The position numbers were made by a program, and so were the translations under genes. A stretch of DNA of 64,000 nt from Acetobacterium sp. KB-1 (GTDB taxonomy: Bacteria > Bacillota > Clostridia > Eubacteriales > Eubacteriaceae): the NCBI RefSeq assembly GCF_003260995.1, contig NZ_CP030040.1, positions 333,387-397,386 of the forward strand. Direction: 5' to 3'. Positions within the stretch are counted from its first letter, which is position 1. Each line of letters begins with the position of its first letter. The notes below the pieces were generated by a model. It saw only the letters and a list, made by a program, of their open reading frames with translations, had not been told where the DNA came from and made no database searches. Positions 1 to 64,000 of this stretch are shown in pieces.

Positions 1-2
1 TA

Positions 3-863
3 TCTGAGCTGATAACAGCGAACCGAAATACATTTGAAACTGATCGTGAGTGTGCTATCCGTTCATACAGAGTTTATGGAAAAACAGTTTTAGCTAAGTT
101 GTATGAGGACGATAATACTCTTAGATATTTCCATTTATACTTCAACCCTTCCAAACAGGCTGCTGAGAGAGAACAGCTGGAGCAACTGATTGAAAGACTT
201 GGATTGTATTTGGAAAAACATATTGGAAAAGATATCACACTTGGGAACGTATATCACGAATATTTTGACCTTCGCTATAACAACAAGCATGCGCTTGTCT
301 CGTATACAGAAAAAAAGGATGTCGTTCGGAAAAAGTTGGAGCAATGCGGTTATTTCTGCATTATCACCTCTACTGAAATGACTGTATCACAGGCACTTAT
401 CCATTACAAAGGTCGGGATATCTCTGAAAAACTATTCAGCACGGACAAATCGTTTATTGGGTCTAAAAGCAACCGGGTTCACACTTCCGAATCATTGTCT
501 GCAAAGCTGTTTATCGAATTTATTGCACTGATTGTCCGTAACAGAATCTACAACCTCTTGAAGGAAACGATGCTTCGATTAGATACAAAACCGAATTATA
601 TGACGGTGCCTGCGGCGCTTCGCGAACTGGAAAAAATCGAAATGGTTAGACGGAGTAAAGACCATTATCGGCTTGATCACGCCGTAACCAAACGGCAGAA
701 GGTTATTCTAAGTTCATTCGGCATGGACGAGAATAATATTCGTGATATTGCAAGCGGAATCGGCAATCTATTGTCGAAGAACCAGTCGCTGATGACAAAT
801 ACAGATAGCCAGAATGAGGAGGAATACGACGATGGCGCGGACGAAATCGATAACTTCGATTGA
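3..863 (+). CDS. Transposase, DDE type (IS4/IS1634-like), 5' end outside window
   Basis: The reading frame is open from base 3, so the gene starts upstream; the first internal ATG (99) is not the real start. The visible 286 residues are the C-terminal half of a DDE transposase. A segment reading IHYKGRDISEKLFSTDK fits the Y-(2)-R-(3)-E-(6)-K signature of the IS4 superfamily, which carries the third catalytic acid, and the following helix (SLSAKLFIEFIALIVRNRIY) is typical of IS1634-like enzymes. The protein would cut and rejoin the ends of its own element. The tail is acidic (EEEYDDGADEIDNFD) and its codons overlap the next small gene by 32 bp, with that gene's ribosome site lying inside this frame, which suggests translational coupling. 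Activity cannot be judged because the first two catalytic acids are outside the window. Confidence 0.85.
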   Translation, partial: SELITANRNTFETDRECAIRSYRVYGKTVLAKLYEDDNTLRYFHLYFNPSKQAAEREQLEQLIERLGLYLEKHIGKDITLGNVYHEYFDLRYNNKHALVSYTEKKDVVRKKLEQCGYFCIITSTEMTVSQALIHYKGRDISEKLFSTDKSFIGSKSNRVHTSESLSAKLFIEFIALIVRNRIYNLLKETMLRLDTKPNYMTVPAALRELEKIEMVRRSKDHYRLDHAVTKRQKVILSSFGMDENNIRDIASGIGNLLSKNQSLMTNTDSQNEEEYDDGADEIDNFD

Positions 864-1044
864 AACTGAAATTACAAGAATAAATAGTGAGCTAACAAAA
901 CTTCAAGAAAAACAGGAGGCTCTATCGGACAGATTGTTGGAACTTCAAAAGCAAAAGAAGGAACACGAGGCCAAACAAGTAATGGAGGCTTTCCAAAAAA
1001 GTGGCAAAAGCTTGCAGGAGCTGATGACATTTTTAGATGTCTGA
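832..1044 (+). CDS. Small coiled-coil accessory protein of the IS
   Basis: A 70-residue product starting MARTKSITSIETEI. I choose ATG 832 over ATG 814 because an AGGAGG at 817-822 sits 9 nt upstream of it. Residues 8-45 are a charged heptad-like coiled coil (many L, E, K, Q), followed by a short tail QVMEAFQKSGKSLQELMTF. It overlaps the transposase end out of frame and lies inside the element, so it probably belongs to the IS. It resembles in style the short DUF4315-like coiled-coil proteins of Firmicute mobile elements, but I cannot assign a family. A role as a transposase partner or regulator is speculation. Confidence 0.6.
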   Translation: MARTKSITSIETEITRINSELTKLQEKQEALSDRLLELQKQKKEHEAKQVMEAFQKSGKSLQELMTFLDV

Positions 1045-1099
1045 GGCAACGGTTTTGAGTTTCAAAAAGTATTTAGTGTAACTTTTATGCAAAGTTGAG

Positions 1100-1663
1100 G
1101 TTTATGCGGCAACAAAAAAAGCGAACGAACTGATGGCACATACATACAGCCATTTATATAATATTCCAACAACGGGATTGCGGTTTTTCACGGTCTATGG
1201 ACCGTATGGAAGACCGGACATGGCTTATTTTTCCTTCGTTAAGGATATCTTGTCAGGAACACCGATAAAGGTTTTTAATCACGGTGAAATGAAAAGGGAC
1301 TTTACTTATGTAGACGATATTGTACGGAGTATCAGCCAATTAATTGATAAAATTCCCATTGCCAATGAGAATTGGGATGAACGCGTAGATGATTTAAGCA
1401 CAAGTTTTGCACCGTATAAGATCTATAATATCGGAAATAACAGTCCGGTAGATTTAATGCACTTCATTACGATCTTAGAAGATCAACTGGGGATGAAAGC
1501 GGAAAAAATATTTATGGAGATGCAACCAGGTGATGTGTTGATAACCTATGCGGATGTCAGCGATCTTGAGAAAGATATTGGTTTTAAACCGAGTACAAGT
1601 ATTGAAAAGGGTTTGGCTCAGTTTGTGAAATGGTATAAATCATATTACAAGATCAATAAATAA
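1100..1663 (+). pseudogene. NAD-dependent nucleotide-sugar epimerase, 5' truncated by the IS
   Basis: The C-terminal portion of a UDP-glucuronate 4-epimerase/GalE-type short-chain dehydrogenase. The frame enters at [18 protein letters not shown], which holds the catalytic Tyr and Lys (YxxxK), and continues with the family features [15 protein letters not shown] and [11 protein letters not shown]. About half of a normal protein of some 330 residues is missing, including the N-terminal Rossmann fold with GxxGxxG, so NAD cannot be bound. An ATG at 1133 could restart translation but would lose the catalytic Tyr. The gene would have supplied a sugar nucleotide for the polysaccharide locus that follows. 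The loss is explained by the adjacent IS; the 5' half may survive beyond the window. Confidence 0.85.
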
Positions 1664-1685
1664 GATAACGACGGGGGATATTAAA

Positions 1686-2852
1686 ATGAAGATAACAATC
1701 GCCGGAACCGGCTATGTGGGGTTGTCAAATGCCATTTTATTGGCTCAGAACAACGAGGTTATTGCACTTGATATTATAAAAGAAAAAGTTGCGATGATCA
1801 ACAATAAAAAATCTCCGATTATTGACAGTGAAATTGAAGAATATCTAAATACCAGACAACTTAATTTACGTGCAACAACTGATAACTATGAAGCTTACAA
1901 AGATGCCGAGTATGTGATTATTTCAACACCAACAAATTATGATCCGGAAAAAAACCATTTTAATACCAGAACCGTTGAAGCGGTTATTGCAAACGTTTTG
2001 GCCATCAATCCAGATGCGGTGATGATTATAAAATCTACCATCCCAGTTGGTTATACAGAGGCCATAAAAGAAAAATTTGAAGCAGAGAATATTATCTTTT
2101 CACCAGAATTTTTAAGAGAAGGGCATGCTTTGTATGACAATCTTTATCCGTCAAGAATTGTGGTTGGAGAGCGCTCAGAACGTGCACAAGTCTTTGCGGA
2201 ATTACTGGCTCAGGGTGCGTTAAAAAAAGATATTCAAATTCTTTACACGAATTCTACGGAGGCAGAAGCAATCAAACTTTTTGCCAATACATACCTGGCT
2301 TTAAGAGTCGCTTATTTTAATGAGCTCGATTCATATGCAGAGGTAAGAGGTCTCAATACTCACGATATTATTCAGGGTGTAAGTTTGGATCCTCGAATTG
2401 GCAATTATTATAACAACCCGTCTTTTGGTTATGGCGGCTATTGTTTGCCGAAAGATACCAAACAATTGCTGGCAAATTACGCCGACATTCCTCAAAACAT
2501 TATGTCGGCAATTGTGGATGCAAATCGTACCAGAAAAGATCATGTTGCAGATATGATCATAAAAAGAAAACCTAAAATTGTCGGCATTTTTCGGTTAACA
2601 ATGAAGATGAATTCTGATAATTTTCGTGAGTCGGCTATTCAAGGTGTCATGAAACGAATTAAAGCGAAGGGAATTGAAGTGGTTGTGTTTGAACCAACTC
2701 TTGAGGAAAGTGATTTCTTTAATTCCAGAGTGATAAGAGATTTGGATGAATTCAAAAAAATTGCTGATGTCATTGTTGCTAATCGCCTTTCGGACGAGAT
2801 AATAGATGTTGTCGATAAGGTATATACACGGGACTTGTTTAGTCGCGATTAA
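1686..2852 (+). CDS. ugd: UDP-glucose 6-dehydrogenase
   Basis: 388 residues, full length for the UDP-glucose/GDP-mannose dehydrogenase family. It oxidises UDP-glucose to UDP-glucuronate with two NAD+, in the cytoplasm, as a precursor for acidic polysaccharide. The N-terminal Rossmann motif [10 protein letters not shown] lies at residues 7-16, the central domain carries SPEFLREG, and the catalytic Cys sits in [14 protein letters not shown] (near residue 250). The C-terminal domain is present. A GGGGG run 7 nt upstream acts as ribosome site. The gene lies 22 bp after the broken epimerase, which would have used the same kind of substrate, and heads the intact part of the exopolysaccharide locus. 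Confidence 0.93.
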
Positions 2853-2907
2853 AAAGGGCTTGAAATGTACTAGATCCCATTGAAAGGAATGCTCAAAGCG
2901 TGAGATA

Positions 2908-3651
2908 ATGATTGATACACACATACATATGATACCAGGAGTAGACGATGGTGCGAAAGATTTAGAAACTTCAGTTCAGATGATGCATATGGCAATGAAT
3001 GAAGGGGTGAATGAGATGATCCTGACACCCCATTTTAATATGCCGGCCTATCATAATCAAAAGGTGGACAAGCAGTATCAATTGCTAAAAGAATATATTG
3101 TCAGAGAAAAGATTGATTTTAAGCTACATTTAGGTAACGAGATTTATCTTAGTGAAGAAAGCATGGCTGGGATCGATCAAGGAAAAGCCCATACCATGGG
3201 TGACAGTCGATACTTACTGATTGAACTCCCCTATTATCATTATTATCCATTTCACGAATCAATGCTTTTCGAGCTCCAGGAAAAAGGTTATAAAATAGTT
3301 CTAGCTCATGTCGAACGGTATGAAATATTTTCAAAAAAACCGGAAAAATTTGCGTATTTGAGTAAGAACGGTATTTATGGACAACTTACATCGCGTTATA
3401 TTATGGAAAGCAAAACCAGAAAAAAGGCACTTAAGTGGATCGAAACCGGATTAATTCATATTGTTGCTTCGGATGCACATGATATGATCAAACGCCCACC
3501 TTTTATGAAAATGGCTTATGAAACGGTGATAAAAGCTTTTGGTGAAGAATGTGGACAAATGCTCTTTACGGAGAATCCGGGAATGATAATCCAAGATTGC
3601 GAATTGATGGTGCCGGCTCTAAATAAAAGGAAAAGATTCTGGTTTCATTGA
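2908..3651 (+). CDS. PHP-family tyrosine-protein phosphatase (CpsB/YwqE type)
   Basis: 247 residues. The N-terminus IDTHIHMIPGVDDGAKD is the hallmark of CpsB/CapC/YwqE metal-dependent phosphotyrosine phosphatases of the PHP fold. Further metal-binding motifs are LTPHFN, LGNEIYL and SDAHDM (near residue 191). Such enzymes dephosphorylate the bacterial tyrosine kinase that controls capsule or exopolysaccharide polymerisation. The matching kinase is encoded at 7362-8045 and its Wzz-type partner just before it, so kinase and phosphatase are in the same locus. The start has no strong ribosome site. Confidence 0.9.
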   Translation: MIDTHIHMIPGVDDGAKDLETSVQMMHMAMNEGVNEMILTPHFNMPAYHNQKVDKQYQLLKEYIVREKIDFKLHLGNEIYLSEESMAGIDQGKAHTMGDSRYLLIELPYYHYYPFHESMLFELQEKGYKIVLAHVERYEIFSKKPEKFAYLSKNGIYGQLTSRYIMESKTRKKALKWIETGLIHIVASDAHDMIKRPPFMKMAYETVIKAFGEECGQMLFTENPGMIIQDCELMVPALNKRKRFWFH

Positions 3652-3730
3652 TAAAAAATACTTAAATCAATGAAATTTTCAAATGATCGGAGTAAAGGTC
3701 ATAATTAATCTGCCAAAAGTGAGGTAACCC

Positions 3731-5602
3731 ATGGAAACAAAATTAAGCCGACAATTATTTCTTATTGTAGCTGATATAGTGGCAGTAAATGCGGCGTTTT
3801 TATTGACTTTATTTTTACATTATGAGGGAAATATACCGTCTGAAATCATTAGCATTTATATAAATAGTGTTTTTGTTTTTACGGTTGGAAAGCTGTTGAT
3901 TTACAGGTATTTTGATTTATACAACAGTTTGTGGTCCTATGCTTCGGTAGAAGAGTTATTAAAAATTCTCCTGGCAGTAGTAGTAGCGAACGTATTTGGC
4001 ATTATTTATCTCATCTATATGGGAGAAAGACTATATTTTGGAATCTATATAACAAGTATGCTTTTTGAGATTGCATTTGTCAGCAGTGGGCGTTTTAGTT
4101 ATCGATTGATGCGAAGTCTTAAAAACAGAAAAATCTTTATGAAACAGGATCTTGAAAAGAAAATTTTAATTATTGGTAGTGGTGCTACCGCAACACTGAT
4201 CGCAACAGAGATAAAAAATCATGCGTCAAACTATGGTCAGGTAATCGGATTTATTGATGATGATGCGACAAAGCTCAATAAAACAATTGCCGGGGTGAAA
4301 GTTCTGGGAAATAACTATGATATCGGCAGCGTTGCACACAAGTATAATGTTAATGAGATTATTATTGCCACCCCAACAGCAGACCCAACAACACTTCGCA
4401 TGATAATCAGTGAGTGTAAGCGTACGGCTGCCAAGGTTCGAATTGTACCGGGGATTCGTGAAATGATTGATGGTCAGGTTTCACTTAGTAAAATTCGAGA
4501 TGTTGAGATTGAAGATTTACTGGGTAGAGAAACGGTTAATCTTAATATACGAGAAGTTGTCAGTTATCTAGAAGGGAAGATTATCATGGTGACTGGCGGA
4601 GGCGGTTCAATTGGGTCTGAATTGTGTAGACAAATTGCCAGATTCAACCCGGGGAAATTAATTATTCTGGATAATTATGAGAATAGTGCTTATGAAATAC
4701 AAAATGAACTGATTAATGATTATGAAGATAAGATTAATTTGGACGTAATCATTGCCTCGGTACGCGATCGTGATGATGTTTTTTCAATTATTGAAACCTA
4801 CCATCCGGATGTTATTTTCCATGCCGCTGCCCACAAACATGTACCATTGATGGAACGTTCACCCTGGGAAGCGATCAAAAACAACGTTTTTGGGACAAAA
4901 AACATTGCCGAAGCTGCCCATGAGTTTGGTGTCGATCGCCTGGTGATGGTTTCGACAGATAAGGCGGTCAATCCTACTAACATTATGGGTGCTAGCAAGC
5001 GGATTTGTGAAATGATCATTCAAGGACTGGCCCGACAAAGTAAAACAAAGTTTACCGCTGTTCGTTTTGGAAATGTTCTTGGTAGTAACGGCTCGGTTGT
5101 TCCCTTGTTTAAAAAACAAATTAAGGAAGGCGGTCCTGTCACCGTAACACATAAAGAGATCATCCGCTTTTTTATGACCATACCAGAAGCGGCGCAATTG
5201 GTAATACAATCCGGTGCTATCGCAAAAGGTGGAGAGATCTTTGTGTTGGATATGGGCCAACCAGTGAAAATATTTGACCTGGCGGTTGACCTCATTAAGC
5301 TTTCAGGATTAAAGCTTAATGAAGATATAGAGATTGAGATCATCGGGCTAAGACCAGGAGAAAAGCTATACGAAGAGCTGCTGATGGATGAAGAAGGCTT
5401 AACAGAAACCCGATTTGAAAAAATCAGAGTAGGTAAACCGGGTGATATTGACTATACCAAGCTTAAAAATTCACTTGAAGAACTGAGACCCTTGCTTAAC
5501 TTATCTAACAAAAAAGCGCTGATCAATAGGGTTAAAACGATTGTCCCTACCTATAAAGACAATTCTGAAGTTAATCATAACAATGGGGATTACCTAAAAT
5601 AG
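3731..5602 (+). CDS. Membrane-anchored nucleotide-sugar 4,6-dehydratase (CapD/PglF/EpsC type)
   Basis: 623 residues. Four N-terminal membrane segments (about residues 8-120) are followed by a CoA-binding-like Rossmann domain (KILIIGSGATATLIA, about 140-260) and then the catalytic extended SDR domain from about 280, with the nucleotide motif MVTGGGGSIGSELCRQIA. Downstream are FHAAAHKHVPLME and AVRFGNVLGSNGSVVPLF. These enzymes convert UDP-GlcNAc to a 4-keto-6-deoxy sugar, the first step to bacillosamine- or fucosamine-type sugars at the start of a repeat unit. The AGTGAGGTAA sequence before ATG 3731 serves as ribosome site. It follows the CpsB-like phosphatase in the polysaccharide operon. Confidence 0.92.
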   Translation: METKLSRQLFLIVADIVAVNAAFLLTLFLHYEGNIPSEIISIYINSVFVFTVGKLLIYRYFDLYNSLWSYASVEELLKILLAVVVANVFGIIYLIYMGERLYFGIYITSMLFEIAFVSSGRFSYRLMRSLKNRKIFMKQDLEKKILIIGSGATATLIATEIKNHASNYGQVIGFIDDDATKLNKTIAGVKVLGNNYDIGSVAHKYNVNEIIIATPTADPTTLRMIISECKRTAAKVRIVPGIREMIDGQVSLSKIRDVEIEDLLGRETVNLNIREVVSYLEGKIIMVTGGGGSIGSELCRQIARFNPGKLIILDNYENSAYEIQNELINDYEDKINLDVIIASVRDRDDVFSIIETYHPDVIFHAAAHKHVPLMERSPWEAIKNNVFGTKNIAEAAHEFGVDRLVMVSTDKAVNPTNIMGASKRICEMIIQGLARQSKTKFTAVRFGNVLGSNGSVVPLFKKQIKEGGPVTVTHKEIIRFFMTIPEAAQLVIQSGAIAKGGEIFVLDMGQPVKIFDLAVDLIKLSGLKLNEDIEIEIIGLRPGEKLYEELLMDEEGLTETRFEKIRVGKPGDIDYTKLKNSLEELRPLLNLSNKKALINRVKTIVPTYKDNSEVNHNNGDYLK

Positions 5603-5675
5603 ACATCGAATTGTCTGGTTAACTGTTTTAGTTCTTCAATTCATGCAAGTTAAACTGAGAAAGGAATCAAACGCC

Positions 5676-6632
5676 ATGAAAAAACGAAAATCAATTATAT
5701 TTCTATGGAGTGTTTTAATCCTGGTAATGGTTGTCAGTTTGTTCATCTTTTTAAATATGAATGACAGATCGTCGATCGGTAATAACCAGAACTCTAACTC
5801 AGAAAATGAAACAGATTTAGGTTCGATCGAGGATGTTTTAAATCAAAATAATGAAGATTTATTGGAATTGGTTGATACGAGAAAAACCGTTATTTTTGCA
5901 ATTTATGGAACAGATGAACGCTCCGATGAAACGGGTAGAAGTGATATTATCATGGTGTTAATGTATGATCCGATTCAGGAAAAAATGGTAATGGCTTCAC
6001 TGCCCAGAGATTTAAGGGTTAATGTCCCCGGGTATGGACTTGATAAAATCAATCATGCCTATGCTTATGGGGGAAGAGAATTAATTGATCAGACGATTGA
6101 GGAATTGTTGGGTATTAAGCTGGACTTTTCAGTAAAACTGGATTTTGATACATTTGCCAGTATCATTGAAGCGACCGGCGGTGTGAATATAATAGCACAA
6201 AAGGACTTTTATAAAAATGAGAATCAGTTAGTTATTGGTCAAGGAGAACAGCTATTAAATGGAAAAGATGCACTCTTTTATGTGAGATTCCGCAGCGATG
6301 GTGATGGCGACTATGGTCGGATTGCAAGACAGCAAGAAGTGGTTAAGGCGTTAATGAGGAATTTATCAACGATGAGTCTCAAAAAGAAATTACAATTGGT
6401 TGAAACCTATTATAACAATGGGATTGAGACGGATGCTAATATAGCTAAACTCAAAGAGTATCTCAATATGAGTGGCGGCGATGAAAATCTTACTTTTGAA
6501 AATTACCGCTTAAAAACTTATTCGGAAATTATCGATGGGTTATGGTATGAGTTATACAATCAGGAAGATTTGGATGTGATTATTAATTTGTTTAATGTTA
6601 ATGAAGACATCAATCAGGAAAACTGGAACTGA
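5676..6632 (+). CDS. LytR-CpsA-Psr (LCP) family glycopolymer transferase
   Basis: 318 residues from ATG 5676, preferred over ATG 5643 because AAAGGA lies about 10 nt upstream and the protein then begins MKKRKS followed by a single membrane anchor (residues 6-28). The extracellular LCP domain follows, with family motifs FAIYGTDERSDETGRSDIIMV, SLPRDLRVNVPGYGLDKINHAY and a late YVRFRSDGDGDYGRIARQQ, which contain the conserved Asp and Arg residues that bind pyrophosphate lipids. LCP enzymes move finished glycopolymers from undecaprenyl phosphate to peptidoglycan. Its place between the dehydratase and the Wzz/kinase pair suggests it attaches this locus's polysaccharide to the wall. Confidence 0.9.
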   Translation: MKKRKSIIFLWSVLILVMVVSLFIFLNMNDRSSIGNNQNSNSENETDLGSIEDVLNQNNEDLLELVDTRKTVIFAIYGTDERSDETGRSDIIMVLMYDPIQEKMVMASLPRDLRVNVPGYGLDKINHAYAYGGRELIDQTIEELLGIKLDFSVKLDFDTFASIIEATGGVNIIAQKDFYKNENQLVIGQGEQLLNGKDALFYVRFRSDGDGDYGRIARQQEVVKALMRNLSTMSLKKKLQLVETYYNNGIETDANIAKLKEYLNMSGGDENLTFENYRLKTYSEIIDGLWYELYNQEDLDVIINLFNVNEDINQENWN

Positions 6633-6667
6633 AGTACTTAGTTGGCTTTAAAAGAAAGGAAAACGAA

Positions 6668-7360
6668 ATGGAAACGACAAAAGAAGTAAATTTCAAAGAA
6701 CTTTTCGAAATCATCATTAAGAAATGGTGGCTGATCCTGTTGCTGACAATTATTGGTTTCGGGGCGGCTTATGTTTATACGATAAAATATGTGACTCCCG
6801 TCTATGAGGCGAATACGGTTTTGTACATTGGTCAGGAAGGGGGGAGTTTGGGGTCAATTGATGTTTCTTTGGGTCAATTAAATGCGAATAGTCAACTCCT
6901 CGTCGATTACAAGCAAATTGCAGCAACCCGATTGGTAGTCAATGAAGTAATAAAAAACCTGGGGTTGACAATTTCCTATGATGAATTTAAAGAAAATGTT
7001 ATTATCGAAAGTGTTTCGGATTCGCGGCTTTTTACAGTTGGATTTAGACACTCTGATCCACAAGTCGCGAAACAGATTGCCGATGAACTGGCTAAACAAT
7101 TAACAGTTGCCGTCTTACAAATTGTTGGAGTAGAGAATATTCGAATCCTGGATCAGGCCTTGGTACCACAAGCGCCTGTTTCACCTAATACGCTTCTAAA
7201 TGCTGTTATTGGCGGTTTGTTAGGTTTTTTTATAGCATTGTTTGTAATAATTTTGATGTTCCTGATTAATGATACGGTCAGAAATGACGAAGATATCGAA
7301 AATTTGATTAACATATCAGTTTTGGGTGACATTCCGGAATTTAAAGGGGAGGTTCGATAA
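6668..7360 (+). CDS. Wzz/YveK-type chain-length and kinase-modulator protein
   Basis: 230 residues with the Wzz fold: a cytoplasmic N-terminus (VNFKELFEIIIKKWWLI), TM1 at about 17-37, an extracellular region of about 130 residues, the proline-rich segment VPQAPVSPNTLLN, and TM2 at about 176-198. The short cytoplasmic tail normally activates the partner tyrosine kinase. AAAGGA lies 8 nt before the ATG. The stop is immediately followed by the kinase gene (1 nt gap), so the two are translationally coupled, as in CapA/CapB and YveK/YveL pairs. Confidence 0.9.
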   Translation: METTKEVNFKELFEIIIKKWWLILLLTIIGFGAAYVYTIKYVTPVYEANTVLYIGQEGGSLGSIDVSLGQLNANSQLLVDYKQIAATRLVVNEVIKNLGLTISYDEFKENVIIESVSDSRLFTVGFRHSDPQVAKQIADELAKQLTVAVLQIVGVENIRILDQALVPQAPVSPNTLLNAVIGGLLGFFIALFVIILMFLINDTVRNDEDIENLINISVLGDIPEFKGEVR

Positions 7361-7361
7361 C

Positions 7362-8045
7362 ATGGATACATTAAATTTAATCACACTAAGCGACCCCACA
7401 TCACTTATAACTGAGAGTTATAAGTTGTTACGGACAAATATAAATTTTAAAAATTCAAATAACCGATATCAGGTGATGCTTATAACCAGTGCCGGGAAAG
7501 AAGAAGGGAAAAGTACGACAATTGCAAACCTGGCAGTAACATTTGCTCAGGCTGACAAGCGGGTATTGTTAATTGATGCCGATTTAAGGTTACCCAATAT
7601 AAGTGCAATTTTTAATATTAATAAAAGAAAAAACGGTTTGTCCAATCTGCTTATGGATGACTTGGCATTAGAGTCACTTGTTAACAAAATGGAAAATCTT
7701 GATAAATTAGAAATTCTGACCTCGGGCAATAAACATGCTTCACCAACGGAGCTGCTGAATTCAGAAGTATTTGAAACCTTTATCAAACAATGTCGAGAAG
7801 AATACGATGTAATTCTCATTGACACACCGCCAGTACTAAGTTTTGCTGATGCTAGCATCATTTCAAAAGTGGTTGATGGTGTTTTATTGGTTATCGCTGC
7901 CAATCAAACAAAAAAATCAACGATTATTGAAGCAAAAAAAAATCTGGATAAGGTGGGCGCAACCGTCATCGGTGCGATCCTGACAAAAGTGAAGTTTAAG
8001 AAAAATGCGAACTACTACAGATATAATTCTGTCAAAGCAAAGTAA
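7362..8045 (+). CDS. CpsD/CapB-family tyrosine-protein kinase (BY-kinase)
   Basis: 227 residues from ATG 7362, which has GGGGAGG 7 nt upstream; the in-frame ATG at 7326 lies inside the previous gene. Motifs are Walker A SAGKEEGKST (about residue 45), Walker A' LLIDADLR and Walker B ILIDTPP, typical of BY-kinases. The C-terminus has a small tyrosine cluster (NANYYRYN), the expected autophosphorylation site. With the Wzz-like partner upstream it should control polysaccharide polymerisation and export, and the PHP phosphatase at 2908 should reverse it. This is the last gene of the polysaccharide operon; no glycosyltransferases, flippase or polymerase are in the window, so they probably lie to the left. 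Confidence 0.92.
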   Translation: MDTLNLITLSDPTSLITESYKLLRTNINFKNSNNRYQVMLITSAGKEEGKSTTIANLAVTFAQADKRVLLIDADLRLPNISAIFNINKRKNGLSNLLMDDLALESLVNKMENLDKLEILTSGNKHASPTELLNSEVFETFIKQCREEYDVILIDTPPVLSFADASIISKVVDGVLLVIAANQTKKSTIIEAKKNLDKVGATVIGAILTKVKFKKNANYYRYNSVKAK

Positions 8046-8387
8046 CCACGCATGAAACAAAATGCGATACCGGGTATTAGTTCAAGTATTCTGGAAAATT
8101 CGAGAATAATCTGATAATATTTAGCAAAAAGAGTGGAAAATAAACGTTAAAAAGGATATAATAAAACAGCTTATGATAGAGGCTATTTGTCAGTGTTCTG
8201 ATGAAGGCCTCTTCTTTACGGAAAGGTGACCAAATTATAGAAAACCAGTTGAAATGTAAGTAGACGAGATCACATCCGTAAATTAGGCGATGTGCATCGG
8301 AATGACTAATAAATAGTTAAAAAAACTGTGCAGAGCTTACTTAACTTGGATTGCCGACTAAATAAATCAGTGGAGGATTAACGATTA
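8046..8387 (+). promoter_or_regulatory. Leader region of the ABC-F gene
   Basis: A 342-bp gene-free stretch. A TATAAT at 8157-8162 with a weak -35 (TGGAAA, 17 bp spacer) is the best promoter. An 18-codon frame (ATG 8173 to TGA 8229) begins only a few bases after the expected start site; inside it GAGGC and GCCTC can pair. The gene's ribosome site GGAGG lies 10 nt before ATG 8388. A long leader before an ABC-F gene is often used for attenuation, but no clear terminator is visible here. Confidence 0.4.
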
Positions 8388-9983
8388 ATGATAACAGTAT
8401 CAGAACTAAGTTTAAATTTTAGCGGAACGAATCTTTTTTCCAATGTAAATATAAAATTTACCCCGGGGAATTGTTATGGGGTTATTGGGGCGAATGGCGC
8501 TGGTAAGACCACCTTTTTAAAAATACTATCTGGTGAGATTGAGCCATCAACCGGTAACGTTTTTATTCCTGAACACATGCGGATGTCAGTGCTTAAGCAG
8601 GATCATTACGCCTTTGATGCGTTTTCGGTTCTGGATACCATAATGATGGGGAATCAGCATCTTTACGCTGTAATGAAAGAAAAAGACGCGCTGTATATGA
8701 AGGAAGATTTTTCCGATGCAGATGGCATCCGGGCGGGCGAACTGGAAGGTGAATTCGCTGAAATGGGCGGCTGGGAAGCCGAATCCGATGCTTCCCGAAT
8801 TATTCAGGGCCTTGGTCTGGGGGTTGATATTCTCGACGCCAGTATGGATAGCCTTGGTGGTAACGAAAAGGTTAAGGTCTTATTGGCCCAGGCTTTATTT
8901 GGCAAGCCCGAGATTATCTTACTGGATGAGCCCACTAATCACCTTGACATTCAAGCGGTGGAATGGCTGGAAGAATTTTTAATGGATTATGAAGGAACGG
9001 TTATTGTGGTATCCCATGACCGCTATTTCCTCAATAATGTCTGTACCCATATTGTCGATATTGACTTTGCTAAGATTAAGGTTTATGTTGGTAACTATGA
9101 TTTCTGGTATGAGTCTAGTCAATTGATACAGCGCTTATTAAAAGATCAAAACAAGAAAAATGAGGACAAGGCCAAAGAACTGCAGAACTTTATTGCCCGA
9201 TTCTCGGCTAATAAATCCAAGTCCAAACAGGCCACTTCCCGTAAAAAAATGTTGGATAAGTTAGACATCGAAGACATGCCCTCATCATCCCGAAAATATC
9301 CATGGGTCGGTTTCCAGATTGATCGGGAGCCGGGCAAGGAAATTCTAACGGTTGAGCATTTATCAAAAACTGTCGATGGGGTTAAAGTTCTCAACAACGT
9401 CAGTTTTCGGGTCAATAAGGATGATAAGATTGCTTTTGTGGCGGAGAATGAGATTGCCATGACGACCTTATTTAGAATACTTATGGAAGAAATTGAACCG
9501 GACGAAGGCAGTTTCAAATGGGGCGTCAGTACCACCCAGTCTTATTTCCCCAAAGATAATAGTGACTATTTTAATGGCTGTACCCTGAATATCTGCCAAT
9601 GGCTTCAGCAATACACCGAAGAAATCACGGAAACCTATATCCGCGGGTTCCTCGGTCGAATGCTATTTTCCGGAGATGATATTTATAAAGAGGTTCAGGT
9701 TCTTTCCGGAGGAGAAAAAGTTCGCTGTATGCTTTCAAAAATCATGATGTTTGGCTCAAACGTGCTGGTTTTGGATCAGCCAACCAATCACCTTGATCTG
9801 GAGTCGATCACTGCCGTCAACAATGGTCTGATTGATTTTAAGGGCATCTTGCTATTTGCCAGTCATGATCACCAGTTTATGCAAACTGTGGCCAATCGAA
9901 TTATTGAAATCAGAGAAGAAGGCATTATCGATCGATTATCGACCTATGATGAATTCATCAACTATAAAAAAACGTTGTCTTAA
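8388..9983 (+). CDS. ABC-F family ATPase, YkpA/YbiT-like, with a degenerate second site
   Basis: 531 residues, two ATP-binding domains joined by a charged linker (about 240-310), no membrane segments: an ABC-F protein acting on ribosomes. Domain 1 has Walker A GANGAGKTT and Walker B with LLDEPTNHLD, but its signature reads LGGNEKVKV instead of the usual LSGGxxxR. Domain 2 keeps the signature LSGGEKVRC yet lacks a normal Walker A (AENEIAMTT, no Gly-Lys) and has Gln in place of the catalytic Glu (VLDQPTNHLD; codon CAG). ATP hydrolysis at one composite site is therefore expected to be lost or slowed. It is monocistronic, with a terminator downstream. A resistance role is possible but the family is mostly housekeeping. 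Confidence 0.88.
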   Translation: MITVSELSLNFSGTNLFSNVNIKFTPGNCYGVIGANGAGKTTFLKILSGEIEPSTGNVFIPEHMRMSVLKQDHYAFDAFSVLDTIMMGNQHLYAVMKEKDALYMKEDFSDADGIRAGELEGEFAEMGGWEAESDASRIIQGLGLGVDILDASMDSLGGNEKVKVLLAQALFGKPEIILLDEPTNHLDIQAVEWLEEFLMDYEGTVIVVSHDRYFLNNVCTHIVDIDFAKIKVYVGNYDFWYESSQLIQRLLKDQNKKNEDKAKELQNFIARFSANKSKSKQATSRKKMLDKLDIEDMPSSSRKYPWVGFQIDREPGKEILTVEHLSKTVDGVKVLNNVSFRVNKDDKIAFVAENEIAMTTLFRILMEEIEPDEGSFKWGVSTTQSYFPKDNSDYFNGCTLNICQWLQQYTEEITETYIRGFLGRMLFSGDDIYKEVQVLSGGEKVRCMLSKIMMFGSNVLVLDQPTNHLDLESITAVNNGLIDFKGILLFASHDHQFMQTVANRIIEIREEGIIDRLSTYDEFINYKKTLS

Positions 9984-9990
9984 TATTTAT

Positions 9991-10047
9991 AAAAGCACAC
10001 CTCTAATGATGGAAAAGAGATCGTCCATTTAGAGGAGTGCTTTTTTT
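9991..10047 (+). terminator. Rho-independent terminator after the ABC-F gene
   Basis: AAAAGCAC (9991-9998) pairs with GTGCTTTT (10037-10044), with inner pairing of CCTCTA with TAGAGG and of a further segment, followed by a T-run. Confidence 0.85.
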
Positions 10048-10166
10048 ATTCAATAAAATCACTATTTTACGTCGTTGATGTCCCGGTTTTTAAAATGACT
10101 GTTATAATTGCCATAAAAATGATATAATTCAGAAAGTTAATTCGAATGAATACATAGAGGTGCTCC

Positions 10167-12596
10167 ATGGAAAACTTGGTATTCTTATTATCAATTGTCT
10201 TTTTTGTCTTTTTTATCTTTTATATATTATCAGGATTCTATGTCTTTTTTAAATTACCCCATGTTATTTCAACGAAGAAGGTCTATTTTTATCTTACGAT
10301 TGCAATGGTTTTTGGTGGGATACTGAATTTTGTTACCCGGTATCTTATGAGCAAGGAATCCAATCTTACCGACGTATTGGTTTTAAGTTCCGTTTTGATT
10401 GGTTTTGGATTAATCATTCAGGTTGTGCAGCGGCTAGCGTTACCGGATCGGTGGAAAGATTTTGTCAATGTTTCACTGCTTGCGATATTGGTACCCATCG
10501 TTACGATGCAATTTCTGGAATTTGGGGCAATTACGATTTGGGCATTTCCTTTTATTTTAATTATTCCTTTTCTGGTCTTTAGAGAAATCGTTTATTTGGG
10601 AATGATGGCCGTCTCTATTATTTTAACTCAAATTATTGTCTGGGTAATGATGCCGCTCGTTTATGTGAAGTTAAGTGGTGTTGATTACTTGCTCAGAATT
10701 GGCTTGTTTTGTATTGGGATATGGCTGTGCTATTATATTAATCAGTTATTTTTACTAAGACTCAATGAAACGGCAGAAAAGATGAGACTTCAAGAATTGA
10801 TCACCCAGATTTCATCCGATTGTGTCGGCATTAATCAGCATAATTTTGAAGCGAGTATCAACAATTTATTAAAAATCAGTAGTGAATTTTTTTTGATTGA
10901 TCGTGCCTATATCTGCCTTTTTGATCAGGAGCGTGAAACATTTTCATGCATCCAGGATTATTGTCGTCAAGGCATAAAATCTGGTCAGGAGTTCATTCAA
11001 AACTTGCCGATTAATCGCAATCACTGGCGGATGGAAAAAATTCTTGAGAATGAACTGTTTGTCGCATCGGATATCAGTAAACTCCCTCAATTTGTTAATG
11101 CAGAAATTTTTAATATGGGTATTAGTTCGATTAAAGCTCAGATCATTGCACCGATTACCAGTAAAGAAAAAATTATTGGGTTTTGGGGACTTGATCAGGA
11201 AACAAAAAGTTTAGAGTGGCAGGAAGATCACTTGAATTTTATGAAAATTATCGCAAATATATTAGGTGATACGCTTACCCGGATTGATGCTGAAAAAGAA
11301 CTGAATTTTATGGCGCATTATGATGAAATCACGAAGCTGCCAAACCGCAATCTTTTTACAAATTTTCTCTATTTTAGTATTGTTAAACAGGAGTTTACCC
11401 AGACCCATCTGGGCGTTGTTTTTTTAGATCTCGACTCATTCAAAGTTGTTAATAATACAGTCGGCCACGGAATGGGAGATGAGCTGCTCTATCTGGTTGG
11501 TGAAAAGATCAAACATTTAATGAAAAAGACGGATTTAGTTTCCCGCTTCAGTGGTGACGAGTTTTTGATTATGATCAGTCATATTGAAAACAAAGGTGAA
11601 ATGGCTTTGATTGCCGAAAAATTGATGAATCTTTTTTATGAACCCTTTATTCTCAAAGGACAGGAATTTTTCATGACGGCCAGTGCGGGGATTGCACTCT
11701 ATCCAATTGATGGGAAAGATCCTGAAGAATTGATCATGAATGACGATATTGCCAAAATAAAGGCCAAAGAGAAAGGCCGAAATCAATATCTGCTCTGTTC
11801 TTCCGAAATGAAAGAAGAAGTAAATCGCCAGAATCAGCTTACGAATCATCTCTACCGGGCCCTGGAAAAAGGTGAGTTAATTGTCAATTACCAACCGCAA
11901 GTGTGTCTGAGTACGGGGCGAGTGACTGGGGTCGAATCACTCTTGCGTTGGCAGCATCCAGAATTAGGGCTCATCTCTCCGGCTGTCATCATCCCATTGG
12001 CTGAAAAGACAAGTTTGATTAATCCGATCGGTGAATGGGTTCTTGAAACTGCTTGTCGACAAAACAAGGCTTGGCAGGTTATGGGAATGGAACCGATATT
12101 AATGGCTGTTAATATTTCGGCCAGTCAGTTAAAAAACCCAAATCTGATCAGTCAGATCGAAGGAATTCTAAAGCGGACTGGCCTAAGTCCAGCATATCTG
12201 GAAGTGGAAATTACTGAAAGTACCGCCATTTTAGAATTCGGTGAAATTATCGGTAAGCTTAACAGCCTGAAAGAACTTGGCGTTTCGATAGCTATTGATG
12301 ACTTTGGAACGGAGTATTCTTCATTGAGTCGTTTAAAAATGCTGCCTTTAGACCGACTGAAAATGGACAAGCAGTTTGTCGATGGTATCGGCTATAACCA
12401 TAAGGATCAATCCATTGCCAATGCGATTATCCAACTTGGGAAAAGTTTAGGTTTGGCGGTGGTAGCAGAAGGTGTGGAAAAGGAAAAACAGGTAGCCTTT
12501 TTAAGAACGTCCCAATGTGACCTGATTCAGGGCTACTACTATTATAAACCACTTGATGCGCTAGAGATTGAAGAAATTCTAAGACGGCAGGGGTAA
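10167..12596 (+). CDS. Membrane GAF-GGDEF-EAL cyclic-di-GMP protein
   Basis: 809 residues. About seven N-terminal membrane segments (residues 1-205) are followed by a GAF-like domain (about 210-370), GGDEF (about 375-540) and EAL (about 550-805). The GGDEF core reads RFSGDEF, compatible with diguanylate cyclase activity; the position of the RxxD inhibitory site holds KKTD, so product inhibition is probably absent. The EAL domain has ESLLRW (EAL with Ala to Ser), IDDFGTEYSSL and VVAEGVE, so the metal and catalytic positions I can identify are kept. It may make and/or break c-di-GMP; net direction cannot be read from sequence. It stands alone between terminators and its own upstream region. Confidence 0.9.
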   Translation: MENLVFLLSIVFFVFFIFYILSGFYVFFKLPHVISTKKVYFYLTIAMVFGGILNFVTRYLMSKESNLTDVLVLSSVLIGFGLIIQVVQRLALPDRWKDFVNVSLLAILVPIVTMQFLEFGAITIWAFPFILIIPFLVFREIVYLGMMAVSIILTQIIVWVMMPLVYVKLSGVDYLLRIGLFCIGIWLCYYINQLFLLRLNETAEKMRLQELITQISSDCVGINQHNFEASINNLLKISSEFFLIDRAYICLFDQERETFSCIQDYCRQGIKSGQEFIQNLPINRNHWRMEKILENELFVASDISKLPQFVNAEIFNMGISSIKAQIIAPITSKEKIIGFWGLDQETKSLEWQEDHLNFMKIIANILGDTLTRIDAEKELNFMAHYDEITKLPNRNLFTNFLYFSIVKQEFTQTHLGVVFLDLDSFKVVNNTVGHGMGDELLYLVGEKIKHLMKKTDLVSRFSGDEFLIMISHIENKGEMALIAEKLMNLFYEPFILKGQEFFMTASAGIALYPIDGKDPEELIMNDDIAKIKAKEKGRNQYLLCSSEMKEEVNRQNQLTNHLYRALEKGELIVNYQPQVCLSTGRVTGVESLLRWQHPELGLISPAVIIPLAEKTSLINPIGEWVLETACRQNKAWQVMGMEPILMAVNISASQLKNPNLISQIEGILKRTGLSPAYLEVEITESTAILEFGEIIGKLNSLKELGVSIAIDDFGTEYSSLSRLKMLPLDRLKMDKQFVDGIGYNHKDQSIANAIIQLGKSLGLAVVAEGVEKEKQVAFLRTSQCDLIQGYYYYKPLDALEIEEILRRQG

Positions 12597-12718
12597 CCGT
12601 TGGATCAGCTTTACTTAAAATATGCGGTAAGTTAGAGAGTAATTAAAGATTTGAATGCCCGAATGAGGTTTGTTTGTAGAATATTTAACAATTATGCTTG
12701 CGTTGAGCAACTAAAAAA

Positions 12719-12747
12719 TTTACAAAGCCAGAAGCTTGGTTTATAAT
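12719..12747 (+). promoter_or_regulatory. Sigma-A-type promoter for the QueG-like gene
   Basis: TTTACA (12719-12724), a 17-bp spacer and TATAAT (12742-12747), 36 bp before ATG 12784. It probably drives the 12784-14191 pair. Confidence 0.7.
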
Positions 12748-12783
12748 TAAGGTGATAAGATGAATCGGATCGAGAGGCTATAA

Positions 12784-13620
12784 ATGGACAAAAAAGATGT
12801 AATCCAAACTGCCAAAGAATTTATTGCGAATTCTTTGGATAATCAGATAAAGTTAGAAAGTAATGCACCTCATGAGTTAGTTGGGGAAAAAATATATGAT
12901 CCACCTATTTTTGGATTTTGTGAAGCGAGTGACGATGTCTTTAAGGTGCTTAAGGAACCGGAGGTGATTGGCTGTCACTTTAGAAACCCGCAGGAGTGGA
13001 TGCCGACAGCTCAAACGGTGATCTCGTTTTTTCTGCCCTTTAGTGAGGCCGTAAAGGGGAGTAATCGGGAACAAAAAATTTGGCCCTCCTGGGGTTGGTT
13101 AGTTGGCCGAGTTGAAGGGCACAAATTATTGCGTTCTTTGCTATTGCATCTGCAAAATAGTATCAATCGTGCTGGTTACGCCACAATGGTGCCAACCATG
13201 GATAATAAGTTTTTTAGCATTACCGAACCGATTGAAGAACTTTGCGGTGAGCCCCTGGCGTTTACTAGCAACTGGTCAGAGCGGCACATTGCCTATCTTT
13301 GCGGTTTGGGAACCTTTGGTTTATCAAAGGGATTGATCACTGAAAAAGGAATTGCGGGAAGATTTGGTAGTCTGGTAACTGAACTTAAGTTAGAGCCCAG
13401 TCAGCGGCCTTATGAAATTTATAATGCCTATTGCACCCAGTGTGGTGCCTGCATTAAACAGTGTCCGGTCAAAGCCATCTCCATTGAAAAAGGTAAGGAT
13501 CATCGATTATGCGGCATTTTTCTTGATAAAACTGCCCAAAAGTTTAAACCCCGATATGGTTGTGGTAAATGTCAGGTTAATGTGCCTTGTGAAAGCGGCA
13601 TTCCCGGCCGAAATAAATAA
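12784..13620 (+). CDS. QueG-like double 4Fe-4S protein
   Basis: 278 residues. The C-terminal third carries a ferredoxin cluster CTQCGACIKQCPVKAI (about residues 218-233) and a second Cys set near the end (CGKCQVNVPCESGIP) of the kind found in epoxyqueuosine reductases and related corrinoid iron-sulfur proteins. The N-terminal part (TVISFFLPFSEAVK, LCGLGTFGLSKGLIT, RFGSLVTEL) matches the QueG/DUF1730-type core. It is shorter than true QueG (about 310-380), lacks HEAT repeats, and Acetobacterium-like genomes carry several such paralogues, so tRNA modification is only one possibility. GAGAGG 6 nt before the ATG is the ribosome site. It probably forms an operon with the unknown gene 13 bp downstream. 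Confidence 0.75.
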   Translation: MDKKDVIQTAKEFIANSLDNQIKLESNAPHELVGEKIYDPPIFGFCEASDDVFKVLKEPEVIGCHFRNPQEWMPTAQTVISFFLPFSEAVKGSNREQKIWPSWGWLVGRVEGHKLLRSLLLHLQNSINRAGYATMVPTMDNKFFSITEPIEELCGEPLAFTSNWSERHIAYLCGLGTFGLSKGLITEKGIAGRFGSLVTELKLEPSQRPYEIYNAYCTQCGACIKQCPVKAISIEKGKDHRLCGIFLDKTAQKFKPRYGCGKCQVNVPCESGIPGRNK

Positions 13621-13633
13621 TTAGAAAACTACA

Positions 13634-14191
13634 ATGGATGGTGTAATGTTAACAGAAAAATATAAGAAACGAGAAGAATTAGAAAAAGTCATTGAGTTTA
13701 CCTATCCGGGTATTGCGCTATTGATTCGGGATTGCAATCTGGGTGATCTGGGGTCAAAATATCAGGTGGGAATGGTATTAAAAGAGCTGGGGTTTACCGA
13801 CGCCAGTTTGCGTCGCGGTGGTATGGTTACGACCCATCGTCTGGCGATCCTGTCAAACCACTATGATAATATGCGGGTCTATGAGCACGATACCCATTGG
13901 GGCTTATGTGTTTTGGAAGCGGGTTCTCATTTCAAGGTACTAGATGTCTGGACAAGGGGAGACAAAACCCAGATTATCCTGCTCCATCTGCCCCCAAAAG
14001 GTTGGGAGGTCTTTGACTCTGTGGCCACCGACATGGATCAGAAGCTTGTCGATATTGTCAGAGAAGGATTTGAGCATTGTCTAAAACTTCCACCCATTCC
14101 TGAGCTTTCTACTCAGAGTTGGCTTAAGCGATGCTATTATCCAGTTGGGATGTCTGAAGATGGCGATTATTTTCCGCTTGGCACTGATTAA
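13634..14191 (+). CDS. Conserved-looking protein of unknown function
   Basis: 185 residues (181 if the second ATG at 13646, which has a GGATGG upstream, is used). I do not recognise the family. It is soluble, without signal peptide or membrane segment, and mixed alpha/beta in character. Notable clusters are LRRGGMVTTHRLAILSNHYD, EHDTHWGLCVLEAG and HFKVLDVW, rich in His and Trp, with two Cys in the C-terminal half. Its position 13 bp after the QueG-like iron-sulfur gene and before a terminator suggests a shared job. Confidence 0.7.
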   Translation: MDGVMLTEKYKKREELEKVIEFTYPGIALLIRDCNLGDLGSKYQVGMVLKELGFTDASLRRGGMVTTHRLAILSNHYDNMRVYEHDTHWGLCVLEAGSHFKVLDVWTRGDKTQIILLHLPPKGWEVFDSVATDMDQKLVDIVREGFEHCLKLPPIPELSTQSWLKRCYYPVGMSEDGDYFPLGTD

Positions 14192-14205
14192 ACTATCGTC
14201 AACCG

Positions 14206-14245
14206 ATCGTGAGAAATCTCCTGGTAAGGATATCTCGCGATTTTT
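14206..14245 (+). terminator. Terminator after the QueG-like operon
   Basis: ATCGTGAGA (14206-14214) pairs with TCTCGCGAT (14233-14241) with one wobble, followed by a short T-run. Confidence 0.6.
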
Positions 14246-14402
14246 GTTTGGAAAAATTTGTTCTCCAAAAAGTAGCAGCCTTGATTGGCGGATTGCGTTT
14301 GGGGTAGATAGATAATATCAGTCAATCATAGATTAGCAGTTTGTCGTGACGTGTAGTGCTTTAATTTATCGTTTATCTAAGTGAAGGTGAGTGGGTGGAG
14401 AT

Positions 14403-16676
14403 ATGAACGATCAAAAAATAGGACAGGTAAAAGGCAAAGAATCATTTTTCGAAGACCTTTTTCGAAATAATCAGGAAATTATGCTTCTGATCGATATTGA
14501 CACGCTTGAAATTAAAGACTGCAATCATTCTGCCTGTTTGTTCTACGGGAAAACCCATAGTGAGATGATAACGTTTAAGATTACCCATTTTAATTGCCTT
14601 AGTAAAGATCAAATTAAAAAAGAAGCGGAACTGGCAAAAAATAGAGAGCGTAATCAGTTTTATTTTAAGCATCGTTGTCGTAAGGGCGAAATCAGAGACG
14701 TCGAGGTGCGTTCAAGTCCCGTTTCTTTGGATGGAACAGATTATTTACTCTCGATTGTGACAGACATCAGTGGTTTGCAGCTCGATAGCGATGCACTACG
14801 AAAAGAAAACATGATGTTGGAGAAAGTGGTCGCTGAACGCACCTATGCGCTGAAGGAACTTAATGAACAGCTAATCGCCGCGCAGGCAGAATTAAAGCGC
14901 GAGATGCTTTTTATCGAAGCCTTGTTTGAAAGCATTCCAGGTTATCTTTATGTTTATGACGAAGCAGGAAAACTGATAAAGTGGAATAAAAAACATGAAG
15001 AAATGACAGGCTATTCGGCCGATGAATTGGCTCATATGACGCTTGATCAGTGGTTTGAGGGCGATGATTTGGTCAAAGTGATGGCGGCAGTAGAGGAGGT
15101 GTTTAGTAAGGGGTATGGAGAGGTAGATGCCAATCTGATTACCAAAAGCGGAAAAAAATTACTTATTCGTTCGAATGGTGTGGTAATGACCCTGGATGGA
15201 AAAAAATATTTCACCGGCGTGGGGATTGATATTACTGAGAGTAAACGTCTGGAAAGTGAATTAAAAAAAGAAAGCAAACTACTCGAAACAACCTTGGTTT
15301 CCGTTGGGGATGGGGTCATCTCATGCGATAAAAATGGTCATGTTTTGTTTATTAATCGGGTGGCAGAAGAATTGACAGGCTGGCAAAAGAAGGAAGCCCT
15401 GGGTAAGCCGATCGAAACCGTTTTTAGTATTATAAACGATAGTAATCGGGAAAAAGCTGGAAATATTGTCGCAGAAGTGATTAAGACAAAAGAAATCAGG
15501 GAGCTGGATAATCATACCCTGCTGATTGCTAAGGATGGTATAGAACGAACCATTGAAGACAGTGCCGCTCCCATTATTGACGCAAACGGCGATGTTCTGG
15601 GGGTTGTTCTGGTATTTAGAGATTACACCGAAAAAAAGCAGAAACTGGATCAGATCGAGTATTTAAGCTATCATGATCAGCTTACTGGGCTTTACAATCG
15701 GCGCTTTTACGAAGAAGAGCTTAGTCGTATGGATACGCCAAGAAACTTACCGTTTTCGCTAATTATGGGTGATGTTAATGGCCTGAAATTGGTAAACGAC
15801 AGTTTTGGACATGTAATGGGGGATGAGTTATTAAAAAAAGCGGCTAAGACAATTGTCAAAGCCTGTCGAGCAGATGATGTGGTGGCAAGATTAGGCGGCG
15901 ACGAATTTGTGGTACTGTTGCCAAAAACAGATCAATTAGAAGCGGAAGAAATTATCAATCGGATTGAAGAACTGGCTAAAGCTGAAAAAGTCGGTACCGT
16001 TGAACTTTCAATTTCATTTGGTTTTGAAACAAAGTTTAACGAGGAAGAAGATATTCAGCGGATTTTTAAACGAGCTGAAGACTATATGTATCGCCGTAAA
16101 CTGACCGAAAGCCTGGGAATGCGGAACAAAACGGTGGGCATGATGATTGAAACCCTATTCGACAAATATCAGAAAGAAATGTTTCATTCAGAGCGGGTTG
16201 GCAAATTGTCAGCAGAGATAGGAAATAAAATCGGTTTTAATTCTAAAGATTCCCATGATCTTCAAACCGCCGGGCTGATGAACGACATCGGCAAAATCGG
16301 AATTGCGGAGGGCATTCTTGATAAGATAGAAAAACTAAATGAAACAGATTGGGATGAGATTCGGCGACATCCTGAAATCGGTTACCGGATTTTGAGTTCA
16401 GCTAATGAATTTGCCGAAATTGCGGAACATATTTTGGAGCATCATGAGCATTGGGATGGCGGTGGCTATCCTAAAGGACTAAAAGGCGAAGAGATCTCCC
16501 TGGAAGCCCGAATTATCGCTATCGCTGACGCCTATGATGCCATGACCAGGATGCGCTTGCATCGGAATGATTTAACAGCTGAAGAAGCCATTGAAGAAAT
16601 CAGTCGTTGTTCCGGCACCCAATTTGATCCGGAAATTGCCAGAGTCTTTATTGAGATGATTGAAAATGAAAAATAA
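14403..16676 (+). CDS. PAS-PAS-PAS-GGDEF-HD-GYP signalling protein with altered HD motif
   Basis: 757 residues from ATG 14403, preferred over GTG 14391 because GGTGGAG lies just upstream. There is no membrane segment. PAS domains lie at about 15-125, 170-275 and 285-405, with a coiled coil between the first two. GGDEF (about 410-570) has an intact RLGGDEF core and an upstream RADD inhibitory site, so it is probably an active, product-inhibited diguanylate cyclase. The HD-GYP domain (about 580-755) keeps HSERV, HHEHWDGGGYP and DAYDAMT, but the HD pair reads MNDIGKIGI: His is replaced by Asn (codon AAC). Since that His binds metal, phosphodiesterase activity may be reduced or lost. It is a soluble, probably redox- or ligand-sensing c-di-GMP hub. 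Confidence 0.9.
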   Translation: MNDQKIGQVKGKESFFEDLFRNNQEIMLLIDIDTLEIKDCNHSACLFYGKTHSEMITFKITHFNCLSKDQIKKEAELAKNRERNQFYFKHRCRKGEIRDVEVRSSPVSLDGTDYLLSIVTDISGLQLDSDALRKENMMLEKVVAERTYALKELNEQLIAAQAELKREMLFIEALFESIPGYLYVYDEAGKLIKWNKKHEEMTGYSADELAHMTLDQWFEGDDLVKVMAAVEEVFSKGYGEVDANLITKSGKKLLIRSNGVVMTLDGKKYFTGVGIDITESKRLESELKKESKLLETTLVSVGDGVISCDKNGHVLFINRVAEELTGWQKKEALGKPIETVFSIINDSNREKAGNIVAEVIKTKEIRELDNHTLLIAKDGIERTIEDSAAPIIDANGDVLGVVLVFRDYTEKKQKLDQIEYLSYHDQLTGLYNRRFYEEELSRMDTPRNLPFSLIMGDVNGLKLVNDSFGHVMGDELLKKAAKTIVKACRADDVVARLGGDEFVVLLPKTDQLEAEEIINRIEELAKAEKVGTVELSISFGFETKFNEEEDIQRIFKRAEDYMYRRKLTESLGMRNKTVGMMIETLFDKYQKEMFHSERVGKLSAEIGNKIGFNSKDSHDLQTAGLMNDIGKIGIAEGILDKIEKLNETDWDEIRRHPEIGYRILSSANEFAEIAEHILEHHEHWDGGGYPKGLKGEEISLEARIIAIADAYDAMTRMRLHRNDLTAEEAIEEISRCSGTQFDPEIARVFIEMIENEK

Positions 16677-16690
16677 CATAATCCAGCCCG

Positions 16691-16738
16691 ATAATTAACC
16701 CGGTCGATCCATTAAGACCAGGTTAATTATTTTTTTTT
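16691..16738 (+). terminator. Terminator of the PAS-GGDEF-HD-GYP gene, overlapping the next gene's stop
   Basis: A 10-bp perfect outer stem (16691-16700 with 16721-16730), one mismatch, and a 4-bp inner stem, followed by eight T. The stop codon of the convergent minus-strand gene (16723-16725) lies inside the 3' arm. No T-run exists for the minus strand. Confidence 0.9.
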
Positions 16739-17379
16739 AGCTTGCGGAGGTTCTGAAACATCACACCAAAGGTTTCGTGTTTTACCTGAGTAGGGTCAAA
16801 TCTCAGAAGTCTAAACGTAATCTGTACACAAAAACCAATTGAAAAAGCTGAAATAACCGTTCCTAAACCAACCATCCCGCCGAGTAGCCAGCCAATCAGG
16901 ACAACACTGATTTCCACAATACCGCGACACAGACCGACTGGTAATCCGGTTTTTCGGGTTATCGCCACCATCAGGCTGTCCCGAGGACCGGCGCCAAAGG
17001 CCGAAGAAATATAAAAATAGGTCCCCAGGGAAATAATAAAGAGACCCAAAATATGCACTAGGGTTCCAATCCAAAAATGATTAAAAAGTGGGATAAAGTC
17101 TAAAAAAAGGATGAGATCCATAAATAAACCGATCATAAACATGTTAAAAATAGTACCCAGTCCTATTTTTTCACCAAGCAGAAAAACAAGGGCGACAATA
17201 AGCGCACCCACTGCTGTGTTTATTAAACCAATGCTGACGCCTAGAGTTTGACTGATACCGCTATGAAGAACTTCCCAGGGCGCATAACCGATATTTGCCC
17301 GCATGGTAACAATAATTCCCAATCCATAAAGAAAAAGACCAAAATTCAGTTTTAAAAATCGTAAAATGTATTCTGCCAT
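16723..17379 (-). CDS. YczE/YitT-like integral membrane protein
   Basis: 218 residues with five or six hydrophobic segments and the YczE/YyaS-type features RANIGYAPWEVLHSGI near the first loop and FGAGPRDSLMVAITRKTGLPVGLCRG in the second half, an internal repeat of the family. Function is not established for most members. GGAGG lies just upstream of the start (rc of the CCTCC at 17386-17390). It is convergent with the c-di-GMP gene and divergent from the flavodoxin-like gene. Confidence 0.85.
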   Translation of the reverse strand: MAEYILRFLKLNFGLFLYGLGIIVTMRANIGYAPWEVLHSGISQTLGVSIGLINTAVGALIVALVFLLGEKIGLGTIFNMFMIGLFMDLILFLDFIPLFNHFWIGTLVHILGLFIISLGTYFYISSAFGAGPRDSLMVAITRKTGLPVGLCRGIVEISVVLIGWLLGGMVGLGTVISAFSIGFCVQITFRLLRFDPTQVKHETFGVMFQNLRKLKKNN

Positions 17380-17561
17380 AAGGCCCTCCTTAAAGGGTAA
17401 TAGTATAAGTATACCATAAATTTATTTGCGATTAAAGATCAAAGTGTACAGCGTTTGAATTTTGCTAAATTGCGCGATAGAGGTTTTACTTACTTAAAAA
17501 TGTGGTATACTAAAAGCAATAAAACAGAACAGATGGAGCACTCTGCTTCGGGAGGTTAGAA

Positions 17562-18197
17562 ATGAAAGTATTAGGCATTAATGGTAGTCCTCATGGAGAA
17601 GGCAATACATTTACAGCACTGAGTATTGCTGGTGAAATATTTGCTCAGGAGAGCATCGATTTTGAAGTTTTCGATGTTGGTATGAAAGCGGTACAGGGGT
17701 GTACTGGTTGCAATGCTTGTAGTAAAAATAAAGATGAACAGTGTATCTTTACTAAAGATGTCGTCAACGAAGGGATTCAAAAAATTAAAGAGGCTGATGG
17801 TGTTATTTTTGCCAGTCCTGTTCATTTTTCTGGCATCAGCGGAAATATGAAGTCATTTATGGATCGGGCGTTTTATGTAGCTGGCGCCAATGGCGGATTA
17901 TTTCGGCATAAGGTCGGCGCTTCTCTAGTAGCGGTAAGACGTTCCGGTGGAGTGGCAAGTATTGATCAATTGAATCACTATATTACCTACTCGGAGATGG
18001 TAATGGCAACGGGCAATTACTGGAATGTTATTCATGGTCGCACTGCCGGAGAAGCTTCCCAGGATACCGAAGGCGCCCAGACCATTGAAGTTACGGCAGC
18101 CAACATGATTTGGCTGATGCGTCTCATCGAAAACGGCAAGGGTGTGGTTGCGGAACCAAATCCCTTTAAAAAAGTTTATATGCACTTTGTCAGATAA
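17562..18197 (+). CDS. Flavodoxin-fold NAD(P)H-dependent FMN reductase
   Basis: 211 residues. The N-terminus KVLGINGSPHGEGNTFTALS is the FMN phosphate-binding loop of flavodoxin-fold reductases, and CTGCNACSKNKDEQC gives the Cys-rich segment found in iron-sulfur flavoprotein relatives. SPVHFSGISGNMKSFMDR is the second FMN contact. It is a cytoplasmic redox protein with unknown partner. GGGAGG lies 7 nt before the ATG; an upstream TATACT (about 17512) is the likely -10. It ends at a bidirectional terminator. Confidence 0.88.
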   Translation: MKVLGINGSPHGEGNTFTALSIAGEIFAQESIDFEVFDVGMKAVQGCTGCNACSKNKDEQCIFTKDVVNEGIQKIKEADGVIFASPVHFSGISGNMKSFMDRAFYVAGANGGLFRHKVGASLVAVRRSGGVASIDQLNHYITYSEMVMATGNYWNVIHGRTAGEASQDTEGAQTIEVTAANMIWLMRLIENGKGVVAEPNPFKKVYMHFVR

Positions 18198-18214
18198 AGA
18201 AGTTGTTAATGTCA

Positions 18215-18247
18215 ATAAAAAAAACACGTTAAACGTGTTTTTTTATT
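18215..18247. terminator. Bidirectional terminator between convergent genes
   Basis: An A-rich arm ending AACACGT pairs with ACGTGTT followed by a T-run. The same structure read backwards also ends in T, serving both the flavodoxin-like gene and the minus-strand adhesin-like gene. Confidence 0.85.
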
Positions 18248-18249
18248 GG

Positions 18250-19095
18250 TTATTTAAATGTCATGTAAACCGGCCCAACTCCGCCGTCAATATTGATGCG
18301 ATGAGGGGCAGATTGCGTGCCGACGCCCGTTTCTGAAATACTCCGGTCGTTGATGGTAATGGGTCCAATACCCTGGTCGACAGTGATGAAATAGTCATCA
18401 ACATTGCCATTGATATCCAGATTGGTCTGGCCAACGCCGCAGTCGACTTCAAATTCTCCAGTGACAATCCCCTGGATACTAATAAGTCCCACCCCGCCGT
18501 TGATCTCAAAGTCATTGAGTTTTACGTTAGTAAAATGAACGGCTCCAGCTCCACCGCTGAGTTTACCGGAATTAGCCAGTAGCTGATCGGCCACGACTTC
18601 TCCAGCTCCCTGCTTGATGACCAGTTCATCAGTAACTAGTTGAGACAATTCACCGCGGCCGGCACCAATTTCTAGTTCCAGCTTTTTTAGTTGGGTGTTG
18701 CGGGGAATGGTAACGATAAGGTTGGTCATGCGATCTTTACCAAACAGATTCGGAAAGACTTGGGTGCTCTTTTTATCCTCAATAATAAGCTTGCCGTTGT
18801 CAAGGGTGGCATTAAGACTTGGTGGGACATTGGTTCCTTCAACGACAAAGGCATCTCCGCTTTGAAGCGTGATACTACCGGTATCAAAAGTAACAAAAAC
18901 AGATTTTAAGTCACCAGTAAAATCCTGTCGAAAATTGGATTCACCTTGTTCGATGATTTGGTTTTTGTTTTCAATCAGACCAAAACCCCGCATGATGGCG
19001 ACGCCCCCATTGACAATGCTGGCGATGATTCCTAATGCCAGCACCAGACCAAAAGCGATGGCCAGGTATTTAATCCAACTTTGATTACTACTCAT
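18250..19095 (-). CDS. DUF4097-like ('toastrack') single-pass membrane protein
   Basis: 281 residues. One membrane segment at about 9-31 is followed by an extracellular beta-rich domain with regularly spaced short strands and Gly turns (GAGRGELSQL, GGAGAVHFTN, GGVGLISIQG, CGVGQTNLD, GGVGPVYMTFK), the repeat pattern of DUF4097/DUF2807 toastrack domains. The gene overlaps the stop of the upstream LiaF-like gene by 4 bp (ATGA), so the two are co-translated. Toastrack proteins with LiaF-type partners usually take part in envelope-stress sensing; no two-component system is adjacent, so that role is inferred only. Confidence 0.75.
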   Translation of the reverse strand: MSSNQSWIKYLAIAFGLVLALGIIASIVNGGVAIMRGFGLIENKNQIIEQGESNFRQDFTGDLKSVFVTFDTGSITLQSGDAFVVEGTNVPPSLNATLDNGKLIIEDKKSTQVFPNLFGKDRMTNLIVTIPRNTQLKKLELEIGAGRGELSQLVTDELVIKQGAGEVVADQLLANSGKLSGGAGAVHFTNVKLNDFEINGGVGLISIQGIVTGEFEVDCGVGQTNLDINGNVDDYFITVDQGIGPITINDRSISETGVGTQSAPHRINIDGGVGPVYMTFK

Positions 19096-19769
19096 TTGAC
19101 TTCAGTCCCTCCAAAGATATTTGTGCTATTGATGTAAATCGTCGGTGGATTTTCGTCCAGCGGTCTGTTAGTCTTATTTGATGCGCCACCAAAAATCGGT
19201 GTGGTTGCCATTTCTACCCGGACATTGCTGGGAACCATCAAATCAATACCGCCAAAGACAGCAGTAGCCGAAATATAAATATCTTCGTTGATGATGGCTT
19301 GTCTCAAATCAAGGTCGACACTGCCAAAAACTGCAGTAATAGTAGCGCCGTTAAACGCTTCCCCAGGAAAGTTAATCTCCTGACCGCCAAATATAGCCGA
19401 ATACTCAGGAAGTCCATCCTTTGTCATACCCTGAATTAATTTAGCGTTCTTACTGAGTCGATCCTTGAACATGATGCTCAATCCAATGGCAATAATAATG
19501 ATCGGAAAGATCAGGTCCCCCAACAATGCACCGTTAAAATAGCCTCTGGCAGAAATAAATAATAACACACCAATACCTAAGCCAATAGTATTCCAGAGTT
19601 GTACGCCATTTTGCACCATACTGATAGCACAGGGAATAATGATGAATAAGGTCCACCAGCCGTCAAAAAATAGCTCAAAATTCCACAGACCAAATACGTT
19701 TCCGGCAAAGCCAAGGCCGATAACGACTAATAATAGCCCCCACAACAAGTTGCCTACTCGATTTCTCAT
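19092..19769 (-). CDS. LiaF-like membrane protein
   Basis: 225 residues. Four hydrophobic segments in residues 5-105 form the LiaI/LiaF-like transmembrane unit, followed by a short beta domain with the LiaF C-terminal repeats YSAIFGGQEINFPG, ITAVFGSVDLDLR, ATAVFGGIDLMVP and TPIFGGASN. LiaF proteins restrain envelope-stress kinases in Bacillus. The ribosome site is GGAGAG just upstream on the minus strand, and a TATAAT -10 is visible (19798-19803, minus). It is translationally coupled to the toastrack gene. Confidence 0.82.
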   Translation of the reverse strand: MRNRVGNLLWGLLLVVIGLGFAGNVFGLWNFELFFDGWWTLFIIIPCAISMVQNGVQLWNTIGLGIGVLLFISARGYFNGALLGDLIFPIIIIAIGLSIMFKDRLSKNAKLIQGMTKDGLPEYSAIFGGQEINFPGEAFNGATITAVFGSVDLDLRQAIINEDIYISATAVFGGIDLMVPSNVRVEMATTPIFGGASNKTNRPLDENPPTIYINSTNIFGGTEVK

Positions 19770-19955
19770 TTTTCTCTCCTTTTTTTAAAGTTACTTTATT
19801 ATAGCACGCTTCTGATAAAATTTCATTCTTCCTGGATTTATTCAAGTGAGAAAATAATTCAGTCAGAGGGCTTATAGTAATTGACTTAATGAAATAGGGT
19901 AGGTAAAATGGTAGAAAGAGGATCTAAGAATAGATGATAATCGAAAGAGGATCTT

Positions 19956-20417
19956 TTGAATTTAAAACAGAGAGCAGTCGATTATGTGAGATCGACAATG
20001 GAGGATAGTAACATGGGGTTAGAGAGTGTTTTATATAAATGCGACCGGGGAGTAGATCTTAAACAATTACGGCTAAAGCCCTGGGCGGTAGCTTCTGAAG
20101 TGATGGGTCGGTTTAAAAAAACGAACCAGATTCATCGCTGGTTCTTAGAAAATATTCAAAATGGGGTTGATGATGGGCGGTTTTATCTGGTGGAAGAATA
20201 CCAGTTTAAAAAGCTTTACAGGCTATGTACCACGGTGGATAGCAATCCTGAGCGGGCAGAAGAATTGTTACCTACTTTAAAAGGATTTGATATTGGCAGT
20301 GCTAAATATGATGAGGTCTATTATGAGAACCTCAGCAAGGTGCTTATTATTTTAAGACATATTAATAATACCTTCGATTTTAATAATAACGATTTGGTCT
20401 ATAGTAGTTCTCATTAA
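19956..20417 (+). CDS. Unknown 153-residue protein, TTG start
   Basis: No family recognised. The start is TTG 19956, supported by AAAGAGG (19944-19950) five bases upstream; no earlier ATG fits. The protein is soluble, mainly helical in composition, with WAVASEVMGRFKKTNQIHRWFLENIQNG and FYLVEEYQFKKLYRL as the most structured parts and an Asn/Asp-rich tail. It stands alone between the divergent LiaF-like gene and a terminator at 20456. Confidence 0.65.
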   Translation: MNLKQRAVDYVRSTMEDSNMGLESVLYKCDRGVDLKQLRLKPWAVASEVMGRFKKTNQIHRWFLENIQNGVDDGRFYLVEEYQFKKLYRLCTTVDSNPERAEELLPTLKGFDIGSAKYDEVYYENLSKVLIILRHINNTFDFNNNDLVYSSSH

Positions 20418-20455
20418 TTTAGTAGAATTTTAGGTGCCGCTACAAATTTTGTCAG

Positions 20456-20493
20456 GCCGGCTGAATTTCTCATCAGCTGGCTATTCTTTTTTT
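20456..20493 (+). terminator. Terminator after the unknown 153-residue gene
   Basis: GCCGGCTGA (20456-20464) pairs with TCAGCTGGC (20473-20481, one wobble), then a T-rich tail. The remaining gene-free stretch to 20800 contains the element listed at 20651 and otherwise nothing I can identify. Confidence 0.85.
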
Positions 20494-20650
20494 TAAACAC
20501 GACAATAAAATTATCGTAAAAAATTAAATAGAACTAAAGTAAGCCGGGTTAATGACGATAGTATATAAGTGGCAAATGAAAATAACCGTATACGAAAAAT
20601 GAAATGACAATTGTAATTCAACAATTAATCCGCTAAACGATTGATCATGA

Positions 20651-20703
20651 GTTAGCTGCCTTATTCGATGCCGATAAAGAAAAAGGTAGCAACGCTTTTT
20701 TTT
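20651..20703 (+). promoter_or_regulatory. Hairpin with T-run containing a sigma-D-like -10
   Basis: GTTAGCTGCC (20651-20660) can pair with GGTAGCAAC (20685-20693) followed by eight T, which looks like an attenuator or terminator. The loop contains GCCGATAA (20670-20677), the consensus -10 of the flagellar/chemotaxis sigma factor, at a sensible distance (about 120 bp) from the chemoreceptor start. The matching -35 (TAAA) is poor. Either reading is possible. Confidence 0.4.
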
Positions 20704-20800
20704 ATTGAGGATTGCGGTTTAATTATTCGATGAAAGATGGGTATAAATTAGGATATAAGCGTTATATTATATTGAAGTAAAATTTAGGAGGAGAAAAAGG

Positions 20801-23131
20801 ATGAAGCATGAGAAGAGTTTGTTGTCAAAGATCCTGGTAACGGTTGTTTTGCCTGTAGCAATTGTATTTTGTATCGTAGCAGGTATTGCAATGATGGTTA
20901 CAAGTCAAAGTTATGACCAGTTTACAGGTATTCAAAACAGCTTATTATTAGTTTATGTAATCGGTTTAGTTGTTATTGTTGGTGTGATCGCTTTAGGAAT
21001 GAAAGAAGTTTCAAACAGAATCGCCAGTCTGGCAGTGGTTGCTAACCGAATGGCAGAAGGTGATCTTGAAAGTGGACTTGGATCTGAGAAACCTCAGGAT
21101 CAGTTGGGTGAAATCAGTTATGCGTTATCATTGATTGCTGAAAATATTAAAATTCAATCAGAAATGGCCGCTAAGCTGGCAGTTGGTGATTTTTCAGCAA
21201 TCATCAGCCCACAGTCAGACAAGGACCAGATGGGAAATAGTTTATCAGCAGTTCAAAAGTCGGTGGGAAAACTACTCGATTATCTTAATATGATGCCGGA
21301 TTTGGTTGAGAACAAAGAGTATTTTGATCGGAATATTGAAAATGACATGAAGGGTGATTATAAAAAAGCACTTGCGCAGGCAAATCAGGCTATGGAGACA
21401 GTCACCTCAAATATGGAATACTATTTAGCCATTCTGGATGCCCTGCCTTACCGTGTGACTACTACGGACAAAAATATGAAAATGGTCTTTGTCAATAAAA
21501 TTCTTGAAGATCTGATGAAGTTGACCGGTACGGCTGAAAAGAGAGAAGATATTCGCGGCGCGGATTGCCATAGCTGTAATCTGGAGATGTGTCATACCGA
21601 AAACTGTGGCGTAACGATGTTAAATGGCAGTGGGGATCAACTGAATGAACTTGGCTATGCCGAGTATCGCTTTGAATTTATGGATCGATACTACCGGATG
21701 GATACCATGAACCTCATAAACAAATACGGTGAAAAGATCGGTTATGTTGAAGTATCTCATGATACAACACCGGTAATGAGTGTCAATAATTATCGGAGCG
21801 AAGCGGTAGTTCGACTGGCTGACAACCTGCATCGATTATCATTGGGAAATCTTGATCTTGATTTGCATGTAGATGAACCGGGACAATATACTAACGAAGT
21901 CTATGACCAGTTTAAAGCAATTGGGGACAGCTTAACAGAGGTTAAAAGTACTATCGGTAATCTCATTGATGATGCCAGCATGCTAACGCATGCAGCAATT
22001 GAGGGACAACTTGATGCCAGAGCCGATGAAACAAAATTCGAAGGCTCTTGGCAGGAACTGATCAGCGGGATGAACAGCATTCTTGGTGAAATAGCAAAAC
22101 CCCTCAAAGAAGTTTCGGATGTGATGGATGAAATAACTAACGGAAATCTAAATGTGAGTGTAAATGGTTCTTACAGCGGTAGTTTTGAAACGTTAAAACA
22201 AGCTGTCAATTCAATGGGGAGCGGATTTGAAAAAATAGTGGGAGAAATTTCCACCGTTACAGAAGAAATTGGTAATGGAAATCTCAACTTAGAGAATGTC
22301 AGCTCATTCGGAGGGGATTTTAATAAAATTTCTGATGCCCTTAATACCATTATTGCAACCCTGAACTCACTGCTTGGAGATATTAATCATGCCGCTGAGC
22401 AGGTAAACGCCGGAGCCAATCAGGTGTCCGACAGCAGCCAGGCCCTGGCTCAGGGTTCTACCGAACAGGCTAGCTCGATCCAGGAACTAACCGCATCCAT
22501 AGCAGAAATAGCTGACCAAACGAAGAACAACGCCGTCAATGCGAACAAGGCCAGGGAATTGGCGACAAATGTGATGGGCAATGCTGATAAAGGTAACCAT
22601 CAAATGACCGAGATGCAGCAGTCAATGGTGGAAATTAACAAGTCATCCGAAGATATTTCCAAGATCATCAAGGTAATTGACGATATTGCCTTCCAGACCA
22701 ATATTTTAGCGCTTAACGCGGCTGTGGAAGCAGCCCGGGCCGGTCAGCATGGCAAAGGCTTTGCTGTGGTAGCCGAAGAAGTCCGCACCCTGGCTGCCCG
22801 TAGTGCTGACGCTGCCAAAGAAACAACCGTTTTAATAGAAGGTTCCATTAACAAGGTGGCGGTCGGTACAAAAATTGCCGATGAAACGGCCAGTGCGTTA
22901 GATGAAATTGTAGGCGGTATTACCCAAGTCAATGACTTAGTCGACTACATCGCCACGGCCTCTAATGAACAAGCCACCGGCATCGCCCAGATTAATATGG
23001 GTGTTGAGCAGGTTGCTCAGGTCGTGCAGCAGAATTCGGCGACAGCTGAACAGAGTGCTGCTGCCAGCGAAGAACTTTCAGGACAATCAATTTTGTTAAA
23101 ACAAATGATTGATCAGTTTCAACTGAGATAA
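20801..23131 (+). CDS. Methyl-accepting chemotaxis protein with cytoplasmic Cys-bearing PAS domain (copy 1)
   Basis: 776 residues. Two membrane segments (about 10-30 and 44-64) with only a short loop outside, so sensing is intracellular. A HAMP domain (about 65-120) is followed by a PAS-like domain at about 205-330 with a Cys cluster, [16 protein letters not shown] (residues about 255-270), then further HAMP-like segments with the recurrent phrase NGNLNLEN, and the kinase-control MA domain (about 510-776) with the conserved tip [32 protein letters not shown]. The Cys set could hold a metal or iron-sulfur centre, or sense redox. GGAGGAG lies 8 nt before the ATG. The signalling half is nearly identical in DNA to the next gene. 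Confidence 0.92.
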
Positions 23132-23166
23132 AAATAGAATCAGAACTTTTATCCTCAGTCATTTTG

Positions 23167-23200
23167 AATAACATTAGGAATTACCTAATGTTATTCTTTT
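23167..23200 (+). terminator. Terminator between the two chemoreceptor genes
   Basis: A perfect 12-bp stem (23167-23178 with 23184-23195), 5-base loop, then CTTTTT. Confidence 0.9.
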
Positions 23201-23253
23201 TCATAAGTGGATCGAAATAACACCAGAAAGTTAAGGTGAAACAAAATTTGAAG

Positions 23254-23282
23254 TTGAGTTTACTATAAATATCATATATAAT
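23254..23282 (+). promoter_or_regulatory. Promoter of the second chemoreceptor
   Basis: TTGAGT (23254-23259), 17-bp spacer, TATAAT (23277-23282). The transcript would have a leader of about 145 nt. With the terminator upstream, this shows the two receptors are separate units. The rest of the gap (23283-23435) shows nothing recognisable; it does not match known c-di-GMP riboswitch consensus. Confidence 0.65.
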
Positions 23283-23435
23283 GTTGTCCATATATAAATT
23301 ATTGTAGCGAAACGCCCTAGCTGTGAAACGCAACAGTATTGATTGCAATATCGTTTAGCGATATAACCCTTCAAAGAAAAGTGGTGGAGAATAAAAGAAG
23401 TAGCTTCAAATTATCTCAATCTCAAGGAGGAAAGA

Positions 23436-25745
23436 ATGGAACATAAAAAGAGTTTGCTGTCAAAAGTTCTATTGACAGTTGTGCTGCCGGTAGTCTTGAT
23501 ATTCTGCGCAACGGCGGGCATTGCAATGTCTGTTGTCAGTCAAAATTTTAATCAGTTTGGGGAGATCCAGAATAATATCGTACTGATTTTTGGCATTGGT
23601 TTAGTTGTAATGGTTGGTGTAAGTGTACTTGGCATAAAGGGAATATCGAGTCGCTTAACCAGCCTGGCCGAGACTGCCAATCGGTTGTCAGAGGGAGACG
23701 TTGAAGTCGTTTACGAATCTGGCCCCCCTCAAGATCAGTTAGGTGAAGTTGCTTATGCCCTTTCGGGTTTGGCAAAGAATATGCAGTTGCAGTCTGAAGC
23801 GGCGGTTAAATTAGCTAAGGGTGATCTATCAGTTATGATCTCGCCGTTATCTGATAAGGATGTGCTGGGTAACAATCTGCTAGAGATTCAGTCATCCATA
23901 AAAAGGGTGAATGATTACCTGATGCAGTTGCCTGAACGTGTAAAAAAAGAAGCGGACCTGGAAAATAAACTGGAACCCGAAATTATTGGTGATTATAAAA
24001 CTGGGATCGAACATGTGAACCAGGCCATCCAAACGGTGGCCGACAAACGCGATTACTTTCAGGCAATTCTTGATGCGATGCCGTACCGCATTACGGTTGT
24101 TGATACAGATTTGAAGTGGACATTTATAAATAAAACCCTTCAAGACCTGAGAATAGCTACCGGAAGAGAAGGCGAACGGGAAACACTTTATGGTGATGAT
24201 TGTTGCAAGTCAAACCTTGACATGTGTAAAAATGAGGATTGTGGCGTCAAGGCTTACCGAAAAACAGGCCGAATTGAATTTCCGTTTCCATATCGTGGTG
24301 GTCATTATCGTATGGACACGACGCCAATTATTGATAAACATGGTGACACCATTGGTTATGTTGAAACCTCGTTTAATACGACCGGAACGATGAGTGTTAA
24401 CAATTATTCGAAGACCGAAATTACTCGGCTGGCGGATAATTTAAGACGTTTATCAGAAGGAAATCTCGATTTTGATTTGGATGTTCAGGAACCGGATGAG
24501 CACACTCAGGAGGTTTATGAACAGTTTAAAGCCATCGAAACAAATTTACATGAAGTGAAAGATTCCATCGACAGTCTCATTAGTGATGCTATCATCTTGA
24601 CGACGGCCGCAATGCAGGGAGATTTGGATGTTCGGGCCGATGAAACCAAATTCAGCGGCTCCTGGAACGAACTGATCAGTGGCATGAATGGCATACTTGG
24701 TGTTATGGCAAAGCCGATGGAAGAAGTCGCTAATGTGATGGATGCCATCGCTAGTGGCAATCTTGATGTGATGGTTGAAGGTTATTATCAGGGCAGTTTT
24801 GATGTCTTAAAACAGGCTGTCAATGAAATGGGTAGCAACTTTAAAACGATTGTGACAGAAATTTCCACCGTTACCGGAGCCATCAGCAATGGGAATCTTA
24901 ATTTAGAGAATGTCAGAGCTTTTGGCGGTGACTTTAATGCGATTTCTGATGCCCTCAATACCATCATTGAAACTTTGAACTCGTTGCTTGGAGATATCAA
25001 TCATGCATCCGAACAGGTTAATGCCGGGGCCAATCAGGTATCTGACAGCAGTCAGGCCCTGGCTCAGGGTTCTACCGAACAGGCTAGCTCGATCCAGGAA
25101 CTAACCGCATCCATAGCAGAAATAGCTGACCAAACGAAGAACAACGCCATCAATGCGAACAAGGCCAGAGAATTGGCGACAAATGTGATGGGAAATGCTG
25201 ACAAAGGAAACGCTCAGATGACAGAGATGCAGCAATCAATGGTGGAAATTAACAAGTCATCCGAAGATATTTCCAAGATCATCAAGGTGATTGACGATAT
25301 TGCCTTCCAGACCAATATTTTAGCGCTTAACGCGGCAGTGGAAGCAGCCCGGGCCGGACAGCATGGCAAAGGCTTTGCTGTGGTAGCTGAAGAAGTTCGC
25401 ACCCTGGCTGCCCGTAGTGCTGAAGCTGCCAAAGAAACAACCGTTTTAATAGAAGGTTCCATCAACAAGGTGGCGGTCGGTACAAAAATTGCCGATGAAA
25501 CGGCCAGTGCGTTAGATGAAATTGTTGGCGGTATTACCCAAGTCAATGACTTAGTCGACTACATCGCCACGGCCTCCAATGAACAGGCCACCGGCATCGC
25601 TCAGATTAATATGGGTGTTGAGCAGGTTGCTCAGGTTGTGCAGCAGAATTCGGCAACAGCCGAAGAGAGTGCCGCTGCCAGTGAAGAATTGTCTGGCCAA
25701 TCGATCTTGTTAAAACAGATGATCGACCAGTTTTCGCTGCGTTAA
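23436..25745 (+). CDS. Methyl-accepting chemotaxis protein with cytoplasmic Cys-bearing PAS domain (copy 2)
   Basis: 769 residues with the same plan as the preceding gene: two membrane segments close together, HAMP, PAS-like domain with [17 protein letters not shown] (about residues 253-269), a second HAMP-like region and the MA signalling domain. Aligned with copy 1, three Cys (pattern C-x7-C-x4-C) are kept while the fourth has moved, from C-x2-C to CC. The N-terminal about 490 residues clearly differ, yet from about 25010 the DNA matches the first copy almost base for base, including silent positions. AAGGAGG lies 6 nt upstream of the ATG. Probably a tandem duplication with later gene conversion. 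Confidence 0.92.
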
Positions 25746-25765
25746 GTCAATCAGGAAAATAAAGA

Positions 25766-25799
25766 CAAAAAGACCACCTTGTGATGAGGTGGTCTTTTT
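25766..25799 (+). terminator. Terminator after the second chemoreceptor
   Basis: AGACCACCT (25771-25779) pairs with AGGTGGTCT (25787-25795), flanked by A and T runs, so it may work in both directions. Confidence 0.9.
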
Positions 25800-25816
25800 A
25801 TAGAAGGGAGATCAGC

Positions 25817-27136
25817 ATGAATCGATTAATTGCCAAACTGATACTTTTTACCGACTCAAATCAGAAAAATTTACTTAAACAAATGGGACAGCTCTATGAA
25901 CGTTTTTACAAAGATGAGGATTCTAAGGAAGAACTGATTGCTGAGAGTTATCGCCAGATAAAAACGCTGCTGGAAATAGCTACAGATTTTGGATTTGACC
26001 GCAACCTCTGGCATCACTATCTGACCTTTTTACTGATCACCAATGAAAATCCATTCAGTCTGACCTGTGAAAAGGTGGGGAAAAAAGAAGGTAGTGTTAA
26101 TTATTTTGCTCAGAACGATTGTAAAATTTTTAAGGATCTTTTTGATTTCGATTTTACTGAGTTGGAGTCCGTATTGGGGATTGATTGCTTTACCCGGATT
26201 TCAGATTACCAGGCTATCCGAAAGCCGGAATTCATGTACAATCAGAACGTCAGTGAAAAAGTGAAAGAACTGAGCCTAAAACTGGCGGCATCAGCAAATG
26301 AACAGCTATTTTTTGATGAGATTACACGGTTTTATCAAGACTTTGGGGTGGGTATGTTTGGCCTGAATAAAGCCTTTCGGATTACTCCCAAAGCCGATAA
26401 CACCGGGGTAATTTTTAATCCGATCAATAACATGGATAAGGTCATGCTGGCAGATCTGGTTGGATACGAAAGTCAGAAACAAAAGCTTGTCGAAAACACC
26501 AAGGCCTTTGTCGAAGGGCGAAAAGCAAACAATGTGTTGTTGTTCGGGGATAGTGGTACCGGGAAGTCCACCAGTATCAAAGCTATCGTCAACGAATTCT
26601 ATCATCAGGGACTGCGGATGATTGAAATCTACAAGCATCAATTTCGAGATTTATCAAATGTCATTGCCCAGATAAAAAATCGGAACTATCGGTTTATTAT
26701 TTACATGGATGATCTTTCCTTTGAGGAATTTGAGATCGAATATAAGTTTCTCAAAGCAGTTATTGAAGGCGGTGTGGAAACAAAACCGGATAATATTTTG
26801 ATTTATGCTACCTCAAATCGACGCCATTTGATTCGGGAAACCTGGAATGACCGAAATGATCTGGAAGCAAACGGGGATATCCACCGGTCAGACACGATGC
26901 AAGAAAAACTGTCGCTAGTGAATCGCTTTGGGGTCAGTATTTTTTACGAACGTCCCAGTCAGAAACAGTATTTTAAAATTGTGGCGGAGCTGGCCAAGCG
27001 AGAAGGTCTTGAGATATCTGAAGAAGTTCTTTCTCAGGAAGCCAATAAATGGGAACTACAGCATGGTGGGATTTCTGGTCGAACTGCTCAGCAATTTATC
27101 AATCATTTGCTTTCGATCAGTGTAGAGGATGATTAA
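25817..27136 (+). CDS. DUF815-family AAA ATPase
   Basis: 439 residues from ATG 25817 (GAAGGGAG upstream; the earlier in-frame ATG at 25781 lies in the terminator). The C-terminal half, from about residue 200, is the DUF815 P-loop module: Walker A LFGDSGTGKST, Walker B FIIYMDDLSF, then an Arg-rich sensor region (YATSNRRHLIRETW) typical of the family. The N-terminal 190 residues are helical and unassigned. Cellular role is not established for this family. It stands alone between the chemoreceptor and the beta-CASP nuclease gene, each with its own gap. Confidence 0.87.
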   Translation: MNRLIAKLILFTDSNQKNLLKQMGQLYERFYKDEDSKEELIAESYRQIKTLLEIATDFGFDRNLWHHYLTFLLITNENPFSLTCEKVGKKEGSVNYFAQNDCKIFKDLFDFDFTELESVLGIDCFTRISDYQAIRKPEFMYNQNVSEKVKELSLKLAASANEQLFFDEITRFYQDFGVGMFGLNKAFRITPKADNTGVIFNPINNMDKVMLADLVGYESQKQKLVENTKAFVEGRKANNVLLFGDSGTGKSTSIKAIVNEFYHQGLRMIEIYKHQFRDLSNVIAQIKNRNYRFIIYMDDLSFEEFEIEYKFLKAVIEGGVETKPDNILIYATSNRRHLIRETWNDRNDLEANGDIHRSDTMQEKLSLVNRFGVSIFYERPSQKQYFKIVAELAKREGLEISEEVLSQEANKWELQHGGISGRTAQQFINHLLSISVEDD

Positions 27137-27382
27137 TTCGATCAGGGCCAACTTACTTCAATAAGGCTTAAAAAATAAGATCTGGTCAAAAAAGTGACAC
27201 TTAATTTTGCTCCAGGTATTTTTATCGTCATAATCTGCGTAAATTTTAGTAATTTGGATATCTATAAAGTAAAGGGTTAAAAGATAGAAAAGATGATAAA
27301 GATTGATGGCTGGCATACGCAAGGCTATTGAGTTAAAAAATTTGCGATTGTTTTAATTGAAAAAAAGAACAGGAGAAAGAAA

Positions 27383-29020
27383 ATGAAAATTAAATTTTTA
27401 GGAGCAGCACTATCTGTCACTGGTTCCTGCCATCTTGTGACTACCGAGCACTGTAAATTCCTCCTGGACTGCGGTTTGTTTCAGGGCAGCGAAGCTCTGG
27501 AAGAGCTAAATAATCAGGCGTTTGACTTCAACCCGAAAGAGATCGATTTTATCATTTTGAGTCATGCCCATATTGATCATTGTGGTCGGATTCCCTTACT
27601 TGTTAAACAGGGATTCAGCGGGCAGATTTACAGTACCGGGGCAACAGCCGAGATCGCTGATATCTTGCTTCAGGATAGCGGCACGATTCATGTAACGGAT
27701 GCTAAATGGATCAACAGGCGAACAGCACGTTCCGGACAGCCGCTGGTTTCGCCTCTTTATACCCAGGAAGATGCCGCCCGCTGCATCCAGTATTTTTTCC
27801 CGGTGGCATACGGACAGTGTTTTCAGGTTAATCCCCAGATCAGGATCCGGCTTAATGAAGCAGGCCATATCCTGGGGGCTGCAATCATCGAGATTTGGAT
27901 TGCGGAAGGCGGAAAAACCACTAAGCTGGTCTACTCAGGGGATATTGGAGCAAGTAATCAACGGATGTTAAATGATCCGACTCTGATCGCTGAGGCAGAT
28001 TATCTAATCATGGAAACGACTTATGGGGATCGCACCCATGAAACCCGGTGGGAAAGCGGGAAGCGTTTTCTTGATATCGTTTTTAAAACCGTTGCTCGGG
28101 GGGGGACCGTGGTAGTACCGGCTTTTGCTCTGGGTCGAACCCAGGATCTGATTCATGAGCTGGAAGTGTTTTATGATAACCACGAGCTGTATCAGAATCA
28201 GCTTGATAAGGTCAAGGTCTATGTTGACAGTCCACTGGCCACCGATGCGACTGAAATTTTCCGCAAAAATGCCCATTACTTCAATGACTATATAAAGGAA
28301 CGGATCAAAAAAGGGGATGAACTTTTCTATTTCAGAAATTTAAGTTTTACAAAAAGCATTGATGAGTCTAAGGCCTTAAACGAGAATACATCACCTAAGA
28401 TCATTATTTCTTCCAGCGGCATGGCTGATGCTGGCCGGGTACAACATCATTTAAAACACAACCTCTGGAAACCCCAATCAAGTATTGTTTTTGCCGGGTA
28501 CCAGGCCGAGGGGACCATTGGACGGGCCATCACCAGCGGGGAAAAATATATTAGAATTTTGCGAGAACGGATCCGAGTAAATGCTGAAATCTATTTTCTG
28601 GAAGGATTCTCTGCCCATGCCGACAAAAATGATCTACTGAAGTGGTTGTCCGGATTTAAAGAAAAACCCAAGAAAATTTTCCTGGTTCACGGCGAAGAAG
28701 AAGCGAAGAAAAGCTTTGCCAATACAGCAAAAAACACATTGGGATTTGATTGCACCGTAGTCGAGGATGTTTCCGAATACGATCTTGATAATGAAACCGT
28801 AATGGTAGATGGCATTAAAAATCGGATTGATACCAAAAATCAGATCAATAAATTAAAAGACAATCTGGACGACATCCATAATGAGTTAGGCAATCTACTG
28901 GCTATTCCGGGGATCGGGATAAAGGGGTCCTTTCTGGATGAGAAGCGAGAGGATCTCGCGGTATTGACCAGAGATTTGGAAAAAACCTGTGAAAAACTCA
29001 AGACCGTTATCAACAAATAG
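27383..29020 (+). CDS. Beta-CASP metallo-beta-lactamase RNase (CPSF-like)
   Basis: 545 residues. Metal site motif SHAHIDHCGR (about residues 59-68), GHILGA, YSGDIG (Asp ligand), then beta-CASP motifs VVPAFALGRTQ, SSSGMADAGR and FSAHADKNDL. This is the family of eukaryotic CPSF73-like and bacterial RNase enzymes that cut or trim RNA in the cytoplasm. About 80 residues after the core form a charged, probably coiled-coil tail that is longer than in minimal members. GGAGAAAG lies before the ATG. The 246-bp gap upstream shows no clear promoter. A terminator follows. Confidence 0.9.
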   Translation: MKIKFLGAALSVTGSCHLVTTEHCKFLLDCGLFQGSEALEELNNQAFDFNPKEIDFIILSHAHIDHCGRIPLLVKQGFSGQIYSTGATAEIADILLQDSGTIHVTDAKWINRRTARSGQPLVSPLYTQEDAARCIQYFFPVAYGQCFQVNPQIRIRLNEAGHILGAAIIEIWIAEGGKTTKLVYSGDIGASNQRMLNDPTLIAEADYLIMETTYGDRTHETRWESGKRFLDIVFKTVARGGTVVVPAFALGRTQDLIHELEVFYDNHELYQNQLDKVKVYVDSPLATDATEIFRKNAHYFNDYIKERIKKGDELFYFRNLSFTKSIDESKALNENTSPKIIISSSGMADAGRVQHHLKHNLWKPQSSIVFAGYQAEGTIGRAITSGEKYIRILRERIRVNAEIYFLEGFSAHADKNDLLKWLSGFKEKPKKIFLVHGEEEAKKSFANTAKNTLGFDCTVVEDVSEYDLDNETVMVDGIKNRIDTKNQINKLKDNLDDIHNELGNLLAIPGIGIKGSFLDEKREDLAVLTRDLEKTCEKLKTVINK

Positions 29021-29040
29021 AACAATAATCTTAAAAAGTC

Positions 29041-29077
29041 TAAAACACCTGTCGGCTTGACGTCGGCAGGTGTTTTC
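29041..29077 (+). terminator. Terminator after the beta-CASP gene
   Basis: AAAACACCTG pairs with CAGGTGTTTT around a GC-rich inner segment; ends in TTTTC. Confidence 0.8.
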
Positions 29078-29119
29078 GATAGAATGGGATAATTATTAGT
29101 TTAAAAGGAGACGAAGATC

Positions 29120-30535
29120 ATGCCGGTCAATTCATTTGAAGATTATCCGATGTCCTGGAAACCGACGTTAAACGATAAGGTTAAACCGCTTTATCTCTCC
29201 CTGGCCCGCCAGTTGGAGCAGGATATTAAAGAGGGTCAGCTGCTGCCCGGAACAAAACTGCCGCCCCAGCGGGAATTGGCAGATTTTCTTGATATTAACG
29301 TCAGCACCGTGTCCAAAGCCTGTAAGGTCTGTGAATTAAAAGGCCTCCTCAGTGCCACGGTCGGAAGCGGCACCTTTGTTTCCTTTGATGCGCTGGCAAA
29401 TGCTTACCTATTGCCGGATGATAAACCACGAAATTTGATTGAGATGGGGGCAGTTTTCCCAGATACCGCCACCTTTGGACCATTAATCGGTTGTTTAAAA
29501 GAAATACTCAACGAAGCGGATGCCGATAAACTGCTAAATTACAGCCGCCCTAATGCCAATATCTGGTTAAAAGATACAGCGATTAAGCTAATGGAAAAAG
29601 GAGGCTTTTGTCCAGAACCGGAGAGTATCTTATTTTCTAATGGCGGCCAAAATGCCATTACGGCCATTCTTGCTGGGCTGTGCCGTCACAGCGATAAAAT
29701 TGGGGCCGATCCCCACACCTATTCCGGGCTTAAAACGACTGCTTCGATGCTTGGTATCCAGCTAACCCCGATCCGTCATCGTGATGGGGAAATGGACGAT
29801 GAAGCACTGCTTGATGCCTGCCGTAATGAAAATATCAAAGGTGTTTATCTGATTCCGGACAATCACAACCCGACCACTCATACCATGTCTACTGATCGGC
29901 GCAGGGCTTTGGCCCAAACCGCCAGAGATCAGGGGATCTTTATCATCGAAGACGGTGCCTACCATTTGCTTAGTCAAAATATTCTGCCGGCGGTGGCCTC
30001 TTTTGCACCGGACCATACCATCTATATCGCCAGCATGTCAAAAACGCTGGCCCCTGGCTTACGTATGGCCTATGTGTCAGTGCCTTTGGCTTATCGAAAG
30101 CCGGTGTCAAAAGCGCTGTATAATCTAAATATATCGGTGTCGCCGTTAATGGCAGTGCTGGCGGCCCGGGTTATCGTTTCCGGACAGCTGGATCAATTTA
30201 TAATAAGTCACCAGCAGAATGCCAGACAGCGCAATAAGTTGGTAAACTGCTACTTACGGGACTTCACCTGTCATGGTAATGAAACGGGAATATTTCGTTG
30301 GCTGGAGTTGCCGGGAACCATTAGTGGATCGGATTTTGAAGCACTGGCAATGGAAAAGGGGGTTCGAATTTACGGCGCTGAGCGATTTACCGTTGGAAAT
30401 AACGTGCCCATCCGTGCTGTGCGGATGTCTGTTTGTGCTCCGGAAACCCTGGCCGAACTGGAACAGGGAATGATAATTTTAAAAAAACCTTCTCGATCAG
30501 CTGTAAGATTTTTAATTTGTACGCCATACATTTAA
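29120..30535 (+). CDS. MocR-type regulator (GntR DNA-binding plus aminotransferase domain)
   Basis: 471 residues. An N-terminal GntR winged helix (about 22-95: PLYLSLARQLEQDIKEGQL, LPPQRELADFLDINVSTVSKA) is followed by a fold-type I aminotransferase-like domain with the PLP lysine in SMSKTLAPGLRMAY (about residue 313). MocR regulators bind PLP and an amino compound and usually control a neighbouring gene. The next genes, azlCD, encode a branched-chain amino acid exporter, a plausible target. AAGGAGA precedes the ATG. The stop codon lies within a terminator hairpin, so azlCD would need its own promoter. Confidence 0.88.
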   Translation: MPVNSFEDYPMSWKPTLNDKVKPLYLSLARQLEQDIKEGQLLPGTKLPPQRELADFLDINVSTVSKACKVCELKGLLSATVGSGTFVSFDALANAYLLPDDKPRNLIEMGAVFPDTATFGPLIGCLKEILNEADADKLLNYSRPNANIWLKDTAIKLMEKGGFCPEPESILFSNGGQNAITAILAGLCRHSDKIGADPHTYSGLKTTASMLGIQLTPIRHRDGEMDDEALLDACRNENIKGVYLIPDNHNPTTHTMSTDRRRALAQTARDQGIFIIEDGAYHLLSQNILPAVASFAPDHTIYIASMSKTLAPGLRMAYVSVPLAYRKPVSKALYNLNISVSPLMAVLAARVIVSGQLDQFIISHQQNARQRNKLVNCYLRDFTCHGNETGIFRWLELPGTISGSDFEALAMEKGVRIYGAERFTVGNNVPIRAVRMSVCAPETLAELEQGMIILKKPSRSAVRFLICTPYI

Positions 30536-30556
30536 TTTATTGTGTGGCGTATTTTT
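30520..30556 (+). terminator. Terminator overlapping the MocR stop codon
   Basis: TACGCCATACA (30520-30530) pairs with TGTGTGGCGTA (30541-30551, one wobble), then TTTTT. Confidence 0.85.
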
Positions 30557-30608
30557 GCGTGATAAAATAAGGCTCAAATTAAACTGCGGGTGAAGGGAGT
30601 AAGTCATA

Positions 30609-31355
30609 GTGAAAAGTTTTATTTTTGCCTTTAAACAGGTGTTACCGGTTTTTTTTCCTTATCTGTTTATTGGCATTGCTTTTGGAGTTTTAATGGATGA
30701 GGCTGGCTACAGCGCCGGTTGGTCATTTCTGTCCGGTGTTTTTATTTATGCCGGATCGATGCAAATTGTTTTGGTTTCGCTGCTTACCGCGGGAGCCTCA
30801 TTAGGAACCATTGCACTGATGACCTTTTTTGTTAATGCCCGACATATTTTTTACGGTATTGCCTTCATTGATCAGTTCCGCAAGATGGGTCGGCGATACC
30901 CCTATATGGTTTTAACGCTTACGGATGAGGTTTATTCCATTCTTTGCAGTATTACCTATCCGGATGAAGTGGATATCAGGAAGACCGATTTTTACATTAC
31001 TCTGATTCTTCATCTGGTTTGGATTCTCAGCTGTGTGGCTGGAGCCCTGTTTGGTCAGCTATTACCCTATGATCTGGCTGGTATCGAATTTTCAGCGACA
31101 GCTTTTTTTATTACGGTTTGTATGAATCAATGGGAGGTGATGGATTCTCATTTACCGGCTATCACTGGATTAACCAGTGCATTGGTCTTTTACTTTATCC
31201 TGGGACCCAGTCAGTTTATTTTACCAGCGTTGACAGTCAGTGTCCTGGTGTTGATGATGATGAAAGCCAAATCAAATAATCAAAAAAAGAGTGGTGTTCC
31301 AGAATTGGAAGCTGGCTTAGCTGGACAAACGGAGGAAATCAGCCATGAGTATTAA
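30609..31355 (+). CDS. azlC: AzlC-family amino acid exporter subunit
   Basis: 248 residues, GTG start at 30609 with GAAGGGAG upstream. Several membrane segments and AzlC family features: PYLFIGIAFGVLMDEAGYS, FIYAGSMQIVLVSLL, MTFFVNARHIFYGI. AzlC with AzlD forms a membrane exporter of branched-chain amino acids or analogues. The C-terminus has a hydrophilic tail (KSNNQKKSGVPELEAGL). The stop overlaps azlD by 11 bp, showing coupled translation. The MocR regulator upstream is the likely control. Confidence 0.9.
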   Translation: MKSFIFAFKQVLPVFFPYLFIGIAFGVLMDEAGYSAGWSFLSGVFIYAGSMQIVLVSLLTAGASLGTIALMTFFVNARHIFYGIAFIDQFRKMGRRYPYMVLTLTDEVYSILCSITYPDEVDIRKTDFYITLILHLVWILSCVAGALFGQLLPYDLAGIEFSATAFFITVCMNQWEVMDSHLPAITGLTSALVFYFILGPSQFILPALTVSVLVLMMMKAKSNNQKKSGVPELEAGLAGQTEEISHEY

Positions 31356-31689
31356 TTGGGTTGACACCGTGGAAGCTCTGGCGGTTGTGGCGCTGGTTAC
31401 TATTTTTACCCGAGCTCTGCCATTCTTGTTTTTTGGTGGTAAGAAAGAGCTACCCGATATAGTCCGCTATCTGGGAACTGTTTTGCCGGCCGCGATTATG
31501 ATTATTCTTGTTGTCTTTTGTCTGCGAAACATCAGCCTGATCGCCTACCCCTTCGGTTTGCCGGAGCTGTTAAGTGTCGCGATGGTGATCCTTGTTCATC
31601 GCATCAAAAAAAATATTTTTCTTAGCATCATCGCTGGAACCGGGCTTTATATGGTGCTAACGCGAACCTTGTTTATAATTGGAAGCTGA
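31345..31689 (+). CDS. azlD: AzlD-family amino acid exporter subunit
   Basis: 114 residues with three or four membrane segments and the AzlD-like stretch VTIFTRALPFLFFGGKKELPDIVRYLGTVLP. It is the small partner of AzlC and overlaps its gene by 11 bp. GGAGG lies inside azlC, 9-10 nt before this ATG. The 160 bp that follow show no strong terminator. Confidence 0.9.
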   Translation: MSINWVDTVEALAVVALVTIFTRALPFLFFGGKKELPDIVRYLGTVLPAAIMIILVVFCLRNISLIAYPFGLPELLSVAMVILVHRIKKNIFLSIIAGTGLYMVLTRTLFIIGS

Positions 31690-31779
31690 AGAAAGCTTGC
31701 CTCGGCACCAGTTTCGGAATTATTCTAAAAAAATGTTGATCTTTACTGTTTTAATATTTATTATGTCAGACTTATGCGG

Positions 31780-31785
31780 TATAAT
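31780..31785 (+). promoter_or_regulatory. Probable -10 of the MORN lipoprotein gene
   Basis: TATAAT at 31780-31785 preceded by TGCGG; the -35 is weak. It lies 65 bp before ATG 31850. Confidence 0.45.
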
Positions 31786-31849
31786 AAAATCACAATTCTT
31801 TATAAGCTGAGGCATATGAAAAGGATGCAAAATTATACAGGGGGATCGG

Positions 31850-32272
31850 ATGAACAAAAGGATGAGATCAAAATTATTTGCCATATTAACAGTGATAAGT
31901 CTGTTATTATTGGTTACCAGCGGCTGTATCCGTACGCATACCTATGGCGGTGGGGTGTATACAGGAGAATGGAAAAATGGCGTGCCCAATGGTTACGGCA
32001 AGTTTGTTTACTCAGAGGATGTAATCTACGAGGGCCAATGGAAAGACGGCAAGCTTCATGGCCAGGGGACTGCTATCGGATATGAGGGAACAAGATTTGA
32101 AGGCGAATGGAAATATGGCAAGCTCGATGGTTATGGGACCAAGACAGATAATGGTAATACCTATGTGGGCGAATTTAAAAAAGGCTTAATGGATGGCAAA
32201 GGAACCTTGACCATGGCGGATGGGACCACCTATGTGGGAACCTTCGCCAATGATTTATATGTTGGTCCATAA
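31850..32272 (+). CDS. MORN-repeat lipoprotein
   Basis: 140 residues. An N-terminal signal (KLFAILTVISLLLLVTSGC) ends at a plausible lipobox Cys (residue 26), so the protein is probably anchored to the outer face of the membrane. The mature part is five MORN repeats of about 22 residues: YTGEWKNGVPNGYGKF, YEGQWKDGKLHGQGT, FEGEWKYGKLDGYGT, YVGEFKKGLMDGKGT and YVGTFANDLYVGP. MORN repeats bind lipid or scaffold proteins; a bacterial lipoprotein made of nothing else has no assigned role. GGGGGATCGG precedes the ATG. Terminator follows at 32285. Confidence 0.88.
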   Translation: MNKRMRSKLFAILTVISLLLLVTSGCIRTHTYGGGVYTGEWKNGVPNGYGKFVYSEDVIYEGQWKDGKLHGQGTAIGYEGTRFEGEWKYGKLDGYGTKTDNGNTYVGEFKKGLMDGKGTLTMADGTTYVGTFANDLYVGP

Positions 32273-32284
32273 ATAATAATAGTT

Positions 32285-32319
32285 AAAAAAACAGCATCCA
32301 ATTTCGATGCTGTTTTTTT
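32285..32319. terminator. Terminator after the MORN lipoprotein gene
   Basis: A 14-bp perfect stem of A-run plus ACAGCATC with GATGCTGT plus T-run, usable in both directions. Confidence 0.9.
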
Positions 32320-32329
32320 ATAATCATTC

Positions 32330-32380
32330 TTGACAAAATTGCTAAACTAGTGTAGACTTACTAAGTAGGAACACTAAGTA
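32330..32380 (+). promoter_or_regulatory. Promoter and possible operator of the TrmB-lysA-dapL operon
   Basis: TTGACA (32330-32335), 17-bp spacer, TAGACT (32353-32358). Just downstream the heptamer CTAAGTA occurs twice in direct orientation (within TTACTAAGTA and CACTAAGTAA), giving an imperfect palindrome around the likely start site. It could be the autoregulatory site of the TrmB-type protein; that is inferred from position only. Confidence 0.6.
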
Positions 32381-32479
32381 AAACAGTAGTAGATCTGAAG
32401 CGTAGCAGTTTTAAATCGGCTCCGATCGGCAGATTATGGCAACAATTTATGGTTTATTAAAATAAGGACTGATGGAGTG

Positions 32480-33175
32480 ATGGATATTGTTGAACGACTG
32501 ACACAATTTGGACTGACAAGGCATGAGGCTTCGATTTATTTAACCCTGCTTGCTGAAGGTGACTTAAATGGCTATGAGGTGGCAAAGATAACGGGTATTT
32601 CACGATCTAACGCCTATACATCGCTGGCGTCGCTGGTGGAAAAGGGCGGGGCTTATGTCATCGAGGAAGCAACCATCCGCTATACCCCGGTCGCTATTTC
32701 CGAATTCTGCGAAAATAAGATCAGAAAACTACAGCAAGCCAAGCAGGATCTGATTGTTACCATTCCCACAAAACGGGATGCGGTGGAAGGCTATATTACC
32801 ATTAAAGGGGAAAGCAACATCCTCAATAAATTGCGCAATATGATTCTGGAAGCCCAGGAGCGGATCTACATCTCAGTACCCGGTCAGGTTTTAAAAACCG
32901 TACTGCCAGATATAAAAGAAGCGATTAATCGCGACATCAAGATGGTGATCATCACCGATGGGTCCTTGTCGCTGGCAGGAGCCACTGTCTATATTGCTGA
33001 TCAACCGCTCCAGCAGATTCGACTGATTGTTGATTCAACCAATGTCCTCACCGGCGATATGAATAACGGTGAACATTCCACCTGTCTTTATTCCCGCAAG
33101 CGGAATCTGGTTGATTTATTTAAAGACTCGATGAAAAATGAAATAAAACTGATTGAAATGACGAAAGGAAATTAA
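32480..33175 (+). CDS. TrmB-family transcriptional regulator
   Basis: 231 residues from ATG 32480 (GGAG upstream; a GTG directly before it is a less likely start). The N-terminal winged helix (LTQFGLTRHEASIYLTLLAEG, YEVAKITGISRSNAYTSLASLVEKG) is typical TrmB, followed by the C-terminal effector domain related to the phospholipase-D-like fold of that family (GESNILNKLRNMILEAQERIYISVP). TrmB regulators usually bind sugars. Here the gene is two bases from lysA, so it is likely to control lysine or diaminopimelate synthesis, an unusual target. Confidence 0.85.
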   Translation: MDIVERLTQFGLTRHEASIYLTLLAEGDLNGYEVAKITGISRSNAYTSLASLVEKGGAYVIEEATIRYTPVAISEFCENKIRKLQQAKQDLIVTIPTKRDAVEGYITIKGESNILNKLRNMILEAQERIYISVPGQVLKTVLPDIKEAINRDIKMVIITDGSLSLAGATVYIADQPLQQIRLIVDSTNVLTGDMNNGEHSTCLYSRKRNLVDLFKDSMKNEIKLIEMTKGN

Positions 33176-33177
33176 AG

Positions 33178-34431
33178 ATGAAAAAGACCTTTGTAAACAA
33201 AGAAAAATTAGAAGAAATCGTAAGAGAATTCCCCACCCCCTTCCATCTCTATGATGAAAAGGGGATTCGCGAAAATGTGCGAAACTTGCAGGAAGCCTTT
33301 TCCTGGAATAAGGGCTACAAAGAATATTTTGCCGTCAAGGCGACCCCCAACCCAACTATTTTACAAATTCTAAAAGAAGAAGGCTGTGGGGTAGATTGCT
33401 CATCTTATACCGAACTGATGATGTCCGATACGGTTGGTTTTTCCGGAGCGGATATTATGTTTACCTCCAATGTAACGCCGAAAGAAGACTTTGTTTTGGC
33501 CAGCAAACTGGGCGCTTTGATTACTCTGGACGATATCACCCACATTGACTTTTTGGAAGAGGTAGCAGGATTGCCGGAAACCATCAGTTGCCGATTTAAT
33601 CCCGGCGGTGACTTTGTTATTGATAACGCTATTATGGATACCCCTCAGGTCGCTAAATACGGGTTTACCCGGGAACAAATGACCGAAGGATTTGCAACTC
33701 TAAAAAGTAAAGGGGTTAAACATTTCGGGATCCATGCCTTTTTAGCCAGCAATACCATCGCCAATGAATATTACCCGGCCCTGGCACGAATTCTTTTCCA
33801 GACCGCCGTGGAATTGAATCAGGAAACCGGCGCTCATATTGCCTTTATAAATCTCTCGGGAGGCGTGGGGATTCCTTACCTGCCCGATCAGCAACCTACC
33901 GATATTTATGAAGTCGGCCGAGGTGTGAAAAAAGCCTTTGAAGAAATTCTGGTGCCGGCCGGAATGGGTGATATTGATATTTACACCGAACTGGGTCGCT
34001 TTGTCCTGGGACCATTTGGACATCTGGTCACCACCGCCCTGCATGAGAAACATACTCACAAAGAATACATTGGTCTTGACGCCTGCGCCGCCAACCTGAT
34101 GCGTCCGGCCATGTATGGTGCCTATCATCATATCACGGTGATGGGTAAGGAAGATGCCCCCCTTAATCATATCTACGACGTCACCGGGGGCTTATGCGAA
34201 AACAATGACAAGTTTGCCATTGACAGAGAACTTCCCAAAATTGATATCGGTGACCTGGTTGTGCTTCACGACACCGGTGCCCACGGTTTTGCGATGGGCT
34301 ATAACTACAATGGCAAGCTACGATCTGCTGAAGTGCTGCTTAAAGAAGACGGTAGTACCGAACTGATCCGTCGGGCCGAAACCCCGGACGATTACTTCGC
34401 CACCCTGGATTTTTCCAAGTGGAAAAAGTAG
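33178..34431 (+). CDS. lysA: Diaminopimelate decarboxylase
   Basis: 417 residues, an alanine-racemase-fold PLP enzyme. The PLP lysine sits in KEYFAVKATPNP (about residue 53), and other family motifs are GVDCSSYTEL, FINLSGGVGIPYL (phosphate loop), YTELGRFVLGPFGHL and VTGGLCENNDKFA, whose Cys completes the second subunit's active site. It converts meso-diaminopimelate to lysine. It starts 2 bp after the TrmB-like gene and precedes dapL, the enzyme that makes diaminopimelate. Carboxynorspermidine decarboxylase is a distant alternative that the dapL neighbour makes unlikely. Confidence 0.88.
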   Translation: MKKTFVNKEKLEEIVREFPTPFHLYDEKGIRENVRNLQEAFSWNKGYKEYFAVKATPNPTILQILKEEGCGVDCSSYTELMMSDTVGFSGADIMFTSNVTPKEDFVLASKLGALITLDDITHIDFLEEVAGLPETISCRFNPGGDFVIDNAIMDTPQVAKYGFTREQMTEGFATLKSKGVKHFGIHAFLASNTIANEYYPALARILFQTAVELNQETGAHIAFINLSGGVGIPYLPDQQPTDIYEVGRGVKKAFEEILVPAGMGDIDIYTELGRFVLGPFGHLVTTALHEKHTHKEYIGLDACAANLMRPAMYGAYHHITVMGKEDAPLNHIYDVTGGLCENNDKFAIDRELPKIDIGDLVVLHDTGAHGFAMGYNYNGKLRSAEVLLKEDGSTELIRRAETPDDYFATLDFSKWKK

Positions 34432-34467
34432 TTTTAAATAGTGACGCTAATATTAAAAAAAATCGGA

Positions 34468-34565
34468 GTACCGAAAAATGTTACATCATGTTGTCTGCAT
34501 CAGGGCGAACAGGTCATAGACCTGTCCGATCCTGCAGCATACAACAGATTAACATTTGTCGGTAC
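34468..34565. repeat. Palindromic intergenic repeat, short copy A
   Basis: 98 bp bounded by GTACCG and CGGTAC and able to fold along nearly its whole length, with an inner stem ACAGGTC/GACCTGT. It shares its ends with the copies at 37988, 38457 and 44309 but lacks their central block. It sits in the gap between lysA and dapL, so it would be transcribed and form a long hairpin. Confidence 0.85.
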
Positions 34566-34626
34566 GGTTCTTGCAAAAGACCTTTATTAAATAGTCAAGA
34601 GACGATAACGAAAGGAAAAAAATAAC

Positions 34627-35862
34627 ATGGCATTAATTAATGAAAATTATCTTAAATTACCAGGCTCCTACCTTTTTTCAGAAATAGCGAGACGGGTGGA
34701 AGCCTATAAAACCGCTAATCCGGAGGCCAACATCATTCGACTGGGAATTGGTGATGTGACCAAACCGCTGCCTGAAGCAGTCATCACCGGTCTACACGCC
34801 GCTGTTGATGAAATGGCCGATGAAAAAACCTTTAAGGGCTACGGTCCGGAACAAGGCTATGATTTTCTACTGGAAAAAATTGTCGAGTTTGATTTTAAAA
34901 CCCGGGGTGTCGATCTAGCGATTGATGAAATATTTGTCAGTGACGGCTCCAAAAGTGATACTGCCAATATTCAGGAACTATTTAGTCAAGATACTAAAAT
35001 CGCGATCACTGATCCCGTTTATCCGGTTTATGTCGACAGTAACGTCATGGCTGGCCGCAGTGGAACGTTAGGTGCTGACGGTAAGTGGAGCGAGATGGTC
35101 TATATTCCCTGCACCGCCGAAAATGGCTTTGTGCCGCAATTGCCAACCGAAAAGGTGGATCTGATTTATCTGTGTTTCCCCAATAACCCGACCGGAACCA
35201 CGATTAATAAAACTGAGCTGAAAAAATGGGTGGATTATGCCAAAGCCAACCAGGCTATTATTTTATACGATGCTGCTTACGAAGCCTATATTCAGGAAGA
35301 CGATGTGGCACACAGCATTTACGAAATTGATGGTGCCAAGGAGGTAGCCATCGAATTCCGAAGCTTTTCCAAAAATGCTGGCTTCACCGGAACCCGTTGC
35401 TCCTATGTAGTAGTTCCCAAAGAAGTGATGGGCTATACCAAAGCGGGCGAACCGGTTGAAATTAATAAACTGTGGAATCGCCGACACTGTACCAAATTTA
35501 ATGGCGTTCCTTATATTATCCAAAAAGGCGCGGAAGCTGTTTATAGCGAAGCTGGTCAACAGCAGATCAAAGCGCTAGTAGCATATTATATGAATAACGC
35601 CAAAATGATTCGTGAAGGCGTTGCCAGTACTGGAATTGAAGTTTTTGGCGGGATTAATGCCCCTTATATCTGGCTAAAAACGCCGGAAGGCATGGACTCA
35701 TGGGCCTTTTTTGACAAACTTCTCAGTGAGGTCAACATTGTTGGAACACCGGGTGTGGGTTTTGGTCCCAGCGGTGAAGGGTATTTCAGACTGACTGCCT
35801 TTGGCAGCAAGGAAAACACACAAGAAGCGATCAGACGTTTTACCACCGAATTTAAGTTGTAA
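34627..35862 (+). CDS. dapL: LL-diaminopimelate aminotransferase
   Basis: 411 residues, full length for the DapL family (fold-type I aminotransferase). Features: [16 protein letters not shown] near the start, [31 protein letters not shown] and the PLP lysine in [17 protein letters not shown] (about residue 249). DapL makes LL-diaminopimelate from tetrahydrodipicolinate and glutamate in one step. AAAGGAAA lies about 10 nt before the ATG. With lysA upstream it covers the last steps of cell-wall diaminopimelate and lysine supply. Confidence 0.93.
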
Positions 35863-35874
35863 AAACAAAATAAC

Positions 35875-35912
35875 AAATGTCCGGCTGCGAGAATTAGCCG
35901 GGCATTTTTTTG
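35875..35912 (+). terminator. Terminator after dapL
   Basis: A 12-bp stem (35875-35886 with 35896-35907, one wobble) followed by seven T. Confidence 0.9.
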
Positions 35913-35979
35913 ATTTTTTATCGTTTTAAAGGATTAATTAATTTGATGACCATTTAGTCTTAAAAAATCATTAAAAGTG

Positions 35980-36008
35980 TTGACACTTTTCATAAAGTTA
36001 CTTACAAT
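35980..36008 (+). promoter_or_regulatory. Sigma-A promoter of htpG
   Basis: TTGACA (35980-35985), 17-bp spacer, TACAAT (36003-36008). The CIRCE box begins 5 bp after the -10 and covers the expected start site. Confidence 0.88.
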
Positions 36009-36012
36009 ATTG

Positions 36013-36039
36013 TTAGCACTCACAAAGAAAGAGTGCTAA
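36013..36039. promoter_or_regulatory. CIRCE operator (HrcA binding site)
   Basis: TTAGCACTC, nine bases, GAGTGCTAA: a perfect match to the CIRCE consensus. It lies between the promoter and the htpG start, so HrcA would repress htpG until heat or protein-folding stress. Confidence 0.97.
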
Positions 36040-36069
36040 TACGATTACGACATGAAGAAGAGGTATGTT

Positions 36070-37965
36070 ATGGAAAAAAAGCAGTTTAAATCAGAATCCA
36101 AGCGTCTGATGGATTTAATGATCCATTCAATTTACACCAACAAAGAAATATTTTTAAGAGAATTGATTTCAAATGCGTCCGACGCCATCGACAAGGTTTA
36201 CTACAAAACATTAACAGACAAAGATAAAACCTTTAATAAGGACGACTACTACATCCGTATTCATCCCAACAAAGATAACCGGACCCTGACCATTGAAGAT
36301 ACCGGAATCGGGATGACCGCAGCGGAACTGGAAGACAACTTGGGTACCATTGCCAAAAGTGGTTCCAGCGACTTTAAGGACGATCAGGAAATGGAAGAAG
36401 ATTTTGATCTTATCGGCCAGTTTGGGGTCGGTTTCTATTCAGCCTTTATGGTATCTGACAAGGTTGAGGTGGAAACCAAATCCTTTGACGAGGAAACGTC
36501 ATCTGTATGGGTTTCTGAAGGAGCTGATGGCTATACCATTGAACCCGGAACCCGCACCACCCATGGTTCAAAAATTACCCTGTATCTCAAAGAGAATTCG
36601 GAAGATAATAACTACGATGACTATCTGGAACCCTATCGCATTCGCCAGCTGGTTGAGCATTACTCCAACTTCATCCGTTACCCGATTAAGATGGTGGAGG
36701 AAAAGAGCCGAGTCAAAGAAGACACCAAGGACAGTGAAAATCCGGAATACGAAACCTATCTGGCAGATGATGTTCTGAATTCGATGATCCCGATCTGGCG
36801 AAAAAATAAAAATGAGCTGACCGATGAGGATTACAACAATTTCTACCACGACAAGCGACTAGGCTTTGATGCCCCCTTGGCTCATGTTCACCTGAGTATT
36901 GAAGGGGCGATGAGCTATAAAGCGATCCTTTATATCCCCGGTCAGGCCCCCTTTGATTACTACACCAGAGACTATGAAAAGGGGCTCGAGCTCTATTCCA
37001 ACGGCGTCCTGATTATGGAAAAATGCAGTGAGCTGTTGCCGGATTACTTCAGTTTTGTTAAAGGGGTGGTGGACTCCGAGGATATCTCATTAAATATTTC
37101 CCGGGAAATGCTTCAGCAGGATCGTCAGCTACGCTTAATCAGCCGTAAAATCGATACCCGAATTTCCGAAGAACTCAAAAAAATGCTGGCCAACGAACGC
37201 GAAACCTATGAAAAATTCTTTACCGCTTTCGGTAATCAGATCAAAGTCGGAACCTATGACAAATGGGGACAGGATAAGGAAAAACTTCAGGACTTCCTGC
37301 TCTTTTATTCATCCAAAGAAGGCAAGATGGTTACTCTTAAAGAATACGTAGAACGGATGCCGGAAGATCAGAAATACATTTATTATGCCACTGGTTCATC
37401 GGTTAGTCAGCTTGAAAAGCTGCCCCAGGTTTCCATTATTAAAAACAAAAATTATGAGATTCTCTATTTAACCGAGACCATTGATGAATTTGTCACCCAG
37501 ACCTTAAAACAGTATCAGGACAAGGAATTCCGTTCAGTTTCCAGCCAGAATCTGGGACTGGAAGCGCCGGAAGAAAATCAAGTCGATGATGATACAAAAA
37601 CATCTGAAGTGGATGAAAAACTTCTGGCAAAAATGAAAGACCTGATTGGAGATGAAGTCGTGAAGGTAAAAACCACGGCCCACTTAAAAGATGACGTGGC
37701 TTATCTTTCCACTGAAGGAGATCTTTCCATCGAAATGGAAATGACCTTAAACACCATGCCTCAGGGCGGTGATGTGAAGGCGAAGAAAGTGCTGGAAATC
37801 AACAAAAACCATCCGGTTTATGAAAAACTGAAAAGCTATTATGAAGTAGATGATGACCAGTTTGCGCTCTACACCGAGTTGCTTTACAATCAGGCCCGAC
37901 TAATTGCCGGCCTGCCGCTTGACGACGTGGTAGCCTTTACCAAAAACATCAGCAAACTGATGTAA
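36070..37965 (+). CDS. htpG: Molecular chaperone HtpG (Hsp90)
   Basis: 631 residues from ATG 36070, chosen over ATG 36052 because AAGAAGAGG lies 6 nt upstream of it. The GHKL ATPase domain has RELISNASDAIDKV, DTGIGMT and GQFGVGFYSAFMV, and the middle domain has ISREMLQQDRQLR with the catalytic Arg region. The C-terminal dimerisation domain is present. A cytosolic ATP-dependent chaperone for client proteins. Regulation by CIRCE puts it in the HrcA regulon, unlike Bacillus subtilis, where htpG is not under HrcA. Confidence 0.95.
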   Translation: MEKKQFKSESKRLMDLMIHSIYTNKEIFLRELISNASDAIDKVYYKTLTDKDKTFNKDDYYIRIHPNKDNRTLTIEDTGIGMTAAELEDNLGTIAKSGSSDFKDDQEMEEDFDLIGQFGVGFYSAFMVSDKVEVETKSFDEETSSVWVSEGADGYTIEPGTRTTHGSKITLYLKENSEDNNYDDYLEPYRIRQLVEHYSNFIRYPIKMVEEKSRVKEDTKDSENPEYETYLADDVLNSMIPIWRKNKNELTDEDYNNFYHDKRLGFDAPLAHVHLSIEGAMSYKAILYIPGQAPFDYYTRDYEKGLELYSNGVLIMEKCSELLPDYFSFVKGVVDSEDISLNISREMLQQDRQLRLISRKIDTRISEELKKMLANERETYEKFFTAFGNQIKVGTYDKWGQDKEKLQDFLLFYSSKEGKMVTLKEYVERMPEDQKYIYYATGSSVSQLEKLPQVSIIKNKNYEILYLTETIDEFVTQTLKQYQDKEFRSVSSQNLGLEAPEENQVDDDTKTSEVDEKLLAKMKDLIGDEVVKVKTTAHLKDDVAYLSTEGDLSIEMEMTLNTMPQGGDVKAKKVLEINKNHPVYEKLKSYYEVDDDQFALYTELLYNQARLIAGLPLDDVVAFTKNISKLM

Positions 37966-37987
37966 TCAGGCGTTCGATTGAGATACC

Positions 37988-38171
37988 GTACCGATCAATT
38001 GTTAATCAGTTGTTTGCTGCAGAATCGGACACTAATAAAAAATTAGAAATTTCTTATTAGTCGCGGGCAGTCGCCAACTACAAGCAAGCTTGTGATTGGC
38101 TCGTTGCCTTCACTCAGGCTATCGCCGTGTCCGCTCTGATGCAAACAACACGATGCAACAATTGTCGGTAC
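37988..38171. repeat. Palindromic intergenic repeat, full-length copy B
   Basis: 184 bp between GTACCG and CGGTAC. The outer arms are complementary (CAATTGTT/AACAATTG, GTTGTTTGC/GCAAACAAC, CGGACAC/GTGTCCG). Inside are two further hairpins: an AT-rich one (CTAATAA/TTATTAG) and one built on CAAGC/GCTTG within CGCCAA/TTGGC. The reverse complement closely matches copy D at 44309. No protein is encoded. Confidence 0.9.
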
Positions 38172-38220
38172 TAGGGTATTCATTTTTATGGAAGTTCTTA
38201 TAGCATTATACTGAGAGAGT

Positions 38221-38256
38221 ACCAGCACCATCCTTAAAGGACAGTGCTGGTTTTTT
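38221..38256 (+). terminator. Terminator between repeat copy B and the ABC-F leader
   Basis: ACCAGCAC (38221-38228) pairs with GTGCTGGT (38244-38251), followed by T6. It probably ends the htpG transcript. Confidence 0.85.
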
Positions 38257-38265
38257 AAGTGTCAA

Positions 38266-38294
38266 TTGACAAGTTCAACCGGTTTTGATAAAAT
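38266..38294 (+). promoter_or_regulatory. Strong promoter of the ABC-F leader transcript
   Basis: TTGACA (38266-38271), 17-bp spacer, TAAAAT (38289-38294). Transcription would begin near 38301, giving about 435 nt of leader before the ABC-F start. Confidence 0.75.
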
Positions 38295-38315
38295 AGGTGC
38301 AGAAGGTGTAACAAA

Positions 38316-38408
38316 ATGATTTTAACTATTGAAGTAGCTCTGGCAATGAAAGTTTCGATGAGACATTGTTTAGAGCCTAAACTAAAACTTTTATTCTCAT
38401 CGGTCTAA
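38316..38408 (+). CDS. 30-codon leader ORF upstream of the ABC-F gene
   Basis: ATG 38316 to TAA 38408 encodes 30 residues beginning MILTIEVALAMK. A GAAGG lies 8-10 nt upstream, and the ATG falls about 15 nt after the expected transcript start. Its place in a long leader with later hairpins fits ribosome-mediated attenuation as known for other ABC-F resistance genes. Translation is not proven; the peptide resembles nothing I know. Confidence 0.45.
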   Translation: MILTIEVALAMKVSMRHCLEPKLKLLFSSV

Positions 38409-38456
38409 GCGTTTTTATGGGATAGCAACTTATTTTAAGTGTAACGGCAAACTCCC

Positions 38457-38555
38457 GTACCAACTACTTGTTAATCAGTTGTATGCGCGCAAGTCGTATA
38501 GGCTATCGCCGTGTTCGCCTTGAGGCACACAACACGATATAACAATTGTCGGTAC
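38457..38555. repeat. Palindromic intergenic repeat, short copy C
   Basis: 99 bp from GTACCA to CGGTAC, keeping the ends (TTGTTAATCAGTTGT, AACACGATATAACAATTG) and the GGCTATCGCCGTGT part of copy B but lacking the AT-rich and CAAGC hairpins. It lies inside the ABC-F leader, between the small ORF and the hairpins. Confidence 0.8.
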
Positions 38556-38628
38556 TACGATATTTGTTTATTACATTGCTATGCTTTATTTTGATGTGCT
38601 TAAACCGATAATCAACAGGAAAGTTTTC

Positions 38629-38660
38629 AGGCCATAACGCAATGTTCGTTATGGCCTTTT
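38629..38660 (+). terminator. Leader hairpin 1 (attenuator candidate)
   Basis: AGGCCATAACG (38629-38639) pairs perfectly with CGTTATGGCCT (38647-38657), then T-rich. It lies between the leader promoter and the ABC-F gene, so it must be read through or bypassed for expression. Confidence 0.75.
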
Positions 38661-38666
38661 ATAATG

Positions 38667-38706
38667 ACAGGGAGTCAGTATAAAATGGCTCTCTGTTTTA
38701 TTTTTG
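38667..38706 (+). terminator. Leader hairpin 2 (attenuator candidate)
   Basis: An 11-bp stem (38667-38677 with 38686-38696, two wobbles) followed by TTTTATTTTT, only 30 bp before the ABC-F start. Confidence 0.65.
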
Positions 38707-38735
38707 CTAAAAATTCGCAACGAGGAGAAATACGA

Positions 38736-40268
38736 ATGGGACTATTGGACGTTATTAATCTATCACATACGTTTGGTGATAAAATTTTATATCAGGAGGC
38801 TTCTTTTGAATTATTCAAAGGGGAGCATATGGGGATTGTCGGGCGCAACGGAACGGGGAAGACCACCCTTTTAAATACCCTAATCGGAGAAATTATTCCC
38901 GATGGTGGGGAGATTCGCTGGCAAAAAGGGATCAAGGTCGGGTATCTCGATCAACATGCTAAAATTGATCAGGATGTGACGGTGTTTGACTATTTAAAAA
39001 CATCGTTTCATGAGCTCTACGAAACAGAAATCCAGCTGACCAAAATTTATGAAGACATGGGCAGCGATTGCAGTGAAAAGGCCATGAACAGAGCCTCGGA
39101 CCTGCAAAGTTTGCTTGAGAATTCCGGTTTTTATGAACTGGAAAGCCGGATCTTAAAAATTGCTGATGGGCTGGGGATTACAGCACTGGGGATGGATAGC
39201 ATCCTGGAACAGCTTAGTGGGGGACAGCGGGCCAAGGTTATTTTGGCCAAGCTGCTGTTGGAAGAACCTAATGTGTTGCTTTTAGATGAACCGACTAACT
39301 TTCTGGACAAGGAACATGTGGAATGGTTGACCGACTATTTAAAAGCTTATGAGGGCACCTTTCTGGTGATTTCCCATGACTTTGATTTTCTCGACAAGAT
39401 CACCACCTGTGTCTGTGACATCGAGTTTTCCACCATCAAAAAGTACAGCGGCAACATCACCAAATTTATCACCTTAAAAGGGCTGCGACGGGAAAGCTAT
39501 ATTCGTGAATTTGAAGCCCAGAAAAAAGAAATTAAAAAGTTTGAAGACTATATTTCCAAAAACAAGGCTCGGGCTTCCACCGCCAGCATGGCTAAGAGCA
39601 GGCAGAAGCAATTGGATCGAATCGATCGGATTCCGCCGCCAGAATTAGTGCCAAAACCCAATTTTCGTTTGACTTCCTTGCACATCTCAGCCCAGCGCTC
39701 CTTAACGGTCAAGGATTTGGAGATTGGCTATGATTACCCGTTGCTAGCCAAAATGAATTTTAAAATCGAGTCGGGTCAGAAAACCGTCATCACCGGCTTT
39801 AACGGGATTGGAAAATCCACTCTGCTAAAAACCCTGGTCAAACAGATTCCACCGATTTCGGGAAAATTCAAGTTTGCGGATAATATTAAAATCGCTTATT
39901 TTGAGCAAGATCTCAATTGGGACAACCCCACTCTGACCCCTATTCAAGTCGTTTCTGATGTGTATCCCAAGCTGTCTCAGAGCCAATTGCGGCGCTATCT
40001 GGCGCAGTGCGGTTTAAAAGCCAAAAGCATGCTTCAGGGGGTCGCGACCCTTAGTGGCGGGGAACAGGCCAAGGTAAAAATCTGTATCCTGATGCTGACC
40101 AATGCGAATTTTCTGATTCTTGATGAGCCCACCAATCATCTGGATGCCGATGCTAAAGCGGTACTAAAAAGCGAGCTGATCAAATGGACTGGTAGTCTGA
40201 TTCTCGTTTCACATGAAGCCGCGTTTTATGAAGATTGGGCTGAGCACATTATCAATATCGAGGGCTAG
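38736..40268 (+). CDS. ABC-F family ATPase (possible ribosome-protection protein)
   Basis: 510 residues from ATG 38736 (GAGGAGA 8-9 nt upstream). Two intact ATP sites: Walker A GRNGTGKTT and GFNGIGKST, signatures LSGGQRAKV and LSGGEQAKV, Walker B/Glu in LLLDEPTNFLD and LILDEPTNHLD. The linker (about 240-320) is short and basic-acidic mixed (EAQKKEIKKFEDYISKNKARASTAS). No membrane segments, so not a transporter. The long leader with small ORF and terminators is the layout seen for antibiotic-induced ABC-F genes; the substrate cannot be told from sequence. Confidence 0.88.
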   Translation: MGLLDVINLSHTFGDKILYQEASFELFKGEHMGIVGRNGTGKTTLLNTLIGEIIPDGGEIRWQKGIKVGYLDQHAKIDQDVTVFDYLKTSFHELYETEIQLTKIYEDMGSDCSEKAMNRASDLQSLLENSGFYELESRILKIADGLGITALGMDSILEQLSGGQRAKVILAKLLLEEPNVLLLDEPTNFLDKEHVEWLTDYLKAYEGTFLVISHDFDFLDKITTCVCDIEFSTIKKYSGNITKFITLKGLRRESYIREFEAQKKEIKKFEDYISKNKARASTASMAKSRQKQLDRIDRIPPPELVPKPNFRLTSLHISAQRSLTVKDLEIGYDYPLLAKMNFKIESGQKTVITGFNGIGKSTLLKTLVKQIPPISGKFKFADNIKIAYFEQDLNWDNPTLTPIQVVSDVYPKLSQSQLRRYLAQCGLKAKSMLQGVATLSGGEQAKVKICILMLTNANFLILDEPTNHLDADAKAVLKSELIKWTGSLILVSHEAAFYEDWAEHIINIEG

Positions 40269-40417
40269 CAGGGTCAGCTTTCCTGGTCTGAACCATAAAT
40301 TCGAGAATGTCTTTAAAAAAAACTTAACAGGTGTCAAAAATCCGGCTATAATGAATCATAGAGATTATTCTAATTACCAATTTACATAGAATTGAAACTA
40401 GGAAATGAGACATTAGA

Positions 40418-42910
40418 GTGAAAAAACAATTCTTAAAAAGAGAACGCATTAATGATCGTTTAGCACGAGTTTATGATTATCCACTAACCATTGTGGAAGC
40501 ACCGATGGGTTATGGAAAGACTACGGCAGTTAGAGAATTTCTGGAAACGAAAGAAATAAAATCCATCTGGGTTACGTTTCAACCTGAGAATGGTTCTGCT
40601 GATTATAAATGGAGCAAAGTCTGCGATGAAATTAGCAAATGGGATCGTGATACCGGCGAGACATTAAAGCAGCTGGGCTTTCCGGTGGACGTACCCCAGA
40701 TGGATCAAGTGTTATCGGTATTAAACACGGTAATCACAGATGAGCCCTTATTCATGGTTTTAGATGACTACCATCTGACGGATTATGAGCCCTTGAATCG
40801 GTTGATTGAGCTGATCGTGACCGAGCGAATTGAAAACTTTTATCTTATTATTGTCACCCGAAATACAGGGAATTTAAACAGCGCAGAACTTGTGGCCAAG
40901 GGATTTTGCAATTGGATCACCCAGGAAGTTTTAAAGTTCACGGAAGTCGAAGTCCGGGATTATTGCATCATGATGATGGAAACAATATCGGAGAAAGACT
41001 TGCGAAAAATAACCGAATACGCAGGTGGTTGGATTACTCTGACCTATATGCTGCTGCTTGGTTTGGAAAAAGGGATTCCAGTAGGGATGAATATGACCAT
41101 CGATGAGCTCATCAGTTTAACGCTTTTTAGTGTTTATGATGCGTTGACCCAAAAATATTTAATCAAACTTTCAATTATGGATCGTTTTACTGCCGAACAG
41201 GCCCAGTTTATAACCGGCGAATCGCAGACGGCTGATATTTTGAGAAAAATGAAGAAAGAAAATTCATTTATTTATTTTGATGAAGTAAATAAAACCTATC
41301 AAATTCATTTTGTATTGCTTGATTTTTTAAGGTCAAAACAAAATCTCTTAGCCGATGAAAAAAAGGCGCTGTACATCCGTTTGGGTGAATGGTATCTAGA
41401 CAAATTGAATTTTCCAAAGGCTTATGCGAGCTTTTATCGCGCAGGAGAAATTAGACGGATTCTTGAGCATTTGAATAATCCCCAAAACATCAGCTCTGAA
41501 ATGGCGGTATTTGAGGGCTCGCAGGAGATGTTTGAAAAAACGCCGCTTAACGTGTTGTATCACTATCCGATGGCCTATTTACTGCATATTCTTGTTTGTT
41601 TGTTCCACGGAAATGAGCGCACAGCGATTGGTAGTCGTAGACAATTGGATCAGTTAGAGCAGTTTTATAATAAACAGGATGGCATTGATCAGACTTACCG
41701 AAATCGGATTCTGGCTGAAATCAACATCGTTAAGCGGTTTACGGTATTTAATCATATTGAAGAATCCACCGTCACCAATGATTTGATTATCAAGCTATTG
41801 GATGGGGAACAATCCTACATTATGAGAAAAGAAAATGAATTTACCTTTGGATCCCCCCATCTGAGTTATAATTATTTCAGAGAACCGGGTCGGTATCAAA
41901 AAACAGTCCAACTGATTGTCGAGAAGGTTCCGGTTTATTCTCAATTTACCAGTGGCTGCGGAACCGGATCTGAATATCAGGCCCGGGCCGAATACAGTCT
42001 GGAAACTGGTAATTGGGCAGAGGCCGAACTTAATGGTGAAAAGGCAATCTTTAAAGCCCGGACCAAAGATCAGCACAGTATTGTTATTTGTGGCAATTTT
42101 GTACTGATTCGGCTGATGATTTTACAAGGAAGAATTACTGCTGCCCTGAATCGTCTTCGTGATTTGGAAAAAGAAATTCTGGAGGTCAGGAATCCTATTT
42201 ACAATACCACCATGGACATTTGCAAGGGCTATGTTTATGCCAATCTGGAACAGACAGAGATGATTCCCTACTGGCTTCAGGTGGGGGATATGACCACTGC
42301 TGATTTGCTTTATCAGGGGGTGGCTTTAAATTATCTGGTTTATGGCAAGGCGGTCGCCGCATCCCGGAATTTTGTTAAACTTGAAATTCTTTCCGAGAGT
42401 TTTATAGAATATTTTTCGATCTATCATAATCAGTTGGGAATAATCCATAACGGAATCTTTAAAGCCATTGCCAAATATAATCTATATGGCATTGAAGCAG
42501 GAATTAATGCCCTTAATAAGATTTTGGGAGAAGCTTATCTGGATGGAATCATTATGCCCTTTGTGGAAAATGCACCCTTTCTCATTGTGATGTTGAGAGA
42601 AATCAATGATCGACAGCCTAAAGATCAATTTATTCGCTGGCTGCTATCAGTTAGTGAAGTTTATCTAAAGAATCTGAAAAATGAGGAATTGTCCAGAGTC
42701 AGTCTCACTCTACGAGAACAAGAAGTATTGCGGCTTACCGCTGAAGGTCTAAAGCGCGAAGAAATTGCTAAACGGCTTTATATCGCTCCGGGTACGGTTA
42801 AGACCCATCTTCAGAATGTTTATAAAAAGCTGGAGGTTAATGGGAAAAATGCGGCGATTAAAACAGCGTTAAAAAATGGCTTGTTGTTTGCAGAAAATGA
42901 AAAAGACTAG
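40418..42910 (+). CDS. MalT-like LuxR-family ATP-dependent regulator (LAL type)
   Basis: 830 residues, GTG start at 40418. N-terminal STAND ATPase module with Walker A VEAPMGYGKTTAVREF (about residues 28-43) and Walker B LFMVLDDYHL, a long helical TPR-like middle part, and a C-terminal LuxR helix-turn-helix LTLREQEVLRLTAEGLKREEIAKRLYIAPGTVKTHLQNVYKKL (about 768-810). Such proteins switch on a target operon when a small molecule and ATP bind. The next gene on the same strand, 110 bp later, is the flavodiiron protein; the gap is enough for a promoter, so control of it is possible but unproven. Confidence 0.9.
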   Translation: MKKQFLKRERINDRLARVYDYPLTIVEAPMGYGKTTAVREFLETKEIKSIWVTFQPENGSADYKWSKVCDEISKWDRDTGETLKQLGFPVDVPQMDQVLSVLNTVITDEPLFMVLDDYHLTDYEPLNRLIELIVTERIENFYLIIVTRNTGNLNSAELVAKGFCNWITQEVLKFTEVEVRDYCIMMMETISEKDLRKITEYAGGWITLTYMLLLGLEKGIPVGMNMTIDELISLTLFSVYDALTQKYLIKLSIMDRFTAEQAQFITGESQTADILRKMKKENSFIYFDEVNKTYQIHFVLLDFLRSKQNLLADEKKALYIRLGEWYLDKLNFPKAYASFYRAGEIRRILEHLNNPQNISSEMAVFEGSQEMFEKTPLNVLYHYPMAYLLHILVCLFHGNERTAIGSRRQLDQLEQFYNKQDGIDQTYRNRILAEINIVKRFTVFNHIEESTVTNDLIIKLLDGEQSYIMRKENEFTFGSPHLSYNYFREPGRYQKTVQLIVEKVPVYSQFTSGCGTGSEYQARAEYSLETGNWAEAELNGEKAIFKARTKDQHSIVICGNFVLIRLMILQGRITAALNRLRDLEKEILEVRNPIYNTTMDICKGYVYANLEQTEMIPYWLQVGDMTTADLLYQGVALNYLVYGKAVAASRNFVKLEILSESFIEYFSIYHNQLGIIHNGIFKAIAKYNLYGIEAGINALNKILGEAYLDGIIMPFVENAPFLIVMLREINDRQPKDQFIRWLLSVSEVYLKNLKNEELSRVSLTLREQEVLRLTAEGLKREEIAKRLYIAPGTVKTHLQNVYKKLEVNGKNAAIKTALKNGLLFAENEKD

Positions 42911-43033
42911 TTGGCTGTTTGGATTTCATACATAATACAGCTTTTTTCTCCAATAAAGTTATTTTCGACATGTAAGGGTATATACATTATATGTCGCTTA
43001 TAAGTAAATGATAGCGGCGGAATGGAGATTAAA

Positions 43034-44221
43034 ATGAAAAAACGAATTAAAAATAACGTGAGCTGGGTAGGTAAAGTCGATTGGGAGCTGCAACAGTTTC
43101 ATGGCAATGAATTTTCAACCAATCATGGCTCCACTTACAATTCCTATTTAATCGAGGAAGAAAAGACTGTTTTAGTCGACACGGTCTGGTTACCCTATGC
43201 CAAAGAATTTGTGGAAAACTTAACGCAGGTAATCGATTTGAATGAGATCGACTATATTGTCGCTAATCATGGGGAAGTGGATCACAGCGGAGCCCTGCCG
43301 GAACTGATGGCGAGAATCCCAGATGTTCCCATTTACTGTTCCGAAAACGCAGTAAAGTCTTTAAAGGGTCAGTATCATCAGGACTGGAACTTCAATGTCG
43401 TGAAAACCGGAGACAAGCTGGACGTCGGCAATGGTAAAGAATTGATTTTTGTGGAAATGCGGATGCTCCATTGGCCGGACAGCATGGCCACCTATCTGAC
43501 CGGAGACAATATTCTCTTTAGCAATGATGCCTTTGGCCAGCATTATGCTACCGAAAAACTGTTTAATAAGCTGGTCGATCAATGCGATTTGTATCAGGAA
43601 GCGATAAAATACTATGCCAATATTCTAACCCCCTTTAGTGCCATATTGCGAAAGAAATTAGACGAAATTATTGCCTTTAATCTGACCATTGATATGATCG
43701 CCACCAGCCATGGCGTCATCTGGAATGACAATCCGATGCAAATCGTTGAGAAATATGCCCAGTGGGCAGGAGATTATCAGGAAAACCAGATCACGATAAT
43801 CTATGACACGATGTGGAATGGTACTAAAAATCTGGCCGAAAATATTGCCGAGGGGATTAGCCTGACCGATCCAGATGTTTTAGTAAAAGTCTTCAACCTG
43901 TCAAAAAGTGATGAGAATGACTTAATTACCGAAGTCTTTAAAGCAAAGACGGTGCTGATTGGTTCGCCGACCATTGGTGGCAGTATCCTTCACTCCATCG
44001 CCGGCTTTGTTCATCTGATGAAGGAGCTTAAGTTTAAAAACAAAAAAGCTGCCGCCTTTGGCTGCTATGGTTGGAGCGGTGAGTCAACTAAGGTGTTAAA
44101 TGAATGGCTGGAAGGCGCCGGATTCGAAATCATCAACGAGGGTCTGAAAAATCAGTGGAACCCCGATGATACTGAGCAGATATCAGCCATCGACTTTGGT
44201 AAAGAAATCGCCAAAGCCTAG
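43034..44221 (+). CDS. Flavodiiron protein (FprA family)
   Basis: 395 residues from ATG 43034; GGAG 6 nt upstream makes this better than ATG 43022. A metallo-beta-lactamase-like diiron domain (HGEVDHSG for two ligands, further His in HWPDSM and the NDAFGQH segment) is followed by a flavodoxin domain from about residue 258 (IIYDTMWNGTKNLAENIAEG). These cytosolic enzymes reduce oxygen to water or NO to N2O in anaerobes. Its neighbours on the opposite strand, asr and hcp, also deal with toxic inorganic species. Confidence 0.93.
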   Translation: MKKRIKNNVSWVGKVDWELQQFHGNEFSTNHGSTYNSYLIEEEKTVLVDTVWLPYAKEFVENLTQVIDLNEIDYIVANHGEVDHSGALPELMARIPDVPIYCSENAVKSLKGQYHQDWNFNVVKTGDKLDVGNGKELIFVEMRMLHWPDSMATYLTGDNILFSNDAFGQHYATEKLFNKLVDQCDLYQEAIKYYANILTPFSAILRKKLDEIIAFNLTIDMIATSHGVIWNDNPMQIVEKYAQWAGDYQENQITIIYDTMWNGTKNLAENIAEGISLTDPDVLVKVFNLSKSDENDLITEVFKAKTVLIGSPTIGGSILHSIAGFVHLMKELKFKNKKAAAFGCYGWSGESTKVLNEWLEGAGFEIINEGLKNQWNPDDTEQISAIDFGKEIAKA

Positions 44222-44240
44222 AAGCTGATCGATTCAACGT

Positions 44241-44279
44241 AAAAACGACTTAATCATGATTTGATTAAGTCGTTTTTAT
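44241..44279. terminator. Bidirectional terminator after the flavodiiron gene
   Basis: A 16-bp stem (44241-44256 with 44262-44277) with A-run on the left and T-run on the right. Confidence 0.92.
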
Positions 44280-44308
44280 TACGTTCTTATCTTTTACAAA
44301 CAAACCCA

Positions 44309-44486
44309 GTACCGACAATATCGAGTTGTGCGCATCAGAGCCGACACGGCGATAGCCTGCGTGAAGGCAACGAGCCAATCACAAGCTTGCTTGTAGTTGG
44401 CGACTGCCCGCGACTAATAAGAAATTTCTAATTTTTTATTAGTGTCCGATTCCGTAGCGAACAACAGATTAACAATTGGTCGGTAC
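44309..44486. repeat. Palindromic intergenic repeat, full-length copy D
   Basis: 178 bp between GTACCG and CGGTAC, inverted relative to copy B; over the central 120 bp the two differ at only a few positions. It lies between the convergent flavodiiron and asrC genes. Confidence 0.9.
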
Positions 44487-44508
44487 GGCAGTTGCCGAAA
44501 CCCTTGTT

Positions 44509-45477
44509 TCAATCGTAGTGAATACCGCCCCAGTAAACCGGGCTTTTGACGATGGTGCGGGGATCCAGTTCCACGCCTTCCATAGCCCACTTTTTATATT
44601 CTTCAAAGCCAGTGCGGTCGATGATGTAGCCGATGTGTTCTTTGCCGCCGGGTGCTTCCCGATTGATGTAGTTTTCTACAAATCGATAGGTATTTTTAAT
44701 AATTTTGACAATCGCGTCTTCGGTCGCCCAAACCAGAAAATCTTCGGCCAGCCGGGGGTTTCGTTTTCCGGTTCGTCCCATAATCGCCAATCGGTAGTAG
44801 GTTTCCGGGCTGCGGGTCCAGGCCCGGGTTGGGCAGTTGATCACACATTCGCCACAGCCGACACATTTTTCGGTGTTTCGGACAATTCGGTAATTCTCTA
44901 CTGACAAAGCATCCACCGATTTTTTCTGGCAGGCTTTAACACAGGCCAGACAACCCATGCAGCGTTCTTTTTGATACTGGGGTTCGGTCATCCCGATGAT
45001 CCCAAAATCCTGCATCCGGGTTTTGATGCAGTCATTGGCACAGCCGGTGAAGGCGACCTTAAAATGGAGATCATTGGGAAAGATTTCCTGCTCCATTTTC
45101 TTGGCAAAATTAGTGGTATTATAGGTGGCAAATGGACAGGTATTACTGCCGATACAGGCAGAGATATTGCGCGTGCCGGCTGCGGTATAGCCTTTGCCTG
45201 GGATTTCCTGATTAATATCCAATTTATCAATAATCGGCTGTAGCAGCGCATTGACGGCGTCCATATCGGTATATTTAATACCCGGGATTTCAAAGCCCTG
45301 ACGGGTGGTTAAATGGATGCGGCCATTGCCATAGGTTTTTGCAATGTTTTGAATCAGCGGCAGCAGTTCCGCCGTTAATAAGCCGCCGGGAACCCGGACT
45401 CGTGAGGCGGTTTCCCCACGGACCTTGGTGACGCGATAGGCATTCTTCTTTATCTTCTTGGTATTTAGATCTAACAT
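44509..45477 (-). CDS. asrC: Anaerobic sulfite reductase subunit C (siroheme subunit)
   Basis: 322 residues. The sulfite/nitrite reductase fold with the siroheme-4Fe-4S ligand set CIGSNTC plus CANDC (C-x5-C...C-x3-C) and two added ferredoxin clusters CMGCLACVKACQ and CVGCGECVINCP. It catalyses six-electron reduction of sulfite to sulfide. The gene lies 10 bp after asrB in an asrA-asrB-asrC operon on the minus strand. GGAGGAG precedes its ATG. Confidence 0.95.
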   Translation of the reverse strand: MLDLNTKKIKKNAYRVTKVRGETASRVRVPGGLLTAELLPLIQNIAKTYGNGRIHLTTRQGFEIPGIKYTDMDAVNALLQPIIDKLDINQEIPGKGYTAAGTRNISACIGSNTCPFATYNTTNFAKKMEQEIFPNDLHFKVAFTGCANDCIKTRMQDFGIIGMTEPQYQKERCMGCLACVKACQKKSVDALSVENYRIVRNTEKCVGCGECVINCPTRAWTRSPETYYRLAIMGRTGKRNPRLAEDFLVWATEDAIVKIIKNTYRFVENYINREAPGGKEHIGYIIDRTGFEEYKKWAMEGVELDPRTIVKSPVYWGGIHYD

Positions 45478-45487
45478 GGCACTCCTC

Positions 45488-46315
45488 CTAATCCTTTAAA
45501 AATTTTCCCTTGGTGTAGTTAAAAACCGGACCGTCCAGACAAATATAGGTATCATCGATTTTACAGTGACCGCATTTACCAATGCCACAGCACATTTTTC
45601 GCTCCTGGGAGATCCAGATATTTTCTTCTTTGAATCCGACATTAAAAAGCTCGGTGATCGTGCATTTCATCATCATCGGTGGTCCCACCACAATCCCGAT
45701 CGCTTCGTCAGTGTTTTTAATCGGGATTTCCGGAATGTATTGGGTAACCAGTCCGCATTTGCCGCAATAGCCATCGACCGGGGTATCCACGGTCATAATG
45801 ACATTGATGTTTTTTTCCCACTCTTTGAAGTCTTTTTTAAAGAGGACATCGTTGGGCGATTTAAAACCTACTAACAGGGTAAAACTTTTGCAGTCGTTGG
45901 GATGGGCCGAAAAATAATCGACGATCCCTTTCACTGGCGAAAGACCGGTGCCGCCAGCAACCAGAATAATTTCTTTGCCCATATAGTTGGTGATATCAAA
46001 GCCATTGCCATAGGGTCCCCGAAGGAACAGGGTATCGCCGACATAATTTTCGAAGATTTCATCCGTAACCTTGCCGACTTTACGAATGGTCAGATCAACC
46101 GTGCCATTACCGATGCCGCTGACCGAAATGGGGGCTTCGCCAAACTTGGGTAGCGATACCTCAAAAAATTGTCCCGGTTTGACCTCGCCGCGATAGGTCA
46201 TCCGGAAGGTAAACTCAATTTCAGTATGTTTGATCACGTCGACGATTTCCGAAAGGAAAGGAAGATAAGGATTATCTGAATTCGTTGTATGAGACGCAGT
46301 TGTTGTCGCAGTCAT
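45488..46315 (-). CDS. asrB: Anaerobic sulfite reductase subunit B (flavoprotein)
   Basis: 275 residues of the ferredoxin-NADP reductase family. FAD-binding RGPYGNGFDI, NAD-binding LVAGGTGLSPVKGI, and a C-terminal iron-sulfur Cys set in MCCGIGKCGHCKI followed by CLDGPVF. It passes electrons from NADH to AsrA and AsrC. Its ATG directly follows the asrA stop codon, so translation is coupled. Confidence 0.94.
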   Translation of the reverse strand: MTATTTASHTTNSDNPYLPFLSEIVDVIKHTEIEFTFRMTYRGEVKPGQFFEVSLPKFGEAPISVSGIGNGTVDLTIRKVGKVTDEIFENYVGDTLFLRGPYGNGFDITNYMGKEIILVAGGTGLSPVKGIVDYFSAHPNDCKSFTLLVGFKSPNDVLFKKDFKEWEKNINVIMTVDTPVDGYCGKCGLVTQYIPEIPIKNTDEAIGIVVGPPMMMKCTITELFNVGFKEENIWISQERKMCCGIGKCGHCKIDDTYICLDGPVFNYTKGKFLKD

Positions 46316-47329
46316 TTAAATTTCCTCCTTTGCAGCATCATTTACCAAATCACTCAGTTTATTGATGCAATTGGCAAAAGAAATATATTCCGGACAGACA
46401 TCGTCGCAGCGGCCGCAGCCAATACACATATGGGTGCCGAAGCGTCGTTTATAATCGTTTATCTTGTGCATCACCTTAAAGCGCATCCGTTGGCCCTTGT
46501 CATTTCGAAACGCATGTCCGCCGGCCATATCAGTGTAGCCATCAACATGACAGGAAGCCCAAACCCGCCGCCGTTCGCCGGCTTTGCCGTTGTCGGTGTA
46601 GAAAATATCCTGCATTGTGAAGCAGGTACAGGTGGGACAAACAAAGTTGCATCGTCCGCAGGCAATGCAACGGTTGCCGTAATCTTCCCAGAATGGAGCG
46701 TCAAACAGGGTCTGGGGAACCGTTTCGGAAATCGTCACGACGGTGTCATTGGCGGTGACAGAATCAGGAATCACTGATGATGGTGTTGCACCGGCCAAAG
46801 CGGTGTCCAGGAGATCCCAGTGACTGTCAACCAGCACGGTTTCACCATCAACCTTTATGTAAGCGTCATAGTCGTCGCTTTTCTGGGTGCCCATCGAAAC
46901 GCAGAAACAGTTTTCAAAGGAATTTTCGCAGCCGATTAAAATAAATTTGGTCTGATCCCGCAGCCTTTTGTAATAGCTATCGACAGCGCCGTTTTCCAGA
47001 TAAATGGTATCCATTCGTTTAAGACCGTGCAGATCACAGCTACGTAAAAACACAATCGCCCCTTTTTGGGGCACATCAGACTCCTTTATTTCATTTTCAG
47101 TAAAATAAAAAAGTGTTTCAGAGATGGGGAGTAAGACCTCTTTAAAAGAGTAGTCTGATTTTTCGGCAAATTCGATTTCAGATAGATCTGCGATTTCGCC
47201 GTAACGAATGGTGTCGATATCGGTAAAGGTGCCATCGCCGACAAACCGCTTGGGGGCATAAATAATGAAGTCTTTTGAAAGGTCAGAAAAAATAGCATTG
47301 ATTTTCTCTGGCGTAGTTTGGTAACCCAT
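46316..47329 (-). CDS. asrA: Anaerobic sulfite reductase subunit A (iron-sulfur subunit)
   Basis: 337 residues from the ATG whose first base is 47329; AAGGAGG lies 8 nt upstream and overlaps the weaker in-frame TTG start at 47347. Two 4Fe-4S clusters, CIACGRCNFVCPTCTCF (about residues 223-240) and CIGCGRCDDVCPEY (near 305), mark the AsrA electron carrier. It transfers electrons between AsrB and AsrC. First gene of the asr operon; the 183-bp gap behind it holds a hairpin and the relic repeat E. Confidence 0.94.
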   Translation of the reverse strand: MGYQTTPEKINAIFSDLSKDFIIYAPKRFVGDGTFTDIDTIRYGEIADLSEIEFAEKSDYSFKEVLLPISETLFYFTENEIKESDVPQKGAIVFLRSCDLHGLKRMDTIYLENGAVDSYYKRLRDQTKFILIGCENSFENCFCVSMGTQKSDDYDAYIKVDGETVLVDSHWDLLDTALAGATPSSVIPDSVTANDTVVTISETVPQTLFDAPFWEDYGNRCIACGRCNFVCPTCTCFTMQDIFYTDNGKAGERRRVWASCHVDGYTDMAGGHAFRNDKGQRMRFKVMHKINDYKRRFGTHMCIGCGRCDDVCPEYISFANCINKLSDLVNDAAKEEI

Positions 47330-47370
47330 AAACAAGTCCTCCTTCAAGTTTTTTGGTAATCATTGCGGTA

Positions 47371-47421
47371 AAGAGTGAAGTCTGCCAAAGGCCCTTTTCA
47401 GGGGAGTTTTGACAGACTTTT
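47371..47421. other. Hairpin in the hcp-asrA gap
   Basis: AAGTCTG and CAGACTT form the outer arms, with CAAA/TTTG and CCC/GGG further in. There is no T-run on the minus strand after it, so it is probably not a terminator; it could be part of the asrA leader. Confidence 0.35.
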
Positions 47422-47437
47422 AATTTGGTTGATGATG

Positions 47438-47491
47438 TTAACAATTGATCGGTACGGTAGTATAAAGAAAACCCGATGGTACCGACCACAC
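47438..47491. repeat. Relic ends of the palindromic repeat (copy E)
   Basis: TTAACAATTGATCGGTAC (47438-47455) is the right end of the repeat family; 23 bp later GTACCGACCA (from 47479) is a left-type end. No body lies between, so this looks like remnants of one or two decayed copies. Confidence 0.6.
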
Positions 47492-47512
47492 TTTTTCAAT
47501 AGCGAGTTGGTT

Positions 47513-49069
47513 TTAACCCAGTAATTTTGCCATATCAGCTTCTGGGGTGGTGATTGGTCCGATGTTGTAGTTTTCAACCAGCACGTTTAAAACGTTGGGT
47601 GAAATAAAAGCGGGTAGTGATGGTCCTAATAAGATGTTCTTGATGCCGAGGTGTAACAGGGTCAGTAAGATACAAACCGCTTTTTGTTCGTACCAGGATA
47701 AGACCATGCTTAGCGGTAATTCGTTAACATCGCAATCAAAAGCGCCAGCCAGAGCCACAGCCACCTGAATGGCCGAGTAAGCATCATTGCATTGGCCCAT
47801 ATCCATCAGTCGTGGCAAGCCGCCGATGGTGCCCAGATCAAGATCGTTGAAGCGGTATTTACCACAGGCCAGGGTTAAGACAATCGTATCAGCCGGTGTT
47901 TTTTCAACAAATTCGGTGTAGTAGTTACGTCCGGTTTTAGCCCCGTCACAGCCTCCAACCAGGAAGAAGTGTTTGATATCGCCAGCTTTAACAGCCGCGA
48001 TAACCTTGTCAGCAACGCCTAAAACAGTGCCATGACCAAATCCGGTTAATAGTGTTTTACCGCCATTGATGCCGGTCATTTCCTTATCTTCCGGGTATCC
48101 GCCCAGTTCCAGCGCTTTTTTTATCACTGGGGCAAAATCTTTTTCTTTGCCAACATGGATCATGTCGGGGTATTGAACCACATCGGTGGTGAAAATACGG
48201 TCAGAATAGCTTTCTTTCACTGGCATAATACAGTTGGTGGTGAAAAGAACCGGGGCTGGTACAGCAGCGAATTCTTTTTGCTGGTTTTGCCAGGCTGTCC
48301 CAAAGTTTCCTTTTAAGTGGGTATGTTTTTTGAGTCCTGGATAAGCATGGGCTGGCAGCATTTCACCGTGAGTATAAATATTGATGCCCTTGCCTTCGGT
48401 TTGTTCCAGCAATAATTTTAAATCATGTAAATCATGACCCGTGATGATAATAAAAGGTCCTTTTTCAATGGTTAATGGCACTTCTGTTGGTACCGGGGTG
48501 CCATAGGTTTCGGTATTAGCTTTATCCAGCAATGCCATGCATTTTAAATTAATTTCGCCGGTTTTGAGTACTAGTGGCAGTAACACGTCCATGCCCAGAT
48601 CAGAGCCGACAGCAGCGAGTGCTTCATAGAAGAAGGCATCGACTTCAGGGTCGTTGTAACCCAGGATTGCGGCATGATGAGCATAGGCAGCCACTCCTTT
48701 AACACCTAAAAGGATCAGCGTTTTCAGGGATCGAATATCTTCATTATCATCCCAGAGTTTTGCCATATCATAATCTTCGGCGGTTGGATCCAGATCAGCT
48801 TTCATTTTGTCAACACAGTCTACCATTACTTTAAGACTCTCATCATCAAAACTGACATTGGTAACAGTAGTGAATAATGCTTTTTTGATACAGGCGTCGG
48901 TGGCCGGGGTAGCCGCTGTTTTTTTTACGGCTTTAGACAGCCCAATACAGGCACCGACTAATTTATCCTGGAGACCGGCAACTGGCGCTGTTTTACCACA
49001 GACTCCCTTGACCTCACATCCGGTTCCTTTGGCAGTCTGTTCACATTGAAAACAAAACATGTCTTTCAT
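47513..49069 (-). CDS. hcp: Hydroxylamine reductase / hybrid-cluster protein
   Basis: 518 residues. The N-terminal CFQCEQTAKGTGCEVKGVC (C-x2-C-x8-C-x5-C) holds the cubane cluster; later Cys and His residues for the hybrid cluster are in TGHDLHDL, FTTNCIMP, GCDGA and LACGKYRF. Hcp reduces hydroxylamine or NO and protects against nitrosative stress. A GAGAGG ribosome site lies before the ATG. It is on the same strand as asrABC, upstream of it, but with a 183-bp gap; co-transcription is uncertain. The divergent intergenic region carries a palindrome that could be its operator. Confidence 0.95.
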   Translation of the reverse strand: MKDMFCFQCEQTAKGTGCEVKGVCGKTAPVAGLQDKLVGACIGLSKAVKKTAATPATDACIKKALFTTVTNVSFDDESLKVMVDCVDKMKADLDPTAEDYDMAKLWDDNEDIRSLKTLILLGVKGVAAYAHHAAILGYNDPEVDAFFYEALAAVGSDLGMDVLLPLVLKTGEINLKCMALLDKANTETYGTPVPTEVPLTIEKGPFIIITGHDLHDLKLLLEQTEGKGINIYTHGEMLPAHAYPGLKKHTHLKGNFGTAWQNQQKEFAAVPAPVLFTTNCIMPVKESYSDRIFTTDVVQYPDMIHVGKEKDFAPVIKKALELGGYPEDKEMTGINGGKTLLTGFGHGTVLGVADKVIAAVKAGDIKHFFLVGGCDGAKTGRNYYTEFVEKTPADTIVLTLACGKYRFNDLDLGTIGGLPRLMDMGQCNDAYSAIQVAVALAGAFDCDVNELPLSMVLSWYEQKAVCILLTLLHLGIKNILLGPSLPAFISPNVLNVLVENYNIGPITTPEADMAKLLG

Positions 49070-49445
49070 TTTTTACCTCTCTCGTAACTATTTTATTTGT
49101 TAACCCGTATCAACGGGGAATAACCTTTGTAAAATCACTTCTCTTATAAATTACCCATAGATAGTGAAAAATAACGATTTAATCGTATTTATTTATTTAA
49201 ACATCCGTTTAACTAAATATTTATCCAAACTATTGCGTTTTTTTAAACTGACGATAACATAATGATACTACATGTTTTTCTGTTTGACGGTTGCAAATGC
49301 AACATAGAATAAAAATATTTCTTCTTTTTATTGATATCTCCTGTATAGAAATATTCTCTTGAAATAGAAATCCTATCTTTTATTCTGAAAGTCATTGTGA
49401 TATGATTTGTTTAACTAAGTGCAATCATTAGAAATGAGGAACACC
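49070..49445. promoter_or_regulatory. Divergent intergenic region of hcp, with palindrome
   Basis: 376 bp without genes, AT-rich. A 14-bp palindrome GTTGCAAATGCAAC lies at 49290-49303, about 220 bp upstream of hcp and 140 bp upstream of the divergent gene. It could bind a CRP/FNR-like regulator, since clostridial hcp genes are often controlled by one; no known consensus is matched with certainty. No other feature is clear. Confidence 0.35.
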
Positions 49446-51437
49446 ATGAGCCTGAAAATGAGTAAGTTGCTGGATATTGAAAAATACTTGTTGCTGGAAC
49501 TGGTTTATTTTCATTTGCCATCCCAGTATAAAAATCAGATTACCCGGGAAACCCCGATAAAATTGGATGAATATATCGATCTGATAGAGCAGTGTGGCTG
49601 TTCGACGTATCCTGGTTTTATTAGTCGCTCTCGGCATGGGAGCCAATACAAAAGAAGAAGGCAGGCTCATTTTAAGCGAATTTACGCATCCAGCGATAAC
49701 CTGGACGATGTTATTATTACTGGTTATCGTAATGATAATTATGGTTGCTACGGTAATTCCGACGATAAGATTAAATCCAGCTTTGTTGGCATTGCCATGG
49801 AAGACTGCGAAAATAACGGGGCGGTGGTTTTTAGCGGTTGTGAACAGATGGATCTCAGCAGTATTGTTCTGGACTGGGGCGGATGTCTGATTGCTTCGTT
49901 GGGCGTGGTCACCGCTCATCATCATAAAGCGATCGATTTTTTCGACTACTATATGACCGGGATTCTGGGGGAACGTAATCTTTTCGGACATTCTAAAGGT
50001 GGTAATCTGGCCACCTACGTTTATATCAATCGGCTTGACGAAAACACTAATGCTTATTGCGTTAATGCCCAGCCCTATTGTTGGTACACCATGAGTGACA
50101 GTCAGAAGGCGGCCTTAAAAACAGATCGATTTGAGTATATTGTTCATGCCAATGACCCCACTAGAAAGGCCAGCTATGTGTCTTATATCAGCCGTACGGC
50201 TCCTCTGAACCGCTATGCAAACCGACATTTTATTGATATTCATGGCTTTGCTGAGGTTAGTTTTGACGAATTTGGAAATCTGGAAGGTACCCGGGTTATC
50301 CGGGAAACCAATAGCCGACTGAAAACCCGATTTTTTAACGACTATGCCACTGAAAAGCGTTTGACCCACGATGAATGTTTGGCCCAGTTCCAGGAAAACA
50401 TTGACAAGATCATCTCACTGCCCCGGCTATTAAGCACTACCCTGGACGAAATCCTATTGGTAACCGAGGCTCAAGCGGCAATTATCTGGCTTCGAGATGA
50501 AGATACCCGGGGGTCATTTATTTATCCATTAATTATTAAAGGCCCCCGGGCAGAAGATCTTTATCAACTGAAACTGCGCCCGGGACAGGGGATTGCAGCC
50601 CAATCAGTCTTTGCTGGATTGCCACTATATATCAAAGATTTCCGTCACTACCGGCTACAGGTTGGTAGTCTGAAGCGAGCTATGGGTTTGACCATTACCT
50701 CTGAAATTGCGGTGCCGTTGGGAATTGATGAATCGGAGGTTTTTGGCGCCTTGGAGCTGGTTAACAAACAAAATGGTTTTTTTTCAGTGGAAGATTTTGC
50801 TCTGGTCAATGAAATGACCCTGGTAATGTTGGATGTCTTTAAAAAATCCGGTAAATCTCTGGATAATTATCGTGATTTTTCTTTGTTACAGATCCGAAAA
50901 GGTGGAAAGCCGATCTTTGCGGTGGAAAAGAACGGTTATCAGGAAGAAAACTTTATTACCCAAGAAGAGAAGAGCTTTTTTTTAAAAAAAATCATGGGTC
51001 AGTCTTTAGAATCCGATGAGCGGTTGATTTTTAACCGGGTCACATTTACCAGGAACAAGCAGGATCAGTTAAAACGATTGCGAAAGCAGGAATATGTGAT
51101 GATCTTTGAAAATTCGCATTTGCGGGTTAGCAAAACCCGGGTCAAGACAGTGTTGGTTGCGCTGCTTTTACATCTCCGGGAGAATCGGATCAACCTAAAT
51201 GCACTGGCAAGCATGATTGGTCTTGAGGACAAGATGAATACTTCTATTAAAGATCTTAGTGGCGCTGAATACATCCGCCTGGAATATGGCATGGCACGAA
51301 TCCGGCGACCCCAATTGATTATTGTCAACACCCCGCCTCGGGGTGTTAGTACCGCCGCCTTTTTGGCTTTGTGCAGTCGACTTAAGAAAGACTGCGAGAA
51401 GAAAGTGGCCACTGTGATTGTACTTACGGACAAATGA
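49446..51437 (+). CDS. DUF2974 hydrolase-like / GAF / degenerate ABC ATPase fusion
   Basis: 663 residues from ATG 49446 (GAGGA 5 nt upstream). Residues 1-310 form an alpha/beta hydrolase of the DUF2974 (Mbeg1-like) type with nucleophile motif FGHSKGGNLATY (Ser near 182). Residues about 315-450 are a GAF domain (TEAQAAIIWLRDED, RPGQGIAAQSVFAGLPLY, EVFGALELVNKQNGFFS). From about 455 the order of an ABC ATPase can be followed, but every catalytic motif is altered: Walker A region ITQEEKSFFLKKIMG lacks its glycines, the Q-loop position reads FENSHL, the signature is DLSGAEYIRL, Walker B ends LIIVNTPPRGV instead of DEP, and the H-loop reads VLTDK. ATP hydrolysis is not expected. Nothing like this architecture is known to me. 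A HAD gene follows 19 bp on. Confidence 0.75.
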   Translation: MSLKMSKLLDIEKYLLLELVYFHLPSQYKNQITRETPIKLDEYIDLIEQCGCSTYPGFISRSRHGSQYKRRRQAHFKRIYASSDNLDDVIITGYRNDNYGCYGNSDDKIKSSFVGIAMEDCENNGAVVFSGCEQMDLSSIVLDWGGCLIASLGVVTAHHHKAIDFFDYYMTGILGERNLFGHSKGGNLATYVYINRLDENTNAYCVNAQPYCWYTMSDSQKAALKTDRFEYIVHANDPTRKASYVSYISRTAPLNRYANRHFIDIHGFAEVSFDEFGNLEGTRVIRETNSRLKTRFFNDYATEKRLTHDECLAQFQENIDKIISLPRLLSTTLDEILLVTEAQAAIIWLRDEDTRGSFIYPLIIKGPRAEDLYQLKLRPGQGIAAQSVFAGLPLYIKDFRHYRLQVGSLKRAMGLTITSEIAVPLGIDESEVFGALELVNKQNGFFSVEDFALVNEMTLVMLDVFKKSGKSLDNYRDFSLLQIRKGGKPIFAVEKNGYQEENFITQEEKSFFLKKIMGQSLESDERLIFNRVTFTRNKQDQLKRLRKQEYVMIFENSHLRVSKTRVKTVLVALLLHLRENRINLNALASMIGLEDKMNTSIKDLSGAEYIRLEYGMARIRRPQLIIVNTPPRGVSTAAFLALCSRLKKDCEKKVATVIVLTDK

Positions 51438-51456
51438 TGAGAAAGAGAGGTTAGTG

Positions 51457-51930
51457 ATGATAAATCTAAAAATTCCCGGCTATGAGACCATCACAGTTGA
51501 GCATGTGACCTTTGATTATAACGGTACCCTGGCAGTCGATGGCTTTCTGGTGAAGGGGCTTAAAGAAAGACTGGTGGCTCTTACAAAGCTGGGGGTGGAC
51601 GTGTATATTCTTACCGCTGATACCTTTGGTCTGGTGCGAAAGCAATGCGGAGATCTGCCGGTGACCATTGAGATTTTTTCAAAAGATAATATTTCAAAAA
51701 AGAAAAAAGCCTTCGTTGAGTCGATCGGTGGAGCGACTAATGTTGCCATCGGAAACGGCAACAATGACCGGGAAATGTTTTTAGAAAGCCGGCTTTCCAT
51801 CGCTGTGATCGGAACTGAAGGCTGTTTTGCAAAGTCACTGCTGGCAGCGGATATTGTCGTGAACAGTCCGCTGGATGCTCTGGATTTATTATTAAACTCA
51901 GACCGGATGGTCGCTACTCTAAGGACGTAG
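51457..51930 (+). CDS. Small HAD-family hydrolase
   Basis: 157 residues from ATG 51457 with GAGAGG upstream. HAD motif I is FDYNGTLAVDG (Asp nucleophile position present but the second Asp is replaced by Asn), motif II TADT, and motif IV GNGNNDREMF. It resembles the soluble P-type-ATPase-like HAD proteins of Firmicutes, which lack a cap domain. It is 19 bp after the pseudo-ABC fusion gene, so the two are probably co-transcribed. Substrate unknown. Confidence 0.8.
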   Translation: MINLKIPGYETITVEHVTFDYNGTLAVDGFLVKGLKERLVALTKLGVDVYILTADTFGLVRKQCGDLPVTIEIFSKDNISKKKKAFVESIGGATNVAIGNGNNDREMFLESRLSIAVIGTEGCFAKSLLAADIVVNSPLDALDLLLNSDRMVATLRT

Positions 51931-51988
51931 ACGATCGATAATGATCAGTGCTTTTAAGCAAGTGATAATGTTACTGCTTAAAAAAATG

Positions 51989-52018
51989 TTGACGGTTTCA
52001 TTCCCCTTGTGCTATGAT
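51989..52018 (+). promoter_or_regulatory. Promoter of glpP
   Basis: TTGACG (51989-51994), 18-bp spacer, TATGAT (52013-52018). It leaves a leader of only about 15 nt before ATG 52039. Confidence 0.65.
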
Positions 52019-52038
52019 CTAGTCAATGAGGAGATAAA

Positions 52039-52593
52039 ATGAGTTGGATTGATTTTACAGAATTCCAGGTTATTCCTTCGATTCGCAGGCTGGGTGATTT
52101 AGAAATTGCGCTTAATAGTGATGTTCAGGTCGTTTTACTCACTGAAGCCCACATTGCCAATCTGCAGGAGCTGGTTAAACTGGTACATGCAAAAGATAAG
52201 AAGGCGCTGATCAATCTGGAGTTGCTGGGTGGTTTTGGAAAAGATCACGTGGGAATGAAGCTATTAAAAAACTATTACCATGTGGATGGGGTCATGTCAA
52301 CCGACAGCGGTAAGCTGGGGATGGCAAAACAATGTGGTCTCGTTACTTTTCAGCGATTTTTTCTTCATGATTCGCGATCTTTTGAGACCGCGCTTAAAAT
52401 TATTGAATGTTCACGGGTTGACGGAGCTGAGCTGCTACCGGCGATCATGGCTCTGGATTGTTATCAAACACTGATTGCGGCGGCAAAAATTCCCTTATTA
52501 GCAGGCGGATTTGTCCGGGACCGGGAAATGATGGGAAAGATTAAAGCATGTGGTTTTAAGGGTTTGACGGTCAGCGACAAGTCGCTGTGGTAA
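52039..52593 (+). CDS. glpP: Glycerol-3-phosphate-responsive antiterminator
   Basis: 184 residues, the normal GlpP length. Family motifs: VVLLTEAHIANL, KKALINLELLGGFGKD, DGVMSTDSGKLGMAKQ, QRFFLHDSRSFETALK, DGAELLPAIM and PLLAGGFVRDREMM. In Bacillus GlpP with glycerol 3-phosphate prevents termination in glp leaders. Directly downstream (52653-52710) is a perfect hairpin with U-tract and then a kinase and GlpA/B-like genes, a strong case for local control. AATGAGGAG precedes the ATG. Confidence 0.93.
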   Translation: MSWIDFTEFQVIPSIRRLGDLEIALNSDVQVVLLTEAHIANLQELVKLVHAKDKKALINLELLGGFGKDHVGMKLLKNYYHVDGVMSTDSGKLGMAKQCGLVTFQRFFLHDSRSFETALKIIECSRVDGAELLPAIMALDCYQTLIAAAKIPLLAGGFVRDREMMGKIKACGFKGLTVSDKSLW

Positions 52594-52652
52594 CGTGATT
52601 TTTGATATAGGATATTAAAACAAAATAGAATGTGCCGGATGGTAATTGTGTG

Positions 52653-52710
52653 AGTCCTGCTTAATAAATGTGATAAATTATATCACATTTATTAAGCAGG
52701 ACTTTTTTTC
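52653..52710 (+). terminator. Perfect 23-bp hairpin with U-tract, candidate GlpP-controlled leader terminator
   Basis: Arms 52653-52675 and 52681-52703 are perfectly complementary around a 5-base loop, followed by T7. It lies between glpP and the kinase gene. It may end the glpP transcript and, if GlpP-dependent read-through occurs, gate the whole downstream operon. Confidence 0.9.
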
Positions 52711-52761
52711 GTGAGAAAAGGGGGTATTGAGGAAGGGAAACAAAACGAAATTTATCATACT

Positions 52762-52784
52762 GTAGGGGCAATAGCAGTTGCCCG
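52762..52784. repeat. GC-rich palindromic repeat, copy 1
   Basis: GTAGGGGCAATAGCAGTTGCCC can fold as GGGCAA/TTGCCC. It shares the GTAGGGGC core with the copies at 54382 and 55321 and is listed as the same family. Confidence 0.55.
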
Positions 52785-52840
52785 CAAAGGTTAAACAATC
52801 AAATCGTTCTAAATTTAAAAATATAATTGGAGGCTACAAA

Positions 52841-54340
52841 ATGGGAAAATATTTACTGGGTCTTGACAATGGCGGCACCATGATTAAAGCGGCACTTTAC
52901 GATTTAAAAGGAAACGAGGTGGCAATTTCTAGCTCCAAAACAGCCATGTACCAGCCGGAACCGGGCTTCACCGAACGTGACGTCGAAGAAATGTGGCAGG
53001 CCAATGTCAAAGCGATTAAAGGGGTGATCGCCAAAGCCGGTATCAATGGCAGTGAGATCATCGGGCTCTCCGCCACTGGTCATGGGAACGGCCTCTATCT
53101 GGTTCGGGCTGATGGTAGCCAGACTACCAATGGCATGATCTCCACCGATGTCCGGGGCCGGGAATACGTTATTAAATGGCAGAAAGACGGCACCCATGAT
53201 AAGATCTTGCCTAAAACCATGCAGAGTGTTTTTGCGGGACAGCCCACTACTCTGCTAAGATGGTTTATGGATCATAAACCCGAGGTACTGGAAGAAACCC
53301 GTTGGATTTTTATGTGCAAGGACTATATCCGTTTCCGGTTAACCGGAGAAGCTTATGGGGAAATTGCTGATATGTCCGGTTCCAGTCTGATGAATGTCCG
53401 GGATGTGAAATATGACCGGGATCTGCTCAAAGACATGGGGCTTGAAAGCATTTATGATAAATTGCCGCCACTGCGTTATTCAGGGGAAGTCTGCGGCACG
53501 ATTACCAAGGAAGTGGCCGAACTGACCGGACTGTCTGAAGGAACCCCAGTGGCCGGGGGCTGTATGGATATTCACGCCTCAGCAATGGCAGTGGGAATCA
53601 CCGATGAGGATAAAATGTGCGTGGTGGCCGGGACCTGGAGCATCAATGAATATATCAGTAAAAAACCGGTAGTGGACAAGGACTTGTTTATGACCTCCAT
53701 TTATCCGATCCCCGGTTATTGGATGATCTTGGAAGGCAGCCCGACCTCGGCCAGTAATCTGGAATGGTTTTTAACTGAAATCCTTCGGGATATTGATCTC
53801 AAAGAGCAGGATGTCTATGAGTATTCCAACCATTGTGTCAACTGTGTGGCCGATGAAGATTGTGGCGTGGTCTTCCTACCCTTTTTATACGCCAGCAATG
53901 TCAACATCAATGCCAAGGCCTGTTTTGTCGGATTGTCCAGCTATCACAACCGGGATAATATGCTAAGAGCCGTTTACGAAGGGATTGTCTTTAGTCATAA
54001 GTATCATATTGAAAAGTTGCTTAAATATCGTAGTGCCCCAAAGAGTATCCGCATAGCCGGTGGGGTGGCTAAATCCCGGGTTTGGGTGCAGATGTTTGCA
54101 GATATTCTTAAGGTGCCTATTGAAGTCACTGAATGTACCGAACTGGGGGCACTGGGAGCAGCGATTTGTGCCGGGGTTGCCACTGGCGCCTATGAAAGTT
54201 TCAAGGCGGCTTCGGATGTGATGGTGGAAATTGCCTTTACTGCGGTTCCCGACCCCACTAAACAGGCCCTTTATGAAAAGAAGTACAACCGCTATCTGAA
54301 GGTTATCAATGCGCTGGATGGGATCTGGGACGAGTATTAA
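52841..54340 (+). CDS. FGGY-family carbohydrate/polyol kinase
   Basis: 499 residues from ATG 52841 (GGAGG 9 nt upstream; the earlier ATG at 52778 has no ribosome site). The N-terminal phosphate-binding motif GLDNGGTMIKAALYD and the C-terminal GGVAKSRVWVQMFADIL fit the FGGY family. Overall similarity looks closest to L-xylulose kinase LyxK and erythritol kinase-like members, not to glycerol kinase. It phosphorylates a sugar or polyol from ATP in the cytoplasm. First enzyme of the operon that also has a GlpABC-like oxidation module and a class II aldolase, so a polyol seems the likely substrate. Confidence 0.88.
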   Translation: MGKYLLGLDNGGTMIKAALYDLKGNEVAISSSKTAMYQPEPGFTERDVEEMWQANVKAIKGVIAKAGINGSEIIGLSATGHGNGLYLVRADGSQTTNGMISTDVRGREYVIKWQKDGTHDKILPKTMQSVFAGQPTTLLRWFMDHKPEVLEETRWIFMCKDYIRFRLTGEAYGEIADMSGSSLMNVRDVKYDRDLLKDMGLESIYDKLPPLRYSGEVCGTITKEVAELTGLSEGTPVAGGCMDIHASAMAVGITDEDKMCVVAGTWSINEYISKKPVVDKDLFMTSIYPIPGYWMILEGSPTSASNLEWFLTEILRDIDLKEQDVYEYSNHCVNCVADEDCGVVFLPFLYASNVNINAKACFVGLSSYHNRDNMLRAVYEGIVFSHKYHIEKLLKYRSAPKSIRIAGGVAKSRVWVQMFADILKVPIEVTECTELGALGAAICAGVATGAYESFKAASDVMVEIAFTAVPDPTKQALYEKKYNRYLKVINALDGIWDEY

Positions 54341-54381
54341 AGAAGGCCATTCAGCAATTACCAAGGAACGTTATGCATCGC

Positions 54382-54482
54382 TTCGTAGGGGCGAGGGTCT
54401 GACCCCTAGGTCATTATCAATCGCCCGGAAACGTTGATCTCAAGATAAACGCTTGCAGGCGGGTACTACCCGCCCCTACGAA
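54382..54482. repeat. GC-rich palindromic repeat, copy 2 (full)
   Basis: 101 bp with inverted ends TTCGTAGGGGCG and CGCCCCTACGAA; near the right end GGCGGGT and ACCCGCC fold tightly. It fills the gap between the kinase and SDR genes. Confidence 0.8.
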
Positions 54483-54523
54483 CCCATAATGGACAAATAT
54501 GTAAAAAAACGGGAGACTAAGAA

Positions 54524-55282
54524 ATGGATTTAAAATTAAAAGGAAAAAACGCCATCATCACCGGGGGTTCCCGGGGAGTGGGACGGGCGATTGCTCTGGG
54601 GCTAGCAGCAGAAGGCGTTAATGTGGTGGTAACAGCCCGAAAAAAATCGAAAGAACTATTGGAAGTGGTAGAAGAAGCTAAATCCATGGGGGTAAACGCC
54701 TATCCTTTGGGGGTAAGCATGAATAATGCCGATGATGTGGGGAAAATGATGAAGGCGGCCGAAGCGCTGCTGGGAGATCTGGATATACTGATCAATAACG
54801 CTGGGATCTGGTTAACCGGATGGATTCAGGATATCCCCTTATCGGACTGGGAAGAGACCATGGATGTGAACTTGACAGCGCCTTTTCTCACCTCTCAATA
54901 TTTTGCCAAAATCAATCTAAAAAAGAAGCGACCCGGGCGGATTATTAATATTAATTCTCAGGCGGCCTTTAACGGCTCTACCACTGGCCATGCCCACTAC
55001 GCTGCCAGCAAGGCGGGGATGGTAGCATTGACCATTTCCATGGCCCGGGAGCTGTCGTCTAAAGGGATTACGGTTAACGGCATTGCCCTGGGGATAGTTA
55101 ACACCGATATGATTAGGGACAACTTAGAAGCCAACCCCGGTTATTACGAAAGCCGGATCCCCATTGGTCGCGTGGCTCAGCCGGAAGATGTGGCCAACAT
55201 CGCAGTCTTTATGGTCTCGGAACCGGCATCTTATCTCACTGGCACAACCATCGATGCGACCGGAGGAATGCTAATGCGGTAG
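54524..55282 (+). CDS. Short-chain dehydrogenase/reductase
   Basis: 252 residues, classical SDR. Cofactor loop TGGSRGVGRAIA (about residues 12-23), NNAG at 91-94, catalytic Ser in INSQAAF and YAASK for Tyr/Lys. It interconverts an alcohol and a ketone with NAD(P). In this operon it could oxidise a polyol or reduce a keto-sugar. GGGAGA precedes the ATG. Substrate cannot be told from sequence. Confidence 0.9.
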   Translation: MDLKLKGKNAIITGGSRGVGRAIALGLAAEGVNVVVTARKKSKELLEVVEEAKSMGVNAYPLGVSMNNADDVGKMMKAAEALLGDLDILINNAGIWLTGWIQDIPLSDWEETMDVNLTAPFLTSQYFAKINLKKKRPGRIININSQAAFNGSTTGHAHYAASKAGMVALTISMARELSSKGITVNGIALGIVNTDMIRDNLEANPGYYESRIPIGRVAQPEDVANIAVFMVSEPASYLTGTTIDATGGMLMR

Positions 55283-55320
55283 GGTATTTAAACGGAACAT
55301 GGGTTGCAAGACGGACGACT

Positions 55321-55347
55321 GCGGGCGGTAGTACCTGCCCCTACGAA
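55321..55347. repeat. GC-rich palindromic repeat, copy 3 (partial)
   Basis: GCGGGCGGTAGTACCTGCCC followed by CTACGAA, matching the right end of the copy at 54382; it can fold as GGGC.GGT/ACC.GCCC. It lies in the gap between the SDR and the flavoprotein genes. Confidence 0.7.
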
Positions 55348-55400
55348 GCAGAATAAACAACGGCGTAAAAAACACACACCATTTACGAAAGGAAAAGAGA

Positions 55401-56858
55401 ATGAATCATTATGACATCATCATCATTGGGGGCGGTATCACTGGTACGGCCATTGCCCATGAATGTTCAAAATATAAACTGACAGCCGCCCTGTTAGAGC
55501 GGGGCACCGATATCGGTATTGGTGCTACCAAAGGAAATGGCGGGGTCGTTCACCCCGGCTACGATCCCACTCCAGGCAGTCTGAAAGCAAAGATCAATGT
55601 CCGGGGAGCCAATCTTTATCCCAAACTGGCCAGGGACTTAAATTTTGGTATTATCAATCCGGGTATGTTCGTGATCGGGTTTACCGATGCCGATGAAGCG
55701 GCATTAAAACACAAGCTGGAGTTCGGTATCAAAAACGGGGTGCGGGATCTGGCCATTATCAATGCCGACCAAATGCGAAGCCGTGAGCCCCACCTGGCTG
55801 CCAATGCCAGGTATGCTCTTTATGCTCCTACAGCCACCGTGGTGGACCCCTTTGAGGTGGCGATCGCCTTTGCTGAAAATGCTAAAGCCAACGGTGTGGC
55901 GATTTTGACGAGTCAGCCAGTAACCGCGATACAAAAAAAAGAGGACGGCAGTTTTCTGATTAACACTCCCGATCAACAATTGTCCTGCTCCTATATCGTC
56001 AACGCAGCTGGCAACCATGCTGATGATGTGGCCAGGTTGGCAGGGATTTCTGAATACCAGATGAAGCCGCGGCATGGGGATCTGCTGGTGTTGGACAAGG
56101 ATATGGTCAATAAGCCCAAAACGGTGATGTTCCCCTGTCCCGGACCGGATACCAAGGGGATTGCCTGTATTCCCACGGTTCATGGCAATACCATTGTTGG
56201 TTCTACCGCGACCATGATGGATGACAAGGAGGCACTCAACAACTATGCCCCCGGAATTCAGGCTTTGATTGATGGAGTGCATAAGATTTTACCGGAACTC
56301 GACGCCGGTAAAATTATCCGCACCTTTGCTGGGCTGCGGCCAGTGGTGCTGAACAACAATAATGATTTTTTCATTGCCGAGTCGCTAACTGTCAAAGGTT
56401 TTATTCATGCCGCTGGAATTCAGTCCCCGGGGGTAGCCTCAGCACCGGCGATTGCCGAAACGGTCCGTGATCTGTTGGATGATGCCGGACTTGAAATGAA
56501 ACTAAAACCGGATTATAATCCTTTTCGGGAGAAAAAACCTGTCTTTGGCACACTGTCCATTGACGAACAGGATTTCCTGATCCAAAAGAATCCTGCCTAT
56601 GGACGGATTGTCTGTCGTTGTGAAACGGTCACCGAAGGTGAAATCGTCGATGCCATCCACGGGATCATTCCGGCCCGCACCTTGGATGCGATTAAACGCC
56701 GGACTCGGGCCGGGATGGGGAGATGCCAAAGCGGCTTCTGTCAGTATAAGGTCATTTCTATTCTGAGCCGGGAGTTGGGGCTGCCAGTTTCTGACATCTG
56801 TCTGGAAGATCGGGGCTCACAACAGCTCTGTGGATCGGTTAAGGGAGGTGTGAAATGA
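55401..56858 (+). CDS. GlpA-like FAD-dependent dehydrogenase with BFD-like iron-sulfur domain
   Basis: 485 residues. N-terminal FAD motif DIIIIGGGITGTAIAHECSKY, a DAO/GlpA-type core (GGVVHPGYDPTPGSLK, TFAGLRPVV), and a C-terminal BFD-like 2Fe-2S domain (VCRCETVTEGEIVDAI, RAGMGRCQSGFC). This is the layout of the anaerobic glycerol-3-phosphate dehydrogenase subunit A. It would oxidise a polyol phosphate to the keto phosphate. Stop and start of the next gene overlap by 4 bp. GAAAGGAAAAG precedes the ATG. Confidence 0.9.
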   Translation: MNHYDIIIIGGGITGTAIAHECSKYKLTAALLERGTDIGIGATKGNGGVVHPGYDPTPGSLKAKINVRGANLYPKLARDLNFGIINPGMFVIGFTDADEAALKHKLEFGIKNGVRDLAIINADQMRSREPHLAANARYALYAPTATVVDPFEVAIAFAENAKANGVAILTSQPVTAIQKKEDGSFLINTPDQQLSCSYIVNAAGNHADDVARLAGISEYQMKPRHGDLLVLDKDMVNKPKTVMFPCPGPDTKGIACIPTVHGNTIVGSTATMMDDKEALNNYAPGIQALIDGVHKILPELDAGKIIRTFAGLRPVVLNNNNDFFIAESLTVKGFIHAAGIQSPGVASAPAIAETVRDLLDDAGLEMKLKPDYNPFREKKPVFGTLSIDEQDFLIQKNPAYGRIVCRCETVTEGEIVDAIHGIIPARTLDAIKRRTRAGMGRCQSGFCQYKVISILSRELGLPVSDICLEDRGSQQLCGSVKGGVK

Positions 56859-58171
56859 AACAGTTAAATTATGATGTCGTCATCATTGGTGGTGGTCCGG
56901 CTGGTATGGCGGCGGCCCTGAAAGCCAAAGAAAAGGGTGCCACCGTTGCCATTATCGAACGTAACGACGAACTGGGAGGCATTCTTAATCAGTGTATTCA
57001 CAGTGGTTTTGGGCTCAGCTATTTTAAGCAGGAGCTCACCGGCCCGGAATACGCCGAGCTGTTTATTAATCAGGTGGCAACTACCGGTATTGATGTATAT
57101 TTAAAAACCATGGTCATTGATTTATCCCAGGATCGTCAGGTTAAAGCGATGAATGAAGATGGCATGCTGCTTCTCTGTGCCGGGGCCATTGTGCTGGCCA
57201 TGGGGTGTCGGGAACGGACCCGGGGTGCGATTAAAATTCCTGGTTCAAGACCGGCTGGAGTCCTCACCGCCGGACTGGCGCAGCGGTATGTAAACATCGA
57301 AAACCGTAAACCCGGGGAACGAGTTGTCATTTTGGGTTCCGGTGATATCGGTCTGATCATGGCGAGACGGTTGACCCTTGAAGGTATGCAGGTTCTGGGG
57401 GTGTATGAGCTGATGCCATATGCTAACGGACTATACCGAAACATTAAAAACTGTCTGGATGATTTTGATATCCCCCTCCATTTGTCAACCACGGTAACTA
57501 ATATTATCGGCCATCCTCATCTGGAAGCTATTGAGGTGGCTAAGGTTGACGAAAACTTTAAGGTGATTGAAGAAACCCGAGAAGTAGTCCCCTGTGATAC
57601 TCTGCTGCTATCCATTGGTCTGATTCCCGAAAATGAGCTATCCCAAAAATCCGGAGTCAGTCTAAATCCCCGGACTAACGGTCCGTTGGTTAACGAAGAG
57701 CTGGAAACTGACCAGCCAGGAATCTTTGCCTGCGGAAATGTCCTTCACGTTCACGATCTGGTGGATAACGTCACCCTGGAAGCCGAAGCTGCCGGAGCTG
57801 CTGCCGCTGTCTATGCTTTGCAGCAAAAGGTAGAGGCAATGGCTGGTGAAAACAGATCGGCCAAAAATAAATCAACTATTCCGCTGGGACCCGGAGAAAA
57901 TGTCGGCTATACCGTGCCAGCTAAACTGACCAGCCCGACTAAAAAAGCGGCACGAATTTTATTCCGGGTGCGAAAACCGCTAGAAAATGCCGAAGTTATC
58001 ATTCAATCCGGTAAAAAAATTATATATCAAGGTAAACCCAGAGCCTTTAAGCCCAGTGTGATGGAAGAGGTACAGCTAAACCCAGACGAAATAAATGGAT
58101 TAAAGGCTATGAGCGATCAAAATAGTGTAGCGCTACCGATAATCGTATCGGTCCGGGAGGTGAAACAATGA
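56855..58171 (+). CDS. FAD/NAD(P)-dependent oxidoreductase, partner of the GlpA-like protein
   Basis: 438 residues. FAD motif VVIIGGGPAGMAAALKAKEKG, family loop LGGILNQCIHSGFGLSYF, a second nucleotide site RVVILGSGDIGLIMARRL and GIFACGNVLHVHDLVDNVT near the end of the core, then an extra C-terminal part of about 100 residues. Such proteins accompany GlpA-like and DUF1667 proteins in clostridia, passing electrons to NAD(P) or another carrier. It overlaps its neighbours by 4 bp on both sides, so the three are co-translated and probably form a complex. Confidence 0.88.
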   Translation: MKQLNYDVVIIGGGPAGMAAALKAKEKGATVAIIERNDELGGILNQCIHSGFGLSYFKQELTGPEYAELFINQVATTGIDVYLKTMVIDLSQDRQVKAMNEDGMLLLCAGAIVLAMGCRERTRGAIKIPGSRPAGVLTAGLAQRYVNIENRKPGERVVILGSGDIGLIMARRLTLEGMQVLGVYELMPYANGLYRNIKNCLDDFDIPLHLSTTVTNIIGHPHLEAIEVAKVDENFKVIEETREVVPCDTLLLSIGLIPENELSQKSGVSLNPRTNGPLVNEELETDQPGIFACGNVLHVHDLVDNVTLEAEAAGAAAAVYALQQKVEAMAGENRSAKNKSTIPLGPGENVGYTVPAKLTSPTKKAARILFRVRKPLENAEVIIQSGKKIIYQGKPRAFKPSVMEEVQLNPDEINGLKAMSDQNSVALPIIVSVREVKQ

Positions 58172-58590
58172 GTCGTTATAAAAGTGAAATTAAAAGTGAA
58201 ATTAAAAGTGAAGAAGAAATAAAAGTTTGCTGCACCACCTGTCCCAAGGAATGCGTTATTACGGTTCATCTAAAAAAGGGCGTTATGGACAGAGTGGAGG
58301 GAGAAGGCTGTAAGCGGGGTAAAAAGTTTGCGCAAAAGGAGATTACCACGCCAGAAAGAACATTAACCAGTACAGTTATGGTGAAATGTGGTGACAAAGC
58401 CTGCCTATTACCAGTAAAAACGGCCGGCCCCATCCCCAAAAAAGCCATGGCTCTAGCCATGGACGCGATCCGCAAAACGAAGCTCACCGGCTCCTGCCAG
58501 ATGGGGGATGTAGTCATTGCGGATATCTGCGGCACCGGGGTAGATGTGGTGGCTTGTCGAAGTATTAAGGAGGAAAATCATGCGTGTTAA
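58168..58590 (+). CDS. DUF1667 protein, third part of the GlpABC-like module
   Basis: 140 residues. The N-terminus repeats SEIKSEIKSE, then conserved Cys: CCTTCPKECVITV, then GEGCKRGKKFA and ADICGTGVDVVAC, as in DUF1667. The Cys suggest an iron-sulfur site. In many clostridia it is encoded directly after the GlpA-like and NAD(P)/FAD proteins, as here (4-bp overlap), and overlaps the aldolase start by 11 bp. The exact part it plays is unknown. Confidence 0.88.
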   Translation: MSRYKSEIKSEIKSEEEIKVCCTTCPKECVITVHLKKGVMDRVEGEGCKRGKKFAQKEITTPERTLTSTVMVKCGDKACLLPVKTAGPIPKKAMALAMDAIRKTKLTGSCQMGDVVIADICGTGVDVVACRSIKEENHAC

Positions 58591-59440
58591 TCTCAGTAAA
58601 ATTTTAGCGGATGCCAATCACAAAGGATGCGGCATCGGGGCGTTTAATACACCCAATCTGGAAAGTGTTCAGGCGGTGATCGCTGCGGCAGAGACCCTGA
58701 ACCAGCCGGTGATCATCATGCATGCCCAGATTCATGAAAGCCTTGTTCCCCTGGAAATGATCGGTCCGGTAATGATCCGGTTCGCCGATCAGGCCAAGGT
58801 AAACGTCTGCGTTCATCTGGATCATGGCGAAGATCTGGGTTACCTGCTTCACGCCATGAAAATGGGTTTTACCTCAGTGATGTATGATGGCTCGAGGTTG
58901 CCCTATGAGGAAAATCTGGCCAACACCCGGGAAATTGTCCGGGTGGCCCATTATCTGGGGGTATCGGTGGAAGCTGAGCTGGGCCGGGTGCTACGACCAG
59001 AAGGCGGGGGCGTTCCAGATCCCGAGGAAGAAGCCCTGACCCCGGAAGCATGCTACACCGATCCAGCGATGGCTAACGCCTTTGTGGCGGCCACTGGGGT
59101 GGATGCACTGGCGATTGCCTTTGGCACTGCCCATGGCGTTTATGAAGCCGAACCCTGTCTGGATTTTGATCGGATCGCAGCGATTCACGAATTGGTGGAG
59201 GTACCATTGGTGATGCATGGTGGTTCCGGGGTATGTGCGGCTGACTTCCGCAAAGCCATCGTATCCGGGATTTCAAAAATCAATTACTTTACATATATGT
59301 CCCTGGCTGGAGGTCAAGCGGTTAAAGCCTATTCTGATCAAAACCCCGGTCGGGACCTGCGCTTTGATGAAATTGCCGAGATTGCCCGGGTTGCCATGCA
59401 GGCTGATGTGGAACGGGCGATGAAGATGTTCCGGGGTTAA
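58580..59440 (+). CDS. Class II ketose-(bis)phosphate aldolase
   Basis: 286 residues from ATG 58580 (AAGGAGG 7 nt upstream, inside DUF1667). Zinc-dependent class II aldolase: HLDHGED (zinc His and catalytic Asp region), VEAELGRV, AFGTAHGVY and MHGGSGV. This family splits ketose 1-phosphates or 1,6-bisphosphates to dihydroxyacetone phosphate and an aldehyde. It is the last gene of the operon. It could be fructose-, tagatose- or another ketose-phosphate aldolase; the operon suggests a substrate derived from a polyol. Confidence 0.92.
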   Translation: MRVNLSKILADANHKGCGIGAFNTPNLESVQAVIAAAETLNQPVIIMHAQIHESLVPLEMIGPVMIRFADQAKVNVCVHLDHGEDLGYLLHAMKMGFTSVMYDGSRLPYEENLANTREIVRVAHYLGVSVEAELGRVLRPEGGGVPDPEEEALTPEACYTDPAMANAFVAATGVDALAIAFGTAHGVYEAEPCLDFDRIAAIHELVEVPLVMHGGSGVCAADFRKAIVSGISKINYFTYMSLAGGQAVKAYSDQNPGRDLRFDEIAEIARVAMQADVERAMKMFRG

Positions 59441-59493
59441 GTGAGTGTTTGTCATTTTGTCTTGGGATTGATAAAAGTTAAGGGACGGGCTAA

Positions 59494-59558
59494 CGTAAAA
59501 AAATCCTTTTGATGTATATCGTCACCGTTGAAAAAACTGTGACGATTATCAAAAGGAT
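59494..59558 (-). terminator. Terminator of the acidic repeat-protein gene (minus strand)
   Basis: ATCCTTTTGAT (59503-59513) pairs with ATCAAAAGGAT (59548-59558) and, inside, ATCGTCAC with GTGACGAT. The A-run at 59497-59502 gives T-run on the minus strand. It may also stop the plus-strand operon, but no plus-strand T-run is present. Confidence 0.8.
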
Positions 59559-59628
59559 CCTTAATATAATGTGAATATTTTTGTGACTATCGGCTAAAAC
59601 TGGATGTACACACAGATTAAATCAGTTG

Positions 59629-59997
59629 TTATTTTTTGCCATCTGAATCGGCCATGAAATTATGCATATTTCCAGCATTATTTTTTGCCAGTTCTTCAGC
59701 TTCGCTATAAATACCATCTTCGTTTTCTTCAACCACTTTTTCTTTTTCCGCTAATTCGCTAGCTTGTGTATAAATACCTTCGGTTTGATCGGATTCTACT
59801 GGGGAATGTTTTATTTGCTTGTCAACTTTTGGGTTGTGACCGTCTGGATCAGCCATGAATGTGTGAACATCTTCGCGATTCGCCTTTGCTGCTTCCTCAG
59901 CTTCCCCATAAATAGGATCTACACCACTTTTGATATTTTTATCTTTTGCACCAAGTTCCTCGGCATTGCCGTAAACGCCTTTTTTTTCGTTATCCAT
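59629..59997 (-). CDS. Acidic protein with internal repeat, unknown function
   Basis: 122 residues, strongly charged, no signal peptide or membrane segment. Two long units repeat: IYGEAEEAAKANREDVHTFMADPDGHN and, at the end, a unit starting IYSEAEELAKNN and ending MHNFMADSDG; two shorter ones (VYGNAEELGAK, IYTQASELAEKE) precede each. So the protein is a doubled pair of a G-[IV]-Y-x2-A-x-E-L motif and an FMAD-DG motif. No Cys. AGGAGG precedes the ATG, and a terminator follows, so it is probably expressed. I know no family for it. Confidence 0.7.
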   Translation of the reverse strand: MDNEKKGVYGNAEELGAKDKNIKSGVDPIYGEAEEAAKANREDVHTFMADPDGHNPKVDKQIKHSPVESDQTEGIYTQASELAEKEKVVEENEDGIYSEAEELAKNNAGNMHNFMADSDGKK

Positions 59998-60353
59998 GTT
60001 TCTACCTCCTGAAAATTGTTTTTCTTATATTATAATACCCTAAAAAAAACAACTCAAACATGATCTTAAAATAAGAATAAAAGGGAAGTCTGAAATAAGT
60101 ACTTCTGATTTTTCATGTGGCGGGTTTTAATGAAATAAAAGTGTGATTGCAGTTTACATAACCCAATTGATGATGTTTACAGGTTTTAGATTTTCTTAAA
60201 CGAAACTGAAAATATCTGATCCTTAAAGTGCCGAATGGGGTCTGACACCCGATTGACACAGAAACGTAATATTATCATCTCAGGAAAACAAAAGACGCAG
60301 CGACGCAACTAACCGTTTCGCCGACGCCAAAAAAACATAAGGAGATGTGTAAA
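59998..60353. other. Divergent gap upstream of the repeat protein and the DUF2202 gene
   Basis: 356 bp. A TTGACA (from about 60254) faces the DUF2202 gene but its -10 is unclear; a TATTATAAT-type -10 near 60035-60043 on the minus strand may serve the repeat protein. Nothing else recognisable. Confidence 0.35.
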
Positions 60354-60860
60354 ATGAAACGTTTATCAAAATTATTAACTGTTCTTCTACTGGCTTTCAC
60401 CTTGGTGGGTTCCATGGGAGTTGTGATGGCGGAAGGCAATGACTTCGGGTCGGCGGGAGCGCTGGCTGACGACAACTTGACGCTGGAGGAAATGCTGACC
60501 TACGCAATTCAGGATGAATATGCTGCCGAAGCAGAGTACGCTAAAATCATTGAAACCTACGGATCGGTTCGACCATACACTAACATTGTCAAGGCAGAAG
60601 CCAAACATATTGCAGCACTGACACCGCTTTTTGAAGCCAACTGCTTAGAGGTTCCAGTTAACGACGCAGCCAGTCACCTGGTCTTGCCTGCATCCTTGAA
60701 AGAAAGCTACGCCATTGGTGTCCAGGCTGAGATTTTGAATATTGACATGTACAACCGCTTTCTAACGCAAGAACTACCAGACACTGTTCGTAACGTGTTT
60801 GAATCACTGAAAAAAGCATCCGAAAGCCATCTGGCAGCATTCCAGCGAAAAGCTAACTAG
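60354..60860 (+). CDS. Secreted DUF2202 (ferritin-like) protein
   Basis: 168 residues from ATG 60354, preferred over ATG 60345 because AAGGAG is 9-10 nt upstream of it. A signal peptide (residues 1-28, cleavage likely after VMA) is followed by a helical DUF2202 domain of the ferritin-like group: IQDEYAAEAEYAKII, AEAKHIAALTPLFE, AEILNIDMYNRFL and ASESHLAAFQ, whose Glu and His could hold two metal ions. The role of DUF2202 proteins is not settled. It stands alone with a terminator downstream. Confidence 0.87.
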   Translation: MKRLSKLLTVLLLAFTLVGSMGVVMAEGNDFGSAGALADDNLTLEEMLTYAIQDEYAAEAEYAKIIETYGSVRPYTNIVKAEAKHIAALTPLFEANCLEVPVNDAASHLVLPASLKESYAIGVQAEILNIDMYNRFLTQELPDTVRNVFESLKKASESHLAAFQRKAN

Positions 60861-60901
60861 TCAGCTAGAATCGTTAGGCAGATTTTAAAACTGAATAAAC
60901 C

Positions 60902-60938
60902 AAAAAAGAGAAATGACCGCTGGTCTTTCTCTTTTTTT
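60902..60938 (+). terminator. Terminator after the DUF2202 gene
   Basis: AAAGAGAAA and GACC pair with GGTC and TTTCTCTTT (one bulged T), with a T-run. Also works for the minus strand because of its A-run. Confidence 0.85.
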
Positions 60939-60960
60939 CGATCTATAGAATTATTTTTTC

Positions 60961-61125
60961 CTATTGCAGAATCGTATTGCGGCCGGATCTTTTGGCCTGG
61001 TAAAGCAGGCGGTCGGCAGTCTCGATCAATTCACTGATGCTGGTATGGTCCCATTGGACAATTTCGCTACTAATCGTCAGATCGATGGTGTCGTGATAAA
61101 ATCGGCGATTACGCGAAAGAAGAGG
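60961..61125 (-). pseudogene. C-terminal remnant of a GGDEF (diguanylate cyclase) gene
   Basis: On the minus strand, a 54-codon frame ending at the TAG at 60961-60963 reads ISELIETADRLLYQAKRSGR followed by NTILQ, the characteristic end of a GGDEF domain, preceded by DLTISSEIVQWDHTS. A stop codon (61126-61128, minus) closes the frame, and the exonuclease gene ends six bases before the remnant. The active-site GGDEF motif and everything upstream are missing. It is a fragment left by deletion or rearrangement. Confidence 0.8.
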
Positions 61126-61131
61126 TTATAA

Positions 61132-61821
61132 TTAAACAGAAATTCGGGCAAACCGTTCCATGCTGGCTGACATATTCTGACATTTTTTTTTGTAGGGGGA
61201 GTGTTTATGTTTAAACTCCGAGGCCAGTATCAGGGTATCCAGTTCTTCCACGCAGGCGATTGAGCCATCGTGGTATTTTAGCGACTGGAATAAATTATTA
61301 CTGACCAGGCAGTCAGATAGAGCCCGGTGAGCATTGGTATTCTGGATGGCGCATTTTTCACACAGAGAAGTTAGTTGATGATTGAGAACCGATCTTTGCC
61401 GTTCTCTGAATAGATCAATAATATCGATAAAATCGTTGGTCAGATCATGACCGATCGTTATTTTACAGTGATCGTACAAAAAATTTACATCAGAATTAAC
61501 CTTATGGCCAATTAATATATTGTCGTCGATAAAGGAAACGAAAGCGTCTAATACCTCAGCAATGGGGTTGGCATCGGTGAGCATATTATTGGTGATACCA
61601 GTCAGATTAGTAATATAAGAACTGATGGGGTTCTTTGGTTTGATTAGCATTTGAAAGACGGATGTGATTTTATCGTTGCGGACTTTAACAGCGCCGATTT
61701 CAATTATTTCACAGTTTTTGGGACTGAATCCGGTCGTCTCAATATCAATGATGACGTAATGATCCGGAAATTCAATCAGACTATTGCCTTTTTTTTCTCG
61801 AAGTATTCCATATTTATTCAT
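61132..61821 (-). CDS. DnaQ-like 3'-5' exonuclease
   Basis: 229 residues. Exo I VIIDIETTGFS (Asp, Glu), Exo II GHKVNSDVNFLYDH (Asp), Exo III AHRALSDC (His, Asp): a DEDDh exonuclease of the DNA polymerase III epsilon/PolC-proofreading type, standing alone without a polymerase domain. About 45 residues after Exo III are not part of the core. It probably trims or repairs DNA or degrades small nucleic acids. The gene ends against the GGDEF remnant, suggesting a deletion junction there. The start MNKYGIL has GGAGA upstream. Confidence 0.9.
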   Translation of the reverse strand: MNKYGILREKKGNSLIEFPDHYVIIDIETTGFSPKNCEIIEIGAVKVRNDKITSVFQMLIKPKNPISSYITNLTGITNNMLTDANPIAEVLDAFVSFIDDNILIGHKVNSDVNFLYDHCKITIGHDLTNDFIDIIDLFRERQRSVLNHQLTSLCEKCAIQNTNAHRALSDCLVSNNLFQSLKYHDGSIACVEELDTLILASEFKHKHSPYKKKCQNMSASMERFARISV

Positions 61822-61935
61822 TGGTTATTCTCCTAACAAGTTACTCTCTTTTTGCAGTTGGTCGTTTTTAATTGGTACTGCGTTATATTTATAACCAATT
61901 TGGAAGTGATTATTCATCTTAAATCATTGAAAAGA

Positions 61936-61971
61936 TAAAAAAACTCAATTCTGCAGATACAGAACTAAGTT
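61936..61971 (-). terminator. Terminator of the DUF3089 lipoprotein gene
   Basis: A 12-bp stem (61942-61953 with 61960-61971, two wobbles), with T7 on the minus strand. Confidence 0.8.
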
Positions 61972-61995
61972 TTCTAGTTTTACTTTAACAAGTAC

Positions 61996-63054
61996 TTATT
62001 TAACTTCTTTCAGGTAGTTTGCCACCCGCTCTTCGGCGTTGGCCCGGATATTGAAATAGTAGAAAGGAAAATCAAAGGTATGGAAAACGCCCCGGCCAAA
62101 GGTACCACCACCGGGTGCATATTGATCGACACTAACGGTGCTGCAGATCAGGACATTTTTGGTATTATCGACCTTGGCATCGGCAAAATTCATGACCTTT
62201 AAGGGGGTGCCATCGGCATTTTTGACCACAGACCCATCCGCATTTAATTGGAGGGAACCAAGATTGTCAGAGGCTGGTGCGACCGTTTCTTCGGTGGTCC
62301 AGCTAATTGGGTTGATAACATGGGCGGTGGGCAGAACCACACCATCAGAGCCTTCAATGGTAGGGGCCTGGGTATTGTAGGAAACAATGACCCCAGTGTC
62401 ACCAGAGCCAGAGGCAAATTTGAGGTCAGGATTTTCAGCCAGGTAGTCATCGGTAATGGAATAGCCAAGGACATAGGCAGCTACCATCCGTTTGTAAACG
62501 TCCGGGTGTTCTTTCATGTAATCCTGTAATATATAGATCATTACGTTGGAGCCCTGGGAATGACTGGCCAGAATAAAGGGTCGGCCATTGTTGTAATGCT
62601 CGATATAGTATTCAAAGGCGGCAGTGGCATCAGTCAGCGGCACGCCTTTAACGATGTCCTGTTGTTCCTCAACATCCATCGCCAGGGTGGAGCCGGCGTC
62701 ATCCTGACGGTAGTAGGGAGCAAAGATATTAGCTGAGGTTTCAAAGGCAGTGGCTTGTCGGTCATAGGCCAGTTTGGACTGTTGCAGCATGACTGGATTG
62801 TCGATTTCACAGATAATCGGGTCATCGGCGTTTACCTTGGCCCAGGCAGAGGGGTACAGGTAGAACACGTCCACCTCTTTGGTTATTTCAGCCGGAACAT
62901 TGAGCCAGTGTGCGCTCTGACTGTAATCCGTGGGGACGATGGCCTCCGAGGTTTCAATCTGGGCACCATCTTTTTTTGCGGTAGTACATCCGGCAACCAC
63001 CAGACAACAGATGACAAACGCCAGGGAGACTGATAGAATGATTTTTCTTTTCAT
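61996..63054 (-). CDS. DUF3089 alpha/beta-hydrolase-like lipoprotein
   Basis: 352 residues. A lipoprotein signal (KIILSVSLAFVICCLVVAGC) ends at Cys 22. The rest matches DUF3089: VFYLYPSAW, AAFEYYIEHYNNGRPFILASHSQGSNVM with nucleophile Ser in SHSQGS, and late CSTVSVDQYAPGGG and a His near the C-terminus in GVFHTFDFPFYYFNIRANAEERV. DUF3089 proteins are predicted secreted hydrolases of unknown substrate. AGGAGA lies upstream of the start. It has its own terminator. Confidence 0.85.
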   Translation of the reverse strand: MKRKIILSVSLAFVICCLVVAGCTTAKKDGAQIETSEAIVPTDYSQSAHWLNVPAEITKEVDVFYLYPSAWAKVNADDPIICEIDNPVMLQQSKLAYDRQATAFETSANIFAPYYRQDDAGSTLAMDVEEQQDIVKGVPLTDATAAFEYYIEHYNNGRPFILASHSQGSNVMIYILQDYMKEHPDVYKRMVAAYVLGYSITDDYLAENPDLKFASGSGDTGVIVSYNTQAPTIEGSDGVVLPTAHVINPISWTTEETVAPASDNLGSLQLNADGSVVKNADGTPLKVMNFADAKVDNTKNVLICSTVSVDQYAPGGGTFGRGVFHTFDFPFYYFNIRANAEERVANYLKEVK

Positions 63055-63263
63055 GTTGTTCTCCTTTATTTTGATTTAAATATAATTTAACGTTTTCATT
63101 ATAAGGGGAAATGGGTGAAAAGTATAGTGGCATAGTTGTAAAAGTACGGAAAATACTTTGGGATAAAAATTAAATGAGGTAGATATATAACAAAAGTCGT
63201 TGAAAAGAGGATATCGTAAATGATAGAATACAATCTTAACGACAACTAAACTGGAGGATGGTA

Positions 63264-64000
63264 ATGTTTCAATTGGATATTCGATTACTGATCGTAACGA
63301 TACTCTTTTTTTCGATTATTTTTGTGGATTTTTTAAGAAATAAAAAATTACCGCTTTTATCAAATAAATGTTTTGCGCTGATGCTTTATTTTACGGCGGT
63401 AAATCTTGTTTTTAATGTGCTTAAACTTTATACCACGGTCAACGTTGATGCGTTTATACCGCTGGTAGACCGGATGTTTAGCCAGCTTTTTTACGGCAGT
63501 ATGATCATGATTGTGGTGTTTCTTTTCTGGTATGTTGAAATTTTAGGGAATAATCAGAAACGGATGAAGTGGAAAAAGGTTCTGAGGCGTATGCTGCCCC
63601 TGGCTTTCCCGATGGTGATGATACTCTTTGGGGATTTGAATTACGAACTCCGCAATCAGCAATTATATGCCGATGGATCAATGGTTGTCGGATTCACATT
63701 AAGCCTGCTTTTCTATTGTGGATGGATTTTTGTGGATACGGTTCGTTATAAAAAGACGATCCAAAAAGAAAATCGGTTGGCTATCCAACTGGGGGTTCTG
63801 ATGCTGGTTGCCGGAGGCGGAATTCAACTCTTTAATTTTGGCCTGCTTTTTTCGGAAGTAGCGGTCACCCTGATGATTTTGTTTATCTATCTGGCCTTTG
63901 AAAATCCCAAAGAATACATCGATGAGGAAACAGGCTCCTTTAACAAACGGGCCTTTCATCTGGTGCTAAATGAAAAAAAAGAAGCTGAGAAGCCATTGAT
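63264..64000 (+). CDS. Multi-pass membrane protein, probably a GGDEF sensor; 3' end outside window
   Basis: The frame from ATG 63264 (GGAGG 6 nt upstream) is open to the window end, 245 residues so far. Six or seven membrane segments (LLIVTILFFSIIFVDFL, CFALMLYFTAVNLVFNVL, SMIMIVVFLFWYV, MLPLAFPMVMILFG, MVVGFTLSLLFYCGWIFV, LAIQLGVLMLVAGGGIQL, VAVTLMILFIYLAFE) are followed by NPKEYIDEETGSFNKRAFHLVL, which resembles the start of a GGDEF domain (D-x-x-T-G-x-x-N-x-R-x-F). The GGDEF core itself is beyond the window, so the call is provisional. Confidence 0.65.
   Translation, partial: MFQLDIRLLIVTILFFSIIFVDFLRNKKLPLLSNKCFALMLYFTAVNLVFNVLKLYTTVNVDAFIPLVDRMFSQLFYGSMIMIVVFLFWYVEILGNNQKRMKWKKVLRRMLPLAFPMVMILFGDLNYELRNQQLYADGSMVVGFTLSLLFYCGWIFVDTVRYKKTIQKENRLAIQLGVLMLVAGGGIQLFNFGLLFSEVAVTLMILFIYLAFENPKEYIDEETGSFNKRAFHLVLNEKKEAEKPL

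Follow-up and report, generated by a model that had tools for sequence, protein, structure and literature searches.

A GAF-linked hydrolase of Acetobacterium that ends in a degenerate ABC ATPase domain

Introduction

Few protein domains are as common as the ABC ATPase, and the locus studied here raises the question of what such a domain might do at the end of a hydrolase once its ATP site has decayed. The locus lies in a stretch of 64,000 nucleotides from Acetobacterium sp. KB-1 (NZ_CP030040.1, positions 333,387 to 397,386), called the window below, and all coordinates are those of the window. The gene occupies 49446..51437 on the forward strand, encodes 663 amino acids as one open reading frame and is present at full length in 17 of the 19 Acetobacterium genomes. 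A sequence-only reading of the window had described its product as a DUF2974 hydrolase and a GAF sensor fused to a complete but catalytically dead ABC ATPase, and had suggested that the HAD gene downstream may work with it.

Results and Discussion

Gene and domain order

The ATG at 49446 is preceded by a Shine-Dalgarno-like AGGA and the stop codon lies at 51435-51437; the mechanical ORF list places the start at an upstream GTG (49419). A scan for promoters and terminators returned a number of sites not above that in shuffled sequence. Inspection by eye of the 663-residue protein revealed no evident signal peptide or membrane segment.

Profile searches recovered a hydrolase, a GAF domain and an ABC ATPase. 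The domain order is Mbeg1-like (DUF2974) alpha/beta hydrolase, GAF, pseudo-ABC, which confirms the fusion that had been claimed. Pfam accounts for the first two parts, with the GAF match above its cut-off and both families matching all 16 copies at an E value of 0.1, and profile comparison accounts for the ABC part. Each single part is of a known kind; the plan is new as far as our searches go, and it was not found in the open-licence literature of PubMed Central, in which the plan or its parts were sought. Because the full-length structure prediction was poor (pLDDT 46, from an alignment of eight rows), the arrangement of the domains is not readable from it.

The hydrolase domain

The hydrolase comprises residues 1-300 (49446..50345, forward strand) and was matched by PF11187 in 16 of 16 copies at an E value of 0.1. 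The window protein itself aligned with the Pfam Mbeg1-like profile over residues 152-195 (E 0.001, 19.0 bits), under the cut-off of 21.1 bits; scored together with its neighbours it reached 20.7 and 21.1 bits. That cut-off is passed by 12 of the 14 copies listed, a set without G001, G004 and G008, with scores of up to 32.4 bits, while G009 and G012 fall below it. By this profile, the hydrolase part belongs to PF11187.

Ser183, within the motif GHSKGG, and Asp237 are invariant in all 19 rows of an alignment that includes three Bacillaceae proteins, and His266 is present in 18, the remaining row ending before that position. These conserved residues would form a Ser-Asp-His triad, with roles assigned by comparison with TslA. 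Excerpts of the report on TslA (PMC10730906) describe a proven phospholipase A that is secreted by the type VII system (T7SS), has the triad Ser164/Asp224/His251 and ends in a helical secretion domain. The two triads are alike in order and spacing, and the window protein has no C-terminal helical secretion domain of the TslA type, ending instead in the GAF and pseudo-ABC domains.

Pfam also assigns the three Bacillaceae relatives to the Mbeg1-like family. GHSKGG and the conserved Ser, Asp and His are common to the window protein and Mbeg1-like hydrolases, and two of the three Bacillaceae members also share its N-terminal MSL..EEK..LL region. The other Mbeg1-like matches listed from 40 genomes of the family lie in open frames of 229-550 amino acids, compared to 663 here, and no such match in the genus was seen together with GAF and ABC parts. 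In passages of the source publication (PMC6867899), the name Mbeg1 is traced to a microbiome effector gene of Gemella sanguinis, and part of a review (PMC11878206) counts the Mbeg1-like family among alpha/beta hydrolases with permuted strands. When the hydrolase profile was compared with the PDB at an E value of 0.1, the sole match was the structure of a type VI secretion system (T6SS) lipase effector (1e-4). The enzyme would be expected to act as an esterase or lipase on acyl esters or phospholipids. Separately, in a Bacillus Mbeg1-like hydrolase (L055, 5001-6404) the hydrolase is followed by a long C-terminal stretch of helical appearance to the eye, so that this protein may, like TslA, be a T7SS lipase of the reverse-order type.

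The GAF domain

Residues 324-457 (50415..50816, forward strand) matched PF13185 (7.4e-12) and PF01590 (4.6e-7), and the domain is present in 16 of 16 copies. The score against GAF_2 (PF13185) was 46.1 bits, well above the cut-off of 28.6, and the domain presumably senses a ligand. Among 398 genomes of the phylum there were seven GAF matches, with scores of up to 60 bits, all of them in proteins with an HDxGK motif, which are HD-GYP-like. The GAF domains are similar, but the window protein has a hydrolase before the GAF domain and a pseudo-ABC domain after it.

The C-terminal domain descends from ABC ATPases

The pseudo-ABC domain extends from the first strand to the H-loop (residues about 477-663; 50874..51434, forward strand). 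Single-sequence evidence for it is weak, because Pfam ABC_tran matched only four of 16 copies at an E value of 0.1 (best 1.2e-4). In the window protein that match covered residues 509-627 (E 0.0079, 17.2 bits) and lay under the cut-off of 25. Of the NCBIfam models, FtsE matched the C-terminus best (1.8e-8), followed by DevA, UrtD and LolD, all far under their family cut-offs.

Comparison of profiles was far clearer. A 16-row profile of the C-terminus aligned by hhalign with seven canonical ABC ATPases at 98.5% probability and E 1.8e-15 over 171 columns, columns 38-209 against 34-208. On rerun the score was 90, compared to a maximum of 23 in 100 column shuffles (mean 14.7, sd 2.7) and 13.8 for the reversed profile, and the C-terminal alignment run as a control against the protein's own hydrolase alignment gave 0.4%. 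The scores, the shuffles and this control rule out a chance likeness. Searching the PDB with a profile of residues 455-663 from the 16 copies gave 14 sequences at E <=0.01, with BceA the best (1.6e-7) and PsdA, YtrE, FtsE, OppD and the RNase L inhibitor also among them; we take all 14 to be ABC ATPases, one row being titled only 'ATPase'.

A structural model of residues 455-663 had the fold of an ABC ATPase (pLDDT 89.4, pTM 0.82). Its top Foldseek matches were chains of LolCDE, an Aquifex ABC ATPase, MlaFEDB and BceABS, and by VIA-align it superimposed on an MlaFB entry with Z 16.3 (3.4 A over 185 residues) and on YbbAP and FtsEX entries with Z 15.9, tied with several other ABC ATPases. The alignment behind the model held 32 rows, five from Acetobacterium and 27 from canonical ABC proteins. 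The structure check thus agrees with the predicted fold while being biased by its ABC-rich, partly circular input; it indicates that the fold is compatible and is not proof, and the model-free profile evidence weighs more.

Judged by the profile comparisons, the C-terminal domain is a homologue of FtsE/LolD/BceA-type ABC ATPases. It shares their fold and the order of their elements from the first strand to the H-loop, over the 171 aligned profile columns. Those ATPases keep their catalytic motifs and the strands that follow the H-loop, whereas the window domain lacks both and is fused behind a hydrolase and a GAF domain.

Loss of the ATPase motifs

Motifs were mapped on 16 copies, the window copy included, aligned to 27 canonical ABC proteins, and the positions proposed in the sequence-only reading coincide with this alignment. 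The former Walker A occupies residues 503-510 (FITQEEKS; 50952..50975, forward strand, as are all motifs below). The three glycines of GxxGxGK[ST] are gone, being found in none of the 16 copies, and Lys509 is kept. The lysine position holds Lys in 13 copies, Arg in two and Gln in one, and is followed by Ser or Thr in a single copy, that of the window. At the Q-loop, residue 555 (51108..51110) is Glu, and no copy has Gln.

The former signature (residues 604-611, LSGAEYIR; 51255..51278) lacks the second Gly in all 16 copies. The first Gly survives in the window copy alone, 13 copies having Asp in its place, so that the window protein still reads L-S-G with only the second Gly and the Gln changed. 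The Walker B Asp and catalytic Glu are replaced by Asn-Thr at residues 628-629 (51327..51332); Asp is found in one of 16 copies, Glu in none, and the D-loop Asp in one. The H-loop position, residue 662 (51429..51431), is Asp. None of the 16 chain ends has a His at or after this place, and the chains stop 1-19 residues past the last strand (IVL or its equivalent).

The motifs of an active ABC ATPase (Walker A, LSGGQ, Walker B Asp/Glu, Q-loop and H-loop) are therefore not assembled in this domain. We call it a pseudo-ATPase because the ATP-site motifs are lost in all 16 copies and the chain stops just past the H-loop, and to judge from these residues ATP hydrolysis by the domain is very unlikely. 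The earlier statement that every motif is altered holds for Walker A, the Q-loop, Walker B and the H-loop; it goes too far for the signature, which keeps L-S-G in the window copy, and for Lys509. Calling the domain complete was also slightly too strong, since the domain stops at about the H-loop position and lacks the strands found beyond it in canonical ATPases. Homologues with intact ATPase motifs, which would speak against a dead domain, were absent among the 16 aligned copies.

Selection on a domain without its ATP site

The ratio dN/dS was estimated by NG86 for 11 pairs, several of which have dS >1 and are unreliable singly. It was 0.042-0.116 for the hydrolase (11 pairs), 0.027-0.117 for the GAF domain (10 pairs, one pair being without change) and 0.089-0.169 for the pseudo-ABC domain (11 pairs), narrowing to 0.089-0.146 in the seven pairs with pseudo-ABC dS <1. 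The signature/Walker B half of the pseudo-ABC domain taken alone gave 0.061-0.204. The pseudo-ABC domain is under purifying selection. Its dN was 1.1-4.1 times that of the hydrolase over the 11 pairs, which also fits a domain that has little to do.

Of 17 copies, 16 are open to the same C-terminal strand, ruling out a sequencing error or a pseudogene. In one copy from a metagenome bin (L007, 1501-3483, the same as L053), the pseudo-ABC domain is interrupted by an in-frame TAG close to the old Walker B, beyond which the frame continues; this is either a real truncation or an assembly error.

The copies fall into two deep clades, between which identity is 0.75 in the hydrolase core and 0.65 in the GAF domain. 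Within the pseudo-ABC domain it is lowest at the old Walker A (0.35), the Q-loop and helical subdomain (0.36) and Walker B (0.41). The rest of the domain lies at 0.44-0.57, and the first strands, the P-loop helix, the signature helix and the last helix at 0.49-0.57. Across 16 rows from both clades, 37 residues within 460-660 are invariant, the invariant C-terminal residues including F529-N530-R531, Y609 and Y614, and none of the eight residues of the former Walker A segment is. Because the segments differ in this way, the part that is kept looks like the core of the fold and not like the ATP site or the side on which a permease would dock. As long as there is no reliable full-length structure to set it against, segment-wise conservation is weak guidance; with that qualification, the pattern indicates a domain maintained as a fold, with the ATP site freer to drift.

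Distribution

The two Acetobacterium genomes without the protein are G006 (85% complete) and G007 (98% complete, 2.2 Mb). The 15 aligned orthologues are 56-81% identical to the window protein. No full-length relative was found in 42 genomes from outside the genus, where the best match (E 4.1e-9) covered the ABC part only, and none was found outside the genus among the matches listed in a scan of genome contigs. With the full-length profile at E 1e-10, three of 291 genomes sampled from the class matched, all three of them Acetobacterium. With a GAF-ABC profile at 1e-6, 18 of 398 phylum genomes matched: the own genome, seven through the GAF part and ten through the ABC part alone. Of 299 phylum genomes, 41 matched the C-terminal profile at 1e-5, one of them the own genome. 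From 19 of the other 40 the locus was taken, and all 19 loci hold an ABC ATPase with an intact Walker A and Walker B Asp-Glu. Homologues of the same domain order are thus found in Acetobacterium and not in the other genomes sampled, and the protein is confined to this genus among the genomes searched.

Links to phages, plasmids or defence were rejected: nothing matched in plasmids (tblastn, E 1e-10) or phages (tblastn, 1e-5), a scan of IMG/VR yielded 24 candidate stretches of which none was confirmed, and PADLOC reported nothing at 0.01.

Possible roles of the former ATPase domain

The explanation that we favour, and to which we give about an even chance, is a soluble, probably cytoplasmic esterase or lipase regulated by its GAF domain, with the dead ABC domain serving as a scaffold or lever. 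A serine hydrolase of the lipase/esterase type would have its activity set by the GAF domain. The former ATPase domain would no longer cycle ATP and would have kept its fold as a non-catalytic module, acting either as a scaffold for dimerisation or as a rigid lever that the GAF domain works against when it moves the hydrolase. A role in dimerisation or binding is plausible; the cytoplasmic location and the scaffold role are inferred.

It is unlikely, in our estimate, that the pseudo-ABC domain docks onto a permease of the FtsX/MacB/Bce type or pairs with its live ATPase, bringing a lipase to the membrane or braking a transporter as a cytoplasmic counterpart of YbbAP-TesA. The family of the domain invites the idea: its nearest profile relatives include BceA, PsdA, YtrE and FtsE, and by fold LolD, MlaF, BceA, FtsE and YbbA stand near it among many ABC ATPases tied in score. 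However, the coupling helices of permeases dock at the helical subdomain in known ABC systems, and here that subdomain is among the least conserved parts. No FtsX-domain match lies inside the window (the FtsX family alone was sought), and of the 14 FtsX-domain genes of the genome, 13 have an ABC ATPase match at a distance of no more than about 3 kb. An orphan permease as partner was rejected, since the only one of the 14 without a nearby FtsE-type ATPase, L189, is far from the gene. L189 (5974-9441) encodes an FtsX-domain permease of 1155 amino acids that looks partly coiled-coil-like by eye and has no FtsE-type ATPase beside it. In YbbAP-TesA, as portrayed in extracts of the published work (PMC12646458), such a transporter is coupled to a lipid hydrolase, so that a lipid-type hydrolase is associated with an FtsE/LolD-like ATPase as in the window protein. 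The differences are that its ATPase is live and works with a permease and a separate, periplasmic enzyme, while the window protein carries a dead ATPase domain on the same chain as a hydrolase that is not visibly exported.

We think it more doubtful still that a GAF-gated phospholipase inserts its dead ATPase subunit into a type VII-like ABC transporter or mimics half of one; if it did, lipid hydrolysis in the cytoplasm-facing part of the system would be coupled to membrane transport or lipid extraction.

There is little probability that the C-terminal domain merely represents an ABC gene that was fused by chance, is decaying and has no present role. The domain does change faster than the rest of the protein, only the Walker A lysine of the ATP-site residues stays in most copies (13 of 16), and the L007 copy from a metagenome-assembled genome has its stop inside the domain. 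A remnant would nevertheless be hard to reconcile with the low dN/dS over 11 pairs, with 37 invariant residues in two deep clades and with 16 of 17 copies reaching the same C-terminal strand. We attach an equally low probability to the domain being a second sensor, one in which the Walker A lysine supports an altered mode of binding to a nucleotide or some other phosphate ligand. Basic residues do predominate at that position (Lys 13/16, Arg 2/16), but the P-loop glycines, the catalytic Glu, the Q-loop Gln and the H-loop His are all gone, the Walker B Asp is gone in 15 of 16 copies, and not one residue of the former Walker A segment is invariant. Least probable is an exported antibacterial lipase resembling those effectors of type VI or type VII secretion that contain a hydrolase of this sort, which is suggested by the T6SS effector as the sole PDB match and by the helical-looking extension of the Bacillus relative, reminiscent of the helical C-terminal domain in the excerpted TslA report, and is opposed by the GAF and pseudo-ABC domains in place of such an extension and by gene contexts that differ between the two clades.

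In degenerate ABC exporters, one of the two sites of the transporter is altered. The window protein resembles them in having lost catalytic residues, to go by portions of a paper on such exporters (PMC7756269), and differs in that its entire ABC domain is dead and is not visibly part of a transporter. A wholly dead ABC domain kept by selection in a sensor-linked hydrolase would be a different fate from the loss of one site. Under the favoured scaffold or lever role, a motor would have been reused as a structural or regulatory module, in a compact system in which to ask what the ABC fold does without ATP.

Gene neighbourhood

A gene for a HAD-like protein of 157 amino acids begins 19 bp past the stop codon (51457..51930, forward strand). 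In other genomes, the neighbouring proteins were compared with those of the window and viewed by their first residues. In 12 of 17 genomes it is adjacent or one ORF away (the own genome, G001-G005, G008, G010, G011, G012, G015 and G018, the last at a contig end), with an extra ORF between the two genes in three of the 12 (G001, G003 and G005). The five deeper species have differing contexts; their HAD orthologue lies elsewhere (G009, G013, G016 and G017) or is missing (G014). Since it is elsewhere in four of 17 genomes and absent from one, the HAD gene is not an obligate neighbour, and its adjacency looks like gene order at the level of a clade. The proposal that it is a working partner is accordingly not supported, though the orthologue occurs in 16 of the 19 genomes, all 16 of which also have the hydrolase gene. 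Given this co-occurrence in 16 of 17 genomes, a functional link is possible. Matches of the HAD protein to domains of the HAD type, that of P-type ATPases included, were all weak. The protein has DYNGT where the usual HAD motif is DxDGT, and a Pfam search at 0.001, made from its third codon, returned nothing.

Nine of the 12 genomes have a divergent hcp-like gene upstream of the hydrolase gene, and the contigs of the other three do not show that place. In the window, the upstream region on the other strand (44509-49069) looks by eye like an asrABC sulfite reductase set with the hcp gene. In one of the deepest species (L078, 35-9147), the gene instead follows ORFs that resemble CheR and CheB by eye, behind a very long ORF, a signalling context unlike that of the other species.
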